From assembly GCF_003931855.1 (NCBI RefSeq), contig NZ_CP034248.1:3348001-3412000 (forward strand): a stretch of 64,000 nt of DNA, given 5' to 3'. The notes under the pieces were generated by a model that did no database searches, was not told where the DNA came from, and saw only the letters and a list, made by a program, of their open reading frames with translations. Positions 1 through 64,000 of this stretch are shown here, one piece after another. This DNA comes from Paenibacillus lentus. GTDB taxonomy: Bacteria; Bacillota; Bacilli; Paenibacillales; Paenibacillaceae. Position numbers and translations under genes: made by a program. Every line of letters begins with the position of its first letter. Position 1 is the first letter of the stretch.

Positions 1-37
1 CGCAATCTGGCTGTTTCCGAGAAGGGGGCGTATCTGA
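1..37 (+). CDS. 3' end of an upstream gene, probably an ABC-2 permease (partial)
   Basis: Only the last eleven codons are present, reading AIWLFPRRGRI and ending at a TGA (35-37) that overlaps the ATG of the next gene as ATGA. Such translational coupling suggests one operon. A short hydrophobic stretch followed by a basic tail is common at the end of ABC-2 permeases, and the next gene is such a permease, so a second permease subunit is the likely identity. The remnant is too short to prove it. Confidence 0.4.
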   Translation, partial: AIWLFPRRGRI

Positions 38-1140
38 TGAATCCGATATTTTTAGCGCAATGGATGAAGGAAAAGCGTTCACCGATCATGGTTCTCGCCT
101 TCTGCGGATTAAGCATTCTGGCTACACTCATGTTCGGGATGGGCATGGACAACAAGATCAAAATCGGTGTCTTCCCTGCGCAAGGAGTTGAAGCATCTAT
201 TGTAGAGCAATGGGTGGGTCGTTTAAATGAGAGCGAAGCGATTGAATTCTTCCTTCAGGACGAGCAGGAGGCGCGCTCAGAAGTACGCGGGGGACGTGCC
301 GATGCGGCACTGCAAGTGATGGAGAGGGACTATCGTTTTATTGCAGCCATCGACAATCCGAACATACACATTATGGAGCAGCATGTTCGTACCGTATTTA
401 TCGAGGAACTCCAATTGCAGACGGCAGCGGAATACGCTGAAGATGCGGAAGGCTTCCGGGCAGAGGTCGAACGTTATTTGAAACAGCCACCGATCACTGT
501 TCAGCTATATGCTGCTGATGGAAGCGAGCTGGCTAGATATGATATGAGCCTGCAGCTGTTATTCACGTTTACATTATTTCTCGCCGCCTTTACGGTCGGC
601 TTCAAGGTCAATGCCATGACGACGGAGAAAGTCTCAGGCATCTGGAGCCGCATGATTCTATCGCCGATTCGCAAATCGGAGATGTACCTGGGGCATCTGC
701 TGTACAGCCTGCTGATCGGTTTTGTACAAATTCTTATCGTATTTCTTCTCTTCCGTTACGTGATTGGGTTCAACATGGGGAACCACTTCGGAATGCTGAT
801 CCTGATTGCCGCGCTGTATACCTTGACGATTGTCTCTTTTTGCATACTGATTGCAGGAATGGTTCGGACTCCTGAACAGTTTAACATGGTCTTTCCATCT
901 TTCCTTCCGATGATGCCGCTTTTAAGCGGAGGATATATGCCGCCGGGGACGATTACGAATAAAATTCTGCTTGGCATATCTGAAGTGCTTCCCTTGAAGC
1001 ATGCTCTGGATGCCCTGACGGGGATTGCGATCTACAATAGAGGCTGGCTGGATATCTTGCCGTCACTGGCTAAGCTTTGTATTATTGGTGTGATTTGCAT
1101 GGGGATCGGCATTAACTTGATGGAGCGGCGTAGAGCCTAA
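37..1140 (+). CDS. ABC-2 type transporter permease
   Basis: A 367-residue membrane protein of the ABC-2 permease family, expected to form the channel of an ATP-driven exporter. One transmembrane segment lies near residues 18-37, then an extracytoplasmic domain to about residue 175. Five or six hydrophobic segments follow, with the family-typical cytoplasmic loop after the second (TTEKVSGIWSRMILSPI) and a PLLSGGYMPP-like region late in the protein. The start is ATG 37, preceded by GAAGGGGGCG and overlapping the stop of the upstream gene. A clear terminator follows, so it is the last gene of its operon. The ATPase is outside the window and the substrate cannot be read from the sequence. Confidence 0.8.
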   Translation: MNPIFLAQWMKEKRSPIMVLAFCGLSILATLMFGMGMDNKIKIGVFPAQGVEASIVEQWVGRLNESEAIEFFLQDEQEARSEVRGGRADAALQVMERDYRFIAAIDNPNIHIMEQHVRTVFIEELQLQTAAEYAEDAEGFRAEVERYLKQPPITVQLYAADGSELARYDMSLQLLFTFTLFLAAFTVGFKVNAMTTEKVSGIWSRMILSPIRKSEMYLGHLLYSLLIGFVQILIVFLLFRYVIGFNMGNHFGMLILIAALYTLTIVSFCILIAGMVRTPEQFNMVFPSFLPMMPLLSGGYMPPGTITNKILLGISEVLPLKHALDALTGIAIYNRGWLDILPSLAKLCIIGVICMGIGINLMERRRA

Positions 1141-1173
1141 TTTTCTGCTATATGGGCCCTGTGAAATAGAAAA

Positions 1174-1215
1174 GAACATGACAGTTCCATGCGGATGGGA
1201 GCTGTCATGTTTTTG
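1174..1215 (+). terminator. rho-independent terminator
   Basis: Arms AACATGACAG(T)TCC and GGAGCTGTCATGTT enclose a short loop and are followed by a T run. It closes the ABC-2 operon. Confidence 0.85.
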
Positions 1216-1355
1216 TATATGAATCTGTTTTATAACGATATGAAAAGCAAGACGGCGGACAAGATCAGTAGAATTAAGATCCATAATGGATTAATATATA
1301 ATTATCTTGAATATATTGGTATATTAAGTTGATAATGGAACATAGTGAGGTTTGT

Positions 1356-2360
1356 ATGAGGCGAATCAGAACATTTTTAGAAATTTTATATAGACAGACG
1401 ATTAGCGATAGGAAAATTAACATCGTGATTCTTTGCATCTTAACTCTAGCTTTTTCCTTTTTATTTGTAATCTCACAGGAAGTTATTCAAAAGTTTACTG
1501 AATACGGTGAATTAGATGAAGGTGCAAGAACCTATGAAATAAGCTTTTCAGGAATTAACTCTGTAAAGTCGTTTGATGTTATTCTGAAAGAGTTTAGCAG
1601 CAGAAATATCGAGAAAATCAAACATATTAATTTGACAGTTAGAAACAACGGAATATTTCATTTGGATCTGATTTTTTCTAGTAACTACAAGGATATATAT
1701 CCTCAGTCCATGGAAAATAGAATTATTCAGGGTAGAAATTTTAGCGAAAATGAGATAGATGCTGGTGAAGACGTAATAATACTTAGTCAGAGTGATTATT
1801 CTGAATTTTATTCAAATGTTAGCTTAGGCGATAGGATCGACTTTTCTGGCTACGATTTTGAATTAATAGGAATTAGCAGGGATGATAATAAAACGAGCTC
1901 AGTAATCCCTTACAATACGATCTTAAAAATATCACAATACAACAATAACCCCTTTCGCATGAATGAAGCATTCCTTACGTTGGAAGAGCGGTTAAGTAAA
2001 AAAGAAATCCGTAAGATGATCAAGGCAGCGAGAAATAACGATTTAAACGATGCTAATATTCAGATTAAAACTTCATCTTCCTGGATGATGGTAAGTATAA
2101 TGGAGAATATTTCTGGAAGTGTCATGGCGTCTTTAGTAGTTATTTTTTTCTGTGTTCTTAACATATTTAAAATGATAAAAATATTACACTTGCGAAACAA
2201 GAATACTATGATGATATATCGAAACCTAGGTTATGAAAACCTATATATAATTTTAACTTTTGTTGTCGAGATATTTATTTTATTCATGATTTCTATCAGT
2301 GTAAGTCACTATATCTCCATTCACTTAGGCTCTATTATTAAGAGTATGAGCTTTATTTAG
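1356..2360 (+). CDS. FtsX-like ABC transporter permease, first subunit
   Basis: A 334-residue membrane protein. A first membrane span (about residues 18-40) is followed by a long extracytoplasmic domain of about 200 residues like the MacB periplasmic domain. Two further spans lie near the end (ASLVVIFFCVLNIFKMI and ILTFVVEIFILFMISI). Standard FtsX permeases have three spans after the extracytoplasmic domain, and I see only two. ATG 1356 is chosen because GTGAGG lies five bases upstream; an in-frame TTG at 1329 has no such site. The next two genes are a second FtsX-like protein and an ATPase. Base composition is much more AT-rich than the core genes, suggesting transfer. Peptide export or bacteriocin self-protection is possible but is inference. 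Confidence 0.65.
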   Translation: MRRIRTFLEILYRQTISDRKINIVILCILTLAFSFLFVISQEVIQKFTEYGELDEGARTYEISFSGINSVKSFDVILKEFSSRNIEKIKHINLTVRNNGIFHLDLIFSSNYKDIYPQSMENRIIQGRNFSENEIDAGEDVIILSQSDYSEFYSNVSLGDRIDFSGYDFELIGISRDDNKTSSVIPYNTILKISQYNNNPFRMNEAFLTLEERLSKKEIRKMIKAARNNDLNDANIQIKTSSSWMMVSIMENISGSVMASLVVIFFCVLNIFKMIKILHLRNKNTMMIYRNLGYENLYIILTFVVEIFILFMISISVSHYISIHLGSIIKSMSFI

Positions 2361-2377
2361 TGCAGAAAAGGACAGTT

Positions 2378-3556
2378 ATGAGAAAAAAATATGAATTTAT
2401 AAAGCTATTTATCAAAAACAGTGAGAAAAAATATTTATTGCTTGGTTTTGAGTTAGTAGTATTCTGCTTTCTTTTTCATATCGTTTTTTATAACGTGAAT
2501 GAGATTAAACATCTTAAGCAAACTTTGGAGAGTATAGGCTCATCTGAGCTTTACCGAGCTGATTATAATTTAGAAAATGTAAATAATATAAATGATGAGT
2601 TGAATAAATTAGAGGAAATGTTACCCCAAGGAATACAGCTCCTTGCTCCATCCAAGGGCGTCGCGTTTACGAATCAATACTATGATTATAGGCAAGTTAC
2701 TGCAAGCTTTTTAACTCCAAATGAAGTGCAACAATATAGATATAACCTTTCAAAAGGTGAATATTTTGACAAACAGCAGGTTCAAGAGGGGATATATCCT
2801 GCAATAATACCGGAAGAACTAAGTGGCCATTATAAACTTGGTGAAGTATATAACATAGATATAGTCAAAAAATTTGAGACGATAAAATCGATTAAAATAG
2901 AAGTAATTGGTAGCCGTAAAAATAATTATATTTTAGATACCGCTTATGCAAGCACCAATATATTTAATCGAGAGGCTACGATTTTAGTCTTTGATAAATT
3001 TAATGAAATGTCTCCATTTTTTTATACAGAATACAAAGGAGACCTTTCTATTACGTTAAAAAATAAAGGTGCTTATTCGGAAAATTTATTTATTTCTATG
3101 CTAGAGGATTACGGATTAAGGAATGTAGAAAGCATTGAAGATCGTGTTTTGAAGATAAACAGACTGACTTACAAGGATATGTACATTTATGTCATGTTAT
3201 TAATCGTTATTGTGCCACTCGTTATTTTCTCCTTTGCCAGTTTTCATTATTTGGAATTTCAGAACAGAAAAAGAGAATACTTCATTTATGTAAGTACTGG
3301 GTTAGCTTCAGGTTTCTTTTTTCAATCCATACTTTTACTAAATATTGTTGTTTTTATCATTCCAATTATCTTGCAAGAGCTGATCTGGTTTTTGATTTGC
3401 GAGATCAGGGATCTCACATTCTATGGGTTGCACAGCCTGTTGATTTTACTTATGGGTATATTAGCTGCAACAATCGCTTCTTTATTTAACACTTATTTTA
3501 TAAACAAAATTAAATATGACGATAAAATGTTGCATAAGGAGATTTCTTGTGAATAA
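2378..3556 (+). CDS. FtsX-like ABC transporter permease, second subunit
   Basis: A 392-residue membrane protein with one N-terminal span (about residues 19-39), an extracytoplasmic domain to about residue 265, and three C-terminal spans. This is the FtsX/MacB permease layout. ATG 2378 is preferred because AAAAGGA ends five bases before it; a GTG at 2360 overlapping the previous stop lacks a site. Its 3' end overlaps the start of the ATPase gene by eight bases, so the three genes are almost certainly one operon. It probably pairs with the preceding permease as a heterodimer. The substrate is unknown. Confidence 0.65.
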   Translation: MRKKYEFIKLFIKNSEKKYLLLGFELVVFCFLFHIVFYNVNEIKHLKQTLESIGSSELYRADYNLENVNNINDELNKLEEMLPQGIQLLAPSKGVAFTNQYYDYRQVTASFLTPNEVQQYRYNLSKGEYFDKQQVQEGIYPAIIPEELSGHYKLGEVYNIDIVKKFETIKSIKIEVIGSRKNNYILDTAYASTNIFNREATILVFDKFNEMSPFFYTEYKGDLSITLKNKGAYSENLFISMLEDYGLRNVESIEDRVLKINRLTYKDMYIYVMLLIVIVPLVIFSFASFHYLEFQNRKREYFIYVSTGLASGFFFQSILLLNIVVFIIPIILQELIWFLICEIRDLTFYGLHSLLILLMGILAATIASLFNTYFINKIKYDDKMLHKEISCE

Positions 3557-4220
3557 CGACATTGTAATTTTAAAGGGGATAGGAAAACAATATAGTGCAC
3601 ATGGGTTAGCTATAGACAATATAAATTTATCTGTGAAATCCGGTGAGATGGTCGCAATTATTGGTGAATCAGGTTCTGGAAAAACGACTTTACTGAACAT
3701 CATCGGAGGAAATATCAAGGAATATTTGGGTCATTACAAGTTTCAGGGGAAGGATTTTAACTCCTTGTCCAAAAGAGAAATAGCAGAAAAGAAAAACAAG
3801 TGTATCGGTTATATAATACAAGATTACGGACTAATTGATGACCTATCGGTATACAACAATGTCAAGTTACCCTTATTGTTTAATCAAGACATTAAAATAA
3901 ATCAGATTAAAGGGTTAGTTATGAGTGTACTAGAAAAAGTAAACCTGTCAAAATTTACGGATAGAAAAGTAAGGCAGTTATCTGGTGGAGAAAAACAGAG
4001 AGTTGCGATTGCCAGAGCAATCATAAATCGTCCAACGTTAGTTATTGCTGATGAGCCAACAGCGGCGTTAGATACTTCAAACACGTTTAAAGTCATGGAA
4101 TTATTAAAGAAAATCAATGTTGAGGAAGGAGTTACATTCATTATTGCCACGCACAATAAGAAGGTTGCAGAAATGTGCAATAGAACAATCATGTTGCAGG
4201 ACGGAAAAATTGTGAATTAA
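3549..4220 (+). CDS. ABC transporter ATP-binding protein (MacB/LolD type)
   Basis: A 223-residue ATPase that would power the two FtsX-like permeases. Visible motifs: Walker A GESGSGKTT, a Q-loop region (IIQDYGLIDDLSVYNNV), the signature LSGGEKQRVAIARA, Walker B with catalytic Glu (LVIADEPTAALD) and the switch His in IIATHNKK. Start chosen as GTG 3549, because AAGGAGA lies seven bases upstream, inside the end of the previous gene. Length and motifs fit the MacB/LolD/FtsE branch that works with FtsX-fold permeases. A strong hairpin terminator follows. Confidence 0.85.
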   Translation: MNNDIVILKGIGKQYSAHGLAIDNINLSVKSGEMVAIIGESGSGKTTLLNIIGGNIKEYLGHYKFQGKDFNSLSKREIAEKKNKCIGYIIQDYGLIDDLSVYNNVKLPLLFNQDIKINQIKGLVMSVLEKVNLSKFTDRKVRQLSGGEKQRVAIARAIINRPTLVIADEPTAALDTSNTFKVMELLKKINVEEGVTFIIATHNKKVAEMCNRTIMLQDGKIVN

Positions 4221-4256
4221 GGTTTTGTTGTCAAAAGAAGTTTGACGGTTTTTAAT

Positions 4257-4305
4257 GAAACCTGCAGCCAGGGCGATATGACCTGGCTGCAGGTTTGTTT
4301 GCTTA
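4257..4305 (+). terminator. rho-independent terminator
   Basis: A long stem, AACCTGCAGCCAGG against CCTGGCTGCAGGTT, with a nine-base loop and a T-rich tail. It ends the FtsX-type ABC operon and lies between convergent genes, so it may serve both strands. Confidence 0.85.
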
Positions 4306-4309
4306 CTTT

Positions 4310-4708
4310 TTACGAAAAAATACGATCCACGCCTTGAACCTCTTCCGTCGTTAGCAGGATATACATAGTTCTTAATTTGTTAAATACCTGCTCAGCACCC
4401 TTGGCCCCTGGAATGATGGCATCGATCGTTTACGAATTGTTTGTAGCTTGATCCGGATAATGAATGTTCATGGATCGATATAGTCGGTTTGGAGACGTTT
4501 TAAGCTTTTCTCCACTTCATCTTTCATGAAGGCAGGGGAGTTGTCCATAACCATCTGATTGTCAACGAACTTGGGAGAGACCTTCGTGGCGATGACGATG
4601 TCTGAGCGCTTGCCGCTTTCTTTGACGACTTCGCCAATAAGCTCCTCGGAACGTCCCATTCCGTACATAAATGCCGTATCCAGTAGATTAATTCCGTGGT
4701 CGATTTTT
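4310..4708 (-). pseudogene. aldo/keto reductase remnant
   Basis: On the minus strand the reading [20 protein letters not shown], then [22 protein letters not shown], matches the Asp/Tyr active-site region of NADPH-dependent aldo/keto reductases. It runs to [11 protein letters not shown] and stops. Just beyond, another reading gives [13 protein letters not shown], a stop, then AIIPGAKGAEQVFNK and LTTEEVQGVDRIFS, which is the usual C-terminus. The N-terminal strand and about 120 central residues are missing and at least one stop intervenes. Upstream the reading frame continues without a break into the IclR remnant, so a deletion joined the two genes. It is not expected to be functional. Confidence 0.75.
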
Positions 4709-5324
4709 CCATACAAAACCGGAGAAGCAATGCAGTGCAGCCCTTCGTGAAATTCCTCATAGTCCGTGGCGTACTGCCGCTGTTTAATCGCCTCCAGATG
4801 GTGAAGAAACAGTACGGGATCCGTAAAAGTATGATCTGTCGCTTTCGGTAAAGATAAATTCAAATGCATATTTAGCTGCGCAGAGGGTTCAAGATAGGCT
4901 GAAATGACCTTTCCAAGAGCGTTCTGATGCGCAGGCAAAGGCTGCCGACTTTTTGGGACATCATTTCCTTCGTCTGCGCACGATACACTTGATGAACGAT
5001 GACATGGGTTCCTTCCAGCATCTCGATATAGAGATCCCTCGCCACCTTCACCCCCAACTCGTAAAGAACCTGCATTTTACTCCAATCCACCTGAAAGGCA
5101 TTCTTTCGCTGTGGAGCGTACATCCCTGGATGCAGCCGATAATACTTATCTGCTTTCAGGACGTATTCCATTTCCTCTAGCGTGTACAAAAGGTGAAACA
5201 CCGTCGTTTTGTTCAATTTCAGCTCTTCGGAAATCTCTGTTATCGTCAAGATCGGATGAACTTTTAGAAGATCCAACACTTGGAGCCCCTTTTTTAAGCT
5301 GGAAACCTCATATCTGGAAATCAT
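4708..5324 (-). pseudogene. IclR-family transcriptional regulator, frameshifted and truncated
   Basis: The N-terminal winged helix is clear (SLKKGLQVLDLLKVHP, then LTITEISEELKLNKTTVFHLL), followed by the effector-domain start. Near 4938-4945 the frame changes: one frame gives [12 protein letters not shown], while the other continues the family sequence [16 protein letters not shown]. The second frame runs to CIASPVLYG and then passes into aldo/keto reductase sequence at about 4708, losing the last part of the IclR effector domain. ATG 5324 follows AAGGTGAG. IclR proteins usually control adjacent catabolic genes, so the fused reductase may have come from a nearby target operon (inference). Confidence 0.8.
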
Positions 5325-5428
5325 ACTCACCTTAGCCTCAAATTAAGCTTAGAATAACTCTATTCTGGTTTCAAAAATCATTCTAATTGTTTCGCTATGT
5401 GAAATTATATAACAGGAGGGGGAGTGAT

Positions 5429-5596
5429 ATGAGGGGAGATTTGGATTTGGGGGAAGTCTTTCGTGAAGATAGTAGGAAACAATATACTGAAGGAATTTAT
5501 TATAGAAAAAAGAGGATAATTTCAAAATATAGGATATACAAGAATAGGGTATTGGAGAAGTTGAGGGTAAGGGAGCCATTTGAGAGATTGTTTTAG
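5429..5596 (+). CDS. possible small protein of 55 residues
   Basis: ATG 5429 follows a very good ribosome binding site (AGGAGGGGGAG). The product starts MRGDLDLGEVFREDSRKQY and is rich in Arg, Lys and Glu. I recognise no family. The strand is purine-rich, which keeps frames open by composition alone, so coding is uncertain. It lies between the IclR remnant and the reverse transcriptase gene; the space could equally be a leader or a non-coding RNA belonging to the reverse transcriptase. Confidence 0.25.
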   Translation: MRGDLDLGEVFREDSRKQYTEGIYYRKKRIISKYRIYKNRVLEKLRVREPFERLF

Positions 5597-5691
5597 AAGA
5601 TTCGAATGAATTATTTACTTGTGGAAATTAATCCAAGAATTTTATTTATGGTACAATATACCTAATTGAGTTGCTGGGAGGAAGATGGAAA

Positions 5692-7506
5692 TTGCAAACA
5701 GAGCGTTTTATAAACCTTAGAAAACCTGAGTTGGAAAAAATATTTAAGAAAAGCAATATAATTGAGGTTTGGAGAAAAATAGTGAAGAATCAATTGCGCA
5801 ATATTGATTTAAAAGATCTGTTTGATCACTATGATTTTAATTATAATATTGAGGAAAGAGCAACTACAATACGAAATGATATTTTAAATGGAAATTATAA
5901 AGTTTCTCAGGCACTTACATATAGAATCGAAAAAAAATTTGGCGTTTGTAGGCATCTTGTGACTCCGCAACCAACTGATGCTCTGGTTTTTCAGGTTCTT
6001 ATTGAAAGCGTATCAAAAGAAATTTTAGAAAACCAACCTTCAAAGAATGCTTTTTACTCAAGAGATAAACATAGTGTATCGATCCCTCATGAAGTTGATG
6101 AGTATATGCTTAACTGGAGACAACAATGGAAGAAAATGCAGAAAATGATCTATAATTTTACCGATGAGCAGGATTTTATAATCGTTACTGATATTTCTAA
6201 TTATTATGACAGTATAGATATTAATGAGCTTCGTAAAGTATTTACTAGTTATTCAAAAATGAATGAAGTCTTAATTGACCTTGTATTTAAGATAATAGAA
6301 GAGATATCATGGAAACCAGATTACTTGCCATATTCTTCGCGAGGACTACCCACTACTAATATAGAAGGAGTGCGATTACTCGCCCACTCTTTTTTATTTG
6401 AAGTAGATGAAGTTGTAAAACAAGCAACAAATGGTAGCTTCGCCCGATGGATGGATGATATAACGATTGGTGTTAATTCGAGGAGGCAAGCTGTCGAAAT
6501 AATAAGTTCTATATCGGATATGTTAAAGAGTCGAGGCCTTGCATTAAATTTATCAAAGACAAATATTTATGATGAAAAACAAGGTTATTATCATTTTCAA
6601 ATTGAAGAGAATAGGTATTTAGATAGTATTGAAAAAGTTAAAAAGGGTGACTCTGATTATAAGGAAATATGTAAGGATGTACATAAAAAATTCAAGCAAC
6701 ATTTCAAAGATCAAGGAGCGAAATATTGGGAAAAGGCTACAAAACGTTATATTACAGCTTATGGAAGGCTTGAATCAACAAAGCTGTTAAATGATCTGCC
6801 CAGTATATATTCTGAATACCCCAATCTAAGAAGTAACCTAAACCTTTATTTGTCAATTTTAGGATACGAAAAAAATACTTCTGAAAAGGTATTGGAAATA
6901 ATAAAGAAAATTGATATATTTGATGATATTTCAATGTATCAATTATGTTATTTAGTAACTCAGTGGGAAATCCCTACCGATGAAAAAGCAAAAAAATTCT
7001 TAAAAGAGTTTGAAGCGAATATTACAAAGCTTTCATTTAATAGAAGAGTAGCTTCAGATTTTTACTGTTTATTATGGTTCAAAGCTAAATACAATCATCC
7101 TGAGGACTTACTTAATTTTATAACAAAATATAAAAATTTATGGCAAACAGAACCATTTTTACGAAGACAAGTAACAGCTATTATTTCAAGGCTTCTAACA
7201 ACAAATGAGAAGTCTGGGGAAACATTATTAGCAAGTCAGATATCTTCAGGAGTGCCAAATACGGTAACTTTGGCGAGTCAGATTCTAGCTTTTAAAGATT
7301 TAGAAAAGTTGGAAAGCAAGATGCTATTTTATCTATTTCCTACTTCTAGTCAACGAGCATATCCACTTCCAAAATTTCTTGTATTATGTTCCGTACTAAA
7401 TTCCAAAGAAATAAGAAGCGATAGTTCAATAAGAGAAAAAATTATATTAAATATTAAAGATCCGTATTATTTAAAATGGCTCGACCTACAATATAATATT
7501 AACTAA
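5692..7506 (+). CDS. reverse transcriptase of unknown-group / defence type (Abi/DRT-like)
   Basis: A 604-residue protein with the palm of a reverse transcriptase. Motif A is VTDISNYYDSID (Asp 167 and 173), motif B GLPTTNIEGVRLLAHSFL, motif C FARWMDDITIG (Asp 255 and 256), and motif D GLALNLSKTN. Motifs 1-2 are visible as KKFGVCRHLVTPQPTDALVF. After about residue 300 there is no maturase, endonuclease or integrase domain, only about 300 residues that look helical. This layout is known from abortive-infection (AbiA/AbiK) and unknown-group DRT enzymes, not from group II intron proteins. TTG 5692 is chosen from GGGAGGA 10 bases upstream. It sits directly beside the toxin island. The exact DRT subtype cannot be assigned by eye. 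Confidence 0.8.
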   Translation: MQTERFINLRKPELEKIFKKSNIIEVWRKIVKNQLRNIDLKDLFDHYDFNYNIEERATTIRNDILNGNYKVSQALTYRIEKKFGVCRHLVTPQPTDALVFQVLIESVSKEILENQPSKNAFYSRDKHSVSIPHEVDEYMLNWRQQWKKMQKMIYNFTDEQDFIIVTDISNYYDSIDINELRKVFTSYSKMNEVLIDLVFKIIEEISWKPDYLPYSSRGLPTTNIEGVRLLAHSFLFEVDEVVKQATNGSFARWMDDITIGVNSRRQAVEIISSISDMLKSRGLALNLSKTNIYDEKQGYYHFQIEENRYLDSIEKVKKGDSDYKEICKDVHKKFKQHFKDQGAKYWEKATKRYITAYGRLESTKLLNDLPSIYSEYPNLRSNLNLYLSILGYEKNTSEKVLEIIKKIDIFDDISMYQLCYLVTQWEIPTDEKAKKFLKEFEANITKLSFNRRVASDFYCLLWFKAKYNHPEDLLNFITKYKNLWQTEPFLRRQVTAIISRLLTTNEKSGETLLASQISSGVPNTVTLASQILAFKDLEKLESKMLFYLFPTSSQRAYPLPKFLVLCSVLNSKEIRSDSSIREKIILNIKDPYYLKWLDLQYNIN

Positions 7507-8100
7507 AAGTATTCCCGATGGCTTAGAAACAGGTACAGCATTTTCTCATTTATATTAATTAAAATGTACATGAATACTGGAGATAAAAGGATAAAAGTAT
7601 CTTTCAGGTAAATCTTATCATCCAGCTAATCGTTGAGGAACCTACGCGTTGTATCGATGTGAGACTACATTTAAAAACTTCATGCTGAATGCTACTGTTA
7701 AGAGCCGATACCGTTTTAGTGACTAAAGAAAAAAGCAATACCAACGGCACGGAATGACCGTGTAAGTAACTAACCATTCCTTAGATCAAATCGCCCCCAA
7801 ATCGATAAATTCTACAACCGGCCTTCCGTTACTGCTGTCGTCGTTACGGGGAAGGCATCGGACTTAACAGCTGCTGTTCGGTAATTATCAGCAGAGGAAA
7901 TCATTTGTTACAGCTTCCGCGTCCGTGGAGCAGATTAGATCCAATTAACAAAGGTGCCTACCGATTTCGGTAATCATATTTTCCATATCGATATGGGCTA
8001 CAGAACTACAATTATTGACATTAATTTAAAATTAATCCTATTATGAATGTTTATGAAAAATAAAAGTACTTTTTAGCTAATGAAAAAAACAGTGAGTCTA
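7507..8100 (+). other. 594-base stretch without a recognisable gene
   Basis: No convincing open frame is present. A plus-strand reading through about 7795-8030 gives protein-like segments (NRPSVTAVVVTGKASDLTAAV, later FGNHIFHIDMGYRTTIIDIN) but is broken by stops, so an eroded gene is possible. Short inverted repeats occur, for example GGCCTTCC with GGGAAGGC near 7820-7857 and GGCACGG with CCGTGT near 7746-7763. Several reverse-transcriptase defence systems carry an adjacent structured RNA, so a non-coding RNA here is possible but unproven. Confidence 0.4.
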
Positions 8101-8132
8101 GAAAAAGGGATCAAAATTTGATCCCTTTTTTG
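8101..8132. terminator. bidirectional terminator
   Basis: GAAAAAGGGATCAAA pairs with TTTGATCCCTTTTTT around a tiny loop, with A and T runs on both sides. It separates the reverse transcriptase region from the convergent repressor gene. Confidence 0.8.
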
Positions 8133-8204
8133 TGGAGATTTAATGGCAATTCATTTGCAAACTGCTTTTTTTTGTTCAATTCCAAACTACATTAGCTCTA
8201 ATAT

Positions 8205-8414
8205 TTAAGTTCGCTTAGGATTATCAGTTTGACCCAATATGTAATCTATACTTACGTTGTAATAATTGGATAACTTTATCAGTACTAGGCTGGGAACATC
8301 TAAGTTTCCACTTTCATACCGCGAATATGTTGCTTGCGTAATATTTAAATAGTCAGCCAATTGAGTTTGAGTTAAATCTCTATCTTCTCGTAAACTTCTT
8401 ATTCTTTTATACAT
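8205..8414 (-). CDS. XRE/Cro-type helix-turn-helix regulator
   Basis: A 69-residue single-domain DNA-binding protein. The helix-turn-helix is DRDLTQTQLADYLNITQATY followed by SRYESGNLDVPS, and the tail SNYYNVSIDYILGQTD is the usual end of small Xre regulators. ATG 8414 is chosen because GGGTGAT lies upstream and the protein then begins MYKRIRSLRED; an earlier start would add an unlikely hydrophobic extension. It is divergent from the DUF6809-like gene, with about 150 bases between them, so it may control that gene or itself. Confidence 0.85.
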   Translation of the reverse strand: MYKRIRSLREDRDLTQTQLADYLNITQATYSRYESGNLDVPSLVLIKLSNYYNVSIDYILGQTDNPKRT

Positions 8415-8562
8415 GATTATCACCCAAGCCAAGTTTAACTTATGCAATAACCGCATATTGACTTTTATGCAGTTTTCGTATAATTTTGGGTGTAAGGCAA
8501 CTTATGGGAATCCATATATAGAGAATACAATCAAATATTATTTTTAAGGGGATGGATCGTCA

Positions 8563-8841
8563 ATGGAAAGCATGATAGAAAAAATCTATAACGGATCACT
8601 GCAGCCAGACGTGTACATAAATCCACAAGATCCCGAATACCGCAAGCTGACGAAAGAAACCTCGAACCTTATGGAGGAATGTCAGAAAAGATTTTCGGAA
8701 AAAGACTTTAAATTTATCGAAGGTATCATCGATTTATACGGAAAGTCTTACTCTATGCATTCCACCGCGTCATTTATCTATGGGTTTAAAATCGGTGCCC
8801 TGATGATGATCGAGGTGTTGAATGTAAAGCCGGAAACATAG
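8563..8841 (+). CDS. DUF6809-like small protein
   Basis: A 92-residue soluble protein starting MESMIEKIYNGSLQPDVYI, preceded by AAGGGGATGG at good spacing. The pattern of a YNG-PD start, a DPEYR segment and a mostly helical remainder resembles the DUF6809 family often found near small Xre regulators in Bacilli. I recall this family from memory and could not search. No catalytic motif is visible. It lies between the divergent repressor and the toxin gene. Confidence 0.6.
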   Translation: MESMIEKIYNGSLQPDVYINPQDPEYRKLTKETSNLMEECQKRFSEKDFKFIEGIIDLYGKSYSMHSTASFIYGFKIGALMMIEVLNVKPET

Positions 8842-9006
8842 AAATGGTTGGTATCTCCGAAGGCCATTAGTCATGCTAAAACACTACTATCTACTTATTT
8901 ATGGAGTAATTGAAGCTATCATGAGAGCATGGCTAGTCCCTCCGCATCATGATAAAAATTCCCAAAACTGCTATTCTCTTTGTAGAATTTTGTAAAAAGA
9001 TGTTGT

Positions 9007-11466
9007 ATGCAAAAGCAGGTGAGGGAGATCAGTAGTAAGCAAAGTGTGGATACGGACAGGCTGCTTCAATTGTCCAAAGATATGAAACGCCTTGACCAGA
9101 TTATTGAAGAGCGGATCATGAGATTACAAGCGGATATTCATAACGTTGCTCAGTCGAGCAGGATGAGATATCCAGAATCGGCTGAAGTACGATCCGCAGC
9201 TAATCGTGCGGAAGAAATGCTATATGACATACGCAAGCAGGCGAAGTATTTACACGATCGATTACATAATAAGAGCAATCTGTTGAAATCAATAGCTGGG
9301 CAATATGGAGAAGACGAGGCCAAAATCAAGGCTTTGGTGAAGAAAAATCAGGTCAAGTTCACACTACAACCCGGGTTTCAAAAGGAAATCGCCGCCAAAT
9401 ATCCATCGCGCTTTTCGGGTGACGTTATGAAGCTCTTTGGAGTAATTGATTTCGTCAAGTATGCGATTCAACAGGCTAAGGAAATGACACTGGAATCCAG
9501 ACTGAGCCAATTTAGGGAAGACGAGCATATCAACGCCTATTTTGAAATGCTGCAGAATGGAAATGCTGAAGAGCGTTCATTTGCTGAACAGCAGCTTATG
9601 TTAATTAAAAGTGCCTTCGATCAAATCGCTCAATACCAAACGGAATATGCGATATATAGCAAGTTTGGCAACCAGAAGTATATGGATGAAGCTCACCAAT
9701 TGGCGGAGCAAGCACGGGCACAGCTATCAGCGCTTGGCGTATCGGAGAAGTGGTATGCAGCCGATGTCAATCTAAGAGCTCATTTTATGGGCTCACCGCT
9801 GCGTGCGCTTCGGTATGACCCCTACAAAACAGATGGCTCGGCCATGCCTGCCCTGAGTGAACAACGTTTCGCCATTGCATTAGGCATGATTAACTTGAAT
9901 TATCAAAACTGGGCAAGAGATCGCTATGAATTCATTGAGGCAGGAGCAATTGCAGCAGAAGCAAGACGAAAAGAAATTCCACTTAAAGTAGAGGAATATA
10001 ACAAGACCATCTCGAAGCAGAATATTGAATATGTGCAGCAGTACCTAGCCGAAATCAATCTATATCGTGGCGAAATAACGGGTAAATATAGTCCTGAGCT
10101 GCTAAGGGCGGTCGAAAGATTCCAAGATAACTACAACTCTAGTGAATTATCTGCGGAGCTTCAGTATAAGTTCGAGGTCAATGGCAAGATCGATCATAGA
10201 GTCTTAAATTTGATTTATATGAACAAGGATCTCGTCGAAAAATCGCCTCGTAACCTGGATATGTGTCTCATACCCGGGGGCTTGGAGGATACGCGAAGTG
10301 TATTTGAAAAAACGATAGATTACTTCAATAAATCCATAGACAGCTTCAAGGAAATCGGCTCCGATATTATGGTGGCAGCAGATGAACGAGCGAATAAGGC
10401 GCTGGATTCACCGGGCGATTTTCTGAATTATATTAGCTTCGGCATTCCCAAAGGAATTTATGATGGTTATGCCTACCGAGCTGAAAACAGGCATGAATCT
10501 GCTTATACTTATATTGATTGGTTATCCTCGGGAGTATTGTCCGGGGTGTATGAACCGTTTGTAGGCATCTTTACCACGGACGATCCATTTTCCAAACAGC
10601 ATTGGCTAGATAGTGCAGGGCTGGCCGCTCAAATGTTCGGCATAGGGTATGTAAGAATGCAGCTTAAATCGAACTCCAAAGGCAGCGGCGGATCACTTAA
10701 CGCTAACACTAACGTAGACTTAAATAAGACAAAGAAAGTAGAAACTGAGCCGAAAAAGACGAATCCAGATCCAGTAGATAATTCTTTGGAAAATAAGGGG
10801 AAAGATGAACTACGTGCATGGGTTGAGGCAAATATTGAGCAGAGCGCAGCTGTAAGAGAAGCGTCCAGGTTCGACGAGTATTTGAAGAAAGAGAAGGAAT
10901 TGCTTAAAGCTATAGAGAAAAAGAAAACAAGCCAGCCTCTTGAGGGGACGGGTGAAGGTGGGGGAGGAAGTAGTCAATTATGGAAACAAGGAACACCTTT
11001 AACAGAAGTTAATTACACAGTATCAAATGATGCAAAAAGGCATTTAATTGCTACTAACGATCCAATTAGCGGAAGGAGAGGGGTCAATGGGACTCATAAT
11101 TCTGACGAGTTTCATAATGCATTAAAATCAACAGGTAAAGATATTGAGAATATGATAAGTCCAGAGGATATTACATATGATGTAGATTTTCCTGGATTAG
11201 CGACTATTAAATATAAAATACCGAAAAGCGATGGGAAAGGAACATATTTTGATGAATACAAATATATTGGTAATCCCAAAACAGTATACGATCCTAGGAT
11301 ATACAGTGATCAGCAAATTTATCAGTGGGGCTTGGAAGCAATGAAAAATGGATATTTAAATGGATATTTGATATGTGGTGAAGCATCAAACGGTATGAAA
11401 TTCGTAGGGTATTTTAGAAACGGGGAAATCACTAATTTTCACCCGGTAACAAGTTTCGATAATTAA
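9007..11466 (+). CDS. full-length polymorphic toxin with CdiA-type ribonuclease C-terminus
   Basis: An 819-residue multidomain toxin, the only copy in the island with a complete N-terminus. Residues 1-130 are helical/coiled-coil, of a kind seen in LXG/WXG-like secreted toxins. Residues 140-570 are the pretoxin region repeated in the later copies. It contains [17 protein letters not shown] and a DDPFSKQHWLDSAG segment that resembles the pre-toxin TG region of Bacillota toxins. A charged linker ends in [11 protein letters not shown] at about residue 650. The variable C-terminus (about 165 residues; NGTHNSDEF, then NPKTVYDPRIYSDQQIYQWG) resembles the CdiA C-terminal ribonuclease family; an EndoU-like fold is the alternative. 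One codon is lost relative to the other copies (FEVNG against FDEVNG). Type VII secretion is likely, but no secretion genes are in the window. Confidence 0.75.
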   Translation: MQKQVREISSKQSVDTDRLLQLSKDMKRLDQIIEERIMRLQADIHNVAQSSRMRYPESAEVRSAANRAEEMLYDIRKQAKYLHDRLHNKSNLLKSIAGQYGEDEAKIKALVKKNQVKFTLQPGFQKEIAAKYPSRFSGDVMKLFGVIDFVKYAIQQAKEMTLESRLSQFREDEHINAYFEMLQNGNAEERSFAEQQLMLIKSAFDQIAQYQTEYAIYSKFGNQKYMDEAHQLAEQARAQLSALGVSEKWYAADVNLRAHFMGSPLRALRYDPYKTDGSAMPALSEQRFAIALGMINLNYQNWARDRYEFIEAGAIAAEARRKEIPLKVEEYNKTISKQNIEYVQQYLAEINLYRGEITGKYSPELLRAVERFQDNYNSSELSAELQYKFEVNGKIDHRVLNLIYMNKDLVEKSPRNLDMCLIPGGLEDTRSVFEKTIDYFNKSIDSFKEIGSDIMVAADERANKALDSPGDFLNYISFGIPKGIYDGYAYRAENRHESAYTYIDWLSSGVLSGVYEPFVGIFTTDDPFSKQHWLDSAGLAAQMFGIGYVRMQLKSNSKGSGGSLNANTNVDLNKTKKVETEPKKTNPDPVDNSLENKGKDELRAWVEANIEQSAAVREASRFDEYLKKEKELLKAIEKKKTSQPLEGTGEGGGGSSQLWKQGTPLTEVNYTVSNDAKRHLIATNDPISGRRGVNGTHNSDEFHNALKSTGKDIENMISPEDITYDVDFPGLATIKYKIPKSDGKGTYFDEYKYIGNPKTVYDPRIYSDQQIYQWGLEAMKNGYLNGYLICGEASNGMKFVGYFRNGEITNFHPVTSFDN

Positions 11467-11486
11467 ATATGCTAAGGAGAATGTTT

Positions 11487-11858
11487 GTGAATAGAGAAAT
11501 AATGAGTGAAGAATGGAATATTAATTTTATAAATGGAATCTTTATTAACAAATCAAGGATATTAAAATGCATAGATATAATTTTAACAAAGGAAGGCGTT
11601 ATTTTTGATGATGTTTGTATGATAGCTACTTACAATATGTATGATAATGATGATCCTGACAAGTGTAAACCTGATGAAGTTGTATTCAGTAAAGAATTCC
11701 CAGGATATCCAGAAGAGTTATCATATTTAAAGTACACAGAATTTCAAAGATTAATTGAGGATGGTCTAAAAAAAGTTATTTTTAAATTCGAGGAGAAAGA
11801 ACAATTGGAAATACTAAATGAATTTGAGAGGGCAAAAGAATCATTGCTAGATAATTAG
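11487..11858 (+). CDS. immunity protein for the toxin at 9007 (CdiI-like)
   Basis: A 123-residue acidic protein beginning 20 bases after the toxin stop. GTG 11487 is the start: AAGGAGA (11474-11480) lies six bases upstream, while the ATG at 11481 is too close to it. The sequence (FINGIFINKSRILKCIDII, then EVVFSKEF and a YTEFQRLIEDGLKK helix) resembles the ribonuclease-toxin immunity proteins that accompany CdiA-type ribonuclease domains. Position directly after a toxin and acidity support the role; the family name is from memory. Confidence 0.65.
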   Translation: MNREIMSEEWNINFINGIFINKSRILKCIDIILTKEGVIFDDVCMIATYNMYDNDDPDKCKPDEVVFSKEFPGYPEELSYLKYTEFQRLIEDGLKKVIFKFEEKEQLEILNEFERAKESLLDN

Positions 11859-11955
11859 CATTATGTGTTCACAAACAGGATTGTCGGCAACTTCATATAG
11901 CCTTATATAGATATTTCTTATAAATCTGTAATGCGAGCTAACCACCTTGTTGTGA

Positions 11956-12240
11956 ACAGAGTCAGATGGAAGTATTGGAGAGAAATTAGAAATTGTAAAA
12001 GAAATATTAAAACAACTAAATCATGCAGGCGATGAATCTAAGTTGGTTGAGTCTAATATAGACAACTCGATTTTGATGAATAATGATATGAGTGATTGCT
12101 ATTTTTTTAAGTACATCACTCGAAGAAGCGAATTTCTCGGAAGGGTTTGTCAAAAACAAGATAATACAATAACTACGAGCAAACTAAATACTATACAATT
12201 AAACACTTATAAAAGCTCATTCCACTCAAATTATGAGTAG
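11956..12240 (+). pseudogene. fragment of an unidentified, probably immunity, gene
   Basis: After a TGA at 11953 the frame is open for 94 codons, starting TESDGSIGEKLEIVKEILKQ. There is no start codon with a ribosome binding site, and the C-terminal part looks abnormal. A terminator overlaps the 3' end. It lies where a cassette immunity gene would be expected, between cassettes 1 and 2, and is probably the remains of one. Confidence 0.4.
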
Positions 12241-12256
12241 GAGTGAGCTTTTATTG
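12209..12256 (+). terminator. rho-independent terminator
   Basis: ATAAAAGCTCATTCC pairs with GGAGTGAGCTTTTAT around a loop of about 16 bases. It isolates cassette 1 from cassette 2. Confidence 0.75.
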
Positions 12257-12274
12257 TACGCCAAGGTTAGCGGA

Positions 12275-12930
12275 TGGGTGTATGAACCCCTGGTGGCGCC
12301 TTTAATCCATACGATCCATATTCCAAAGAGCATTGGCTAGATAGTGCAGGGCTGGCCGCTCAAATTGTAGGCATGGGGGCTGCAAAAATGCAGCTTAAAT
12401 CGAACTCCAAAGGCAGCGGCGGATCACTTAATGCTAACGTAGAGTTAAATAAGTCAGAGAAACTAGAGACCGAGCCTAAGAAGACGAATTCAGATCCAGT
12501 AGATAATTCTTTGGATAATAAGCAGCCTTTTGAGGGGATGGGTAATGGTGGTAAGATAATCTCTAGTGTTGATGATTTATCAGATGTTGCAAAGTCTAAA
12601 ATCACTACTAGTCAGAGAGCAACATTGAATCAACAGGAAAGAACATACTCGCATTTAACCGAAATGGATTTAAAAGGAGCACAGAGAGACTTAGATGGCG
12701 ACCCTGTTCCCAAACCAAGTGGAGGTTATTATGATCATGCTCAAGAAGTTTCTGATGCATATCGTGGTTTAGTTGAATTAAAAAGAAGTTGGGAAGGGAT
12801 GCTTAAAAATCCTAATTTAGATGCTGAACTTCGACAACTTTACACATCTAAGTTGAATGAGGCAAACGCTACAATGGAAAAAATTGAAACTATGTTTAAT
12901 CCACATGGTGGAGTGTTTCCATCTAAATAA
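12275..12930 (+). pseudogene. toxin cassette 2: truncated pretoxin with type 28 toxin domain
   Basis: Homology to the pretoxin starts abruptly at GTGTATGAACCCCTGGTGG. A one-base loss near 12297 relative to other copies shifts the frame, so the first possible start in the toxin frame is ATG 12373 (MGAAKMQLKSNS), without a clear ribosome binding site. The linker is shorter than elsewhere and ends KQPFEGMGNGG. The last about 130 residues (HLTEMDLKGAQRDLDG, PKPSGGYYDHAQEV, RGLVELKRSWEGMLKNPNLD) fit my memory of polymorphic toxin type 28. Without secretion and pretoxin parts it is a silent cassette that could be used only by recombination (inference). Confidence 0.65.
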
Positions 12931-12947
12931 TGATTGGAGTAATGTAT

Positions 12948-13394
12948 ATGATTAATAGAAAAAAGACATTAAAAGAGTATCTGACTAATGAAGATTATGA
13001 AAGTGTAGTACAAAATGCAACAAAGTTTTCTGATATGTCGCTACCTGTGTGGCATTTGGAGATTACAGGTAAATGTCTGTGTGAGTTATCAAACTTCGAT
13101 TTGATCCGTTGTATTAGACAGGATGTTTTTACAGATTTAGCGACTTTTGAAATTATTGAAAGGATTGATGAACAGAATACACCATTCTATGCTGATATTG
13201 ATTCAATGGAATTGATGGAAAAGTTATCATCTGTTAATTCGGATATACTATCAGCATATAAGAGTAAATTGGATAAAATGATTGAAAATGTTGAAACGAA
13301 CGGCTTAATAGATTTAGCGGATATTTGGATGTTCGATGAACAGAAGGAGACGTATCAGGGCTATATCAATATAATAAAGAGTAAAATTCATTGA
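12948..13394 (+). CDS. CdiI-type immunity protein of cassette 2
   Basis: A 148-residue protein following the toxin end by 17 bases. GGAG at 12936-12939 fits ATG 12948 better than ATGs at 12930 or 12942. The stretch KTLKEYLTNEDYES, then CELSNFDLIRCIRQDVF and LATFEIIERI, resembles the contact-dependent growth inhibition immunity family with its conserved DLxRCIRQ segment. It is intact, unlike its toxin's 5' part. The motif QGYINIIKSKI at its end recurs in a remnant 250 bases downstream. Confidence 0.7.
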   Translation: MINRKKTLKEYLTNEDYESVVQNATKFSDMSLPVWHLEITGKCLCELSNFDLIRCIRQDVFTDLATFEIIERIDEQNTPFYADIDSMELMEKLSSVNSDILSAYKSKLDKMIENVETNGLIDLADIWMFDEQKETYQGYINIIKSKIH

Positions 13395-13418
13395 TATTGG
13401 TAAGTATTACTTGACTGG

Positions 13419-13599
13419 TGGTGGGGCCACCCAGTGCCGAATGAAGCCAACACCCAAATGATAGCACATCTAACCCATGTAATACCCGTATAAAGATTTC
13501 GTCACTTTGATTGTACGCACATCAAATGCTTTAATAATATAACCTAAATAACGACAGGTCGGTTATGGTCAGATATCACCATGATTGACCTGTCTTTTG
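13419..13599 (+). repeat. intercassette repeat, long form, copy A
   Basis: It starts with the core GGTGGGGCCACCCAGTGCCG at 13419 and contains AACCCATGTAATACCCGTAT. It ends in an inverted repeat (GACAGGTC...TATGGT / CCATGATTGACCTGTC) followed by TTTTG, which looks like a terminator. Copies B and C are at 16811 and 20411. It lies 25 bases after an immunity stop. Confidence 0.8.
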
Positions 13600-13630
13600 T
13601 TAGCTTCGGCTTCTCGTAGTTTTTTCACAT

Positions 13631-13702
13631 AAGGAAACGCATCAAGGATATATCAATATAATTAAAAATACGCTCTATATATTCTCTAGCGACATTATAT
13701 AG
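13631..13702 (+). pseudogene. 3' fragment of a second CdiI-like immunity gene
   Basis: Twenty-three codons read KETHQGYINIIKNTLYIF and end in TAG at 13700-13702. They match the end of the immunity gene at 12948 (KETYQGYINIIKSKI). This is the trace of another cassette whose toxin and most of its immunity gene have been lost. Confidence 0.6.
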
Positions 13703-13716
13703 AAGGAGTTTTAAGC

Positions 13717-14228
13717 ATGATACAGATATCTGAAATTTCTTGTGTAAAGAAAGAAAACGTAGAATTTGATGATTATATTCCAATTACTGTTAGGTGGGGA
13801 GCGAATGAAAGAAGTTTTGATAGAATCTTATATTGGAGGACAGGAGATTTTAAAAAATCGTTATTTGAGATGGGGATTTCAGAGCAAGATGGAAGTTTAT
13901 TTTCATTAACTTTAACACTGTAGATAGTGGGAAAGTGAAGTTTTCTCAAAATCATGAAGTTGTAACCTCTAGTGTTGTAGGCCTTCCTCTTTTTAACAAA
14001 GACACAATATTTAATAATAGTGGTTACTTTGATGATATAGCCGATATCAATGTAGAGGTTAGTAACAATAGTTTTCGTATATTATTTGATCACTCTCCAA
14101 TTGTATCTCATATTCAAAATGGACGAATATTGTTTGGATTAACCGAACAAAAATTACTCGCTATGATTGAAGTATCTGATATTAGCAAGACAGAACATGA
14201 ACAATTAAAACTTGCTTTAAATGTTTAA
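13717..14228 (+). pseudogene. orphan immunity gene with a frameshift
   Basis: ATG 13717 follows AAGGAG at good spacing and reads MIQISEISCVKKENVEFDDY to a TAG at 13921. In the next frame the protein continues NTVDSGKVKFSQNHEVVTSS to a TAA at 14228, so one frameshift near 13905-13920 splits a gene of about 170 codons. I do not recognise the family. No toxin lies before it, making it an orphan. Its last 105 bases are repeated at 25918-26025. Confidence 0.6.
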
Positions 14229-14232
14229 AAAT

Positions 14233-14440
14233 TTTGGGCCACCCATTGCCGAATAAATCACAAAAATTTAAGTTTACATAAGCAAGACCTATTTTAACTT
14301 GCATCGTAAGTTGAAATAGGTCTCTTTTTCATATTGCTTAATTTAGGGTTGATTATGGTCAGTACCAATCATAATATTCTAGGCCATCCTATTATTTATT
14401 TTCGCCAAAAAGTTGAACAGTCTGCCTTACCCCACTTTAA
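14233..14440 (+). repeat. intercassette repeat, short form, copy a, with terminator
   Basis: It begins TTGGGCCACCCATTGCCGAA 5 bases after an immunity stop. At 14284-14328 AGACCTATTTTAACTT pairs with AAGTTGAAATAGGTCT, followed by CTTTTTC, a textbook terminator. The repeat continues through ATGGTCAGTACCAATCATAA into the next toxin cassette. Copies b and c are at 23275 and 26033. Confidence 0.8.
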
Positions 14441-16410
14441 AATCGATCATATTCTTAAGTAATGAGAAATCGACCGACGATCCTACTGGATATGGACTCA
14501 ACTTGAAGCTCTTTGGAGTAATTGATCTTGTTAAGTATGTGATAGAGCAGGCCAAGGAAATGACACTGGAATCCAGACTGAGCCAATTTAGGGAAGACGA
14601 GCATATCAACGCCTATTTTGAAATGCTGCAGAATGGAAATGCTGAAGAGCGTTCATTTGCTGAACAGCAGCTTATGTTAATTAAAAGTGCTTTCGACCAA
14701 ATCGCTCAATACCAAACGGAATATGCGATATATAGCAAGTTTGGCAATCAGAAGTATATGGATGAAGCTCATCAATTGGCGGAGCAAGCACGGGCACAGC
14801 TATCAGCGCTTGGCGTATCAGAGAAATGGTATGCAGCCGATGTCAATTTAAGAGCTCATTTTATGGGCTCACCGCTGCGTGCGCTTCGGTATGATCCTTA
14901 CAAAACAGATGGCTCGGCCATGCCTAGCCTGAGTGAACAGCGTTTCGCCATTGCATTAGGCATGATTAACTTGAATTATCAAAACTGGGCAAGAAAGCGC
15001 TATGAATTCATTGAGGCAGGAGCAATTGCAGCAGAAGCGAAACGAAGAGAAATTCCACTTAAGGTGGAGGAATATAACAAGACCATCTCGAAGCAGAATA
15101 TTGAATATGTGCAGCAGTACCTAGCCGAAATCAATCTATATCGTGGCGAAATAACGGGCAAATATAGTCCTGAGCTGCTAAGGGCGGTCGAAAGATTCCA
15201 AGATAACTACAACTCTAGTGAATTATCTGTGGAGCTTCAGTATAAGTTCGACGAGGTCAATGGCAAGATCGATCATAGAGTCTTAAATTTGATTTATATG
15301 AACAAGGATCTCGTCGAAAAATCGCCTCGTAACCTGGATATGTGTCTGATACCCGGGGGCTTGGAGGATACGCGAAGCGTATTTGAAAAAACGATATATT
15401 ACTTCAATAAATCCATAGACAGCTTCAAGGAAATCGGCTCCGATATTATGGTGGCAGCAGATGAACGAGCGAATAAGGCGCTGGATTCACCGGGTCATTT
15501 CCTGAATTATATTAGCTTCGGCATTCCCAAAGGAATTTATGATGGTTATGCCTACCGAGCTGAAAACAGGAATGAATCTGCTTATACTTATATCGATTGG
15601 TTATCCTCCGGAGTATTGTCCGGGGTGTATGAACCCCTAGTAGGCGCCTTTAACCCGGACGATCCATATTCCAAAGAGCATTGGCTAGATAGTGCAAGTC
15701 TGGTCTCAATGTTACTGGGTCTTGGGGCTGCAAGAATGCAGCTTAAATCGAACTCCACAGGTAGCGGCGGATCACTTAACACTAACACCAACGTAGACTT
15801 AAATAAGACAGAGAAAATTGAAGCTGAGCCGAAGAAGACGAATCCAGATCCAGCAGATAATTCTTTGGATAATAAGGGGAAAGATGAATTACGTGCATGG
15901 GTTGAGGCAAATATTGAGCGGAGCGCAGCTGTAAGAGAAGCGTCCAGGTTCGACGAATATTTGAAGAAAGAGAAGGAACTGCTTGAAGATATAGAGAAAA
16001 AGAAAACAAGCCAGCCTCTTGAGGGGACGGGTGATGGTGTACCTTCTTATGGAAAGAATTCAGTACCTATAGGACCTTACCAAGAAGTAAATGGATTCCC
16101 AGTTAAAGTAAAACCAGGTGCTCAGGAGAAACATATTCCTAATACTCCAAATTATAAACAAGAAATAGCAAATGGAAAAAACAAGAGTATCTTCTATGGG
16201 GATAATAAAACGGCACAAGAATTGCTTGATGAGTTTGCAGGTAAAGGTCAACTACTACCAAATGGTAATAAAGAAAGAGTAGACTTTGGTAAACCAATTG
16301 GAAAATACTATGATCGTGATACTGGTGAGTATCTTGAAACTACTAGAGGAATGATTCATTACGGAAAAGACGGAGCGCATATAGTGCCATCAGAACCATT
16401 AAAGGAGTAA
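14413..16410 (+). CDS. toxin cassette 4: 5'-truncated pretoxin with type 50 toxin domain
   Basis: The open frame starts at TTG 14413, but its first about 30 residues ([20 protein letters not shown]) do not match the full-length toxin. The pretoxin match starts at [12 protein letters not shown]. The remainder is near-identical to the 9007 gene to the linker PLEGTGDG. The last about 130 residues ([64 protein letters not shown]) fit polymorphic toxin type 50 as I recall it. No ribosome binding site or secretion N-terminus is visible, so I regard it as a silent cassette. Its immunity gene follows. Confidence 0.65.
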
Positions 16411-16426
16411 AAAGAGGAGGATACAC

Positions 16427-16765
16427 ATGGAATATGACCCTTTAATAAAAGTGTTAAAAAAGTATAAAGATAGTGAATTGATAATAGAGTGGGATAGTGG
16501 ATTAAAGATTATTGGTGAATCAGACACACTTTTTGAAACAGACAATGGGTTGGATGACGATGATGTAAATTATACTGAATATCATGCAGTTACATTTCAA
16601 GTAAATGATATTTTAGTGCATCCTACTAGTGAAGAAAATAGTTTATATAATTGGTTAATACAAAAGAAAGGTACATTAATTGAAATTTCACTTTATGATG
16701 ATCCGCCAGGTGCAGTTTTTTTATCGGATGGACAAAATGTATGGAAAAGGGATAGTAAAAAATAA
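16427..16765 (+). CDS. immunity protein of cassette 4
   Basis: A 112-residue acidic protein starting [20 protein letters not shown], with GAGGAGG upstream and only 16 bases from the toxin stop. The middle is very acidic ([19 protein letters not shown]), typical of proteins that mask a basic nuclease. I do not recognise the family; the role is inferred from position. Confidence 0.6.
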
Positions 16766-16810
16766 AAGCGTTACTTTAAATATATACCTTGATTGGCTTC
16801 GTGCCTTTTT

Positions 16811-17011
16811 TGGTGGGGATACCGAGTGCCGAATAAACCCATCATTCAACCAATAACACAGTTAACCCATGTAATACCCGTATAAAGATTTCACCATTTC
16901 GGTTGTACGCACATCAATTGCTTTAATTTTATAACCTAAATAACGCTATTCCGTTACATCAAGCAGGTCGATTATGGTCAGACACCACCATGATTGACCT
17001 GCTTCGTATTA
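16811..17011 (+). repeat. intercassette repeat, long form, copy B (interrupted by IS110)
   Basis: It has the core GGTGGGGATACCGAGTGCCG, AACCCATGTAATACCCGTAT and the hairpin GCAGGTCGATTATGG / CCATGATTGACCTGC at 16961-17004. Sequence resembling the end of the other long copies (TTTTTGTTATGTTCGTTTTC) reappears at about 18540, so the IS110 element inserted into this repeat. Confidence 0.75.
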
Positions 17012-17012
17012 T

Positions 17013-17248
17013 TAGGTCGGCCAGAGATTTCTGGTTGGCCTAAATTTACGGCTGTTCTATGATGGTGGTAGCCGGGAGAACGTGGTTGACCTTGGGGTAC
17101 TAAACCCCGTATAAAAAACTGTTTACCCACTACCCCCAATGACCATGTTTGAGCTGGTTGTGGCTAGTGACCTCGTATCACAAGCGAAGCTGTGGGATTG
17201 GAACCATCGGTGGGAACGTCGGCTGAAATTACATTAGGAGGAGAGGAT
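17013..17248 (+). ncRNA. candidate bridge-RNA region of the IS110 left end
   Basis: About 235 non-coding bases precede the transposase. They contain hairpins such as GGTCGGCCAGAG / CTGGTTGGCC and TTGGGGTAC-TAAA-CCCC. In the IS110 group the left end is transcribed into a bridge RNA that pairs with donor and target DNA. The position and size fit; the guide loops were not mapped. Confidence 0.35.
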
Positions 17249-18427
17249 ATGGAACCGGTTATTGGCTTAGATGTAGCGAAAGAGAAAAGTGTTATTCAAG
17301 CGTTTATGAAGCGAAATGAGGTTTACGGAAAACCTGAAACCATTACACACGATGAAGAGGGATACAGACGTCTTGGTAGCATCATTCAGGAGCTTCAAGT
17401 ATGAACAGGAGAAGAACCTGTTGTCGTTCTGGAAGCAACGGGTCATTATCATCGCCCAGTAGTGGCATACCTGTCGGCTATTAAGGTATCTTATTTCATC
17501 GTCAACCCGTTGTTATCCAAACGCACTAAGAACGCACAACTGCGAAAAGTAAAAACGGATAGAGCAGACGCCTGGCATTTGGCGGAAATGTATTATCGTG
17601 GCGACGTGAAGCCGCATCGGAGCTGGGAGGAGTGTTACACAGAGCTTCAGCATGTGACAAGGCAGCATGAGTTTATGAGCTCGCTTTATGTACAAGCAAA
17701 GCTTAACGCACGTGCGCTATTGGATCAGGTGTTTCCCGCCTATGAGGAGATTTTCAGCGATTTATTTTCTCTAACGGCACTTAAGACGCTGCAAGCCTGT
17801 ATATCCAGTGAATCGAAGGAATGGACAGAAGTTATACGTCCGTTTACGGGGAAGTCTCACTCCGAACAATGGATTCGTTCGAAAGCTGAGCATCTCAACA
17901 TCGTTCATAAACACTGGCTCAAGTCAGAGAGAAGCCTGGCGCAAACGATGATGCTGCAAAGCATGATAACGCTTCTTCTGTCCATGCAGGAACAGCTTCA
18001 AACGATAGAGGAGCAGATCAGGCTGTTGGCTGAGAAGATGCCGGAAATAGAACTTATCAAGAGTATTCCGGGCTTAGGGGATAAACTTGCGGCGACAATC
18101 ATATCAGAGATCGGTAACGCTCATCAGTTTGAAGAAGCAAAGCAGTTGGTGGCATTTGCAGGGATTGATCCGGGTGTACAGAGTTCTAGACAGTTTACAG
18201 CTACACGCAACCGGATATCAAAGCGAGGCTCCAAGCGTTTACGACGAGCTTTATTTTTGGCAGTGCAATGCGGATTACGTCGCGGCTGTAACGGGAGGAT
18301 AAAGAGGTACTACGATAAGAAAAGGCAAGAGGGCAAGCCTTATAAGGTGACGGTGATTGCTTGCGCAAACAAGCTATTGCATCACATCTACGCCATCTTG
18401 AAGAAGGGCCAGCCCTACCAGGTATAA
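17249..18427 (+). pseudogene. IS110 transposase with an in-frame stop
   Basis: ATG 17249 follows AGGAGGAGAGGA and reads MEPVIGLDVAKEKSVIQAF. After 51 codons a TGA (17402-17404) interrupts the frame, which then continues without shift as TGEEPVVVLEATGHYHRPVV. DEDD residues are visible in IGLDVAKEK, LEATGHYH and KTDRADAWHLAE. The C-terminal transposase_20-like part includes PGLGDKLAATIISEIG and the Ser-bearing ISKRGSKRLRRAL. Without readthrough the protein would be cut, so this copy is probably inactive. Confidence 0.85.
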
Positions 18428-18591
18428 CCATAATTTTCCATAACCTCCACGGCAATGGAGGTTATTTGGCATATACAAAAGTATATCAGCATTTCAGTCC
18501 TAAAGCCAAGGTATTGAGGCTTGACAAGTATTAGCTGGTTTTTTGTTATGTTCGTTTTCTTGTAATTTATTTAAAGTCATCGCAACTGTAG

Positions 18592-19851
18592 GAGGAATAT
18601 AACAAGACCATCTCGAAGCAGAATATTGAATACGTGCAGCAGTATCTAGCCGAAATCAATCTATATCGTGGCGAAATAACGGGCAAATATAGTCCTGAGC
18701 TGCTAAGGGCGGTCGAAAGATTCCAAGATAACTACAACTCTAGTGAATTATCTGCGGAGCTTCAGTATAAGTTCGACGAGGTGAATGGCAAGATCGATCA
18801 TAGAGTCTTAAATTTGATTTATATGAAAAAGGATCTCGTCGAAAAATCGCCTCGTAACCTGGATATGTGTCTGATACCCGGGGGCTTGAAGGATACGCGA
18901 AGTGTATTTGAAAAAACGATATACTACTTCAATAAATCCATAGACAGCTTCAAGGAAATCGGCTCTGATATTATGGTGGCAGCAGATGAACGAGCGAATA
19001 AGGCGCTGGATTCACCGGGCGATTTTCTGAATTATATTAGCTTCGGCATCCCCAAAGGAATTTATGATGGCTATGCTTATCGAGCTGAGAACAGGCATGA
19101 ATCTGCTTATACTTATATTGATTGGCTATCCTCCGGAGTATTGTCCGGGGTGTATGAACCGTTTGTAGGCGCCTTTAACCCGGACGATCCATATTCTAAA
19201 GAGCATTGGCTAGATAGCATAGGGCTGGCCGCTCAAATTGTAGGTCTTGGGGCTGCAAGAATGCAGCTTAAATCAAACTCCACAGGCAGCGGCGGATCAC
19301 TTAACGCTAACACTAACGTAGACTTAAATAAGACAAAGAAAGTAGAAACTGAGCCGAAAAAGACGAATCCAGATCCAGTAAATAATTCTTTGGATAACAA
19401 GGGGAAAGATGAATTACGTGCACGGGTTGAGGCAAATATTGAGCAGAGCGCAGCTGCAAGAGAAGCGTCCAGGTTCGACGAGTATTTGAAGAAAGAGAAG
19501 GAATTGCTTGAAGCTATAGAGAAAAAGAATGAGGGTATGGGTAATGGTGTTAGTCGTAATACCATTATTAACTCAGCAACACAGGCTAAAAAAGGCGGAG
19601 AGACTGTTGTAGGACATGCTCTACAAAAACATGCAGGAAGAAATCCTGAAATTTGGGGTAAAGTTAAGGGTGGCTCAGACCAAATTAATCAGACAGCACA
19701 GAGGCATTTAGAGGAAATTATTGATGCTCCGGGAGATTTCGTTAAAGTTACAAACAATAGGGGAATCACATTCCTAGAAAAGAAATTACCTGATGGACGG
19801 GGAGTAAGACTTAATCAAGACGGAACATTTAAGGGCTTTATTGACCAATAA
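18592..19851 (+). CDS. toxin cassette 5: truncated pretoxin with an unassigned toxin domain
   Basis: Pretoxin homology begins at 18592 (GAGGAATATAACAAGACC); the first usable start is GTG 18634 ([17 protein letters not shown]). The pretoxin and linker run to KKNEGMGNG. The last about 105 residues (GHALQKHAGRNPEIWGKV, PGDFVKVTNNRGITFLEKKL, PDGRGVRLNQDGTFKGFID) look like a compact RNase domain of the barnase/BECR type: a His-Lys-His stretch, then paired strands and a DGxF-KGFI end. That fold assignment is inference. Start context is poor, so it is probably silent unless read from an upstream transcript. Confidence 0.6.
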   Translation, partial: EEYNKTISKQNIEYVQQYLAEINLYRGEITGKYSPELLRAVERFQDNYNSSELSAELQYKFDEVNGKIDHRVLNLIYMKKDLVEKSPRNLDMCLIPGGLKDTRSVFEKTIYYFNKSIDSFKEIGSDIMVAADERANKALDSPGDFLNYISFGIPKGIYDGYAYRAENRHESAYTYIDWLSSGVLSGVYEPFVGAFNPDDPYSKEHWLDSIGLAAQIVGLGAARMQLKSNSTGSGGSLNANTNVDLNKTKKVETEPKKTNPDPVNNSLDNKGKDELRARVEANIEQSAAAREASRFDEYLKKEKELLEAIEKKNEGMGNGVSRNTIINSATQAKKGGETVVGHALQKHAGRNPEIWGKVKGGSDQINQTAQRHLEEIIDAPGDFVKVTNNRGITFLEKKLPDGRGVRLNQDGTFKGFIDQ

Positions 19852-19865
19852 AAGGAGTGGATAGT

Positions 19866-20363
19866 TTGGAAAACCTTGAAATTATATTAGAGGACTTCCG
19901 AAAAGATGAGTTAGACAAGTTAATTTATGATGAACTTAAAATTAACTCATCAGAAGTTAAATCCTCCCATTTCTTTGACAACAACAATGGAGCAGATATT
20001 GAATTTCATCAAATCAAAAGTTTCAGGGAAGTACTTTCACCGATTGGAACGGGAAATGTATTTCTGAACCAAATGGAAATAGGATGTAGTATAAAAGATG
20101 TGATGGTAATATTTTCCTTTGATAAAGAATTTGGGGATATTACATTTAATTTTTCAGAGAATGAGCTATACGAGGGCAAGAGTTCTGAGGTAAGGCTGAA
20201 AGCCAAAAAAATATTAGAAACTCTAGTAGGTCTAAAAGACAAATTCAATATTCCAAATATCAGAATCGGTTTTGAGCCTGCATCTGACGATGACACTTGC
20301 CTAGTTGAGATTGGTGAGGAAGTAGTTGATTTAGAGAGTGCTGTAGAATTTATTTTGAGCTAG
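19866..20363 (+). CDS. immunity protein of cassette 5
   Basis: A 165-residue acidic protein. TTG 19866 is preferred, because AAAGGAG (19851-19857), overlapping the toxin stop, lies eight bases upstream; a GTG at 19857 would overlap the site. It begins MENLEIILEDFRKDELDKLI and ends with an acidic stretch (EPASDDDTCLVEIGEEVVDL). I know no family name. A terminator and a long intercassette repeat follow. Confidence 0.6.
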   Translation: MENLEIILEDFRKDELDKLIYDELKINSSEVKSSHFFDNNNGADIEFHQIKSFREVLSPIGTGNVFLNQMEIGCSIKDVMVIFSFDKEFGDITFNFSENELYEGKSSEVRLKAKKILETLVGLKDKFNIPNIRIGFEPASDDDTCLVEIGEEVVDLESAVEFILS

Positions 20364-20372
20364 TACCCAAAA

Positions 20373-20410
20373 CCTTAAGGGGCGTACCACCCTCTTAAGG
20401 CTCTTTTTTT
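20373..20410 (+). terminator. rho-independent terminator
   Basis: CCTTAAGGGG pairs with CCCTCTTAAGG (one bulge) around CGTACCA, followed by CTCTTTTTTT. It closes cassette 5. Confidence 0.8.
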
Positions 20411-20605
20411 GGTGGGGCTACCCAGTGGCGAATGAACCCATTATTCAATCAATAACACTTTTAACCCTTTTAATACCCGTATGAAAATTTCTTCATTCCA
20501 ATTGTACGCACTTTTCAGATTGACAAATATAACCTAAATAACGCAATAGGGTTACATTAAACTGGTCGATTTTGGTTAGATACCACCATCATTGACCTGT
20601 TTTCT
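20411..20605 (+). repeat. intercassette repeat, long form, copy C
   Basis: It begins GGTGGGGCTACCCAGTGGCG and contains AATACCCGTATGAAAATTTC and CAATTGTACGCAC. It ends in the more diverged hairpin CTGGTCGATTTTGG / CCATCATTGACCTG. It is the most diverged of the three long copies. Confidence 0.75.
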
Positions 20606-20769
20606 ATTATCTTTGTTTTCTCCCTTGCCTATGAAAATAATTGATTTCTGTAAATAATTTTCGCAACTATTAAAGGGGGGAGTGGCGATTACTATGACGA
20701 GAAGGTTGTCCGAAGAAAAGAAAAACCTTTGCAACTATTCCCATCGTTACCCCGATAGCAAGTGTACTA

Positions 20770-20852
20770 AGGCTAATCCTCTAAGACCAGGAGGTCTTTA
20801 ATGTCGATGTCCAATGCTCTGCAAATCGTTTCTAATGTCTCGAAATATGCAC
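20770..20852 (-). pseudogene. C-terminal remnant of an Xre-type regulator
   Basis: The minus strand reads AYFETLETICRALDIDIKDL, the standard last helices of small helix-turn-helix regulators (YFETLExICxALDI). The rest of the gene is missing; the remnant abuts the EndoU-like fragment. Confidence 0.5.
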
Positions 20853-20853
20853 T

Positions 20854-21066
20854 GTGTGTGTCAAAAAACATGTGTTGCTTGAAACTAAAGAAAATGGATT
20901 AAACCTTATTTTTGATGGGGAAATACTCAAAAATGGGAATGCCAATGGTTTTCATTATGAAGGGATGCCAAATAGTAATGGTAAAATTGTCGGGAATGTT
21001 GACCCACCTAATGAGTTTGGTGTTTATCAAGCCAATGTTGATATTAATGGAGTAAAAGAAAGAGAA
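20854..21066 (+). pseudogene. EndoU toxin fragment
   Basis: The reading NLIFDGEILKNGNANGFHYE, then GMPNSNGKIVGNVDPPNEFG and VYQANVDINGVKER, matches the first half of bacterial EndoU ribonuclease domains: an Ile/Leu-Phe-Asp-Gly-Glu start and the catalytic-region GFHYEG. It then runs into the linker DNA of another cassette (AAAGAGAAAGAATTGCTTGAAGC), where the frame ends. The 5' pretoxin and the 3' half with the second catalytic region are absent. Confidence 0.65.
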
Positions 21067-21460
21067 AGAATTGCTTGAAGCTATAGAGAAAAAGAAAACA
21101 AGCCAGCCTCTTGAGGGGACGGGTAATAGTAGATTACCTGACAGTATGTTAGGGAAAAATGATACAGACCCATTTAGAGAAATTTATGGTCCTGGGCAAT
21201 TAAATATATATGAAGATGCTTCAATAAGTGCTCTAAGACATGAATATCAACATTTTCTAGACGATATGGCAAAAGGCTACCCTATATTGGATGTTACTTA
21301 TGAGTTTAAAAATAGAATTATTATGGAACTCAGAGCATACATGGTTGAAATAAAAGAGGCTGACCGAATCGGTAACAAGGCTCTTGCTGAACAACTGTGG
21401 AACAACTATAGATCTGAAAGGCAATATCTAATAGATAACTTTAGTCCAATAAATGAATAA
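21057..21460 (+). CDS. toxin cassette 6: linker plus zincin-type metallopeptidase toxin
   Basis: Only the end of the common linker is present ([20 protein letters not shown]), followed by about 110 residues of toxin. The sequence SALRHEYQHFLDDM carries an HExxH zinc motif and is followed by RIIMELRAYMVEI, whose Glu could be a third ligand, as in zincin toxins. The protein ends ERQYLIDNFSPINE. No start with a ribosome binding site exists, so it is a silent cassette. The neighbouring immunity gene is broken by an IS3 element. Confidence 0.65.
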
Positions 21461-21657
21461 GAGGAGCGATGAAGAGTGAAACCTTTAAGTTTATCGAAGG
21501 AAATAAGAGAAGGTAAATTAAACGATATTGAAATTATCAAGTGTTTAGATATTCATCATAATCAGGTTTTAGTAAGTGCTATCTATTTAGCCCCCAAATG
21601 AACTTGGACAGTACACCCCTTATTCCGATAGAATGAAATCAGTCGGAGGGGAACGCA

Positions 21658-21984
21658 ATGGAAAGAAAACGGTATGATCTGAACTTCAAGAAAAAGGTTG
21701 TATCCAAGGGGCATGAAATCGGCAATATGACGGCAGTAGCCAGGCAGCATGATCTTGATCCGAAGATGGTGCTGCGCTGGGCAAGAGAATTGAAACGCAA
21801 GGATCTTGACGAATTGGATGGCGATGCTTTGAAGCATGCTTCATTCGTTCCTACAGCCTCAGATTATGCAGCCTTGGAGAAGGAGCACGAGAAGCTTAAG
21901 AAGCTCTATGCAGAGCAGGCGCTAGAGAGGGAAATCCTCCGTGACCTGTTAAAAAAAACGAACCCACACTTGCGGATAAAATAG
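21658..21984 (+). CDS. IS3-family transposase, OrfA
   Basis: A 108-residue protein with the helix-turn-helix RYDLNFKKKVVSKGHEIGNM, then TAVARQHDLDPKMVLRWARE, and a leucine-zipper-like C-terminus (LEKEHEKLKKLYAEQALERE). ATG 21658 follows a GGAGGGGAACGCA site. Near its end an A8 run (about 21951-21958) is placed where a -1 frameshift would fuse it to OrfB, as known for this family. Confidence 0.85.
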   Translation: MERKRYDLNFKKKVVSKGHEIGNMTAVARQHDLDPKMVLRWARELKRKDLDELDGDALKHASFVPTASDYAALEKEHEKLKKLYAEQALEREILRDLLKKTNPHLRIK

Positions 21985-22004
21985 AAATTTCGCAGAAATA
22001 CATC

Positions 22005-22916
22005 ATGCAGGGCTATTCAATCAGCCTTGTGCTGCGCATTCTGGAAGTGGAGCGTTCCACATATTATGCACATGTGAATCGCCCGAATCAGCAAACTGAG
22101 CGAATCCTCAGGAACGGTCGCTCCGCGCCTGGTTACTCATATACGCAAGACAACAAGCGAATTAGCGATGAGCAAATCTGTGAGTGGATCATGGAGCTGT
22201 TGGCCGATGAGTACACGTCTGTCTACGGATACCGCAAGCTGACAAAGATGCTGAGGCGCCAGCACCACCTTGTGATTAACAAGAAGAAAGTCTATCGGCT
22301 GTGCAAGAAAATGAATGTGCTTCGCCCTCAGCGGAAGCTCAAGGCCAAGCATCCGAAACGACTCGCAAATAACAAAGTCATTACCGCTTCCAATCAACTG
22401 TGGGAAACGGATATTAAGTATGGTTGGCTCGAAGGTGAACAGCGCTTTTTCTTCCTGATGAGCATCATCGATGTGTTCGACCGAGCAATTGTTGCTTATC
22501 ATCATGGCTTGTCCTGCGAGGCTAAGGATCTGGTTCAAATCACGCAGGAGGCACTAATGAAGCGCCAGCTCTTTGACAAGGCGAATCGACCAATTATTCG
22601 ATCGGATAACGGTCCACAGTTCATTAGCCATCGGTTTGCGGAGGCTTGTGAACAGTTTGGAATTATCCACGAACGAATACCGCCTAAGACGCCGAATAAG
22701 AACGCCCACATCGAGTCTTTTCACTCGATCCTTGAATCGGAATGTTACCAGCGCCACGATTTTGAGAGCTACCAACAGGCATATAAGATCGTTAGCGGTT
22801 TTATCTACAATTACAATCGCAATCGCATCCATGGAAGCATATATGATATGTCGCCGTACGAATACATGGAAGCAGTCCGGCAAGGCAATGTAAGACCCAA
22901 GGAAATCAACGTGTAA
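22005..22916 (+). CDS. IS3-family transposase, OrfB (DDE integrase)
   Basis: The catalytic integrase of the element, 303 residues as given. In the -1 frame relative to OrfA the reading is open from the A8 run (NEPTLADKIEISQKYIMQGY), so the active protein is probably an OrfAB fusion made by frameshifting. DDE residues: Asp in WETDIKYGW, Asp in IIRSDNGPQF, Glu in KNAHIESFHSILE. The HTH_21 part (DEYTSVYGYRKLTKML) precedes the rve core. No stop interrupts it, so the element may be active. Confidence 0.9.
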   Translation: MQGYSISLVLRILEVERSTYYAHVNRPNQQTERILRNGRSAPGYSYTQDNKRISDEQICEWIMELLADEYTSVYGYRKLTKMLRRQHHLVINKKKVYRLCKKMNVLRPQRKLKAKHPKRLANNKVITASNQLWETDIKYGWLEGEQRFFFLMSIIDVFDRAIVAYHHGLSCEAKDLVQITQEALMKRQLFDKANRPIIRSDNGPQFISHRFAEACEQFGIIHERIPPKTPNKNAHIESFHSILESECYQRHDFESYQQAYKIVSGFIYNYNRNRIHGSIYDMSPYEYMEAVRQGNVRPKEINV

Positions 22917-23274
22917 GGCATGATCGTCATCAGATGAAAAACTATGAAACATCGAGCGATTCTATGCAATCATTCGAATAAGAGGTGCTGTGTCCAATAT
23001 TAGGGGGTTAACCCGCTATAAGCCAGATTGTCAGCAGAAAAATGTGTAACGAAGAGATCATTTCTAAACTTTCTTACATCAGCAAATTTAGAGACCCTAA
23101 TGTAAATAAACTCTTTGGAATCGACACCATAGGGCATTATAGCATAGCGGCACTTTTGGCTATTGATACTCCTGAATCGAAAAGCAAATATGAAGAATTA
23201 ATGGCTGATCTTGATGAGTGGGATCAAGAAATTGTGGAAAGAATTGCAGCAGGCATGAGTTAGTTAATAACGGT

Positions 23275-23390
23275 GGTGGGGCTACCCATTGCCGAATAAA
23301 TCAACAACAATTTAGGTTTACACAAGCAAAGGCTTATTTTAACTTGCATCGTAAGTTGGAATGGGCCTCTTTTACATATTGCCTAATTCA
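23275..23390 (+). repeat. intercassette repeat, short form, copy b
   Basis: The core GGTGGGGCTACCCATTGCCG starts 11 bases after an immunity stop. The terminator-like stem is weaker here (GGCTTATTTTAACTT / AAGTTGGAATGGGCC). The repeat ends at CCTAATTCAGGG, where it joins directly to pretoxin sequence GAAGACGAGC; copies a and c instead continue for 80-100 bases. Confidence 0.75.
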
Positions 23391-23422
23391 GGGAAGACGA
23401 GCAAATCAACGCCTATTTTGAA

Positions 23423-25225
23423 ATGCTGCAGAATGGAAATGCTGAAGAGCGTTCATTTGCTGAACAGCAGCTTATGTTAATTAAAAGTGCCTTCGATCAA
23501 ATTGCTCAATACCAAACGGAATATGCGATATATAGCAAGTTTGGCAATCAGAAGTATATGGATGAAGCTCATCAATTGGCGGAGCAAGCACGGGCACAGC
23601 TATCAGCGCTTGGCGTATCGGAGAAGTGGTATGCAGCCGATGTCAATTTAAGAGCTCATTTTATGGGCTCACCGCTGCGTGCGCTTCGGTATGACCCCTA
23701 CAAAACAGATGGCTCGGCCATGCCTGCCCTGAGTGAACAACGTTTCGCCATTGCATTAGGCATGATTAACTTGAATTATCAAAACTGGGCAAGAGATCGC
23801 TATGAATTCATTGAGGCAGGAGCAATTGCAGCAGAAGCAAGACGAAAAGAAATTCCACTTAAAGTAGAGGAATATAACAAGACCATCTCGAAGCAGAATA
23901 TTGAATATGTGCAGCAGTACCTAGCCGAAATCAATCTATATCGTGGCGAAATAACGGGTAAATATAGTCCTGAGCTGCTCAGGGCGGTCGAAAGATTCCA
24001 AGATAACTACAACTCTAGTGAATTATCTGCGGAGCTTCAGTATAAGTTCGACGAGGTCAATGGCAAGATCGATCATAGAGTCTTAAATTTGATTTATATG
24101 AACAAGGATCTCGTCGAAAAATCGCCTCGTAACCTGGATATGTGTCTCATACCCGGGGGCTTGGAGGATACGCGAAGTGTATTTGAAAAAACGATAGATT
24201 ACTTCAATAAATCCATAGACAGCTTCAAGGAAATCGGCTCCGATATTATGGTGGCAGCAGATGAACGAGCGAATAAGGCGCTGGATTCACCGGGCGATTT
24301 TCTGAATTATATTAGCTTCGGCATTCCCAAAGGAATTTATGATGGTTATGCCTACCGAGCTGAAAACAGGCATGAATCTGCCTATACTTATATTGATTGG
24401 TTATCCTCGGGAGTATTGTCCGGGGTGTATGAACCGTTTGTAGGCATCTTTACCACGGACGATCCATTTTCCAAACAGCATTGGCTAGATAGTGCAGGGC
24501 TGGCCGCTCAAATGTTCGGCATAGGGTATGTAAGAATGCAGCTTAAATCGAACTCCAAAGGCAGCGGCGGATCACTTAACGCTAACACTAACGTAGACTT
24601 AAATAAGACAAAGAAAGTAGAAACTGAGCCGAAAAAGACTAATCCAGATCTAGTAGATAATTCTTTGGGGAATAAGGGGAAAGATGAATTACGTGCATGG
24701 GTTGAGGCAAATCTTGAGCGGAGCGCAGCTGTAAGAGAAGCGTCCAGGTTCTACGAGTATTTGAAGAAAGAGAAGGAATTGCTAGAAGCTATAGAGAAAA
24801 AGAATGAGGGTATGGGTAATGGTGGTAAAAAATTCTCAGACATGAGTGCTGATGAACAATTAGCTATAGCAAAGCATTATTCCCAGAGAGCACCAATCGA
24901 AATACCAGAAAATGCGAACATGAAGGCTAAGTCAATGGCTGATGGATATGAACAAATAACCTACAAATGGAATGACGGGACATATAAATACGAAGTAAGA
25001 TGGCACACTAGAACCTCTGGAGCACCTGCTGACCAAGGAAACACTTGGGTAATTCAAAGGACAATCCCAGGTAGTGGTGGGAACAAACCACAATCCTTCT
25101 TCAAGATTGGAGAAAATGAGTGGGTCGAGGGGTACAGATGGTATGATGCAATTGCCGCCAGAAAAGCGGGAACTGCAACTCCAGAGCAAGTTAGAATTTT
25201 AGACCAAGGACATTGGAAGGAGTAA
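23423..25225 (+). CDS. toxin cassette 7: truncated pretoxin with type 17-like toxin domain
   Basis: Pretoxin homology starts at about 23388 ([13 protein letters not shown]), fused to the short repeat. The pretoxin and linker are near-identical to the 9007 gene, ending KKNEGMGNGG. The last about 130 residues (KKFSDMSADEQLAIAKHYS, YEQITYKWNDGTYKYEVRWH, SGAPADQGNTWVIQRTIPG, ending QVRILDQGHWKE) resemble polymorphic toxin type 17 as I remember it: an RWHTRT segment, a GNTWV segment and a final GHWK. No ribosome binding site is seen for ATG 23423, so it is probably silent. Its immunity gene is intact. Confidence 0.65.
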   Translation: MLQNGNAEERSFAEQQLMLIKSAFDQIAQYQTEYAIYSKFGNQKYMDEAHQLAEQARAQLSALGVSEKWYAADVNLRAHFMGSPLRALRYDPYKTDGSAMPALSEQRFAIALGMINLNYQNWARDRYEFIEAGAIAAEARRKEIPLKVEEYNKTISKQNIEYVQQYLAEINLYRGEITGKYSPELLRAVERFQDNYNSSELSAELQYKFDEVNGKIDHRVLNLIYMNKDLVEKSPRNLDMCLIPGGLEDTRSVFEKTIDYFNKSIDSFKEIGSDIMVAADERANKALDSPGDFLNYISFGIPKGIYDGYAYRAENRHESAYTYIDWLSSGVLSGVYEPFVGIFTTDDPFSKQHWLDSAGLAAQMFGIGYVRMQLKSNSKGSGGSLNANTNVDLNKTKKVETEPKKTNPDLVDNSLGNKGKDELRAWVEANLERSAAVREASRFYEYLKKEKELLEAIEKKNEGMGNGGKKFSDMSADEQLAIAKHYSQRAPIEIPENANMKAKSMADGYEQITYKWNDGTYKYEVRWHTRTSGAPADQGNTWVIQRTIPGSGGNKPQSFFKIGENEWVEGYRWYDAIAARKAGTATPEQVRILDQGHWKE

Positions 25226-25228
25226 AGT

Positions 25229-25633
25229 ATGAAAACGGATATAGTTAATGATTCCTACTATACAGGATTTGAAGGCGAGCCTGAAATTGCTTTTGTCTAT
25301 GAAAAGCTCAATGAAAGACGGGTTCTTAAAATGTGGACTGGTTATTTTGAAACCATGTTAGATTTAATGTGTCAGTATGAAGCTTACAATGATGGTATCT
25401 TGCGTGAATATTACGTTCAAGAAGGTTGGTACGAGGAAAGTCCTTGGGAATTAACAAATCTTGATGCTACTATTCAGTTATTTAAATCATTTAATTTACA
25501 AAACGTGGATGTAAAGGCAGTTGAAGCATCTCCGAATATAGTACCCACACTACCTAAAGTTGCATGCGAGATTACACAGTTTTTAGAACATGCCAAGAGT
25601 AATGAAAGTAATGTATATATTGTTTATGATTAA
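25229..25633 (+). CDS. immunity protein of cassette 7
   Basis: A 134-residue acidic protein three bases after the toxin stop. Its ribosome binding site GGAAGGAG lies within the last codons of the toxin, so the two are translationally linked. It starts MKTDIVNDSYYTGFEGEPEI and has an EEYY/EGWYEESPWEL-like acidic-aromatic centre. No family recognised; role from position. Confidence 0.6.
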   Translation: MKTDIVNDSYYTGFEGEPEIAFVYEKLNERRVLKMWTGYFETMLDLMCQYEAYNDGILREYYVQEGWYEESPWELTNLDATIQLFKSFNLQNVDVKAVEASPNIVPTLPKVACEITQFLEHAKSNESNVYIVYD

Positions 25634-25917
25634 TCGTATATGTCCCGCACCGCGCACCGCCCAATTAGCGGGTGAGGAATAACGAAGCCAAGCAAATTCG
25701 GCAATCTATGGTACTGGGTAAATAGAACTCGGTTGATTAGTGTGAAGCGATGCGCTAACATATTTAAAAATTTGGGTTTTGCCGTTATGGCAAGCCTGTT
25801 ACTTAATGATCGGATTATTCCAATGTGACAAATTCAAGACTCTAAAAACGCCTTATGCTTTGTATGTCTGGTGTGATTCCTGCTTGTAGAGTGTCTAACC
25901 TATAAAGGAAGACAACA
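25634..25917. other. degenerate spacer without a recognisable gene
   Basis: About 280 bases with stops in all frames. I see no repeat core, no terminator and no conserved motif. It replaces the intercassette repeat expected after an immunity gene and ends abruptly at the duplicated immunity fragment. Confidence 0.4.
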
Positions 25918-26025
25918 TGGACGAATATTGTTTGGATTAACCGAACAAAAATTACTCGCCATGGTTGAAGTATCTGATATTAGCAAAACAGAACATGAAC
26001 AATTAAAACTTGCTTTAAATGTTTA
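25918..26025 (+). pseudogene. duplicated 3' end of the orphan immunity gene
   Basis: The reading DEYCLD in one frame and GRILFGLTEQKLLAMVEVSD in the other ends LKLALNV and TAA. It is nearly base-for-base the same as 14121-14228. Homology continues unbroken into the following short repeat, so a block of about 300 bases (immunity end plus repeat) exists twice in the island. Confidence 0.75.
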
Positions 26026-26032
26026 AAAATTT

Positions 26033-26215
26033 TGGGCCACCCATTACCGAATAAATCACAAAAATTTAAGTTTAAACAAGCAGAGACCTATTTTAACTTG
26101 TATCGTAAGTTGAAATGGGTCTCTTTTTCATATTGCTTAATTTATGGTTGATTATGGTCAGTACCAATCATAATTATTTCCGCTAAAAAGTTGAACGGTC
26201 TGCCTTACCCCACTT
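26033..26215 (+). repeat. intercassette repeat, short form, copy c, with terminator
   Basis: The core TTGGGCCACCCATTACCGAA is followed at 26084-26128 by AGACCTATTTTAACTT / AAGTTGAAATGGGTCT and CTTTTTC. It is very similar to copy a, including ATGGTCAGTACCAATCATAA and the beginning of the next cassette. Confidence 0.8.
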
Positions 26216-28200
26216 TAAAATCGGTTATATTCTTAAGTAATGAGAAATCGACCGACGATCCTATTGGATATGGACTCAACTTGAAGCTTTTTGGCCTAAT
26301 TGATCTCGTTAAGTATGCGATAGAGCAGGCCAAGGAAATGACACTGGAATCCAGACTGAGCCAATTTAGGGAAGACGAGCAAATCAACGCCTATTTTGAA
26401 ATGCTGCAGAATGGAAATGCTGAAGAGCGTTCATTTGCCGAACAGCAGCTTATGTTAATTAAAAGTGCCTTCGATCAAATCGCTCAATACCAAACGGAAT
26501 ATGCGATATATAGCAAGTTTGGCAACCAGAAGTATATGGATGAAGCTCACCAATTGGTGGAGCAAGCACGGGCACAGCTATCAGCGCTTGGCGTATCGGA
26601 GAAGTGGTATGCAGCCGATGTCAATTTAAGAGCTCATTTTATGGGCTCACCGCTGCGTGCGCTTCGGTATGACCCCTACAAAACAGATGGCTCGGCCATG
26701 CCTGCCCTGAGTGAACAACGTTTCGCCATTGCATTAGGCATGATTAACTTGAATTATCAAAACTGGGCAAGAGATCGCTATGAATTCATTGAGGCAGGAG
26801 CAATTGCAGCAGAAGCAAGACGAAAAGAAATTCCACTTAAAGTAGAGGAATATAACAAGACCATCTCGAAGCAGAATATTGAATATGTGCAGCAGTACCT
26901 AGCCGAAATCAATCTATATCGTGGCGAAATAACGGGTAAATATAGTCCTGAGCTGCTCAGGGCGGTCGAAAGATTCCAAGATAACTACAACTCTAGTGAA
27001 TTATCTGCGGAGCTTCAGTATAAGTTCGACGAGGTCAATGGCAAGATCGATCATAGAGTCTTAAATTTGATTTATATGAACAAGGATCTCGTCGAAAAAT
27101 CGCCTCGTAACCTGGATATGTGTCTCATACCCGGGGGCTTGGAGGATACGCGAAGTGTATTTGAAAAAACGATAGATTACTTCAATAAATCCATAGACAG
27201 CTTCAAGGAAATCGGCTCCGATATTATGGTGGCAGCAGATGAACGAGCGAATAAGGCGCTGGATTCACCGGGCGATTTTCTGAATTATATTAGCTTCGGC
27301 ATTCCCAAAGGAATTTATGATGGTTATGCCTACCGAGCTGAAAACAGGCATGAATCTGCCTATACTTATATTGATTGGTTATCCTCGGGAGTATTGTCCG
27401 GGGTGTATGAACCGTTTGTAGGCATCTTTACCACGGACGATCCATTTTCCAAACAGCATTGGCTAGATAGTGCAGGGCTGGCCACTCAAATTGTAGGTCT
27501 TGGGGCTGCAAGAATGCAGCTTAAATCGAACTCCAAAGGCAGCGGCGGATCACTTAACGCTAACACTAACGTAGACTTAAATAAGACAAAGAAAGTAGAA
27601 ACTGAGCCGAAAAAGACGAATCCAGATCCAGTAGATAATTCTTTGGCTAATAAGGGGAAAGATGAATTACGTGCATGGGTTGAGGCAAATATTGAGCAGA
27701 GCGCAGCTGCAAGAGAAGCGTCCAGGTTCGACGAGTATTTGAAGAAAGAGAAGGAATTACTTGAAGCTATAGAGAAAAAGAAAACAAGCGAGCCTCTTGA
27801 GGGGAGGGGTAATCTAGTCTTCAAATCAGATTATGATGACCATTTAATAAACGTTAAGAAATTTGACCGAGATCCATCAAAAGGTATTACAGGCGGTCAC
27901 AATATGGATGAGTTCTACAATTATTTCAGGAATGTTTTGAAGTTAGATGATGTGGACTTTATTAACAAGGTAACACCGCACCCCACAATTGACGGAATTA
28001 TTGAAATTAATTACAAGATACCTAAACTTGATAATAAGGGCAACTTGACTGGAGAGTATAAGTACTTCAAAAATCCCAAAACTGTGTATGACCCATCCAA
28101 AATTTCTGAGACGACAATAATCGAATGGGGTAAAGCCGCTATGCAACAAGGAATTGATGCTGGTAGTATTGTCGGAAGAAAAATAACTGGTATTGCTCAG
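26191..28200 (+). pseudogene. toxin cassette 8: CdiA-type ribonuclease toxin cut by IS1182
   Basis: It starts like cassette 4 (TTG 26191, [20 protein letters not shown]), has the full repeated pretoxin and linker (KKKTSEPLEGRGN) and a C-terminus related to the 9007 toxin: GITGGHNMDEFYNYF, VTPHPTIDGIIEINYKIPKL, NPKTVYDPSKISETTIIEWG. The toxin should continue about 25 residues after GRKITGIA, but an IS1182 end begins at about 28197 and the frame runs on into it ([12 protein letters not shown]). The toxin end and the immunity gene are missing. Confidence 0.75.
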
Positions 28201-29667
28201 ACTGTTGAAGTAATTGATTTTCTATGCAAGAAAACATACTTTCCACGGAAATCCAGAATCGAAAGGATTAAAATATAAGGTGAGTTCCCGTTTGTACGAG
28301 AAAAAAGCTTGGCTAGGTGCCTTGCTATTTTCTTAATGTTCTGCACTATGGCAGTCATCAGTGCTTGTTCCTGCACTTTTTCCCGGCCACGCAAACGGGA
28401 AATGCGAAGCCCATGGAGCACTTTGGCATCCGCGAAGCTTCGCTCAACTGTTTTACAACGGAGCTTATACAAGATCTGTCCTGAAGAGCTACGGTAATTC
28501 GCTTCTACTCGCTCTTTAAACCCTTCCCAAACATGCCGCTGAATTTTACGTTTACGATTTTTGCTTGATGTACAGCTATCCAATAATGGGCATTGGCCAC
28601 ATAAGTCAGGGTTGGACATATATTCTTTGTATCCATTGCGATTGGTTGTGTGGTAAGTCAGCTTAGATCCATTGGGACATATATAAGCGTCTTGTTGCGG
28701 GTCATAGGAAAACTCTTCTTTGGGTATAGTCCCCTCTGCTGTAGGGGCATTACGAGTAGCGATGACACTGAAAATACCCATCTCGCTTGTTTTTTTTGCA
28801 TATGTAGGGCGTCATATATCCTGAATCCAAAGCAACAGCTTCTAACGTATTGTGAAAGTCAAATGTATCGATCTGTCTTTGAAGTCTTTCTATATAAACG
28901 GTTGAGTCATTCACATTTCCAGGGGTAACATGGACATCCGTAATGAGATTGAATTTGTGATCGACTGTACGATGATCCAAATAATAAAACCCTTCGGGTT
29001 TACCTTTACGCTTCATAAAGCCACTTTCTGGATCGGTGTTACTCACTCGCAGTTTTTTTTCAATCGTTTCGTTTTTCACGGGCGGCAGCGGCTTTTTTCC
29101 ATGACGCTCTCGTTCTTGATTAACAGCTGTCTCCAATTCTTTTAAATATTCAAGGGGCGTTTCCGTCACAACTTGCATCGATGAACGATTTTTATTCGCG
29201 TTAGCTTGGATGTGCGTTGAATCAGTAATGAGAACACGTCCCCCTACCATGTTATGACGGATGGCCAAACGGACTACTTCGTCAAAAATGTCTTGAAAAA
29301 TGGTAGATCCTTTGAATCGCACATTACGGTTGTAACTAATCGTCGAGTGATCCGGCACAGGATCCGTTAAGCCTAGACCGAGGAACCAGCGGTAGGCTAC
29401 GTCCGTTTTAATTTCTTGCTCTAATTGCCTTTCGGAGTGAATGCCATACAAATAACCAATCAGCATCATTTTGAAAAGGCGAATCGGGTGAATTGGAGGC
29501 CTCCCTAATGTGCCGTGATAGTAGGGGCGAGTCATCTCCGTAATAAATGAAAAATCTACGTTTTCATCAATGATTCGTAGTAAATGATCTTTTGGTACAA
29601 GCATATCTATACTAACCAATTCAATTTGATTTCTATCTTGTTGAATGTTAGGCAATTCGCACACCAC
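28197..29667 (-). pseudogene. IS1182 transposase with a frameshift
   Basis: It starts MVCELPNIQQDRNQIELVSI at 29667 and has the DUF772-like N-terminus (YHGTLGRPPIHPIRLFKMML) and DDE core segments (ITDSTHIQANANKNRSS, DHRTVDHKFNLITDVHVTPG). At the A8 run (minus strand; 28789-28797) the frame breaks after [14 protein letters not shown]. The adjacent frame continues [17 protein letters not shown] to the zinc-ribbon-like CPNG...[10 protein letters not shown] and the final [20 protein letters not shown]. The stop codon lies in the terminal repeat. Homopolymer slippage could restore some product. Confidence 0.85.
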
Positions 29668-29745
29668 ACTTTCAATATATTACCTATATTATACCAAATT
29701 AACGCGGTAATGTGATCTAGATAGGGGCTTTTTCAACAGTCTGAG
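28197..29745 (-). mobile_element. IS1182-family insertion sequence
   Basis: About 1.55 kb bounded by perfect inverted repeats CTCAGACTGTTGAA (left, 28197 on) and TTCAACAGTCTGAG (right, to 29745). A single transposase gene lies on the minus strand. No target duplication is evident, and the sequence to the right does not continue the interrupted toxin, so DNA was lost next to the element after insertion. Confidence 0.85.
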
Positions 29746-29975
29746 AAATACAGTTAGCTCATACTTGCGAGAGATATTGACGCCCCGCCACTCCTCTATC
29801 CAATTTGTGAAGAGTTCATTAGCTGAATCACTGTTGATACTTATGTCATCAGTGCTTTTTGCATTTTCGGCACAGTATTTTTATCGCGTATCATCAAAGC
29901 TGAGAAGGATATTTCTAAAGTATGCCAGATCACGGAGTGTTTTTATAAATAAATCACCATGATAACTCACCCATT
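29745..29975 (-). pseudogene. unrecognised minus-strand coding remnant
   Basis: The minus strand reads YHGDLFIKTLRDLAYFRNIL, a stop after SFDDTR, then AENAKSTDDISINSDSANEL and FTNWIEEWRGVNISRKYELT up to the IS1182 end. It has protein-like composition but one internal stop and no start. The family is unknown. Confidence 0.35.
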
Positions 29976-29984
29976 GATATTAAA

Positions 29985-30302
29985 AAAATTGAGCATTTTG
30001 CATAATTCCATATATGAGAATTGAATAGCAGGACCTAGACCAACGAAGATCCATATCCAGACGACGATGCAAGCCACTAAATGTATCAATGTTCTCTAGC
30101 GGTGCCGCAAGCAATGCGCGAAGAGTCCCTTGTCGACAGTGCCCATCGGCACCTCGGGGTGAATGACTTCTCAGTTCTTTAGCATAAGGTCGTAAGTTCA
30201 GGGCGCTGGAGAAGATAGCAAACGATCTTTAAATTCATGTTTTTGAAGTTTTTCAAGGGAAATAGACTTACTTGTAGAATATCTTTCTTGTAGAATATAC
30301 AT
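29985..30302 (-). pseudogene. N-terminal remnant of a DUF772-type transposase
   Basis: ATG 30302 follows AAGGGGGGAAGT and reads MYILQERYSTSKSISLEKLQ to a stop after LLSSPAP. The next frame continues LRPYAKELRSHSPRGADGHC, then RQGTLRALLAAPLENIDTFS and GLHRRLDMDLRWS. I recall this as the start of a common Paenibacillus transposase with the DUF772 domain. The catalytic part is missing. Confidence 0.6.
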
Positions 30303-30465
30303 AGTGACTTCCCCCCTTGGTTTTTCTTATTTTGTCACTTGAAATCTTCTCCAAGTTGGGGTGAAGTCCTTTTTAATGTTTGAAAACCTTTGTCTAGCAA
30401 GGGTTCTGGTTAATGCAAAATGCTTATTTATGTAATTCATTGATGTTATCATGAAAAACAAATAA

Positions 30466-30509
30466 GTTTGTAGAAAGTCTGGTTGCAAGAAGCCAGACTT
30501 TCTACAAAC
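30466..30509 (+). repeat. perfect 17-bp inverted repeat
   Basis: GTTTGTAGAAAGTCTGG and CCAGACTTTCTACAAAC flank the ten-base spacer TTGCAAGAAG. There is no T run, and a ribosome binding site and ATG follow within 15 bases. It could be an operator or an mRNA hairpin controlling the next gene rather than a terminator. Confidence 0.7.
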
Positions 30510-30523
30510 ATTGGAGGGCTACT

Positions 30524-30900
30524 ATGCTTGAGACACCTCTTCAGTTTAACGAATGGCATAAGTTAATGAAGCTAAGTGATAGGCAGATTGACTATTTTCA
30601 TCCCTTATCGTCACTTATTCCAGTTTACGTTTTTCGAATTCTGTAGTTCAACAATCTAAAATTATTTCTTCATTTCATGACGAATTCCCTGAATCCCTCG
30701 AAATGCTTTCTCTAGACGCAATAAATTTTGAATCATTCGATAAATTAGTACGCAATATTCTTAGAGATATTGACTTTAATACAGAGGACATACTATATTC
30801 TTCAATTAAACAGAAATTGTGTGTAAAAATGTCAATGGATCTGTTAGAATATTCCAAAAGTGATATTTCAAAAATTTATTTGCAAAATATATCTATATAG
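30524..30900 (+). pseudogene. frameshifted small gene of unknown function
   Basis: ATG 30524 follows GGAGGG and reads MLETPLQFNEWHKLMKLSDR to a TAG at about 30645. The alternative frame, entered at the T5 run of GTTTTTCG, continues VVQQSKIISSFHDEFPESLE to KIYLQNISI and TAG at 30900. The joined product would be about 125 residues, helical and acidic. No family recognised; small immunity or defence proteins look similar. Confidence 0.5.
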
Positions 30901-31064
30901 CAAATAAGATTAAAACCTAATAATAGACGATCAATTGTTTCCAATGCATTCTTATTGGATTCGTTTCATAAATTGGTCGACATGAAGCTTAATCTTATAG
31001 AATTTCTCTCAAAAAAGATATTATTAACTATATTGGATTTGAGCCCATGATCATGTAGAAACAT

Positions 31065-31195
31065 CAGAAGAACCTGGCAGGCATCGAAGACCAGATCATT
31101 GCCCTTTACGCTAAAGGAGTCTGCACGCGAGAAATTCAGGAGCATCTCAAGAAAATGACCGATGACCGCTGCCGTGAAGCCGATCTACAAAGCAG
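31065..31195 (+). pseudogene. IS256-family transposase fragment
   Basis: The reading QKNLAGIEDQIIALYAKGVC then TREIQEHLKKMTDDRCREA matches the N-terminal region of mutator-type (IS256) transposases (DxIIxLYAKGxxTREIQxHL). Nothing else of the element is present. Confidence 0.7.
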
Positions 31196-31207
31196 CAAGC
31201 AGCCACA

Positions 31208-31590
31208 GAGGAAGGAACTTTTTTTATAGTAGACCATGTTTTACATAATAAAGATACAATTATTGATTATCTGGCAATTTTAAATAATTATCCAGTGTTC
31301 TTTGTTGCCGTGCATTGTCCTCTTACAGAGCTTGAACGTAGGGAACAGGCAAGGGGAGATAGACAAATAGGGCTTGCAAAAAACAATTAAAATTTGTTCA
31401 CCAGCAGAATGAGATGAATGAGATCTACGACATAGAAGTTGATATATACAAAGATTCTATTGAATCCTGTGTAAAGTTGATTATGGAAAAGCATCTTCTA
31501 CTGACCGTCCCAAAGGCTTGCTTGGCTAAAGTGAGCAATAAAATCCACAATCGCTTTATTCCCAGCATCGATGTCGAGGTTAGTAACTAA
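31208..31590 (+). pseudogene. chloramphenicol-phosphotransferase-like remnant
   Basis: The reading EEGTFFIVDHVLHNKDTIID, then YPVFFVAVHCPLTELERREQ and ARGDRQIGLAKNN, ends in a TAA. It matches the second half of chloramphenicol 3-O-phosphotransferase-like P-loop kinases (VDxVLxD, VGVHCPLxELERRExxRGDRxxGLA). A frameshift follows and the tail continues KFVHQQNEMNEIYDIEVDIY. The P-loop N-terminus is missing, so it is inactive. Confidence 0.7.
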
Positions 31591-31624
31591 ATTAGCACAC
31601 AATGCCAAATAAGGAGCGGTCGTT

Positions 31625-32161
31625 ATGTTGTTCGAATCATCAAGAATCAGATTAAGAAAAATGACGCACGAAGATACAGAGCTGTATCACACATGGAGAA
31701 ATGATATGGATGTGATGCAAACCACCAATCCGTCGTTAGACGTTTATTCCCTGGAGGAAACGAAAGTATTTGTTGATCAGGTCATCCTTGGGGCGCATTC
31801 CGCTAAAAGCTACATTATGGTTGATAAAATCAATGAAACGCCCATTGGCGTTGTCTCCTTAATCCTAATTGACTATAAAAACAGAAATGCGGAGTGCATT
31901 ATTGACATCGGAGAAAAGGAATATTGGGGAAAAGGCTACGGTTCAGAAGGACTGAAGTTACTGCTGGACTATGCTTTTTATGAAATGAATCTGCACAGGG
32001 TATCTCTTAAGGTATTTTCGTTTAATGACAGGGCGATTCATCTGTATAAAAAAATCGGCTTTCAACAGGAAGGAGTGATCAGGGAATGCCTATTTAGAGA
32101 AGGAAAATGGGTTGATATCATACAAATGGGTATTCTCCAGGATGAGTATTTTAACAAGTAA
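31625..32161 (+). CDS. GNAT-family N-acetyltransferase (RimJ/SpeG-like)
   Basis: A 178-residue acetyl-CoA-dependent transferase. Motifs: RLRKMTHEDTELYHTWRND at the start, the acetyl-CoA binding region IGEKEYWGKGYGSEGLKLLL (Gln/Gly-x-x-Gly-x-Gly type) and LKVFSFNDRAIHLYKKIGFQ near the end. The layout is that of RimJ/RimL or spermidine acetyltransferases; the acceptor is unknown. ATG 31625 follows AAGGAG. It is intact while everything for 2 kb around is decayed, so it was either retained by selection or arrived recently. Confidence 0.85.
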   Translation: MLFESSRIRLRKMTHEDTELYHTWRNDMDVMQTTNPSLDVYSLEETKVFVDQVILGAHSAKSYIMVDKINETPIGVVSLILIDYKNRNAECIIDIGEKEYWGKGYGSEGLKLLLDYAFYEMNLHRVSLKVFSFNDRAIHLYKKIGFQQEGVIRECLFREGKWVDIIQMGILQDEYFNK

Positions 32162-32197
32162 AATGAAAGGCTGTCTATGATGGTTGAGTCCCCCTTT

Positions 32198-32402
32198 CTA
32201 GAGTCGAGGTACCGATTTTTTTCGTTGATACGTGGATAACACGACTCTTCCTACAATGAATAAGGATCCAAGTAGTTCTATGCCTGTAATCGGCTTGTAT
32301 AAGATGACAAACCCTAAAATCATGGCTACAACGTTCCATTTTAAAATATCCTGTTGAAAAAAAATACGGGCCATGAGGAGAGCAGCTGCAAACGGTTCCT
32401 TC
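32198..32402 (-). pseudogene. EamA/DMT-type transporter C-terminal remnant
   Basis: The minus strand reads EKEPFAAALLMARIFFQQDI, then MILGFVILYKPITGIELLGS and LFIVGRVVLSTYQRKKS, ending in TAG (32198-32200). The x-EPFxAALL start followed by two hydrophobic segments resembles the last helices of drug/metabolite transporters. The N-terminal eight helices are missing. Confidence 0.45.
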
Positions 32403-32431
32403 TCAATATTTATTTTGAAAAAAAATGTACA

Positions 32432-32463
32432 AAAAAGCGGCTGCTGAAGCCCAGCAACCGCAT
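32432..32463 (-). terminator. rho-independent terminator (minus strand)
   Basis: On the minus strand GCGGTTGCTGGG-CTTC-AGCAGCCGC is followed by TTTTTT, ending the DUF2871 gene. Confidence 0.8.
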
Positions 32464-32473
32464 TTTTCCCTGT

Positions 32474-32869
32474 TTATTGAACTCTCTTGCGCAGCAGCAC
32501 GAGCAGCCAGATGATGGCTGTGCCGAGGATCGCGTGGCCGAGCCCAGCGATGTGCGGCAGGAAGCTGATGTCGGTGCCGTTGATTTGCAGCATGCCGCGA
32601 ACCGCCATAGCGCCGATGGTAATGAAGAGGCCCAGGTTATACACGATATACCATACTCCAAAGGACTTCGCTTCATGCACCTTGAACAGCTTGGCAAGAA
32701 TCAGGGCGATGGTAAAAAAGAGGAAGCCCAGCACTAAAATATGCGTATGAAGGGCAACGAGGACGGTTTCCCCGCTGAAGTTGCTATGCTTGGTAATCTC
32801 GCGATAGGCAATGCCGGCAAACAAGCCGAGGATGGCGTAGAAGAAGGACGTATAATACAACTTTTTCAT
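32474..32869 (-). CDS. DUF2871 membrane protein
   Basis: A 131-residue membrane protein with four hydrophobic segments (YYTSFFYAILGLFAGIAYRE, TVLVALHTHILVLGFLFFTI, VWYIVYNLGLFITIGAMAVR, ISFLPHIAGLGHAILGTAII). His residues in HTHILVLG and HIAGLGH are typical of DUF2871, distantly like haem-copper oxidase helices. ATG 32869 follows AAAGGAG; an upstream extension has no such site. Function is unknown. A terminator follows. Confidence 0.75.
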   Translation of the reverse strand: MKKLYYTSFFYAILGLFAGIAYREITKHSNFSGETVLVALHTHILVLGFLFFTIALILAKLFKVHEAKSFGVWYIVYNLGLFITIGAMAVRGMLQINGTDISFLPHIAGLGHAILGTAIIWLLVLLRKRVQ

Positions 32870-33107
32870 GATTGGTTTCTCCTTTAAAAAAATTTTAAAA
32901 TTTACGGTCAGTATAGCACGGCTAAATGAACTCCATATGAACACATTATGATAACATTTTAACAAAGTGGAATGATTCATCTTCATGCAAATAAAAAAGC
33001 AGCCGCTGACATTGGGTCAACAACTGCCTGCCTAAAGATATGGCACTCTGCATGTTTATACGCGTATGCTATAGGATAAACCAAAATATAAATGATGAAT
33101 TGCTGTT

Positions 33108-33668
33108 CTACTCTCTACCGTCAACGATAAGCTCGAGTTCTCCGGTTGTGGAGTCAATCAGCATGCCGTGAACAGGGATATGTGCTGGCAGAAGCGGGTG
33201 ATTTTTAACGATCCCAACGGTATGGATAATGCCCTCTTTTTCGTCATTGAAGCCGCGGAGCCATTTTCTCAGTCGAATTCCCGAGTTCTCCAACGTGCTC
33301 AGTATGTCATCTGAAATTCCGCGCTCTCTCATTTCATTAATCATATGCTCTGAGTTCAGAGATGCCATGCCGCAGCCGGTATGGCCGACGATGAATACCT
33401 CTTCAGCTTGTAGCTCGTAAATGGCGAGCAACAGACTCCGCATTACGGATCCAAAAGGCTGAGAGATGACGGCCCCTGCATTTTTAATAATTTTGGCGTC
33501 GCCATTACGCAGGTTCATGGCTTTAGGCAATAGCTCGACGAGTCTTGTATCCATACATGTTACGATGGCGATTTTCTTATCGGGAAATTTGTCCGTGATA
33601 TATGCTTCGTATTCTTTGTCAGTTACAAATTTCTTGTTATGCTCCAGAATAGTTTCAATTTGGCTCAT
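33108..33668 (-). CDS. beta-class carbonic anhydrase
   Basis: A 186-residue enzyme interconverting CO2 and bicarbonate. Zinc-binding residues are visible as Cys and Asp-Arg in VTCMDTRLVELLP and His-Cys in EVFIVGHTGCGMAS. Length and the DGRE-like end fit the YtiB/YvdA-type enzymes of Bacilli. ATG 33668 follows AAAGGAG. It is monocistronic, with spacers on both sides. Confidence 0.9.
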   Translation of the reverse strand: MSQIETILEHNKKFVTDKEYEAYITDKFPDKKIAIVTCMDTRLVELLPKAMNLRNGDAKIIKNAGAVISQPFGSVMRSLLLAIYELQAEEVFIVGHTGCGMASLNSEHMINEMRERGISDDILSTLENSGIRLRKWLRGFNDEKEGIIHTVGIVKNHPLLPAHIPVHGMLIDSTTGELELIVDGRE

Positions 33669-33817
33669 AGGGTCAGCTCCTTTTGCTAAGTTGCAATCAA
33701 GTTTAAAATTTCATTAGAATCATCATTCAATACATCGATTCAAAATTTGATTATACGTGGTGTAAAAAGTATCATCAAGGGGTGGGTATAAATTTCTGGA
33801 TAGGGGTGGGAAATAAT

Positions 33818-35338
33818 ATGAATCAGACAACCGCTTCGACTTGGAAACAATTTGATGAATTACAACGGAAAATTAAAAGTTATCACGAAGCTGTAGCTCT
33901 GATGCATTGGGATCTTCGCACAGGTGCACCGAAGAAAGGGGCGCAGGGGCGTTCCGAGACGATCGGCATGCTCATGACGGAAGCCTTCAGGCTTCAGACA
34001 TCGGAAGAGATGGGGAATTTCCTCACCTATTTAAATTCGCCGGCCGTTTTGGCCGAGCTTGATGAAATCAAACAACGGATCATTACCGTTACTCAGGAGG
34101 AATACGATCGCAGCGTGAAGATTCCGCCGAAGAAGTACCAGGAATATACGGAGCTTACCGCGCTTGCGGAGACGCTGTGGGAGGACTTCAAGGAAGAAGG
34201 CGATTATGCCGGATTCGAGCCTTATTTGGCGCAGATCATTGAGAAGACCAATGAATTTATTGATTACTGGGGGTCCAAGGCAACCCGGTATGATACGCTA
34301 CTTCATATGTATGAACCGGATTTGACGGTAGAGAAGCTTGATGAAGTGTTTGGACAGCTTCGGGATCGGCTTGTGCCTTTGGTCGAGGCGATTAAAGAGG
34401 CGTCTCAGGAGCCGCAAGCTTCCTTTATGAATCAATTGTTTGACAAAGCGCAGCAGGAAAAATTCGGATTGTTTATGCTGGAGCAAATGGGATATGACTT
34501 TGAAGCCGGGCGTGTCGATGAAAGTGTGCATCCTTTTGAAATTACTTTGAATCAAGGGGACGTCCGTATCACGACGCATTATCTGCAGGACGACGTGACC
34601 TTCGCATTGTTCAGCTCTCTGCATGAGGGAGGGCATGCCTTGTACGAACAGAATGTGAGTCCAGAGCTGGCAGGAACTCCGCTTGGCGAAGGGGCGTCAA
34701 TGGGCATTCATGAATCCCAGTCCCGCCTGTGGGAGAATTTTATCGGACGCAGCCTTGAATTCTGGACGCGGTATTACGGCGATTTGCAGCAGCATTTCCC
34801 GGAACAGCTGAAAAATGTCACCGTGGACGAATTTTATAAGGCGGTGAATCGGGTGGAAAACTCTTTGGTCCGCATTCAAGCCGATGAGCTGACGTACAAT
34901 TTGCATATCATTATCCGCTATGAAATTGAGAAGCAGCTGTTTAACGATGGATTATCGGTTAGCGATTTGCCTAAGGTGTGGAATGAGAAGTACAAGGCCT
35001 ACCTCGGCTTGACACCACCGAATGACAGCTTGGGCGTGCTGCAGGATGTGCATTGGTCCGGCGGAAGCTTCGGTTACTTCCCTTCCTATGCGCTCGGAAA
35101 TATGTATGCGGCACAAATTGTAAACACGATGCGTAAACAATTGCCGAACTTAGACGATTTAATTGCGGAAGGGAATTTTGCACCGATCAAGGAGTGGCTC
35201 ACGGAGCAAATTTATAAATACGGCAAAAGTCAAAAGCCAGCCGAAATCATGAAGCGGGTTACGGGCGAAGAGCTCAATCCGAATTATTTAGCCGATTATT
35301 TGGAGCAGAAATATAAAGCAATCTACGGGCTGAGCTAA
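33818..35338 (+). CDS. carboxypeptidase Taq family (M32) metallopeptidase
   Basis: A 506-residue zinc carboxypeptidase that removes C-terminal amino acids. The zinc motif HExxH is SLHEGGHALYEQ, followed by the family's GIHESQSRLWENFIGRS (third ligand Glu) and NSLVRIQADELTYNLHIIIR. ATG 33818 is preferred: GGGGTGGG precedes it and the length then matches B. subtilis YpwA (about 500); a GTG at 33782 would add 12 residues. A strong terminator follows. Confidence 0.93.
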   Translation: MNQTTASTWKQFDELQRKIKSYHEAVALMHWDLRTGAPKKGAQGRSETIGMLMTEAFRLQTSEEMGNFLTYLNSPAVLAELDEIKQRIITVTQEEYDRSVKIPPKKYQEYTELTALAETLWEDFKEEGDYAGFEPYLAQIIEKTNEFIDYWGSKATRYDTLLHMYEPDLTVEKLDEVFGQLRDRLVPLVEAIKEASQEPQASFMNQLFDKAQQEKFGLFMLEQMGYDFEAGRVDESVHPFEITLNQGDVRITTHYLQDDVTFALFSSLHEGGHALYEQNVSPELAGTPLGEGASMGIHESQSRLWENFIGRSLEFWTRYYGDLQQHFPEQLKNVTVDEFYKAVNRVENSLVRIQADELTYNLHIIIRYEIEKQLFNDGLSVSDLPKVWNEKYKAYLGLTPPNDSLGVLQDVHWSGGSFGYFPSYALGNMYAAQIVNTMRKQLPNLDDLIAEGNFAPIKEWLTEQIYKYGKSQKPAEIMKRVTGEELNPNYLADYLEQKYKAIYGLS

Positions 35339-35391
35339 CAGCTGAATGCAGGATAATAATGAGGAAAAGGTTCAGATTCATCTGTTTGATG

Positions 35392-35441
35392 AAAGAGACC
35401 GTCGCCAGCGACTATAACAGATCGCGGGTGGCGGTCTCTTT
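35392..35441 (+). terminator. rho-independent terminator
   Basis: AAAGAGACCGTCGCCA pairs with GGGTGGCGGTCTCTTT around about 17 bases, ending in TTTG. It closes the M32 peptidase gene. Confidence 0.8.
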
Positions 35442-35515
35442 GTGCATGTCATAACCAAATGAAGGGCCGCCGCATATTCTTAACTAAAGCTTCTATTAAG
35501 AAAGAGGTGACCGAA

Positions 35516-36529
35516 ATGTGGAATAAACGTCATGCCCTATTCTGGATTGCGCTATTTTTATTCCTTCCCGCATTTCTCAGCGGATGCGGAGGTAACGGTC
35601 AGTTGCATAAAGTTAAAGTCGGGGAAGTAACCCGTTCCGTCTTTTATGCACCGCAATATGTCGCATTGGAGAAGGGCTTTTTTGAAGAGGAAGGACTGGA
35701 GGTGGAATTGCAGACGACAGCCGGAGGGGATAAGACGATGACGGCTCTATTATCCGGTGCAATCGATGTGGCGTTAGTCGGAGCTGAAACCTCCATCTAT
35801 GTCTACCAGCAAGGAGCGGAAGATCCGGTCATTAACTTTGCACAGCTTACACAGACGGATGGCACTTTTCTCGTGTCTAGGGAACAAATGGACAATTTTG
35901 ACTGGTCACAGCTTCATGGGGCGGTATTCCTCGGGCAGCGCAAGGGCGGAATGCCGCAGATGGCGGGGGAATTTTCGCTGCGCAAGCATGGCATTGATCC
36001 GCACCGTGATCTAGAGCTCATTCAGAATATCGACTTTGCCAACATCGCTGCTGCATACGCCTCGGGCACAGGACAGTTTGTACAGCTGTTTGAACCGCAG
36101 GCCTCGATTTTTGAGCGCGAAGGTAAGGGACATGTCATTGCTTCCTTTGGCATGGAGAGCGGTCGATTACCTTACACGGTATACATGACGAAGCAAAGCT
36201 ACATGAACAAGAATGACGAGGTCGTGCAAAAGCTCACACATGCGATCCACAAAGCGCAAATCTGGGTTCAGGAGCACTCCCCAGCGGAAACGGCGAGCGT
36301 GATATCTCCTTTTTTCAAGGATACGGATTTGGATGTTCTCGAGAGCTCGGTTAAGCGTTACTTGGAGCAAGGCTCATATGCCGAATCCCCGGAAATTACG
36401 GAGGAGGCCTGGAATAATCTGCTGGACGTCATGGAAGGAGCAGGCGAGCTAAAGGTGCGTGCATCCGTAGATGAGCTGGCTGAGAATAAATATGCGAAGT
36501 TCGCCATTAAGTCAGACCCATCGCCGTAA
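35516..36529 (+). CDS. ABC transporter substrate-binding lipoprotein (NMT1/SsuA/TauA type)
   Basis: A 337-residue extracellular solute-binding lipoprotein. The signal peptide ALFWIALFLFLPAFL ends in the lipobox LSGC. The mature part (VARS-like start YAPQYVALEKGFFEEEGLEV, then TALLSGAIDVALVGAETSIY) is typical of NMT1/SsuA proteins that bind sulfonates, taurine or thiamine precursors. ATG 35516 has AGAGGTG upstream and gives a proper signal peptide. First gene of a three-gene operon. The ligand cannot be told from the sequence. Confidence 0.88.
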   Translation: MWNKRHALFWIALFLFLPAFLSGCGGNGQLHKVKVGEVTRSVFYAPQYVALEKGFFEEEGLEVELQTTAGGDKTMTALLSGAIDVALVGAETSIYVYQQGAEDPVINFAQLTQTDGTFLVSREQMDNFDWSQLHGAVFLGQRKGGMPQMAGEFSLRKHGIDPHRDLELIQNIDFANIAAAYASGTGQFVQLFEPQASIFEREGKGHVIASFGMESGRLPYTVYMTKQSYMNKNDEVVQKLTHAIHKAQIWVQEHSPAETASVISPFFKDTDLDVLESSVKRYLEQGSYAESPEITEEAWNNLLDVMEGAGELKVRASVDELAENKYAKFAIKSDPSP

Positions 36530-36550
36530 GGAGAGGAAGGTGTTAGGTGT

Positions 36551-37333
36551 ATGGTGCCTATCATTCAACTAAAGCACGTTGATCTGGCTTATGTAACCGA
36601 TCGTGAAGTTACGCTTGCACTCGAAGATATGAATCTGTCCGCCCAAAGCGGGGAGTTCATCAGCTTGGTCGGTCCAAGCGGCTGCGGCAAAACGACGCTG
36701 TTATCGCTGATGGCCGGATTAATCCCCCCTTCAAGAGGACTCGTACTGCTTCATGGCAAGCCCGTAAAAGGGCCTACCCCGGAAGTGGGTTACATGCTGC
36801 AGCAAGATTATTTATTTCCATGGCGAACCATTCAGGACAATGTACTGCTTGGTCTGGAACTAACTAATCTGCTTAGCAAGCAAAGCGTAGAATTGGCCGA
36901 AGATCTTTTGGAAGGCATGGGGCTTGACGGGACGTCTCATATGTTCCCGCACCAGCTCTCGGGCGGAATGAGGCAGCGGGTTGCGCTCGCTAGAACTCTC
37001 GCTACCAACCCGGACTTGCTGCTGCTTGATGAACCCTTCTCCGCCCTCGATTACCAGACGAAGCTGCAGTTGGAGGATCTGGTGGTTGATACGCTCAAGC
37101 AGCGAGGAAAGACCGGGATCCTCGTCACGCATGATCTGTCGGAAGCGATCGCTGTCAGTGATCGGGTTATCGTTCTTGGTGCAAGACCTGGCAAAATTCG
37201 CAGTACCTTTGAAGTACCGGACAATATCCGCCGGGCGCAGCCTTTTTATGCGCGGGAGGAACCGGGGTTCAATGCTCTGTTCCATGAAATTTGGGGTGAA
37301 CTCGAAGCATCCGAGAGAAAGGGGAAAACCTGA
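36551..37333 (+). CDS. ABC transporter ATP-binding protein (SsuB/TauB type)
   Basis: A 260-residue ATPase. Walker A GPSGCGKTT, Q-loop MLQQDYLFPWRTIQDNV, signature LSGGMRQRVALARTL, Walker B DLLLLDEPFSALDYQTKLQL and the switch His in ILVTHDLSEAIAVSD are all present. It powers uptake with the flanking permease and binding protein. It starts 21 bases after the binding-protein gene, and its TGA overlaps the permease ATG (ATGA). Confidence 0.92.
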   Translation: MVPIIQLKHVDLAYVTDREVTLALEDMNLSAQSGEFISLVGPSGCGKTTLLSLMAGLIPPSRGLVLLHGKPVKGPTPEVGYMLQQDYLFPWRTIQDNVLLGLELTNLLSKQSVELAEDLLEGMGLDGTSHMFPHQLSGGMRQRVALARTLATNPDLLLLDEPFSALDYQTKLQLEDLVVDTLKQRGKTGILVTHDLSEAIAVSDRVIVLGARPGKIRSTFEVPDNIRRAQPFYAREEPGFNALFHEIWGELEASERKGKT

Positions 37334-38196
37334 TGAAGGAGGAGCGCTCGGAGGCTACAGTGGCCTCCAATCAACAAGACTTAAGCAGCTTGGATTCACC
37401 GATATGGTTATCCCATAAATGGCGGCAGCATCTGCAGGCTAAACGTCGATTAAAGCGAGGAGTATTTGCAGTTCAGTCCTTGATACTACTATTTTTCATT
37501 CTCCTATGGGAGCTTGCTGGCCGACTAAAATGGGTCGATGTGCTGATCTTCAGTTATCCGTCCAAAGTCGGGCAGCAAATCGTGAAGGACGTTGTCAGTG
37601 GAGAGCTATGGCCTCATCTGGCCATGACGGTATCGGAGACCGTAGTTGGCTTTTTGTTAGGTACTTTGATTGGTACGCTGCTCGCCGTTGTCATCTGGTG
37701 GTCGCCGTTTCTGTCCAAGGTGCTTGATCCGTATATGGTCGTGTTTAACAGCATGCCTAAGGTTGCATTAGGTCCGATATTTATCGTGTTGTTCGGTGCC
37801 GGATTTACGGCAATCGTCATTACAACCTTATCCATTACCGTCATTGTTACGACATTGGTCGTATATACCAGCTTTAATGAGGTTGATGCGAACTATACGA
37901 AGGTCATCCGCACCTTTGGTGGAACTCGAAAGGACGTGTTCCAGAAAGCGATACTACCCGCTTCCTTTCCAACCATTATCTCCACACTAAAAGTTAACGT
38001 AGGCATGGCATGGGTCGGCGTTATCGTCGGGGAATTTCTCGTCGCCAAAATTGGCCTTGGCTACCTCATCGTATATGGTTTTCAAGTGTTTAATTTTACG
38101 CTGGTCTTGTCCAGTCTCGTTATTATTGCGCTGGTGGCTACAGCCATGTATCAGCTTGTTGTTTATATTGAACGGAAGCTTGTGCGCGAGCAGTAA
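37333..38196 (+). CDS. ABC transporter permease (SsuC/TauC type)
   Basis: A 287-residue inner-membrane permease with about six transmembrane segments after a 45-residue charged N-terminus. The EAA-type coupling loop is VIRTFGGTRKDVFQKAILPA. Its ATG overlaps the stop of the ATPase gene. Together the three genes form a complete importer of the nitrate/sulfonate/taurine class. A terminator follows. Confidence 0.9.
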   Translation: MKEERSEATVASNQQDLSSLDSPIWLSHKWRQHLQAKRRLKRGVFAVQSLILLFFILLWELAGRLKWVDVLIFSYPSKVGQQIVKDVVSGELWPHLAMTVSETVVGFLLGTLIGTLLAVVIWWSPFLSKVLDPYMVVFNSMPKVALGPIFIVLFGAGFTAIVITTLSITVIVTTLVVYTSFNEVDANYTKVIRTFGGTRKDVFQKAILPASFPTIISTLKVNVGMAWVGVIVGEFLVAKIGLGYLIVYGFQVFNFTLVLSSLVIIALVATAMYQLVVYIERKLVREQ

Positions 38197-38206
38197 GTAT
38201 AACTAC

Positions 38207-38276
38207 AAGATCGCAGTTCTCCCTTCGAACGTTGAGATAGCTTCAATTGTTCGTTGGCGGGTGTGCGATCTTTTTT
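38207..38276 (+). terminator. rho-independent terminator
   Basis: AAGATCGCA pairs with TGCGATCTT across about 48 bases that themselves contain a smaller imperfect hairpin, followed by TTTTTT. Confidence 0.7.
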
Positions 38277-38436
38277 GATATGGGAGTGACGATTATATCT
38301 AGTATGCGTCAATAGACGAAGCAGGGCTCAACCCTTGCATATCATCAGAAATGTCATTGTGCGACAGGTCATAAACATAGTACCATGCTATTCAGGGCAG
38401 TTTTTTTATATTTTAAGGATTGTAAGGCGGGATTAC

Positions 38437-39393
38437 ATGGGTTTTCGTGTCATTAAAACAGCAATTGCAACATTAATAGCTGTTATCATCGCAGACGCTT
38501 TTGGAATTGAAGGAGCGCTATCAGCGGGGCTGTTAGCTATTCTAGGAGTGGAAGTGACGAGGAAACGGAGTCTGCTGACCGTATCTTCGCGTTTTTTTGC
38601 GTCAGTTATGGGACTGCTGCTGGCGTTCGGATTATTCTACATACTTGGCTTTCAAATTTGGGTGCTCGTCCTCTATATATTGATCGCATTCCCGCTTATG
38701 GCGCGGGCGCAATTCAAGGATGGGATCGTCACTAGCTCTGTCGTCGTTTTTCGAGTATTCGGGGGGGAGGAGCTTAGCCTAAACGTGTTGCTGACACAAG
38801 TCGAGCTGCTGGTGATCGGGCTCGGATCTGCGATGCTCGTGAATTTGATCTATATGCCGAAGGAACAAAATAAACTAAGCGAAATTCGGCAGAAAATCGA
38901 CGAGCTTTTCGCAGACATTTTTAGTCAAATTGCTTTGACTCTTCATCATCCGCAGCATGTGTGGGACGGGAAAGAACTGATTGAAGCTGGCGCCCTGATC
39001 GATCAAGGTCTTTCTACCGCCAAGCGAGCGCTTGAGAATCAGCTTGTCTCACCGGATGAGTCCTGGAGTGTATATTTCTACATGCGCAAGCAGCAACTAG
39101 AGCGGATCGAGTCGATACTCGAACTTATCGCCCAAGTATTTCAGCGAATGCCGCAGACGGAGATCGCCGCGATGTTGTTCGAACGTTTGAGTCTGGATGT
39201 TACGAAGGCGGAATATACCGGAAGAACGGAAGCGATGCTGCTGGAGTGGGAGCAGGAATTCAAGAAAATGGAGCTGCCATCCACGCGTGAGGAATTCGAA
39301 ATCCGTTCGGCCGTTCTTCAAATTTGTCGGGAGCTCGCGATGTATTTGGAAATTGCCAAAAAAGATAAAGTTCCCGCGAAATCAAAGCGATAG
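38437..39393 (+). CDS. aromatic acid exporter-like membrane protein (ArAE/DUF939)
   Basis: A 318-residue protein with a membrane N-terminal half (about four or five spans in residues 8-140) and a cytoplasmic helical C-terminal half. It belongs to the aromatic acid exporter/FUSC-like family as represented by B. subtilis YgaE/YqjA-type proteins. Features: GFRVIKTAIATLIAVIIADA at the start, MARAQFKDGIVTSSVVV, and a helical tail with EIRQKIDELFADIFSQIALT. ATG 38437 follows AAGGCGGG. The substrate is unknown. Confidence 0.8.
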   Translation: MGFRVIKTAIATLIAVIIADAFGIEGALSAGLLAILGVEVTRKRSLLTVSSRFFASVMGLLLAFGLFYILGFQIWVLVLYILIAFPLMARAQFKDGIVTSSVVVFRVFGGEELSLNVLLTQVELLVIGLGSAMLVNLIYMPKEQNKLSEIRQKIDELFADIFSQIALTLHHPQHVWDGKELIEAGALIDQGLSTAKRALENQLVSPDESWSVYFYMRKQQLERIESILELIAQVFQRMPQTEIAAMLFERLSLDVTKAEYTGRTEAMLLEWEQEFKKMELPSTREEFEIRSAVLQICRELAMYLEIAKKDKVPAKSKR

Positions 39394-39485
39394 ACCGTTT
39401 TTCTTAATAATTTGCTTCGTCCAATCAACATTCGCCTATGTCCTGCATACAATTGTAGTGAATGATGTATGGAGGAGGTTCGAAC

Positions 39486-40031
39486 ATGTCATCGAAATAT
39501 CAAAGTAGAGAGATTATAACGAAAGCGATCTGTGGCAAAGGTCGTAAGTTCTCTACCGTAACCCATACCGTGACTCCGCCTCATAAGCCGACGAGCATAC
39601 TTGGAGCGTGGATTATAAACCACCAGTATGAAGCGGTCTCCGCAGGCGACGGAATTGAAGTTATTGGTACTTACGATGTAAACATTTGGTATTCCTTCAG
39701 CAAAAACTCTCAGACTGAAGTAGCCAAAGAGACGATTTCTTATGTAGAAAATGTACCGCTAACCTATTTGGATTCCAGACACCGCTCTTCAACGGTGGAA
39801 GTATCTGCGGAGGCAACGCAGGAACCGAGCACCGTTGAAGCGGGTGTAACTGGGGATGGCCGTGTATCCATCCGTGTAGAGCGGGAATTCGCCGTCGAGC
39901 TCATCGCTGAAACGAAGATCAATGTCCTTGTTGTGCCGGGCGGCGATTACGAAGACAAGGAGTTCGATTTCGGATCCGATCTGGGTGAGTATGAAGACCT
40001 GGATCCAGATCTCCTCGACGACGAGCTGTAG
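39486..40031 (+). CDS. cotE: outer spore coat morphogenetic protein CotE
   Basis: A 181-residue protein, the same length as B. subtilis CotE, which organises the outer spore coat around the forespore. It begins MSSKYQSREIITKAICGKGR and has HTVTPPHKPTSILGAWIINH and a very acidic C-terminus (GSDLGEYEDLDPDLLDDEL), all typical. ATG 39486 follows GGAGGAGG; the ATG at 39462 is too early. As in other Bacilli it lies next to mutS/mutL. Expression during sporulation is expected from the family, but I did not identify a sporulation promoter. Confidence 0.93.
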   Translation: MSSKYQSREIITKAICGKGRKFSTVTHTVTPPHKPTSILGAWIINHQYEAVSAGDGIEVIGTYDVNIWYSFSKNSQTEVAKETISYVENVPLTYLDSRHRSSTVEVSAEATQEPSTVEAGVTGDGRVSIRVEREFAVELIAETKINVLVVPGGDYEDKEFDFGSDLGEYEDLDPDLLDDEL

Positions 40032-40093
40032 CTTCGGGAGAAACATGCGCTAGGTGAAGATAATCCAATATATGCGGCAGGGGCGGCGTCGTC

Positions 40094-40114
40094 GAGGGCG
40101 GCTGCCCTCTTTTT
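40094..40114 (+). terminator. rho-independent terminator
   Basis: GAGGGC-GGCT-GCCCTC followed by TTTTT, downstream of cotE. Confidence 0.75.
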
Positions 40115-40164
40115 GTATAAAAAATAAAAAAATACGGATCAGTTTTGTACGAGGGGGTAGGGGA

Positions 40165-41676
40165 ATGGAGCAAATCGGTCATGTTGCGTTGCGTATTCAA
40201 GTCAATCCTGGAGCATCTGCCGACAGGCTGTTGGAGGCTTTGAAAACTTTGGCTCGCGGTAAGAGGCTTCGAGTCGAGTCCAGGAAGGTTGGAGAATACA
40301 AGACGGAAAATGCGTTAGTATCTTATTCTCAGCTATGGTTAGAAGTCAGCTACATGGCGGCTGCCGGGCGGGCAAATGCGCAGGAGGCCGAACAGAGATT
40401 GGAGCCGGCTTCTCGGAGGCTGTCCATCATGAATGAAAATTTGCAAAAATTCCTCAGCAGCTCAATTCATGAGCGACAAAATCGCTTGACAATCAGTGGG
40501 CTAAATGCCTCATTGACAGAATCCGGAAACATACCGCATCATATTCGCCAACGCAGATTCATTCGCCGCTATATCGTTCAGGTATTTCATTTACGGGCTA
40601 CTTCGATCGCAGCACTCGGTGCGGGCGGTATCAACGGACCACAGCTTAGGCAAGAGGAGGGGAGTCGTTCGCTGCTTGAACGCCGGCTTGAAAAAATCGC
40701 GGTTCGCACGCTTTATGCCCTGAATCTGCAAATGGGAGAAGTGACGATCCATGCGGGAGAAGATGGTAGATTCACCGTGGAGCATGTATCAGCTATGCCG
40801 GATTTTGGCGGGATAGATCAGGCGGAGCTCGCTGCCAAGGCTATTATCAGCCTGCTAGTGGAGCTGAATCATAGCACAGCCCAGGCGAATGGGCCGAAAA
40901 AGCTCCTCGGAATGGATCCAGAGTTCCTGCTCTTTAACCGGGCGACAGGCAAAGTGATTCCCGCTTCACGTTATTTGGAGATTGCCGGCGAGGCGGGCTG
41001 CGATTCGTTAAGATACCGGGGGGAGCGCCGATTTCCGCTGGCTGAGCTGCGTCCGCAGCCCGGTGGGGAGCCGCGGGAAGTGCTCGTGCACTTACTGCGT
41101 GCTTTCCGGATTGCCTATAGAGCGATTGATGATAAGGCATTGCAATGGCAGGCAGGAGGGATGCCCCAACGCGGTTTCCCCCTAGGAGGTCATGTTCATT
41201 TCAGCGGGATTCCATTGACCTTTGAACTGCTGCAAGTACTGGATAATTATCTGGCATTGCCGGTCGCAGTCTTGGAGGATCGCCGCGGTTACAAAAGGCG
41301 TCCGAGGTATGGTTTTTTAGGCGACTTCCGGCTTCAGAAACACGGAGGATTCGAGTACCGTACCTTGCCCAGCTTCTTAATTTCTCCTCTAGTAACTAAG
41401 GGAGTTGTGGCGATCGCTGCACTGATCGCGGGACACTGGGAGCTGTTACAACGAAGGCCACTGCAGAATGAACGAATGTACACAGCGTTCTACCAGGGGG
41501 AGCAGCTGCAGCTCCGTAGGGGACTGGCCGAACTGTATAATGATCTGTCTGCACTAGCGGTCTATCCGAAGTACGAGAGCTATATTGCCCCGTTTATGGA
41601 AGCGACCATGTCTGGGCGAACCTGGGACGAGACGCAGGATATTCGTAAGGTTTGGAAATTGGAAAACCATTCGTAA
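40165..41676 (+). CDS. putative amidoligase-domain protein
   Basis: A 503-residue protein. The second half (GMDPEFLLFNRATGKVIPAS, FPLAELRPQPGGEPREVLVH, GFPLGGHVHFSG, KHGGFEYRTLPSFL) has the Asp-Pro-Glu, Glu-Leu-Arg-Pro and Gly-Gly-His-x-His pattern of the glutamine-synthetase-like carboxylate-amine ligases called putative amidoligases. The first 230 residues are of unknown function. ATG 40165 follows GAGGGGGTAGGGGA. It sits between cotE and mutS, so a role in spore coat or cell-envelope cross-links is conceivable but is inference. Confidence 0.65.
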   Translation: MEQIGHVALRIQVNPGASADRLLEALKTLARGKRLRVESRKVGEYKTENALVSYSQLWLEVSYMAAAGRANAQEAEQRLEPASRRLSIMNENLQKFLSSSIHERQNRLTISGLNASLTESGNIPHHIRQRRFIRRYIVQVFHLRATSIAALGAGGINGPQLRQEEGSRSLLERRLEKIAVRTLYALNLQMGEVTIHAGEDGRFTVEHVSAMPDFGGIDQAELAAKAIISLLVELNHSTAQANGPKKLLGMDPEFLLFNRATGKVIPASRYLEIAGEAGCDSLRYRGERRFPLAELRPQPGGEPREVLVHLLRAFRIAYRAIDDKALQWQAGGMPQRGFPLGGHVHFSGIPLTFELLQVLDNYLALPVAVLEDRRGYKRRPRYGFLGDFRLQKHGGFEYRTLPSFLISPLVTKGVVAIAALIAGHWELLQRRPLQNERMYTAFYQGEQLQLRRGLAELYNDLSALAVYPKYESYIAPFMEATMSGRTWDETQDIRKVWKLENHS

Positions 41677-41690
41677 GCTGAGGTCGCTTT

Positions 41691-41699
41691 TGATATAAT
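41691..41699 (+). promoter_or_regulatory. candidate extended -10 promoter of mutS
   Basis: TGATATAAT is a perfect extended -10 element (TGn-TATAAT) in the short gap before mutS. No good -35 hexamer is seen at the proper distance, which extended -10 promoters tolerate. Confidence 0.5.
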
Positions 41700-41731
41700 A
41701 GAAGTCTACGAAATGGGCATGGAGGATGAGC

Positions 41732-44545
41732 ATGGCAACCTATACGCCGATGATTCAACAATATTTAAGCGTGAAAGCCCAGGCACAGGATGCATTTCTA
41801 TTTTTCCGGCTGGGCGATTTTTATGAAATGTTCTTTGATGATGCAATACTAGCCGCCAAGGAGCTGGAAATTACGTTAACGGCAAGAGGGGGAGGCCCGG
41901 AGGAGAAAATTCCGATGTGCGGCGTTCCCTACCATTCTGCCGAGAATTATATCCACAGGCTGATCGAGAAAGGTTATAAGGTAGCGATTTGTGAGCAAAC
42001 TGAAGATCCGGCACAGGCGAAAGGCGTGGTACGCCGGGAAATTGTGAGGGTCGTTACGCCGGGGACAGTCATGGAAGGGAAAACCATCGGGGACAAGGCC
42101 AATAACTACATTTTATGTGTTACAGAGCGACAGGGCATGATGGCTATAGCTTCCTGCGATTTGTCTACCGGTGAATTGTATGTAAGTTCCTCGCCTTCTA
42201 GCAAAGAGTGGCTAAGAGACGAGGTCGGGCTCTATGATCCCTCTGAGATGATCGGGGACAACGGATTATTGGAATGGATGCGCGAATCCAGCAGTCCTGT
42301 AGGCAAACCGATCGTCTATACGCCGTGGGATAAGGCGAAGGATGAGTTGGGACGCAAGCAGTTTGGCGAGGCGGTCTGGGCAAGGCTGGAGCCGGAGCGC
42401 CGCGACTGTGTAGCCCTGCTAGTCGGTTACTTGAGCGAGACGCAGAAGCGATCGCTGGGACAGCTTACGAAAATATCCGCTTATGAGCCGGAGCATTATA
42501 TGATTCTCGATCCGTTCACGCGCCGCAACCTGGAGCTGGTCGAGACGGTTCGCGAACGCTCCAAGCGGGGCTCGCTGCTCTGGCTGCTTGACCGCACGGA
42601 GACGTCCATGGGCGCCAGAATGCTGCGGCGCTGGATCGATAAACCGCTTCTGCATCGCAGCCAGGTCGAGGAACGTCTGGAGGCAGTTAGCCATCTGCAT
42701 AGCGATTTTATACTGCGAGAAGATTTGAAGGAAGCTCTCAAGCAGATTTATGATCTGGAGCGGCTCGTAGGGCGGATTGCCTTCGGCAACGCGAACGGGC
42801 GAGATTTAATCGCCCTGAAGCTGTCCTTGCGACAAGTGCCGGCGATCAAAAGGCTGTGCGAGTCCTCGGCCTCGCTAACGCTTGCCCGGATAGCCGGGGA
42901 TATGGATGAATGCGTGGACTTGGCGGATCAAATCGAGGCTGCTATAGCGGACGAGCCTCCGGTATCCGTTAGAGATGGCGGCATCATTAAGAGCGGTTAT
43001 CATGAGCGTCTCGATGAACTGCGGGAAGCCGGTACGAACGGCAAACGCTGGATCGCCGAGCTGGAAGCGGCGGAGCGCCAGGCTACGGGAATTAAGTCGT
43101 TAAAAATCGGATACAACAAAGTGTTCGGTTATTATATCGAGGTGACTAAAGCGAATCTGTCCTTGCTGCCTGAAGGCAGGTATGAACGGAAGCAAACGCT
43201 GGCGAATGCGGAACGCTTTGTAACCCCGGAGCTAAAGGAGAAAGAGACGCTGATTTTGGAAGCGGAAGAGAAGATGGTCGATCTCGAATACGCTTTGTTT
43301 ACCGAGCTGCGCGAGCAGATCAGCGGGGAAATCACCCGACTGCAGCAGCTCGCCGAGCATATTGCCGAGATCGATGTGTATCGCTCCCTGGCAGCGGTAG
43401 CGGCGGACAGCGGCTTTGTGAAGCCAACGCTGATCGATGGCTATGATATGGTCATTGAACAGGGCCGACATCCGGTCGTTGAATCGGTTATGAGCGATTC
43501 CGCGTTTATTGCCAACGGAACGACACTGAAGCAGAAAGAGGCCAGTATTCTGCTTATTACCGGGCCGAATATGGCCGGGAAGAGTACCTATATGCGTCAA
43601 GTAGCGCTCATCTCGATCATGGCGCAAATCGGTAGCTTTGTTCCGGCTTCAGCGGCCGAAATTCCGATGATTGACCGCATCTTTACCCGCATCGGCGCGG
43701 CCGATGATTTAATTGGCGGGCAGAGTACATTCATGGTTGAAATGGCAGATATCCAGGTTATGACGGAGAAAGCAACCTCGCGCAGCTTGATCATCATCGA
43801 CGAGTTGGGGCGCGGTACCTCAACGAGTGAAGGCATGGCGATTGCCCAGGCGGTTATTGAATACGTGCATGATCATATTGGCTGTAAAGCGCTCGTATCT
43901 ACGCATTTTCATGAGCTGGCCCATTTGGAGAGCAGTTTGTCGGGGCTTAGAAACTATTCTATGGCCGTTCAGGAGAGCGGGGATAAGGTGCATTTCCTGC
44001 GCAAGCTTATTCCGGGAGCGGCGGATACAAGTTATGGGATCTATTGCGCTAGGTTAGCCGGGCTGCCGGGCGGTATTATTGAGCGTGCCTACGGGCTGCT
44101 TCAAGGCTTTGAGCAAGCGGCTGCCGAGGTAGCGTCCGGAGGGACAGAGGCTCGAACGGGTCATGACAAAGCCGAGGCGTTGGACAAGACTGGGGATGTA
44201 GCGTTGGCTGGAGCGAAGATTGAGGGATCGAGCAACGCAGTGGATCATGTTTCGGGTATGGCTTCGAATGGTGTTCCTAATGAAGAACGGAACAAGGAAT
44301 CGAGCGGAGCTACGAACGAAGTAACAAGTAACGTACCCGATAAATCGGTGGATGGAAGCCCGGAAGTGGTGCAGCTCTCGATATTCGGCGAAGAAGTGCC
44401 TATGCCGAAAGCGAGGCCGACCGAGGAAGACGCGAAAATTCGCAGCATACTTAACATGGTTAATAATGCTGATCTGCTAAATATGACGCCGCTGCAGGCG
44501 ATGCAGCTTGTCAATGATTTGAAACTGAAAGTAAAAGACTTATAA
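41732..44545 (+). CDS. mutS: DNA mismatch repair ATPase MutS
   Basis: A 937-residue protein recognising mismatches and small loops. The N-terminal mismatch-binding Phe-x-Glu is in FFRLGDFYEMFFDDA. The C-terminal ATPase has Walker A TGPNMAGKSTYMRQV, Walker B SLIIIDELGRGTSTSEGMAI and the STHFHEL segment. ATG 41732 (MATYTPMIQQYL) is chosen: GGAGG lies six bases upstream and the sequence aligns with B. subtilis MutS. A low-complexity insert of about 85 residues (about 805-890) precedes QLSIFGEE, a likely beta-clamp-binding motif. mutL follows. Confidence 0.97.
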   Translation: MATYTPMIQQYLSVKAQAQDAFLFFRLGDFYEMFFDDAILAAKELEITLTARGGGPEEKIPMCGVPYHSAENYIHRLIEKGYKVAICEQTEDPAQAKGVVRREIVRVVTPGTVMEGKTIGDKANNYILCVTERQGMMAIASCDLSTGELYVSSSPSSKEWLRDEVGLYDPSEMIGDNGLLEWMRESSSPVGKPIVYTPWDKAKDELGRKQFGEAVWARLEPERRDCVALLVGYLSETQKRSLGQLTKISAYEPEHYMILDPFTRRNLELVETVRERSKRGSLLWLLDRTETSMGARMLRRWIDKPLLHRSQVEERLEAVSHLHSDFILREDLKEALKQIYDLERLVGRIAFGNANGRDLIALKLSLRQVPAIKRLCESSASLTLARIAGDMDECVDLADQIEAAIADEPPVSVRDGGIIKSGYHERLDELREAGTNGKRWIAELEAAERQATGIKSLKIGYNKVFGYYIEVTKANLSLLPEGRYERKQTLANAERFVTPELKEKETLILEAEEKMVDLEYALFTELREQISGEITRLQQLAEHIAEIDVYRSLAAVAADSGFVKPTLIDGYDMVIEQGRHPVVESVMSDSAFIANGTTLKQKEASILLITGPNMAGKSTYMRQVALISIMAQIGSFVPASAAEIPMIDRIFTRIGAADDLIGGQSTFMVEMADIQVMTEKATSRSLIIIDELGRGTSTSEGMAIAQAVIEYVHDHIGCKALVSTHFHELAHLESSLSGLRNYSMAVQESGDKVHFLRKLIPGAADTSYGIYCARLAGLPGGIIERAYGLLQGFEQAAAEVASGGTEARTGHDKAEALDKTGDVALAGAKIEGSSNAVDHVSGMASNGVPNEERNKESSGATNEVTSNVPDKSVDGSPEVVQLSIFGEEVPMPKARPTEEDAKIRSILNMVNNADLLNMTPLQAMQLVNDLKLKVKDL

Positions 44546-44616
44546 CGAGGAACCGCATTACAAATTACTGATTTGCGGCAGATCGCTGAAAAGCTTGCAG
44601 GAAGAGGTGAATGATG

Positions 44617-46737
44617 ATGGCCCAAATTGTTGTTTTGGACGAGCATATTGCCAACCAGATTGCTGCCGGGGAAGTGGTTGAGCGCCCTTCTTCGGTCGTC
44701 AAGGAGCTGGTTGAAAATGCTGTGGATGCCGGGGCCCGCAAAATTGAAGTTCAGGTAGAAGAGGGCGGTCTCCAACTCATTCGTGTGACGGATAATGGCT
44801 CGGGGATTGAACCGGACGATTGCGAGACAGCATTCTTTCGCCATGCGACAAGCAAATTGCAGACGGGACGAGATTTATTTCAGATCCGAAGCCTGGGTTT
44901 TCGCGGCGAGGCATTGCCGAGTATCGCGGCTGTCGCCAAAGTACAGCTGCTGACGAGCAGCGATGACAGCGGACTCGGCCGAGTCATCGTGATGGAAGGC
45001 GGCTCTTTGAAGCAGAGCGAGGAGGCCGCGGCTCCGAAGGGTACAGATATTACGATCAAAGAGCTGTTCTACAACACGCCTGCCCGATTGAAATATATGA
45101 AGACGATCCAGACGGAGCTAGGGCATATTTCGGATGTAATGTACCGTCAGGCGCTCGCTCATCCGGAAATCGCCATCACGCTTCGCCATAATGGTAATAC
45201 ATTATTGCAAACACAGGGCAATGGCGATTTACTCCAGGTGATTGCTTCGATATACGGCATAAATGCTTCTAGGGCGATGGTTCCTATTAGTGCCGAAAGT
45301 CTTGATTACAAAATAAGTGGCTATATCGGGCGACCGGATTTGACCCGTTCGAATCGCAGCGGTATGTCGACAATTGTCAACGGCAGATATATTCGCAATC
45401 ATGGACTATATCAAGCGATCCTGCGGGCCTATCATACGCTGCTGCCGATCAACCGTTATCCGCTGGCTGTTCTTCAGCTGGAAATGCACCCATCATTAGT
45501 CGATGTGAACGTGCATCCCTCGAAGCTGGAAGTTAGGTTCAGTAAAGAGCCTGAGCTGAACAGCTTCGTTGAGGAGAGCATCCGGCAGCTTCTGCAGGGC
45601 CAGGTGCTGATTCCACAGGTTGTGAAGCAAACGATTGGCAAGGGAGCGAACCGCTCGGTAATTCAAGAGCAGTTCCATTTTCCGGCGGCGCATGCGGGCG
45701 CGGGCGCAGCGAATCTGGGGCTGCCCCCGCAGGACGCCGCCGCGGGGCATCGCCCGGCGCCAGGCCCCGCGGGAGCGGAGCCTGCGCCTGATTTGGGCGC
45801 TGCGCGCCGCGAGGGCAGCGGTGGCGGTGGCGGCGGTATAGACCGCCACGATCGCCCCGCGGGCGGCGCAGAGCGCCCTGGCAGCGCGTACATCCTCGGC
45901 CGTCCAGAGACGGCCGCAGGCTCCGCCGCGCTGCACGAAGCTGCCCCGCCCTATGGCGGCGGGGCTAGCGCCTCCCCTGGCCGCGATAGCGGGCCGGGGA
46001 GCACAGCGGCTGCGCGGCAGATGCCGCAGCCGCCAGGCCGCCCTGCGGGGCGCGGGGGGGCTGCTGCCTCGTACGGCAGCAGCTACGCGCCCGCCCAAGG
46101 CGGCCGCATGCCGGAAGCGCTGTACGGCTCGCCAGAGGCGGCGCCGGAGCTTCCGGCCTTCCCGGAGCTGACCCTGATCGGTCAGCACCACGGCACCTAC
46201 CTGATCGCTCAGAATGAGGAGGGGCTGTATCTCATCGATCAGCATGCGGCTCATGAGCGAGTCAACTATGAATACTACTATGAGAAATTTGGTCAGCCAG
46301 CGGATGCGTCTCAAGAACTGCTCATTCCAATCACGTTGGAATTTACATCAGCGGAGAGTGAGAAGCTGAAGGAGCGGCTGAACTGGTTCGAGAGCGCTGG
46401 GGTCATCCTGGAGCATTTCGGGGGCGGCACCTTCCGGGTGGTCTCCCATCCGTACTGGTTCCCATCGGGGGAAGAGGCAGCGATTATCGAGGAAATGGCC
46501 GAATGGGTGTTGCAGGAACGGCAGATTGACCTGGCGAAGCTGCGGGAGAAATCGTCGATTCTTGTCTCCTGCAAAGCTTCGATTAAGGCCAATCAGAAGC
46601 TGACCCCAGAAGAAGCTAGTACCTTGATTCAGAGACTGGCGGCTTGCAAGCAGCCGTATACATGTCCGCATGGCCGACCGATTGTCGTCAGCTTCTCCAC
46701 GTATGATTTGGAGAAGCTATTCAAACGAGTCATGTGA
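44617..46737 (+). CDS. mutL: DNA mismatch repair protein MutL
   Basis: A 706-residue protein acting after MutS. The GHKL ATPase is clear: NQIAAGEVVERPSSVVKELV, ENAVDAGA, TDNGSGIEPDD, RHATSK, and GFRGEALPSIAAVAKV. The C-terminal endonuclease has DQHAAHERVNYE and the metal-site segments SCKASIKA and CPHGRPIVV. Three ATGs in a row (44611, 44614, 44617) follow GAGGTG; the third gives best spacing and the family start MAQI. The linker (about 45670-46150) is an extreme GC-rich Ala/Gly/Pro/Arg stretch, longer than usual, which keeps all frames open. Confidence 0.96.
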   Translation: MAQIVVLDEHIANQIAAGEVVERPSSVVKELVENAVDAGARKIEVQVEEGGLQLIRVTDNGSGIEPDDCETAFFRHATSKLQTGRDLFQIRSLGFRGEALPSIAAVAKVQLLTSSDDSGLGRVIVMEGGSLKQSEEAAAPKGTDITIKELFYNTPARLKYMKTIQTELGHISDVMYRQALAHPEIAITLRHNGNTLLQTQGNGDLLQVIASIYGINASRAMVPISAESLDYKISGYIGRPDLTRSNRSGMSTIVNGRYIRNHGLYQAILRAYHTLLPINRYPLAVLQLEMHPSLVDVNVHPSKLEVRFSKEPELNSFVEESIRQLLQGQVLIPQVVKQTIGKGANRSVIQEQFHFPAAHAGAGAANLGLPPQDAAAGHRPAPGPAGAEPAPDLGAARREGSGGGGGGIDRHDRPAGGAERPGSAYILGRPETAAGSAALHEAAPPYGGGASASPGRDSGPGSTAAARQMPQPPGRPAGRGGAAASYGSSYAPAQGGRMPEALYGSPEAAPELPAFPELTLIGQHHGTYLIAQNEEGLYLIDQHAAHERVNYEYYYEKFGQPADASQELLIPITLEFTSAESEKLKERLNWFESAGVILEHFGGGTFRVVSHPYWFPSGEEAAIIEEMAEWVLQERQIDLAKLREKSSILVSCKASIKANQKLTPEEASTLIQRLAACKQPYTCPHGRPIVVSFSTYDLEKLFKRVM

Positions 46738-46751
46738 TCGGAGGAAGAAAA

Positions 46752-47525
46752 TTGATAATTACGACCGGAGAGCATGATGCGCCAGCTGCGGTGGAACGTG
46801 CCATGGCCCTTGCAGCAAAATCCGGTGCCCGATTCGTTTCAAGAAATCGGACATCGATGGCGAGGCTGGCCGAGCTTCATCCCGGCGAGGACATTCTCGT
46901 CGTTCTTGAAGGCGGTGCGCGTCTGCATCGGCCTGGCGAGCAGCCGATGACCTTCCATCCCAGCATGTCGTTTGTGCGGGCCAAGAGGCTGCTCAAAGGG
47001 GAGAAGGATACAATGCTGGAAGCGGCAGGCGTGAGGACTGGTGATACGATTGTTGATTGTACGGCGGGACTGGGGTCGGATGCGATCGTATTCTCTCTCG
47101 GCGCTGGAAAGGAAGGCAAAGTGATCGCCATGGAGGATTCGCTGCCGCTTTGGGCGCTCCTGCATGAAGGATTCAAGTATTACGTTTCCGGGCTTCAGTC
47201 GTTTGACGAGTCGCTCCGACGCATCGATCTGCAGCGCGGACACCACCTGGACTTGCTGCAACAAATGCCGGATCAGAGCGCCGATGTCGTCTATTTCGAC
47301 CCGATGTTCCGCGACCCGGTACTGGAATCCTCCTCCATTTCTCCTTTGCGTTCATTTGCCAATAATAACCGCTTGGAGGAGGCGGCAATCGCCGAAGCGT
47401 GCCGCGTAGCGCGCAGAACGGTCATCTTAAAAGAGAAAATTGGAAGCGGCGAGTTCGAAAGATTAGGATTTCGCGTCTCTGGCCGCGCTCGATCCAAAAT
47501 AACGTACGGAGTGATTATCCCTTGA
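46752..47525 (+). CDS. class I SAM-dependent methyltransferase (RsmJ-like)
   Basis: A 257-residue protein. The SAM-binding region is TIVDCTAGLGSDAIVFSLGA and the motif YFDPMFRDPV resembles the DPMF of RsmJ-type rRNA methyltransferases (DUF548). TTG 46752 is chosen because GGAGGA lies seven bases upstream; a GTG at 46734 overlapping the mutL stop has none. It sits between mutL and miaA, and its stop overlaps the miaA start. The substrate is unproven; rRNA is the best guess. Confidence 0.75.
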   Translation: MIITTGEHDAPAAVERAMALAAKSGARFVSRNRTSMARLAELHPGEDILVVLEGGARLHRPGEQPMTFHPSMSFVRAKRLLKGEKDTMLEAAGVRTGDTIVDCTAGLGSDAIVFSLGAGKEGKVIAMEDSLPLWALLHEGFKYYVSGLQSFDESLRRIDLQRGHHLDLLQQMPDQSADVVYFDPMFRDPVLESSSISPLRSFANNNRLEEAAIAEACRVARRTVILKEKIGSGEFERLGFRVSGRARSKITYGVIIP

Positions 47526-48499
47526 ACAAGCAACAGAAACCAAAATTGCTCGTGCTTGTCGGCCCTACGGCAGTAGGCAAGACGCGTCTCAGCATTGAAA
47601 TTGCCAAGGCTTTCTCCTGCGAAATTATATCCGGTGATTCGATGCAGGTGTACCGGGGGATGGATATCGGTACGGCCAAAATTACGCCTGAGGAGATGCA
47701 AGGGGTGTCCCATCATCTCATCGATGTTCTGCAGCCGGACGAGCCGTTCTCAGTCGCCCAGTTCCAGGAATGGAGCAAGCGGCTGATTACGGAAATCCAT
47801 GATCGGGGTCATCTGCCGTTTATTGTCGGTGGAACGGGGTTATATGTCGAATCGGTCTGCTATGAGTATCAGTTTACAGAAGCGGGCGTGGACGAAGCTT
47901 TCCGCGAAGCGCAGAAGCGTTTTGCCGCGGAAGAGGGGGTTGAGGCACTGCATCAAAAACTGGCCATGGTAGACCCTGATTCAGCAGCCAGACTTCACCC
48001 TAATGATGTTCGCCGAATTGTACGGGCATTGGAGATTTACCACCTGACGGGTGAGACTTTATCGTCTCAATTGGAGGGTCAGACGAAGCAGTCTCCCTAT
48101 GACTTGTGTCTTATTGGTTTGACAATGGACCGTCAAATGCTTTATAACCGTATTGAACAGCGAATTGACGAAATGATCGCGAACGGACTGGTAGATGAGG
48201 TAAAGGGACTGCTGGATAAAGGCTACAACCGGGAGATGATATCCATGCAGGGACTCGGCTACAAAGAAATTGCTGAACATCTTCAGGATGGTGTGCCCCT
48301 TCAAGAAGCGATTGAGAAACTCAAGAGGGATACCCGGCGTTTTGCCAAGCGCCAGCTCTCTTGGTTCCGGCGGATGAAGGACATTTCGTGGATCGATGTG
48401 GGTGACGGCCAAAATTTTTCCGGGAATTTAAAGGCCGCTCATGCTATAATAGCAGGAAAGTTTTCCGCTGATCTTGAATATAATTCAAAACACTATTGA
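47522..48499 (+). CDS. miaA: tRNA dimethylallyltransferase MiaA
   Basis: A 325-residue enzyme that transfers a dimethylallyl group to A37 of tRNAs reading U-starting codons. P-loop GPTAVGKTRLSIEIA, the DSMQVYRGMDIGTAKIT segment, PFIVGGTGLYVESV and the C-terminal RDTRRFAKRQLSWFRRMKD are all characteristic. TTG 47522 overlaps the preceding TGA, has GGAGTG upstream and gives the normal length. The next gene is hfq, the usual order. Confidence 0.95.
   Translation: MNKQQKPKLLVLVGPTAVGKTRLSIEIAKAFSCEIISGDSMQVYRGMDIGTAKITPEEMQGVSHHLIDVLQPDEPFSVAQFQEWSKRLITEIHDRGHLPFIVGGTGLYVESVCYEYQFTEAGVDEAFREAQKRFAAEEGVEALHQKLAMVDPDSAARLHPNDVRRIVRALEIYHLTGETLSSQLEGQTKQSPYDLCLIGLTMDRQMLYNRIEQRIDEMIANGLVDEVKGLLDKGYNREMISMQGLGYKEIAEHLQDGVPLQEAIEKLKRDTRRFAKRQLSWFRRMKDISWIDVGDGQNFSGNLKAAHAIIAGKFSADLEYNSKHY
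48442..48450 (+). promoter_or_regulatory. candidate extended -10 promoter of hfq, inside miaA
   Basis: TGCTATAAT is a perfect extended -10 element 70 bases before the hfq ATG, within the 3' end of miaA. This would allow hfq to be transcribed apart from the mut-mia genes. No clear -35. Confidence 0.5.
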
Positions 48500-48520
48500 T
48501 TTCTATTGGGGGTACGGCTA

Positions 48521-48760
48521 ATGAATAAGTCCATTAATATCCAAGATACGTTCTTGAACCAATTGCGCAAAGAGAGCATCCCTGTTACGGTATTTTTAAC
48601 CAACGGTTTTCAGATTAGAGGCACGATTAGAGCGTTCGATAATTTCACAATTGTGATCGACAGCGACGGGCGCCAGCAAATGGTGTACAAGCATGCGATT
48701 TCGACGTTTCAGCCGCAGCGCAACGTTTCGCTGATGCAAGAAAATCAGAACGAAGCATAA
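48521..48760 (+). CDS. hfq: RNA-binding protein Hfq
   Basis: A 79-residue Sm-like protein that forms hexamers and binds small RNAs and mRNAs. It starts [20 protein letters not shown]; the Sm1 motif is [20 protein letters not shown] and Sm2 is YKHAISTF (the usual YKHA). ATG 48521 follows GGGGGT. Length and sequence are those of Bacilli Hfq. Confidence 0.96.
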
Positions 48761-48890
48761 GCGGATTGAAACTTTTTCAAAGCTGTTACGTTTAATGGTA
48801 TAGGAAATGGAGCAGAGCAACCTGATAAGAGGTTGTTCTTTTCTTTCCGCGTATCATGCGAAAGCGGCAAGAAGGGAGTCAGAGATAACC

Positions 48891-51578
48891 ATGTCTACAA
48901 AGAGACCTTCCAGATTGGAAAGAAGCAGCAAGCCGGAACCGAAGACGGTGAAGCCTAAAGCGAAAAGAAAAAAGAAGCTAACGGCTAAAAAGGTGTTGTG
49001 GACTTCGTTTTTTACGATCGCGTTTGCTATATTTTGCGCCCTAGCAGGCTATCTGTACATTACGATTAACGGCGAGAAGATACTGGCCGAGAACGAGGGA
49101 AAGCTAACGATCTACGAGACATCTAAGGTATATGATCGCCATGGCAACCTGATGGGTGAATTGTCACTGGAAAAAAGTGAGCCGGTCACATCAGAGGAAA
49201 TTCCTAAGCTTCTGAAGGATGCCTTCATTGCTACGGAAGATAAAAGATTCTATGAGCATAACGGTGTGGACCTGTGGGCGATCGGCCGGGCTGCCGTAAA
49301 GGATATCGTTGCGCGCAAGCTCGTTGAGGGCGGCAGCACGATTACCCAGCAGCTCGCAAAGAACATCTTCCTCGACTTTGAGAAGACATTTTTCCGGAAG
49401 GCGACTGAAGTGTCGATTGCCATGGCGCTAGAGCGCGACAAGACGAAAGATGAAATTATTACGATGTATCTGAATCGGATCAACTTTGGGGGTACGGTGT
49501 ATGGTATTAAGGCCGCATCGATACGCTATTTCGGCAAAAGCGATTTGAATGATCTTGAAGTATGGGAAATGGCTACCCTAGCGGCAATGCCGAAGGCGCC
49601 TTCCAGATACAATCCGCTTCGTAATCCGGATTTGTCCATGCAGCGTAGAGCTGTAGTTCTCCAACTGATGTATGAGCAGGGTTATATTACTCAGGCCGAA
49701 ATGGAGCACGCCAAAGCGGTTGTGTATGATTATGAGCCCCCGGCAAGGAATCAAAGCTTCGAAGCTTTTAAGGATTATGTGCTTGAGGAAGCGGAGCGTA
49801 AGTGGGGTATTACGGAAGACCAGTTGAACCGCGGTGGATATAAAATTTATACGACGATGGATATGAAGGCGCAAAAAGCACTGGAGAAGGCGTTCGCTAA
49901 TGATGATTTCTTCGAGAAGAGCAAGGATGATCAGCAGGTTCAGGCATCCATGGTCATAATGAATCACCAGAATGGCAGCCTGGTAGCTCTGCTTGGCGGA
50001 CGCGATTACCAGCGCAAAGGCTTTAGCCGTCTCGACAGCCGTAGACAGCCGGGTTCGGTGTTCAAACCTATTGTTTCCTTTGCGCCGGCACTGGATACGG
50101 GTAAGTTTACGCCGGATTCCATGGTCAGCAATGAAAAGCAATGCTTTGGAAATTATTGTCCCAACAATTTGGGCGGATCCTACTCGAAGACCATCAGTTT
50201 TAAAACCGCATTGACGAAATCGATTAATATACCTGCGGTATGGCTGCTAAATGAGGTTGGCGTTGGAACAGGCGTGAAATACGCGACCGAGATGGGAATC
50301 ACCATGGATAAGGACGACCGTAACCTGGCGATAGCGCTGGGCGGGATGACTTACGGTACAAATACGCTGGAAATGGCGACTGCATTTAGCGTGTTTGCGA
50401 ATCAGGGCAGATATAATGAGCCTTATTCAATCAAGTCGATCGTTGATCATAGCGGCAAAGAGGTGCACAAGGCAGATGCGCCAAAGCAGAAGCAGGTGCT
50501 TAAAGAGCAAACCGCCTATCAAATGACGCAATTGCTCCAGGATGTCGTAAATGAAGGTACGGGAAAAAGAGCTCGTATAAACCGCCCAGTTGCCGGTAAG
50601 ACAGGAACGACACAGCACGGCATCAAAAATTTGAGAAGCAGCAAGAACCGTGACGTTTGGTTTGTCGGCTACACGCCGGAGTGGACGGGAGCGGTCTGGA
50701 TGGGCTACGACAAAGTGGATAAGGATCATTTGCTCAACGGAAGCAGTGGTCAAACCGCCGCATTGTTCGCAGCGGTCATGAAGGAAGCGTTGGAAGACGT
50801 TCCGGTGAAGGATTTTCCGGTGCCGAAGAACATGCCGCAAGCGGAACCGCCAGTGGTAGATGAGCTTAGCGCACCGAGCGAACTTACCGCTTTATATAGT
50901 GAGGAGACGCAGACGGTATCTCTAAACTGGAATGGGGTTGACCAGGAAGGCGCAGTTTACCGTATTTATCGCAAGGAAGCTTCCGAATCGGAATACACCT
51001 ATTACTTAGATTCGGCTACGACGTCGATCGAAGACTTAACGGTTGTGACGGGAACGAGCTATGAATATTATGTAACTGCGTATGATCCGGTCAATGATAT
51101 CGAGAGCGGTGCTTCTAATAAGGTAGTGACTGATACTGTAGTAGAAGAAGAGCCTATGGACGATATCGATCCTGACCAGGACGGACTGATCCCGCCTGAC
51201 CAAGGCCAGGAGGGGATCGATCCAGGTCAAGGACTGGACGGAGATGGCCAAGACGGCCCAGAACAAGGAAATGGTTACGGTAATGGTTCAGGTAATGGTC
51301 AAGGTAACGGACCAGGCAATGGCAGTAGCAACGGGAATGGGAACGGAAATAGCAATGGCAATAGTAATAGCAACGGACCAGGCAATAGTTCAGGCAACGG
51401 TTCAGGTGTGCCTCCAGGCCAAGGCGGAGCCGGAGATGGCAGTGTAAATTCCGGAGAGTTAGATGGCTCAGGAACTGTTGAGCCCGGAAGCGGAGATGCG
51501 GTTACGCCTCCACTGGGGGAGAGCGACATGGTGGATCCATTCGCAAATCCTTCGGACGGCATGAACTCTGGAGGTTAA
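48891..51578 (+). CDS. class A penicillin-binding protein (PBP1A-like) with FN3 domain and Gly/Asn-rich tail
   Basis: An 895-residue bifunctional peptidoglycan synthase. Order: a basic cytoplasmic N-terminus, one membrane span (WTSFFTIAFAIFCALAGYLY), a transglycosylase (ATEDKRFYEHNGVDLWAIGR; GGSTITQQLAKNIFL), then a transpeptidase with SxxK in RQPGSVFKPI, SxN in KSINIPAVW and KTG in AGKTGTTQ. A fibronectin type III-like domain follows (APSELTALYSEETQTVSLNW), then about 110 residues dominated by Gly, Asn, Ser and Gln. ATG 48891 is the first plausible start after the upstream reading AARRESEIT; its GGGAG site is rather distant. A terminator follows. Confidence 0.93.
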   Translation: MSTKRPSRLERSSKPEPKTVKPKAKRKKKLTAKKVLWTSFFTIAFAIFCALAGYLYITINGEKILAENEGKLTIYETSKVYDRHGNLMGELSLEKSEPVTSEEIPKLLKDAFIATEDKRFYEHNGVDLWAIGRAAVKDIVARKLVEGGSTITQQLAKNIFLDFEKTFFRKATEVSIAMALERDKTKDEIITMYLNRINFGGTVYGIKAASIRYFGKSDLNDLEVWEMATLAAMPKAPSRYNPLRNPDLSMQRRAVVLQLMYEQGYITQAEMEHAKAVVYDYEPPARNQSFEAFKDYVLEEAERKWGITEDQLNRGGYKIYTTMDMKAQKALEKAFANDDFFEKSKDDQQVQASMVIMNHQNGSLVALLGGRDYQRKGFSRLDSRRQPGSVFKPIVSFAPALDTGKFTPDSMVSNEKQCFGNYCPNNLGGSYSKTISFKTALTKSINIPAVWLLNEVGVGTGVKYATEMGITMDKDDRNLAIALGGMTYGTNTLEMATAFSVFANQGRYNEPYSIKSIVDHSGKEVHKADAPKQKQVLKEQTAYQMTQLLQDVVNEGTGKRARINRPVAGKTGTTQHGIKNLRSSKNRDVWFVGYTPEWTGAVWMGYDKVDKDHLLNGSSGQTAALFAAVMKEALEDVPVKDFPVPKNMPQAEPPVVDELSAPSELTALYSEETQTVSLNWNGVDQEGAVYRIYRKEASESEYTYYLDSATTSIEDLTVVTGTSYEYYVTAYDPVNDIESGASNKVVTDTVVEEEPMDDIDPDQDGLIPPDQGQEGIDPGQGLDGDGQDGPEQGNGYGNGSGNGQGNGPGNGSSNGNGNGNSNGNSNSNGPGNSSGNGSGVPPGQGGAGDGSVNSGELDGSGTVEPGSGDAVTPPLGESDMVDPFANPSDGMNSGG

Positions 51579-51610
51579 GCCAAGTCAATATAGCAATGCA
51601 CTTAGACAAA

Positions 51611-51653
51611 AAACACCGACATTGTTCCGGTAACGGGAATGCGGTGTTTTTTT
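51611..51653 (+). terminator. rho-independent terminator
   Basis: AAACACCGACATT pairs with AATGCGGTGTTT (one bulge) around about 14 bases, then TTTTTT. It ends the PBP gene. Confidence 0.85.
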
Positions 51654-51765
51654 GTTACTTTAGGCCATTTGTTATTAATAAAGTTTAGCTGCTTAAATTT
51701 CGGTTTTGTGACTCTCTTTCAAATATGGTAAGCTGAAATTACATTGTGTTGAAAGGGTTTATACC

Positions 51766-52326
51766 ATGAAGCGAAAATTTGGAGACCGAGCGAACTGGCG
51801 GCGCATTACTCAGCGTCATTTTAAATCCAAGTATGTGGAAAGCGATAAATTTACAGGCTATGTTACGTTGTACACGATTTTCGCACTGCGAGATCCTCTG
51901 TGGAAGACTTATGGCGGCCACACATTTCGCATTGCGGACAAAGGTTATACCTGGCTTCAGTATTATCCGAAAGGACAGCACTATGTCGTCACAGCCATGT
52001 TCGATGATCAGGGCGATATTGTAGAGTGGTATATCGATGTGTGCAAAAATCAAGGCATTACCGATCAAGGTGTGCCCTGGTTCGATGATTTGTATTTGGA
52101 TATCGTTGTGCTCAAGAACGGGGAAGTGTTCTTGATGGACGAGGATGAATTGGATGAAGCGTTGACGAAAGGCCACATTACAGTGAAAGACTACGACATG
52201 GCGATAGAGACGGCAAAGGCTGTGCTCCACGCGATAAATCAGCAGGAATTTCCTTATTTCAACATGTCTCTGGAGCATTTCCGCAGCGGCTTTATGGATT
52301 CTAAGTCGTTTCGGCCAGGAGGTTAA
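51766..52326 (+). CDS. DUF402 nucleoside tri-/diphosphate phosphatase (YgaC/Ntdp-like)
   Basis: A 186-residue protein of the DUF402 family; characterised members in staphylococci hydrolyse nucleoside tri- and diphosphates. The core is TWLQYYPKGQHYVVTAMFDD, then DIVEWYIDVCKNQG, PWFDDLYLDIVVLKNGEVFL and MDEDELDEAL, with the conserved acidic residues that bind metal. ATG 51766 follows GAAAGGG. The following gene starts two bases after it, so they are co-transcribed. Confidence 0.88.
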   Translation: MKRKFGDRANWRRITQRHFKSKYVESDKFTGYVTLYTIFALRDPLWKTYGGHTFRIADKGYTWLQYYPKGQHYVVTAMFDDQGDIVEWYIDVCKNQGITDQGVPWFDDLYLDIVVLKNGEVFLMDEDELDEALTKGHITVKDYDMAIETAKAVLHAINQQEFPYFNMSLEHFRSGFMDSKSFRPGG

Positions 52327-52327
52327 T

Positions 52328-53023
52328 ATGTTTCATTTTGGCAAAAGGTCAAACAAGACCACCTATTTCAGCATGGAGCAGGGTAGGCGCAAATTGCGAC
52401 CGCTGTACATCCGTTGGTTACGCTTTGGACTTGTGCTCATCCTGCTCGGTATCGGCTGGTTTTTGTATGTGCTGGCACAGATCGGCAGTGTGGAGCGAAG
52501 TCCCGCAGTTGCAATAAAAGATATGCCCGCAGCGGATGTTGGCATTGTCTTGGGGGCATCCATGTGGGGGGATCGGCCGAGTCCTGGACTCGAAGAACGG
52601 CTTCGCCATAGTCTGGAGCAGTATCAGGCTGGAAAATTTAAGATATTTCTGCTTACAGGAGGCCTGGATCAAGAAGGCTACAAATATACAGAAGCCGAAG
52701 GGATGGCCAACTATTTAGAAGAGCATGGTGTGCCGCGCGAGGCTATGCTGCTAGAGAACAAGGCGACAAGCACGTATGAGAACTTAAAATTCAGTCAAGA
52801 AATAATGAAGGAGCAGGGGCTTACCTCTGCGCTAATAATGACTCATACTTATCATGGGAACCGGGCGCTTGAAATCGCTGAAGCATTGGACTATCGGCAT
52901 CCGAAGCTGTCCCTGACAAAATCGAAGGTGCTTAAGCCCATTCCGAATACAATGCGGGAAGTACTGGCGTATACGAAATGGAAATTGGTTCAGGCTGGCC
53001 TGGCGCTAGGGCTGGATTTATAG
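52328..53023 (+). CDS. YdcF/SanA-like DUF218 protein
   Basis: A 231-residue protein with one N-terminal membrane span (FGLVLILLGIGWFLYVLAQI) and an extracytoplasmic DUF218 domain. The domain shows ADVGIVLGASMWGDRPSPGL, IFLLTGGLDQEGYKYTEAEG and LENKATSTYENLKFSQEIMK, the usual order of YdcF/SanA proteins linked to envelope integrity. The precise reaction is not known. AGGAGG precedes ATG 52328; coupled to the DUF402 gene. Confidence 0.85.
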   Translation: MFHFGKRSNKTTYFSMEQGRRKLRPLYIRWLRFGLVLILLGIGWFLYVLAQIGSVERSPAVAIKDMPAADVGIVLGASMWGDRPSPGLEERLRHSLEQYQAGKFKIFLLTGGLDQEGYKYTEAEGMANYLEEHGVPREAMLLENKATSTYENLKFSQEIMKEQGLTSALIMTHTYHGNRALEIAEALDYRHPKLSLTKSKVLKPIPNTMREVLAYTKWKLVQAGLALGLDL

Positions 53024-53104
53024 TCTTCTAATAAAGGCTCGGAAGAGAGAATACACTGGAAGAAGAGAGTGATTCTACCCCTTATACGAAGAGGTGATTC
53101 TACG

Positions 53105-54103
53105 ATGCCAGGGCATGTTATGGCCAGAAGCGGATCTTCCGAAGAGAGGCCATCCAGACAAATCAATGTAATTCTCCGAAATCCCGAGCCCCCTGTCGTA
53201 ACGCAGAGCGTTCCTGACGCGGATTTGCAGTCAACGGCCAAAGCAATCCCTCAGCAAGGTGTATTCGCAGAGATACAGAAAGAACTAGATCAGCTCATAG
53301 GCCTTCATCATATCAAAGACTTAATGTATGAAATATACGCACTGTTGCAAATCACGGATATGCGTTCTGAGGCGGGATTGTTGTCGAATCCCCAAGTGTA
53401 CCATATGGTGTTTAAAGGAAATCCGGGAACGGGCAAGACGACGGTGGCTAGAATTGTCGCGAAGATGTTCCAGCGTCTCGGCGTGCTCAATAAAGGGCAT
53501 TTGATCGAAGTTGAACGTGCGGACTTGGTTGGGGAATATATTGGCCATACGGCTCAGAAGACTAGAGATTTGGTGAAAAAAGCGCTCGGTGGCATCCTGT
53601 TTATCGACGAAGCCTATAGCCTCGCACGGGGTGGAGAGAAGGACTTCGGCAAGGAAGCGATCGACACGCTCGTCAAAGCGATGGAGGATCAGAAAAATCA
53701 GTTTATCCTTATTCTCGCCGGATATTCTGACGAAATGGATTTTTTTCTGCAATGCAATCCCGGCATGCCCTCGCGCTTTCCGATCGTGATTGATTTTCCA
53801 GACTATACTGTCGATCAGTTAATTCAAATCTCGGAGGGAATGGCCAAGGAACGGGACTATATTCTGATGCCGCAGGCGATACTCAAATTAAAGCAGCATT
53901 TGCTGCGGGAAAAGTGTGAGGGTGAGCATGCCTTTAGCAATGCCAGATATGTCCGCAACGTCATTGAACGTTCAATACGGAGTCAAGCGGTTCGTCTGCT
54001 GACGCAGTTTAGCGGCAACAGTGGCTCGCCGGGCAAGCTGGAGTTAATGACGCTGCGGCAGGAGGATTTGAAGCTGGATCTGAAGGAAGAACGGCGCCTA
54101 TAA
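53105..54103 (+). CDS. spoVK: stage V sporulation protein K, AAA ATPase
   Basis: A 332-residue CbxX/CfqX-type AAA protein. Walker A is FKGNPGTGKTTVARIVAKMF, Walker B ALGGILFIDEAYSLARGGEK, and sensor regions follow (RFPIVIDFPDYTVDQLIQIS). It aligns with SpoVK of Bacilli (about 322 residues), made in the mother cell during sporulation. ATG 53105 follows AGAGGTGATT. hflX follows at short distance, as the two genes are often linked. Confidence 0.9.
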   Translation: MPGHVMARSGSSEERPSRQINVILRNPEPPVVTQSVPDADLQSTAKAIPQQGVFAEIQKELDQLIGLHHIKDLMYEIYALLQITDMRSEAGLLSNPQVYHMVFKGNPGTGKTTVARIVAKMFQRLGVLNKGHLIEVERADLVGEYIGHTAQKTRDLVKKALGGILFIDEAYSLARGGEKDFGKEAIDTLVKAMEDQKNQFILILAGYSDEMDFFLQCNPGMPSRFPIVIDFPDYTVDQLIQISEGMAKERDYILMPQAILKLKQHLLREKCEGEHAFSNARYVRNVIERSIRSQAVRLLTQFSGNSGSPGKLELMTLRQEDLKLDLKEERRL

Positions 54104-54117
54104 GGAGCGAAAGATAG

Positions 54118-55422
54118 ATGACAAACTCGCTGTATGAGACAAATACGGAAATCCCTGATCGGGCAATTCTAGTTAGTTTGAATACCCTGGAAGTTAAAGG
54201 AGGCGGGATTGATCCCGCCTATTCTATGGATGAACTGGTGCAGCTCGCCTTGACTGCAGGCGTAGAAGTGGTGGATACGCTGATCCAAAATCGGGATAAG
54301 CCTGATTCGAAATGGTTTATCGGTAAAGGGAAGGTCGATGAACTGCATGAAGCTATCCAGGATTACGATGCAAATACGGTCATCTTTGATCAGGAGTTGT
54401 CAGGGGCTCAGGTTCGTAATCTTGAAGATATTTTGGATGTGAAAATTATTGACCGGACCCAGTTGATTCTGGATATTTTTGCTCAGCGCGCTAAGACACG
54501 TGAAGGAATCATCCAGGTAGAGCTCGCTCAGCTTACTTATTTGTTACCGCGTTTATCTGGCCATGGCAAAAATTTGTCCAGGCTGGGAGGCGGAATCGGT
54601 ACACGCGGACCGGGCGAGAGCAAGCTGGAGACGGATCGCCGGCATATTCGGCGGCGTATCGGGGAGCTGAAGCGTCAGCTTGAGGAAGTGACGCGCCATC
54701 GCAAGCTGCATCGGGAGCGGCGCAAGGAGACCGGTGTCGTTCATTTAGCGCTTGTCGGCTATACGAACGCAGGCAAATCCACACTGCTGAAGGCGCTGAC
54801 TTCGGCAGACGTATACATTGAGAATCAATTGTTTGCCACGCTTGATCCGACAACCCGCTCGATGGAGCTGCCAAGCGGCAAAGAAGTGATTGTGACCGAT
54901 ACCGTTGGCTTTATACAAAATTTGCCGCATGATTTAATAGCGGCCTTCCGTGCTACGCTGGAGGAGGCGAACGAAGCTGATCTGATCCTGCATGTAGTTG
55001 ATGCATCTTCACCGATGCGGGAAGATCAGATGCACGTTGTCGATCGCATCCTGGATCAGCTTGGGGCCGGAGGCACGCCGCAAATCGTGCTGTTTAACAA
55101 GAAGGACATGTGTTCGCCGGAGCGTCTTGAAATGCTTCCGTCCGGGAAGGGATATTTGAAGGTGAGTGCTTTCGATGAAGGGGACTTGCTGCGTATACGG
55201 GAAGCCGTACAGCAGCATTTGGCTGGAGGCACGTATTCCTTCAGTATACCCGCTTTTCGCGGGGACCTCGCTTCATTGCTCTATAGGGTGGGGAATGTGA
55301 TAGAACGGAGTATCGAGGACGACGTGATTGTTTATCGTGTAGTCCTTCATCAGAAGGATTACGAGAAATATGGCTCTGAGCTCGTTCAATTTAGGAGTGA
55401 GTCTGAGCAGAGCAGCGAGTGA
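54118..55422 (+). CDS. hflX: ribosome-associated GTPase HflX
   Basis: A 434-residue protein with the HflX N-terminal domain (DSKWFIGKGKVDELHEAI; DQELSGAQVRNLEDIL) and the Gly-rich linker GKNLSRLGGGIGTRGPGESK. The GTPase domain has G1 LVGYTNAGKSTLLKALTSAD, G3 DTVGFIQNLPHDLIAAFRAT and G4 LFNKKDMC. HflX binds 50S subunits and rescues or splits ribosomes under stress. ATG 54118 follows AAGGAG. Confidence 0.95.
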   Translation: MTNSLYETNTEIPDRAILVSLNTLEVKGGGIDPAYSMDELVQLALTAGVEVVDTLIQNRDKPDSKWFIGKGKVDELHEAIQDYDANTVIFDQELSGAQVRNLEDILDVKIIDRTQLILDIFAQRAKTREGIIQVELAQLTYLLPRLSGHGKNLSRLGGGIGTRGPGESKLETDRRHIRRRIGELKRQLEEVTRHRKLHRERRKETGVVHLALVGYTNAGKSTLLKALTSADVYIENQLFATLDPTTRSMELPSGKEVIVTDTVGFIQNLPHDLIAAFRATLEEANEADLILHVVDASSPMREDQMHVVDRILDQLGAGGTPQIVLFNKKDMCSPERLEMLPSGKGYLKVSAFDEGDLLRIREAVQQHLAGGTYSFSIPAFRGDLASLLYRVGNVIERSIEDDVIVYRVVLHQKDYEKYGSELVQFRSESEQSSE

Positions 55423-55531
55423 GCAAGTCGGCTAAGTGTTTTTTTGCAAACAGAGCATTGAAGATTGATAGATACGAAATTTTAGATGTAAATGTATTTT
55501 GAAAGCATGGGCAGAGGAGAGTTTTGACAAT

Positions 55532-56785
55532 ATGGCAGTTTTTGCAGAAGAAATCGTAGCATGGTTAGAAGATGCGGAGCAGCAGGTAGCTGAGCAATTC
55601 CGAGTAATCGATCGCATTGTCGATCAGAATCAGTGGAAGGTGATTGAAGCCTTCCAACGGCATCAAGTAAGTGATTATCATTTTGCAGGCTCTACCGGAT
55701 ATGGCTATAATGATCGCGGACGTGAAGTGCTTGATCTTGTGTATGCCGATGTATTCGGCGCCGAGGCGGCCCTGGTGCGTCCGCATTTTGCGTCTGGCAC
55801 ACATACGATTGCCACGGCGCTGTTTGGTGTGCTTCGTCCGGGAGATGAACTGCTTTACATATCTGGAACGCCGTACGACACCCTTCATAAAGTCATCGGC
55901 GAGCCGGGAGATGGCACGGGTTCACTGCAGGATTTTGGAATTCGCTATGACGAGGTTGCGTTGTTAGAGAACGGTGAGATTGATTGGGATGGTGTGGCTG
56001 CTAAGCTGAATGAGCGCACGAAAGTGATTGGGATTCAAAGATCGCGTGGCTACGACTGGCGCGATTCTTTTACGATTGCTCAGATCGGCGAGATGGTTCG
56101 CAGGGTAAAGGAAATGCAGCCGGGTTGCATCGTGTTCGTTGACAATTGCTATGGTGAATTTGCTGAAGAGCTGGAGCCGACGCAGGTTGGTGTTGATTTG
56201 ATGGCTGGATCTTTAATAAAGAATCCGGGCGGGGGATTAGCAGAGACAGGCGGGTATATTTGTGGCCGTGCCGATTTGGTAGAGCTTGCATCCTATCGAT
56301 TGACTGCGCCGGGTATTGGCGGGGAAGTAGGAGCGATGCTGGGAACGACGAGAGGGATTTATCAGGGGTTGTTCCTCGCCCCGACGACGGTAGGACAAGC
56401 GGTAAAAGGAAGTATTCTGGCTGCCGCCGTGCTTGAGCGCGCCGGATTCGAAAGCCGTCCGCGCTGGAATGCAGATCGTACCGATTTGATTCAGGCGATT
56501 GCTTTCAGCTGTCCGGAGCAACTGATCGCATTTGTGCAAGGGATACAGCGCGCTGCCGCCGTGGACGGTTACGTTGTGCCAGAGGCTTGGGAGATGCCGG
56601 GGTATGAGCATCCGGTTATTATGGCTGCAGGTACATTCATTCAGGGAGGAAGTCTGGAATTGTCCGCTGATGCTCCTGTGCGCGAGCCTTACATCGCCTA
56701 TATGCAGGGCGGATTAACCTACTCACACGTCAAGTTCGGTTTATTAACAGCCTTGCAAACGATGAAGGATCGGAATTTATTGTGA
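55532..56785 (+). CDS. YnbB-like PLP-dependent lyase (methionine gamma-lyase family)
   Basis: A 417-residue PLP enzyme of the group formerly called aluminium resistance proteins. The conserved core includes YGYNDRGREVLDLVYADVFG, RPHFASGTHTIATALFGVLR and IVFVDNCYGEFAEELEPTQV. The PLP lysine region is MAGSLIKNPGGGLAETGGYI. In Bacillus the homologue ynbB lies between hflX and glnR, exactly as here. ATG 55532 with GAGGAG at a somewhat long distance; an upstream TTG (55499) is possible. The physiological substrate is unknown. Confidence 0.88.
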   Translation: MAVFAEEIVAWLEDAEQQVAEQFRVIDRIVDQNQWKVIEAFQRHQVSDYHFAGSTGYGYNDRGREVLDLVYADVFGAEAALVRPHFASGTHTIATALFGVLRPGDELLYISGTPYDTLHKVIGEPGDGTGSLQDFGIRYDEVALLENGEIDWDGVAAKLNERTKVIGIQRSRGYDWRDSFTIAQIGEMVRRVKEMQPGCIVFVDNCYGEFAEELEPTQVGVDLMAGSLIKNPGGGLAETGGYICGRADLVELASYRLTAPGIGGEVGAMLGTTRGIYQGLFLAPTTVGQAVKGSILAAAVLERAGFESRPRWNADRTDLIQAIAFSCPEQLIAFVQGIQRAAAVDGYVVPEAWEMPGYEHPVIMAAGTFIQGGSLELSADAPVREPYIAYMQGGLTYSHVKFGLLTALQTMKDRNLL

Positions 56786-56803
56786 GAATACCTGACATGC
56801 CTG

Positions 56804-56832
56804 TTGACATGTCAGGTTATCTGACATAGAAT
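56804..56832 (+). promoter_or_regulatory. glnRA promoter with a GlnR box filling the spacer
   Basis: TTGACA (56804-56809) and TAGAAT (56827-56832) are separated by exactly 17 bases. Those 17 bases, TGTCA-N7-TGACA (56810-56826), match the GlnR/TnrA consensus TGTNA-N7-TNACA perfectly. GlnR binding would cover the promoter between its two hexamers and repress glnRA. An overlapping inverted repeat CTGACATG / CATGTCAG occupies 56792-56815. Confidence 0.85.
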
Positions 56833-56866
56833 ATTTTCGTGAAATATATGCGGAAGGTTGAGAGCG

Positions 56867-57277
56867 GTGAGTGAGGAGATTCGCAGAAACATGGCTTTGT
56901 TTCCGATCGGTATCGTCATGAAACTTACCGATTTATCGGCTCGGCAGATACGCTATTATGAGCAGCATCAGCTGATCAGGCCGGCCCGTACCTCGGGGAA
57001 CCAGCGTCTATTTTCGTACAATGATGTTGAGCGATTACTTGAGATAAAGAAACTGATCGACAGAGGCGCCAACATGGCAGGAATCAAAGAGGCTTTGGCG
57101 CCCGCAGTTAAAGAATCTCAGGAAGCAACGGAAATGAATGCAGATACCGAACAGAAACGTAAGGAGCTGACGGATTCAGAGCTTTATCGCCGGCTGAAGC
57201 AGGAGCTGGTAACTGGGAACAGAATGGGTCAGGTATCACTGATCCAAGGAGAGTTATCCCGCTTTTTCAAAATCTAG
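56867..57277 (+). CDS. glnR: nitrogen-responsive MerR-family repressor GlnR
   Basis: A 136-residue regulator of glutamine synthetase. The winged helix reads FPIGIVMKLTDLSARQIRYY, then EQHQLIRPARTSGNQRLFSY, as in B. subtilis GlnR, and the C-terminus (SLIQGELSRFFKI) corresponds to the part that senses feedback-inhibited glutamine synthetase. GTG 56867 gives MSEEIRRNMALFPIG, aligning with the known start, with GGAAGG 10 bases upstream. It is the first gene of glnRA and lies just after its own operator. Confidence 0.95.
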   Translation: MSEEIRRNMALFPIGIVMKLTDLSARQIRYYEQHQLIRPARTSGNQRLFSYNDVERLLEIKKLIDRGANMAGIKEALAPAVKESQEATEMNADTEQKRKELTDSELYRRLKQELVTGNRMGQVSLIQGELSRFFKI

Positions 57278-57299
57278 AAATCGATAGGAGAGAGAGAGC

Positions 57300-58628
57300 T
57301 TGAGTTATTCCAAAGAAGACATTTTACGCATTGCCAAAGAAGAGAATGTGCGATTTATCCGTTTGCAATTTACTGATTTGCTCGGAACGATCAAGAACGT
57401 AGAAATTCCTGTCAGTCAATTGGAAAAAGCGCTTGATAACAAAATGATGTTCGACGGATCTTCTATTGAAGGATATGTTCGCATCGAAGAATCCGATATG
57501 TATCTGTACCCGGATCTGGATACTTGGGTTATTTTCCCATGGGTAGCCGAGGATCGTGTGGCACGGCTTATCTGTGATGTTTACATGACGGATGGCACAC
57601 CATTCGGCGGAGACCCGCGCAACATATTGAAGCGCGCGCTGAAAGAAGCGGAAGAAATGGGATATACCGCAATGAATGTAGGTCCAGAACCTGAATTTTT
57701 CCTCTTTAAAACCGATGAAAAAGGCAACCCCACGATGGAACTGAATGACCAAGGCGGTTATTTCGACCTCGCTCCAACGGATCTAGGGGAGAACTGCCGT
57801 CGTGAAATCGTCCTTACCCTCGAAGAAATGGGCTTTGAAATCGAAGCGTCCCACCACGAAGTAGCTCCAGGTCAACACGAGATTGATTTTAAATATGCCG
57901 ATGCTATTAAGGCGGCTGACCAAATTCAAACATTCAAGCTCGTCGTTAAGACAATCGCTCGTCAGCATGGTTTGCATGCGACCTTCATGCCTAAACCGTT
58001 GTATGGTGTGAGCGGCTCCGGAATGCACTGCCATCAATCCCTATTCAAAGGGAAAGTGAATGCTTTTTATGACGAAAGTGATGAGCTTGGTCTAAGTAAG
58101 GACGCTCGTCACTACATGGCTGGTATCCTTAAGCATGCTCGTGCATTTGCAGCTGTAACGAATCCGACCGTTAACTCCTACAAACGACTCGTACCCGGAT
58201 ATGAAGCGCCTTGCTATGTAGCGTGGTCATCCAGTAACCGCAGCCCGATGATTCGTATCCCCGCTTCCCGTGGATTGAGCACTCGCGTAGAGGTTCGTAA
58301 CCCGGATCCGGCGGCTAATCCATATTTGGCCTTGGCAGTAATGCTCAGAGCAGGTCTTGACGGTATTAAGAATGAGCTGGAGCTTGTCGCTCCGGTTGAC
58401 CGCAACATCTATGTGATGTCAGAGGAAGAGCTGATCGAAGAAGGCATTCCAAGCCTGCCATCAGACCTTAAGGAAGCTTTAAATGAAATGGTTAACAGTG
58501 AAGTTATTTCTGATGCGCTCGGCGAGCACGCCCGCACGCACTTATACGAGCTGAAAGAAATCGAGTGGGACATGTACCGCACCCAGGTTCACGAGTGGGA
58601 ACGTGACCATTATATGAGATTGTATTAA
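57300..58628 (+). CDS. glnA: glutamine synthetase, type I
   Basis: A 442-residue enzyme making glutamine from glutamate, ammonia and ATP. It has the N-terminal [38 protein letters not shown] (latch region), metal/ATP segments [10 protein letters not shown] and [37 protein letters not shown] and [20 protein letters not shown]. It lacks the adenylylation Tyr context of enteric enzymes, as in Bacilli, where GlnR and glutamine feedback control it. TTG 57300 follows AGGAGAGAG. Confidence 0.97.
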
Positions 58629-58634
58629 TCGAGG

Positions 58635-58670
58635 AATCCTCTGGCGCTTTGAGCGTCGGGGGATTTTTTT
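58635..58670 (+). terminator. rho-independent terminator
   Basis: AATCCTCTGGCGCT-TTG-AGCGTCGGGGGATT followed by TTTTTT, ending glnRA. Confidence 0.9.
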
Positions 58671-58736
58671 TATAAAATAGATGGCATACAGGTAAGTTAC
58701 GTTCCACGAAGACACAGCTTAATACAATAAAGAAAT

Positions 58737-58763
58737 AAAAGACGCTCAATGAGCGTCTTTTCC
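58737..58763. terminator. terminator of the small minus-strand gene, possibly bidirectional
   Basis: AAAAGACGCTCA-AT-GAGCGTCTTTT with A and T runs on the two sides. It lies ten bases beyond the stop of the small gene at 58771. Confidence 0.8.
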
Positions 58764-58770
58764 TAACTTA

Positions 58771-58875
58771 TTACCAATGATGACGACGATGTTTTTTTTT
58801 CTTATGCTTTGCAATAACCAACGCTTTCTGACCGGGGCGAAGTTTTATGACGCATACTTTTTTACTTGAGGACAT
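58771..58875 (-). CDS. 34-residue very basic protein
   Basis: ATG 58875 follows a near-ideal ribosome binding site AAGGAGGTGATAG. The product starts MSSSKKVCVIKLRPGQKALV and ends with KHKKKKHRRHHW: eighteen of its last nineteen residues are mostly Lys, Arg and His. A terminator follows directly, so it is a complete monocistronic gene. It is too short for routine gene callers. I do not recognise the family. A nucleic-acid- or spore-associated peptide is a guess based on charge. Confidence 0.65.
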   Translation of the reverse strand: MSSSKKVCVIKLRPGQKALVIAKHKKKKHRRHHW

Positions 58876-59021
58876 AACTATCACCTCCTTTTCAGTTACA
58901 ATTTATGATTCAGGGAATTAAATTGATTGGACGGTGCTTACTTTGTGCTTTATGCTGCTGGCAGGATTTTCGTTGCTAGCGCTTACAATTACGGTTAGGA
59001 TAATTATTGAGGTGAATGGGG

Positions 59022-60005
59022 ATGGACAAAAAGTGGTTGGCCGCCGCAGCGGTCTTGATTGGGATACTTACATATCTGTTTGTCGGATTTGCGCACCATT
59101 CCGGTAAAATGAGCAGGATTGTAAAGGAGCTCCAAGGGCATGAGGGCAATGGGACGAAGCGTTATCACATTGTGCTGATCGAGCAGGAACGCTATCATCC
59201 GTATTGGGAAATGGTGGAGAAGGGCGCAGAACAGGCAGCGGAAGAGTATGCCATCGACATCGAATTTGCCGGAGCCGTCCGGAATAACATGGATGAGCAG
59301 CTTAATTTGCTGGAGAAAGCGATCGCCGCTCGGGTAGATGCGATTATTGTGCAAGGATTGAATGAGGAGAAATTCACGCCGCTCATTGATAAAGCGGTAG
59401 CGCGCGGTGTTCCGGTTGTGACGATCGATACGGATGCGCCGGAGAGTAAGCGGCTTGCGTATGTCGGCACAGATAATGTGGCCGCTGGCGAGAGGCTGGG
59501 ACGCCTTGTGGTGAAAACGACAGGCGGATCGGGAAAAATTGGTGTTATTATCGGCAGCGAGCTTGCCGAGAGTCAGCTGCAGCGCCTGGATGGGCTGAGG
59601 CAGGTAGTGGACCAGTATAGCAGACTCGAAATTGTCGCGGTACGCAGCTCCAATATTTCGCATATGGAGGCAATCCAGCAGGCGTCTGAGATGCTGCGCA
59701 ATCATCCGGAGATCAGCATTATGGTCGGCACTAGTGCAACGGATGCGCTCGGGATGCTGCAAGCCGCCAAAAGTTTGAAACGCGATGAACTTACGATTAT
59801 AGGCTTTGACAATCAGAAGGAGACGCTGGCCGCAATTCGCAACGGCGAGATTCAAGCTACGGTGGCGCAACAACCCTATTTAATGGGCAGGACGGCGGTC
59901 AAGCTGCTTTATGATCACTTTCAGGGGGAGCGGCTGCTTCCTGCATACTATACAGAGGTCAAGGTGCTAGATGGAAGTAATGTGCAGGAGGGAGAGAGCC
60001 TGTGA
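59022..60005 (+). CDS. membrane-anchored periplasmic-type sugar-binding protein (sensor subunit)
   Basis: A 327-residue RbsB/XylF-type binding protein. It has one uncleaved N-terminal span (WLAAAAVLIGILTYLFVGFA) and no lipobox Cys, followed by the peripla_BP_4 fold (PYWEMVEKGAEQAAEEYAID; ARVDAIIVQGLNEEKFTPLI; VPVVTIDTDAPESKRLAYVG). Its stop overlaps the kinase start. In Clostridium beijerinckii the comparable XylFII binds xylose and activates a LytS kinase; the same arrangement here suggests a sensing rather than transport role. ATG 59022 follows GAGGTG with seven-base spacing. Confidence 0.8.
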   Translation: MDKKWLAAAAVLIGILTYLFVGFAHHSGKMSRIVKELQGHEGNGTKRYHIVLIEQERYHPYWEMVEKGAEQAAEEYAIDIEFAGAVRNNMDEQLNLLEKAIAARVDAIIVQGLNEEKFTPLIDKAVARGVPVVTIDTDAPESKRLAYVGTDNVAAGERLGRLVVKTTGGSGKIGVIIGSELAESQLQRLDGLRQVVDQYSRLEIVAVRSSNISHMEAIQQASEMLRNHPEISIMVGTSATDALGMLQAAKSLKRDELTIIGFDNQKETLAAIRNGEIQATVAQQPYLMGRTAVKLLYDHFQGERLLPAYYTEVKVLDGSNVQEGESL

Positions 60006-61438
60006 CAATACGGAGGAAACTGTTTATCTTTATTCCGCTACTCGTAATTTTGCTGAGCTCGGTTTCTTTCTTCCTGTTCGAGAGCGGTAAAACCGTGCAG
60101 GAAAGCTATCATTTAATGATGAACCGTATTTTATTATATAAAGAGGTATCTTATGAGGTCGGTGAAAATATGCGGTCGCTGAACCGCTATATTATGCAAA
60201 TGGATGCAGAGAGCATGCCTGAAGTGATCAAGCATCTGAACGCCGTCAAGGAGCTGAGAGTCGAGCTGGATAGTTTGGCAACAATTGGACCAAGCGATTT
60301 GCCGCTGGTCAATTATCGCAATATTATTGATACATTTATCGAGCAGGCCGAAGGGATGATCGTGCAAATCGATGTGCATGATTCGGGCATTATGGCCGGG
60401 CAGTATATCGAAGCTGAGAAGACGGAGCGATTCATCCGCGAGGAGGCTCAAGCGCTTGTTGATCTTGAACTGGAACAGTATAAGCCGATTTACCAGGAAA
60501 TGATGTTTACCTCAGAGCGATTAAATACGCTTGGTATTCTGCTTGTAATTACCGTGGCGGCACTCAGTATTCTGTTAGCGCTCTGGCTTTCGGAGAGTAT
60601 TACCGGGCCGATCCGCCGCCTTGTGTCCACGGCCAAACAAATTTCAAAAGGGCGGATGGATACGAAGGCGCCGGAGAGGGACAACCATGATGAAATTAGC
60701 ATTCTGTGCCGAGCTTTTAATGGGATGATCGATAACATTCAACGGCTGATGGCTGAAAATATGGACAGCTTGGAGAAGGATCGCCTCGTGAAGGAGCTGG
60801 AGTTGAAGACGCTGCAAAGCCAAATCAATCCGCATTTTTTGTTCAACACATTAAATTCGATTTCCAAGCTTGCCTACATTGAAGGGGCTACGAGAACGAG
60901 CGATCTTGCCGTGTCCGTCTCGCGCCTGCTTCGGTATAATTTGCAGAAGCTTGATCAGGCGGTGCCGCTTCGCGAGGAGGTAGAGCATGTAAGCGAGTAT
61001 ATGAAGATCCAGAAGGCGAGATTCCGTGACAGGATCGAATTTGTGATGGATATTGACGAACGAGCACTGGACTGTATGATTCCGTGCCTGACATTGCAGC
61101 CGATTTTGGAAAATGCATTCGTTCATGGGATTGAGCAGATGGAGTCCGGGGCCCTGCTGAAGCTCGGGATCAGCTACTCGGAAGCTGGCGTGGTGATCGA
61201 GATTCGGGATAATGGCGTGGGAATGAGCAGGGAGACGGCGAATGTGCTACTTCAATCGATCCGTGATAATTCGCCGCGTTATGGGGGGAGGAAGGGACAA
61301 TCCACCGGTTTAGGCACACATAATGTGTTCAAAAGGCTGCATTTGTTCTTTGACGGGCAGGAGCGCATTGAGATCGACAGTAGAGAGGGAGGGGGAACTA
61401 CGGTCATGTTCACCTTGCCGTTTCGTACGGTCGCTTAA
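60002..61438 (+). CDS. LytS/YesM-type sensor histidine kinase
   Basis: A 478-residue kinase: two membrane spans (residues 7-23 and about 178-197) enclose a helical extracytoplasmic domain, then a HAMP segment (SITGPIRRLVSTAKQISKGR). The His_kinase domain has the phosphoaccepting His in LQSQINPHFLFNTLNSISKL, and the HATPase has VIEIRDNGVGMS and the G-box KGQSTGLGTHNVFKRL. GTG 60002 overlaps the stop of the binding protein and follows GGAGGGAGAG. Its partner regulator is the next gene. Confidence 0.93.
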   Translation: MTIRRKLFIFIPLLVILLSSVSFFLFESGKTVQESYHLMMNRILLYKEVSYEVGENMRSLNRYIMQMDAESMPEVIKHLNAVKELRVELDSLATIGPSDLPLVNYRNIIDTFIEQAEGMIVQIDVHDSGIMAGQYIEAEKTERFIREEAQALVDLELEQYKPIYQEMMFTSERLNTLGILLVITVAALSILLALWLSESITGPIRRLVSTAKQISKGRMDTKAPERDNHDEISILCRAFNGMIDNIQRLMAENMDSLEKDRLVKELELKTLQSQINPHFLFNTLNSISKLAYIEGATRTSDLAVSVSRLLRYNLQKLDQAVPLREEVEHVSEYMKIQKARFRDRIEFVMDIDERALDCMIPCLTLQPILENAFVHGIEQMESGALLKLGISYSEAGVVIEIRDNGVGMSRETANVLLQSIRDNSPRYGGRKGQSTGLGTHNVFKRLHLFFDGQERIEIDSREGGGTTVMFTLPFRTVA

Positions 61439-61542
61439 TGAAGTGAAGTGGCATCTTTTCGGAGGTATGGTGCAGCTTAATTTGTCTCGTTTAATTGCAT
61501 TTTTATGCAGGAATAAGTGTGGAAAAATGGGGGTATGTCAAA

Positions 61543-63126
61543 ATGTATACCTTGCTTATAGCGGACGATGAAGCTCTTGAACGTGAAGGACTGGAGCTTA
61601 TGATCAGGCATATGATGCCGGACACCTTTACGTTTCTCCATGCGGAGAATGGAAGACGGGCGATTCAACTAGCTGAGGAAGCGAGACCTGATTTTATTTT
61701 TATGGATATTAAAATGCCAGGTATTCAAGGGCTGGAGGCAGTACGCGAAATTTCGGCGATATATCCGATGACTAGAATTGTGATGATTACAGCACATGAT
61801 TATTTCACTTATGCCAAGGAGAGTCTGACCTTAGGGGTTAGCGACTATTTGCTCAAGCCGGCCAAGCGGGAAGAAATGTTAGATGTGCTGAGGAAGTTGA
61901 TTGATGAGACAGAGCAAACACGGCGGGAAAGAAACGAACAGCTAAAAATGAAGGAGAAGCTGTCGCAGTTAATCCCACTAGCGGAGAATGAGCTGTCCCT
62001 TATGCTGATGCTGGAATGCGTGCAGGAGGTAGAGGTTTCACAGCTGGCCAAACTGCTCGATTTGAATTGGCAGAAGGGATATGCGATGGTGCTATCGCTT
62101 GCTCGGGATGCGGCTGAAGAGTGGGAAGGATTTCAGTTAGTCAAAAAAGAGGTTTATGAGGCTATTAAACAGTTTGTCAAGCCGATTCTTACCTGCCTCG
62201 TCAGTCCCATGGTTGGCCATCAGATAGTGTTGTTCATCCCTTTTTCGCCAGGGCAGTCAGGTTATTCACAGCGTGTGAATTCATTAGACTGGGGCAAGCG
62301 TATTAAGGAATTCGTGGAAGAGCGGTTTGGCTACAGGCTTTCTGTCGGTATTGGTTCAATCCGGGAGGGCTGGGACGGAATGAGCCGTTCTTATCGAGAA
62401 GCAGCTCGGGTGTGCGCGGATGACCAAAATACTGTTAACGTAAGGCATTATGACGATATTACGATGAGCTCAGGGCAGGCGATGATAACGTCCGATGAAG
62501 AGAAGAAACTGCTGGATGCGCTGCTGCGTCAGGATAAGCAGGAGGCATTGAACCGGTTTACCGCGCTTTGGGAGCGGCTTATGCAAAGGAGTGAGCCTGT
62601 CCAGCTGACGCATCTGCGGGCAGAAGTGATTGGACTTCTCCTGTATTTATGCCGGGGAACGCAGTCCCGAGGCGGGGTCGAATGGATCTCATTGCTAAGC
62701 GGGCTTGAGGATATGGAGGCACTTCGCCATAGTGCGCAATTGTGGTTGGATAGGATTGCAGATGCCATGAAGGAAGATCAGGAGCGCAGCCGTTCACATG
62801 TGCTACAGCGGGCACTGCTTTATATCGGTCAGAAGTACAAAGAGGATATCTCGATGGAAGAAAGTGCCGAGTTCGTTAATCTGAGTCCTCATTATTTCAG
62901 TAAACTATTTAAGCAGTATACAGGTGAAAATTTTATTGATTACGTGACCCGGCTGCGGATGGAGGAATCTAAGAGGCTAATTCAAGAACAGCGTCTTAGC
63001 TTGAAGGAGATTTGCTTTGAAGTAGGATATAACGACCCGAATTATTTTAGCCGAGTTTTTAAAAAGGTGTTGGGTATGACACCTAGCGAGTATCGCCAGC
63101 AACTGGAGAAACGAAGTCCTTGTTGA
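61543..63126 (+). CDS. YesN-type response regulator with AraC DNA-binding domain
   Basis: A 527-residue regulator. The receiver domain has acidic residues IADDEALE, phospho-Asp in PDFIFMDIKMPGIQGLEAVR, Thr in IVMITAHDYFTYAK and Lys in SDYLLKPAKREEM. A long middle region follows, then a C-terminal AraC HTH pair (YKEDISMEESAEFVNLSPHY; ISKLFK-like FSKLFKQYTGENFIDYVTRL; LKEICFEVGYNDPNYFSRVF). ATG 61543 follows GGGGGT. It probably activates the adjacent xylF-type transporter genes on signal from the kinase. Confidence 0.93.
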   Translation: MYTLLIADDEALEREGLELMIRHMMPDTFTFLHAENGRRAIQLAEEARPDFIFMDIKMPGIQGLEAVREISAIYPMTRIVMITAHDYFTYAKESLTLGVSDYLLKPAKREEMLDVLRKLIDETEQTRRERNEQLKMKEKLSQLIPLAENELSLMLMLECVQEVEVSQLAKLLDLNWQKGYAMVLSLARDAAEEWEGFQLVKKEVYEAIKQFVKPILTCLVSPMVGHQIVLFIPFSPGQSGYSQRVNSLDWGKRIKEFVEERFGYRLSVGIGSIREGWDGMSRSYREAARVCADDQNTVNVRHYDDITMSSGQAMITSDEEKKLLDALLRQDKQEALNRFTALWERLMQRSEPVQLTHLRAEVIGLLLYLCRGTQSRGGVEWISLLSGLEDMEALRHSAQLWLDRIADAMKEDQERSRSHVLQRALLYIGQKYKEDISMEESAEFVNLSPHYFSKLFKQYTGENFIDYVTRLRMEESKRLIQEQRLSLKEICFEVGYNDPNYFSRVFKKVLGMTPSEYRQQLEKRSPC

Positions 63127-63143
63127 TCGACAAGGACTTTTTT
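63114..63143 (+). terminator. rho-independent terminator overlapping the regulator's stop
   Basis: AAGTCCTTG-TTGATCGA-CAAGGACTT and TTTT. The stop codon of the regulator lies in the loop. Confidence 0.85.
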
Positions 63144-63282
63144 GTGTTTAGAACCATATTGTGCTATGAAAAACATGCATTATGAATTTCATTACATACC
63201 GCAGCAAGCAATTGCAGGTTAAGTGCAAGGAAGTGCAGGTGATCGCTGGACCACGGTTTCTACTCCGGTGTTAAGATTTCAG

Positions 63283-63296
63283 TGTAAGCGCAATCA
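63283..63296 (+). promoter_or_regulatory. candidate cre site (CcpA operator) before the xylF-like gene
   Basis: TGTAAGCGCAATCA fits the catabolite-responsive element consensus TGNAARCGNWWWCA at every position. It lies 35-48 bases before the sugar-binding-protein start, suitable for catabolite repression by CcpA. Confidence 0.6.
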
Positions 63297-63330
63297 TTTA
63301 TTAAATCGAGTGAAAAGGGGCGAAGGAAGA

Positions 63331-64000
63331 GTGAGAAATTATATTCAATTTTTACGGATGGGTCTAGCGGCCATTTTGTTGGCAATCTCTCTTACAGGCT
63401 GCGGCGTCGTGTCGGATGGCAGTGCCAACACAAAGAATAACGAAGGTACAGGAAATGCAGCCGCAGGCAAAGACGACGGCAAGATTGTCATTGGGCTGTC
63501 GATGGACACGCTGAAGGAGGAGCGCTGGCAGAAGGATCGGGATATTTTCTCAGCCAAAGTCAAGGAACTCGGCGGTGATGTGAAGGTGCTGGCTGCGAAC
63601 GGGGATGATGCCACACAGCTTAACCAGGCGGAGCAGCTGATTTCTCAAGGAGTTGACGTGCTTGTCGTTATCGCGCACAATGCAGAAGCGACCGCGCCGA
63701 TTGTGGAGAAGGCGCATAAAGAAGGCATCAAGGTTATCGCTTACGATCGCTTGATTAACAATGCGGAAGTGGATTACTATATTTCTTTTGACAATGTCCG
63801 TGTTGGGGAACTTCAAGCTCAGGCCATCATTGACCAAGCGCCGACAGGTAATATCGTCTACATCGGTGGAGCTGATACGGACAACAACGCGCATATGTTC
63901 AAGACGGGGGCAATGAACATTTTGAAGCCGCTAGAAGAGAAAGGCGATATTAAAATTGTGTATGACCAGTTCTCTAAAGACTGGAAGCCGGAAGAGGCTT
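63331..64000 (+). CDS. D-xylose-binding lipoprotein XylF-like (partial)
   Basis: The first 223 residues of a sugar-binding lipoprotein; the 3' end is outside the window. The signal peptide MGLAAILLAISL ends in the lipobox LTGC, then a Ser/Asn/Gly linker. The mature domain reads IVIGLSMDTLKEERWQKDRD, INNAEVDYYISFDNVRVGEL and YIGGADTDNNAHMFKTGAM, closely the pattern of XylF/ChvE proteins. GTG 63331 with AGGGG and AAGGA upstream; ATG 63358 is an alternative. The membrane and ATPase subunits should follow. Likely controlled by the adjacent three-component system. Confidence 0.85.
   Translation, partial: MRNYIQFLRMGLAAILLAISLTGCGVVSDGSANTKNNEGTGNAAAGKDDGKIVIGLSMDTLKEERWQKDRDIFSAKVKELGGDVKVLAANGDDATQLNQAEQLISQGVDVLVVIAHNAEATAPIVEKAHKEGIKVIAYDRLINNAEVDYYISFDNVRVGELQAQAIIDQAPTGNIVYIGGADTDNNAHMFKTGAMNILKPLEEKGDIKIVYDQFSKDWKPEEA

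Follow-up and report, generated by a model that had tools for sequence, protein, structure and literature searches.

The window, a 64,000-nucleotide stretch of the Paenibacillus lentus genome (contig NZ_CP034248.1), carries on its minus strand a 34-codon gene for the peptide MSSSKKVCVIKLRPGQKALVIAKHKKKKHRRHHW (58771..58875), with its ATG at 58875-58873 and its TAA at 58773-58771; it has homologues and is under purifying selection. An earlier note, made from the letters of the window, had placed an overlooked gene for a basic peptide at these coordinates and left the strand unstated. The coordinates held and the strand was found to be the minus strand, on which 58771-58875 encodes MSSSKKVCVIKLRPGQKALVIAKHKKKKHRRHHW followed by TAA; the plus-strand frame at the same positions (LPMMTTMFFF...) is no likely gene. 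The near-perfect ribosome binding site described there corresponds to the Shine-Dalgarno sequence AAGGAGGTGAT (58880..58890, minus strand), an 11-base match to the anti-Shine-Dalgarno core that ends 4 nt before the ATG, and the start, the stop and the terminator of its own that had been claimed for the gene are likewise in place, the last as a terminator-like hairpin AAAAGACGCTCATTGAGCGTCTTTT with a T-rich tail 3' of the gene (58737..58761, minus strand). As this hairpin is near-palindromic, it could also serve the glnA side. There is also an in-frame GTG (58884), from which an alternative product of 37 aa would result; its position inside the Shine-Dalgarno sequence makes it an unlikely start. 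Upstream lies a promoter of the mother-cell type, GTCCAATC and CATAAATTG separated by 17 nt (58899..58932, minus strand), which combines a GTCC box with a sigE/sigK-like -10 element. The peptide gene is convergent with an open reading frame of 442 aa at 57300-58628 (glnA according to the earlier note) and divergent from a plus-strand open reading frame that starts at 59016.

The reading as a gene is supported by the relatives, as the frame is kept in 13 of the 40 genus-level genomes (E 0.001), 44 of 392 genomes of the order and, when scanned with a 51-member alignment at E 0.01, 36 of 398 genomes of the class, where two of the 36 (G097 and G488) match weakly, within long frames whose sequences were left unfetched. 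The single sequence alone retrieved six best relatives in the genus, down to E 0.001, that are 44-75% identical, and of 59 relatives, with the genome of the window among them, 14 gave strong matches at E below 1e-8 to a 13-member alignment, which also yielded the genus and order counts. A scan of named genomes with the alignment confirmed eight loci, carried by Paenibacillus fonticola, P. albidus (three), Fontibacillus phaseoli, P. oralis, P. anaericanus and P. cellulositrophicus. The copy of Alicyclobacillus acidocaldarius DSM 446 (G458, C3:31994-32080) has the same place as the one in the annotated plasmid pAACI02, whose record has an incomplete gene table and lists no gene there. pAACI02 was the sole plasmid record with a copy, three further family members used as queries giving no other. 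A phage origin was rejected, since the phage records had no match to the window peptide and PHROGs gave none for the family.

We extracted 92 homologues with their starts from spore-forming Bacilli, after removal of L140, a sequence with an internal stop and no start, and of a false match (E 0.34) in L162. The dropped L140 (G130:C28:116-214) has its in-frame stop just upstream of the core, possibly as a decaying gene or through a sequencing error. The members start with ATG (78), GTG (8) or TTG (6), are 26-96 and mostly 27-50 aa long, and in 88 of 92 cases follow a Shine-Dalgarno sequence of at least five matching bases. All 92 have an xG[Q/E/H/D] turn (79 with PG, 83 with GQ) and a net charge of at least +6 (median +11), 74 contain a Cys, and a terminator-like structure 3' of the stop accompanies 37 of them against a shuffle mean of 1.45. 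Residue G15 is invariant and L12 near-invariant in the 13-member and then in the 51-member alignment. The test of frame conservation in relatives, named beforehand in the earlier note as the one that could refute the gene, showed the frame conserved as protein: in 32 close pairs of equal length, which share sequences and are not independent, the pooled pN is 0.083 and pS 0.324 (pN/pS ~0.26), and one pair alone exceeds 1. Several copies per genome occur, with three in G372, four in G349 and three in tandem in G343; the tandem genes (L104, G343:C39:63381-63890) lie ~200-230 nt apart and have weaker promoter boxes. In a 96-aa relative (L184, G415) the hairpin unit with its xG[Q/E] turn seems to occur in three repeats containing Cys and His, as though the peptide had undergone multiplication inside one protein.

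The family core reads K-VIVV-L-(K/R/H)PGQK-(A/V)IVVCK, with two strands of alternating hydrophobic residues on either side of L-(K/R/H)-P-G-Q-(K/R/S/T), and is flanked by basic, His-rich tails. In the window peptide a basic N-terminal tail precedes the predicted beta-hairpin core (residues 5-23) and a basic, His-rich C-terminal tail follows it; its single Cys is residue 8 in the first strand, as against a position near the end of the second strand in most aligned members. An AlphaFold2 model of the window peptide, built together with seven homologues, has its strands at residues 5-11 and 17-23 with a mean pLDDT of 91 over residues 11-20, the overall mean from this 8-sequence alignment being 72.8 and the pTM 0.31. 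The peptide most likely folds as a short amphipathic beta-hairpin whose two strands surround an L-x-PGQ turn. The family is without a model in Pfam, NCBIfam and PHROGs, where the searches with 51 members gave only single-member matches (best E 0.01, 0.029 and 0.026, respectively), and TIGR01732 (YjcZ family) had no match at E 0.1 among them. Four sequence-profile matches to the PDB, at E 0.29 or weaker, were taken as chance. A literature search by title and opening of the abstract, largely outside subscription journals, returned no description of the family. Single hypothetical-protein entries for its members may exist in protein databases.

The promoter of the window recurs before the family. 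Among 80 non-redundant upstream regions (92 minus 12 that were too short or at least 75% identical), 40 contain GTCYA-18..21-CATANNNT, whereas 200 dinucleotide shuffles average 0.07 and never exceed 1, and the same two boxes precede none of 211 other genes of the same loci. The gap is 20 in 28 of these 40, 19 in 10 and 21 in 2, and pairs pile up at 19, 20 and 21 when gaps of 3 to 60 are allowed. In the family upstreams 29-42 nt separate CATA from the start codon, and CATANNNTR, the letters of a sigE/sigK-type -10 element, occurs in 58 of the 80 (shuffle mean 6.1; background 7/211); the full two-box promoter is missing from 40 of the upstreams and CATANNNTR from 22. The window has CATANNNTR at promoter distance (58899-58932). 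SpoIIID, a candidate for the GTCC box, has the consensus WWRRACARNY; this consensus or its reverse complement was found at the box in 9 of 80 upstreams (mono-shuffle mean 3.1, maximum 9). The promoter letters recognized by sigE and sigK are CATANNNTA.

Promoters of sigE and sigK have identical -10 elements and differ in one -35 base, according to an excerpt of PMC517825. As an in-genome control we used yabG, the gene of a coat-assembly protease (excerpt of PMC10681294), whose upstreams carry CATANNNTR in 27 of 27 cases and ACC-15..17-CATANNNT in 25 of 27; the sigE control spoIVA has CATANNNTR in 10 and GTCCAA in 11 of 29. The two-box motif is found before neither gene (yabG 0/27, spoIVA 0/29), so that spoIVA does not share the architecture of the peptide promoter. 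The promoter in the window lacks a yabG-like sigK -35 (ACC at a distance of 15-17 nt from CATA) and reads AATCA at that position with GTCC just before it; mAC-15..18-CATANNNT occurs in 12 of the 80 family upstreams. Judged from these letters, the -10 element is of the mother-cell type, because yabG shares CATANNNTR, and the GTCC box is a distinct feature, which may be a -35 variant or a regulator site. The pattern does not separate sigE from sigK, as their -10 elements are reportedly identical and the -35 position departs from the ACC pattern of yabG.

This promoter is common to the peptide genes and to YjcZ-type and YheC/D genes. A set of 59 related genomes contains 156 sites of the pattern GTCCAAT-17..18-CATANNNTR, while the reversed pattern, as control, gave 14; 82 of the 156 (control 2) lie in four genomes of one genus (G043, G050, G054 and G057), and two genomes of one genus have 30 strict sites each. 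We surveyed the downstream genes in 30 search loci and 40 fetched stretches. They include many tiny proteins with the YjcZ core IVLVLFILLVI, assigned partly by eye (L281, L300, L309 and L320 have no TIGR01732 match at E 0.01, and the gene of L110/L267 scored 22.3 bits in one search and 19.9 in another against a cut-off of 21.35), a Cys-rich family of 150-180 aa (CDCCVCPMQCVLEQ...), proteins of 138-145 aa without a known family and, with PF14398 matches at E 1e-64 and 1e-66, two ATP-grasp proteins of the YheC/D type. Several motif sites have no gene behind them, or unrelated ones (glycosyltransferase-like and glucosaminidase-like, assigned by eye). Conversely, the two-box promoter was present in 7 of 30 YjcZ-model loci of Paenibacillales, many of them below the model cut-off. 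One of the seven is a gene in G026 that lies 2.2 kb from a peptide copy and is recognized by the model TIGR01732, 'YjcZ family sporulation protein'.

Some of these sites deserve mention in their own right. In the four genomes rich in sites (L308-L347), arrays of YjcZ-like tiny proteins and Cys-rich CDCCVCPMQCVLEQ proteins follow them, apparently as a large spore-surface regulon. The sole other strict site in the window's genome (L142:1500-1979; G000:C1:1320964 onward) precedes a 138-aa protein (MAVLLQHVTNVPTPITNG...) that has no Pfam or NCBIfam match and is a candidate spore-surface protein; G004 has a near-identical gene (L294) and G024 a diverged one (L307), both behind the same promoter. 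A membrane-like protein of 60-61 aa (MNQILTFFFGLVGGFALTQAPLAGTFLASLEPLVDVIG...; MGQIVSFLGGLIGGYALTEVPLAGTFL...), encoded near peptide copies in two genomes and without a family at cut-off, also follows the two-box promoter (L159:2672, plus strand; L185:2515, minus-strand coordinate).

We used spoIVA, which 268 of the 398 class-sample genomes carry, as a proxy for spore formers. All 36 peptide-bearing genomes carry spoIVA and none of the 130 spoIVA-negative genomes bears the peptide, a count that ignores kinship, so the family occurs in spore formers only by this proxy. It is missing from most sampled spore formers, including most members of the window's family, although the short profile may overlook some, and for this reason the peptide is not a core coat component. 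In genus g20 of the window's family, four of four genomes (G065, G106, G115 and G123) have no SpoIVA match, which suggests a lineage that has lost sporulation.

A frame of 34 codons proves nothing by itself, and as this one is short, overlaps no other annotation and has a terminator hairpin near it, one could suppose that it arose by chance over a conserved element of RNA or DNA and yields no functional peptide. We hold that to be extremely improbable in view of the low pN/pS over the 32 pairs, the protein-level similarity that spans the class despite differing DNA, and the Rfam search, which gave no family at gathering score and seven sub-threshold matches of E 0.38 to 0.69. Frame conservation, purifying selection, terminator-like structures and a conserved promoter take the open reading frame beyond chance; it is a real gene. 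The position of the gene between glnA and the adjoining sensor genes might suggest a leader or regulatory peptide for one or the other, and the gap in which the earlier note had located it is indeed there. The setting proved incidental, as an open reading frame homologous to the window's glnA lies within ~3 kb in only 4 of 55 fetched order-level loci, the window's included. The gene is moreover convergent with glnA, divergent from the next gene and equipped with its own promoter and terminator. Copies of the peptide gene are mobile in position, some of them in tandem (G343) or on a plasmid (A. acidocaldarius), and their varied contexts refute the glnA-linked reading, which is left very improbable, and mean that the function cannot be read from glnA.

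Two further roles would leave the peptide a product of the sporulating mother cell and are both less likely than a role in the coat. It might be a cationic antimicrobial or cannibalism-type peptide that is freed on lysis and disrupts the membranes of competitors. The predicted amphipathic hairpin, the high positive charge, the variable tails, the patchy distribution and the several copies in some genomes would suit such an agent, but any given neighbour cluster occurs in at most 5 of the 55 order-level loci, which leaves no recurrent one that could serve export or immunity; inspection by eye shows neither a signal peptide nor a leader, the core is under purifying selection and exceeds the tails in conservation, and the promoter is kept in company with coat-type and tiny transmembrane sporulation genes, all of which makes this unlikely. 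Rather unlikely, too, is a basic peptide that binds nucleic acid or associates with ribosomes within the mother cell at a late stage of sporulation: the charge found throughout the family and the Lys/Arg/His-rich tails speak for it, but no such domain model is backed by more than one of 51 members, and the conserved part consists of hydrophobic alternating strands, not of the charged tails.

We consider it probable that the gene encodes a stand-alone, tiny cationic sporulation peptide of the mother cell, expressed from a sigE/sigK-type promoter with a GTCC box and probably forming a hairpin of the spore coat. Sporulation control is well supported, and the promoter evidence fits the pointer to spores in the earlier note. 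The placement in the spore envelope is drawn from promoter company, charge and size, and from these we infer a location in the coat. The likeliest job would be that of a small cationic building block or coat glue, given the size, the charge, the predicted hairpin and the promoter company. The sporulating mother cell would express the peptide from its sigE/sigK-type promoter with the extra GTCC box; the product would fold into a short amphipathic beta-hairpin with Lys/Arg/His tails and join the spore envelope, most likely the coat, where the hairpin may pack against another coat protein and the tails may bind an anionic polymer or protein. The sigma factor, the mother-cell compartment and the mode of binding are what we infer in this scheme.

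More tentatively, the cationic beta-hairpin family may be a structural component of the spore envelope across Paenibacillales, Alicyclobacillaceae and other Bacilli, with the GTCC-variant promoter possibly marking a regulon of small, lineage-specific spore-surface genes and the GTCC box being a mother-cell regulator site or a -35 variant unseen in the B. subtilis model. Catalogues of spore coats beyond Bacillus subtilis are poor, and gene callers miss proteins so small; the family motif L-x-PGQK between basic tails offers a handle for finding members, and the promoter signature retrieves further candidate spore genes in Paenibacillus and its relatives.

Among known systems, SpoVM, CmpA and SscA are very small Bacillus mother-cell coat proteins of 26-40 aa, encoded by stand-alone genes and expressed in the mother cell, and the peptide family is likened to them and set apart from them by description. 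SpoVM is an amphipathic helix, and to our knowledge the L-x-PGQ hairpin core is found in none of the three. SpoVM, with 26 aa, is often omitted from annotation (excerpt of PMC3533761). The YheC/YheD proteins (Pfam PF14398) resemble the peptide in that two of their genes lie behind the same promoter motif, and YheD counts in B. subtilis as a base-layer coat protein that interacts with SpoIVA (excerpt of PMC3533761), but they are large ATP-grasp proteins with no apparent homology to it. The YjcZ proteins (NCBIfam TIGR01732, tiny_TM_bacill) are, like the peptide, tiny single-gene sporulation proteins of Bacilli with the two-box promoter in some cases; they are hydrophobic single-span membrane proteins (..IVLVLFILLVI..), whereas the peptide is a charged, predicted beta-hairpin without an evident membrane segment.
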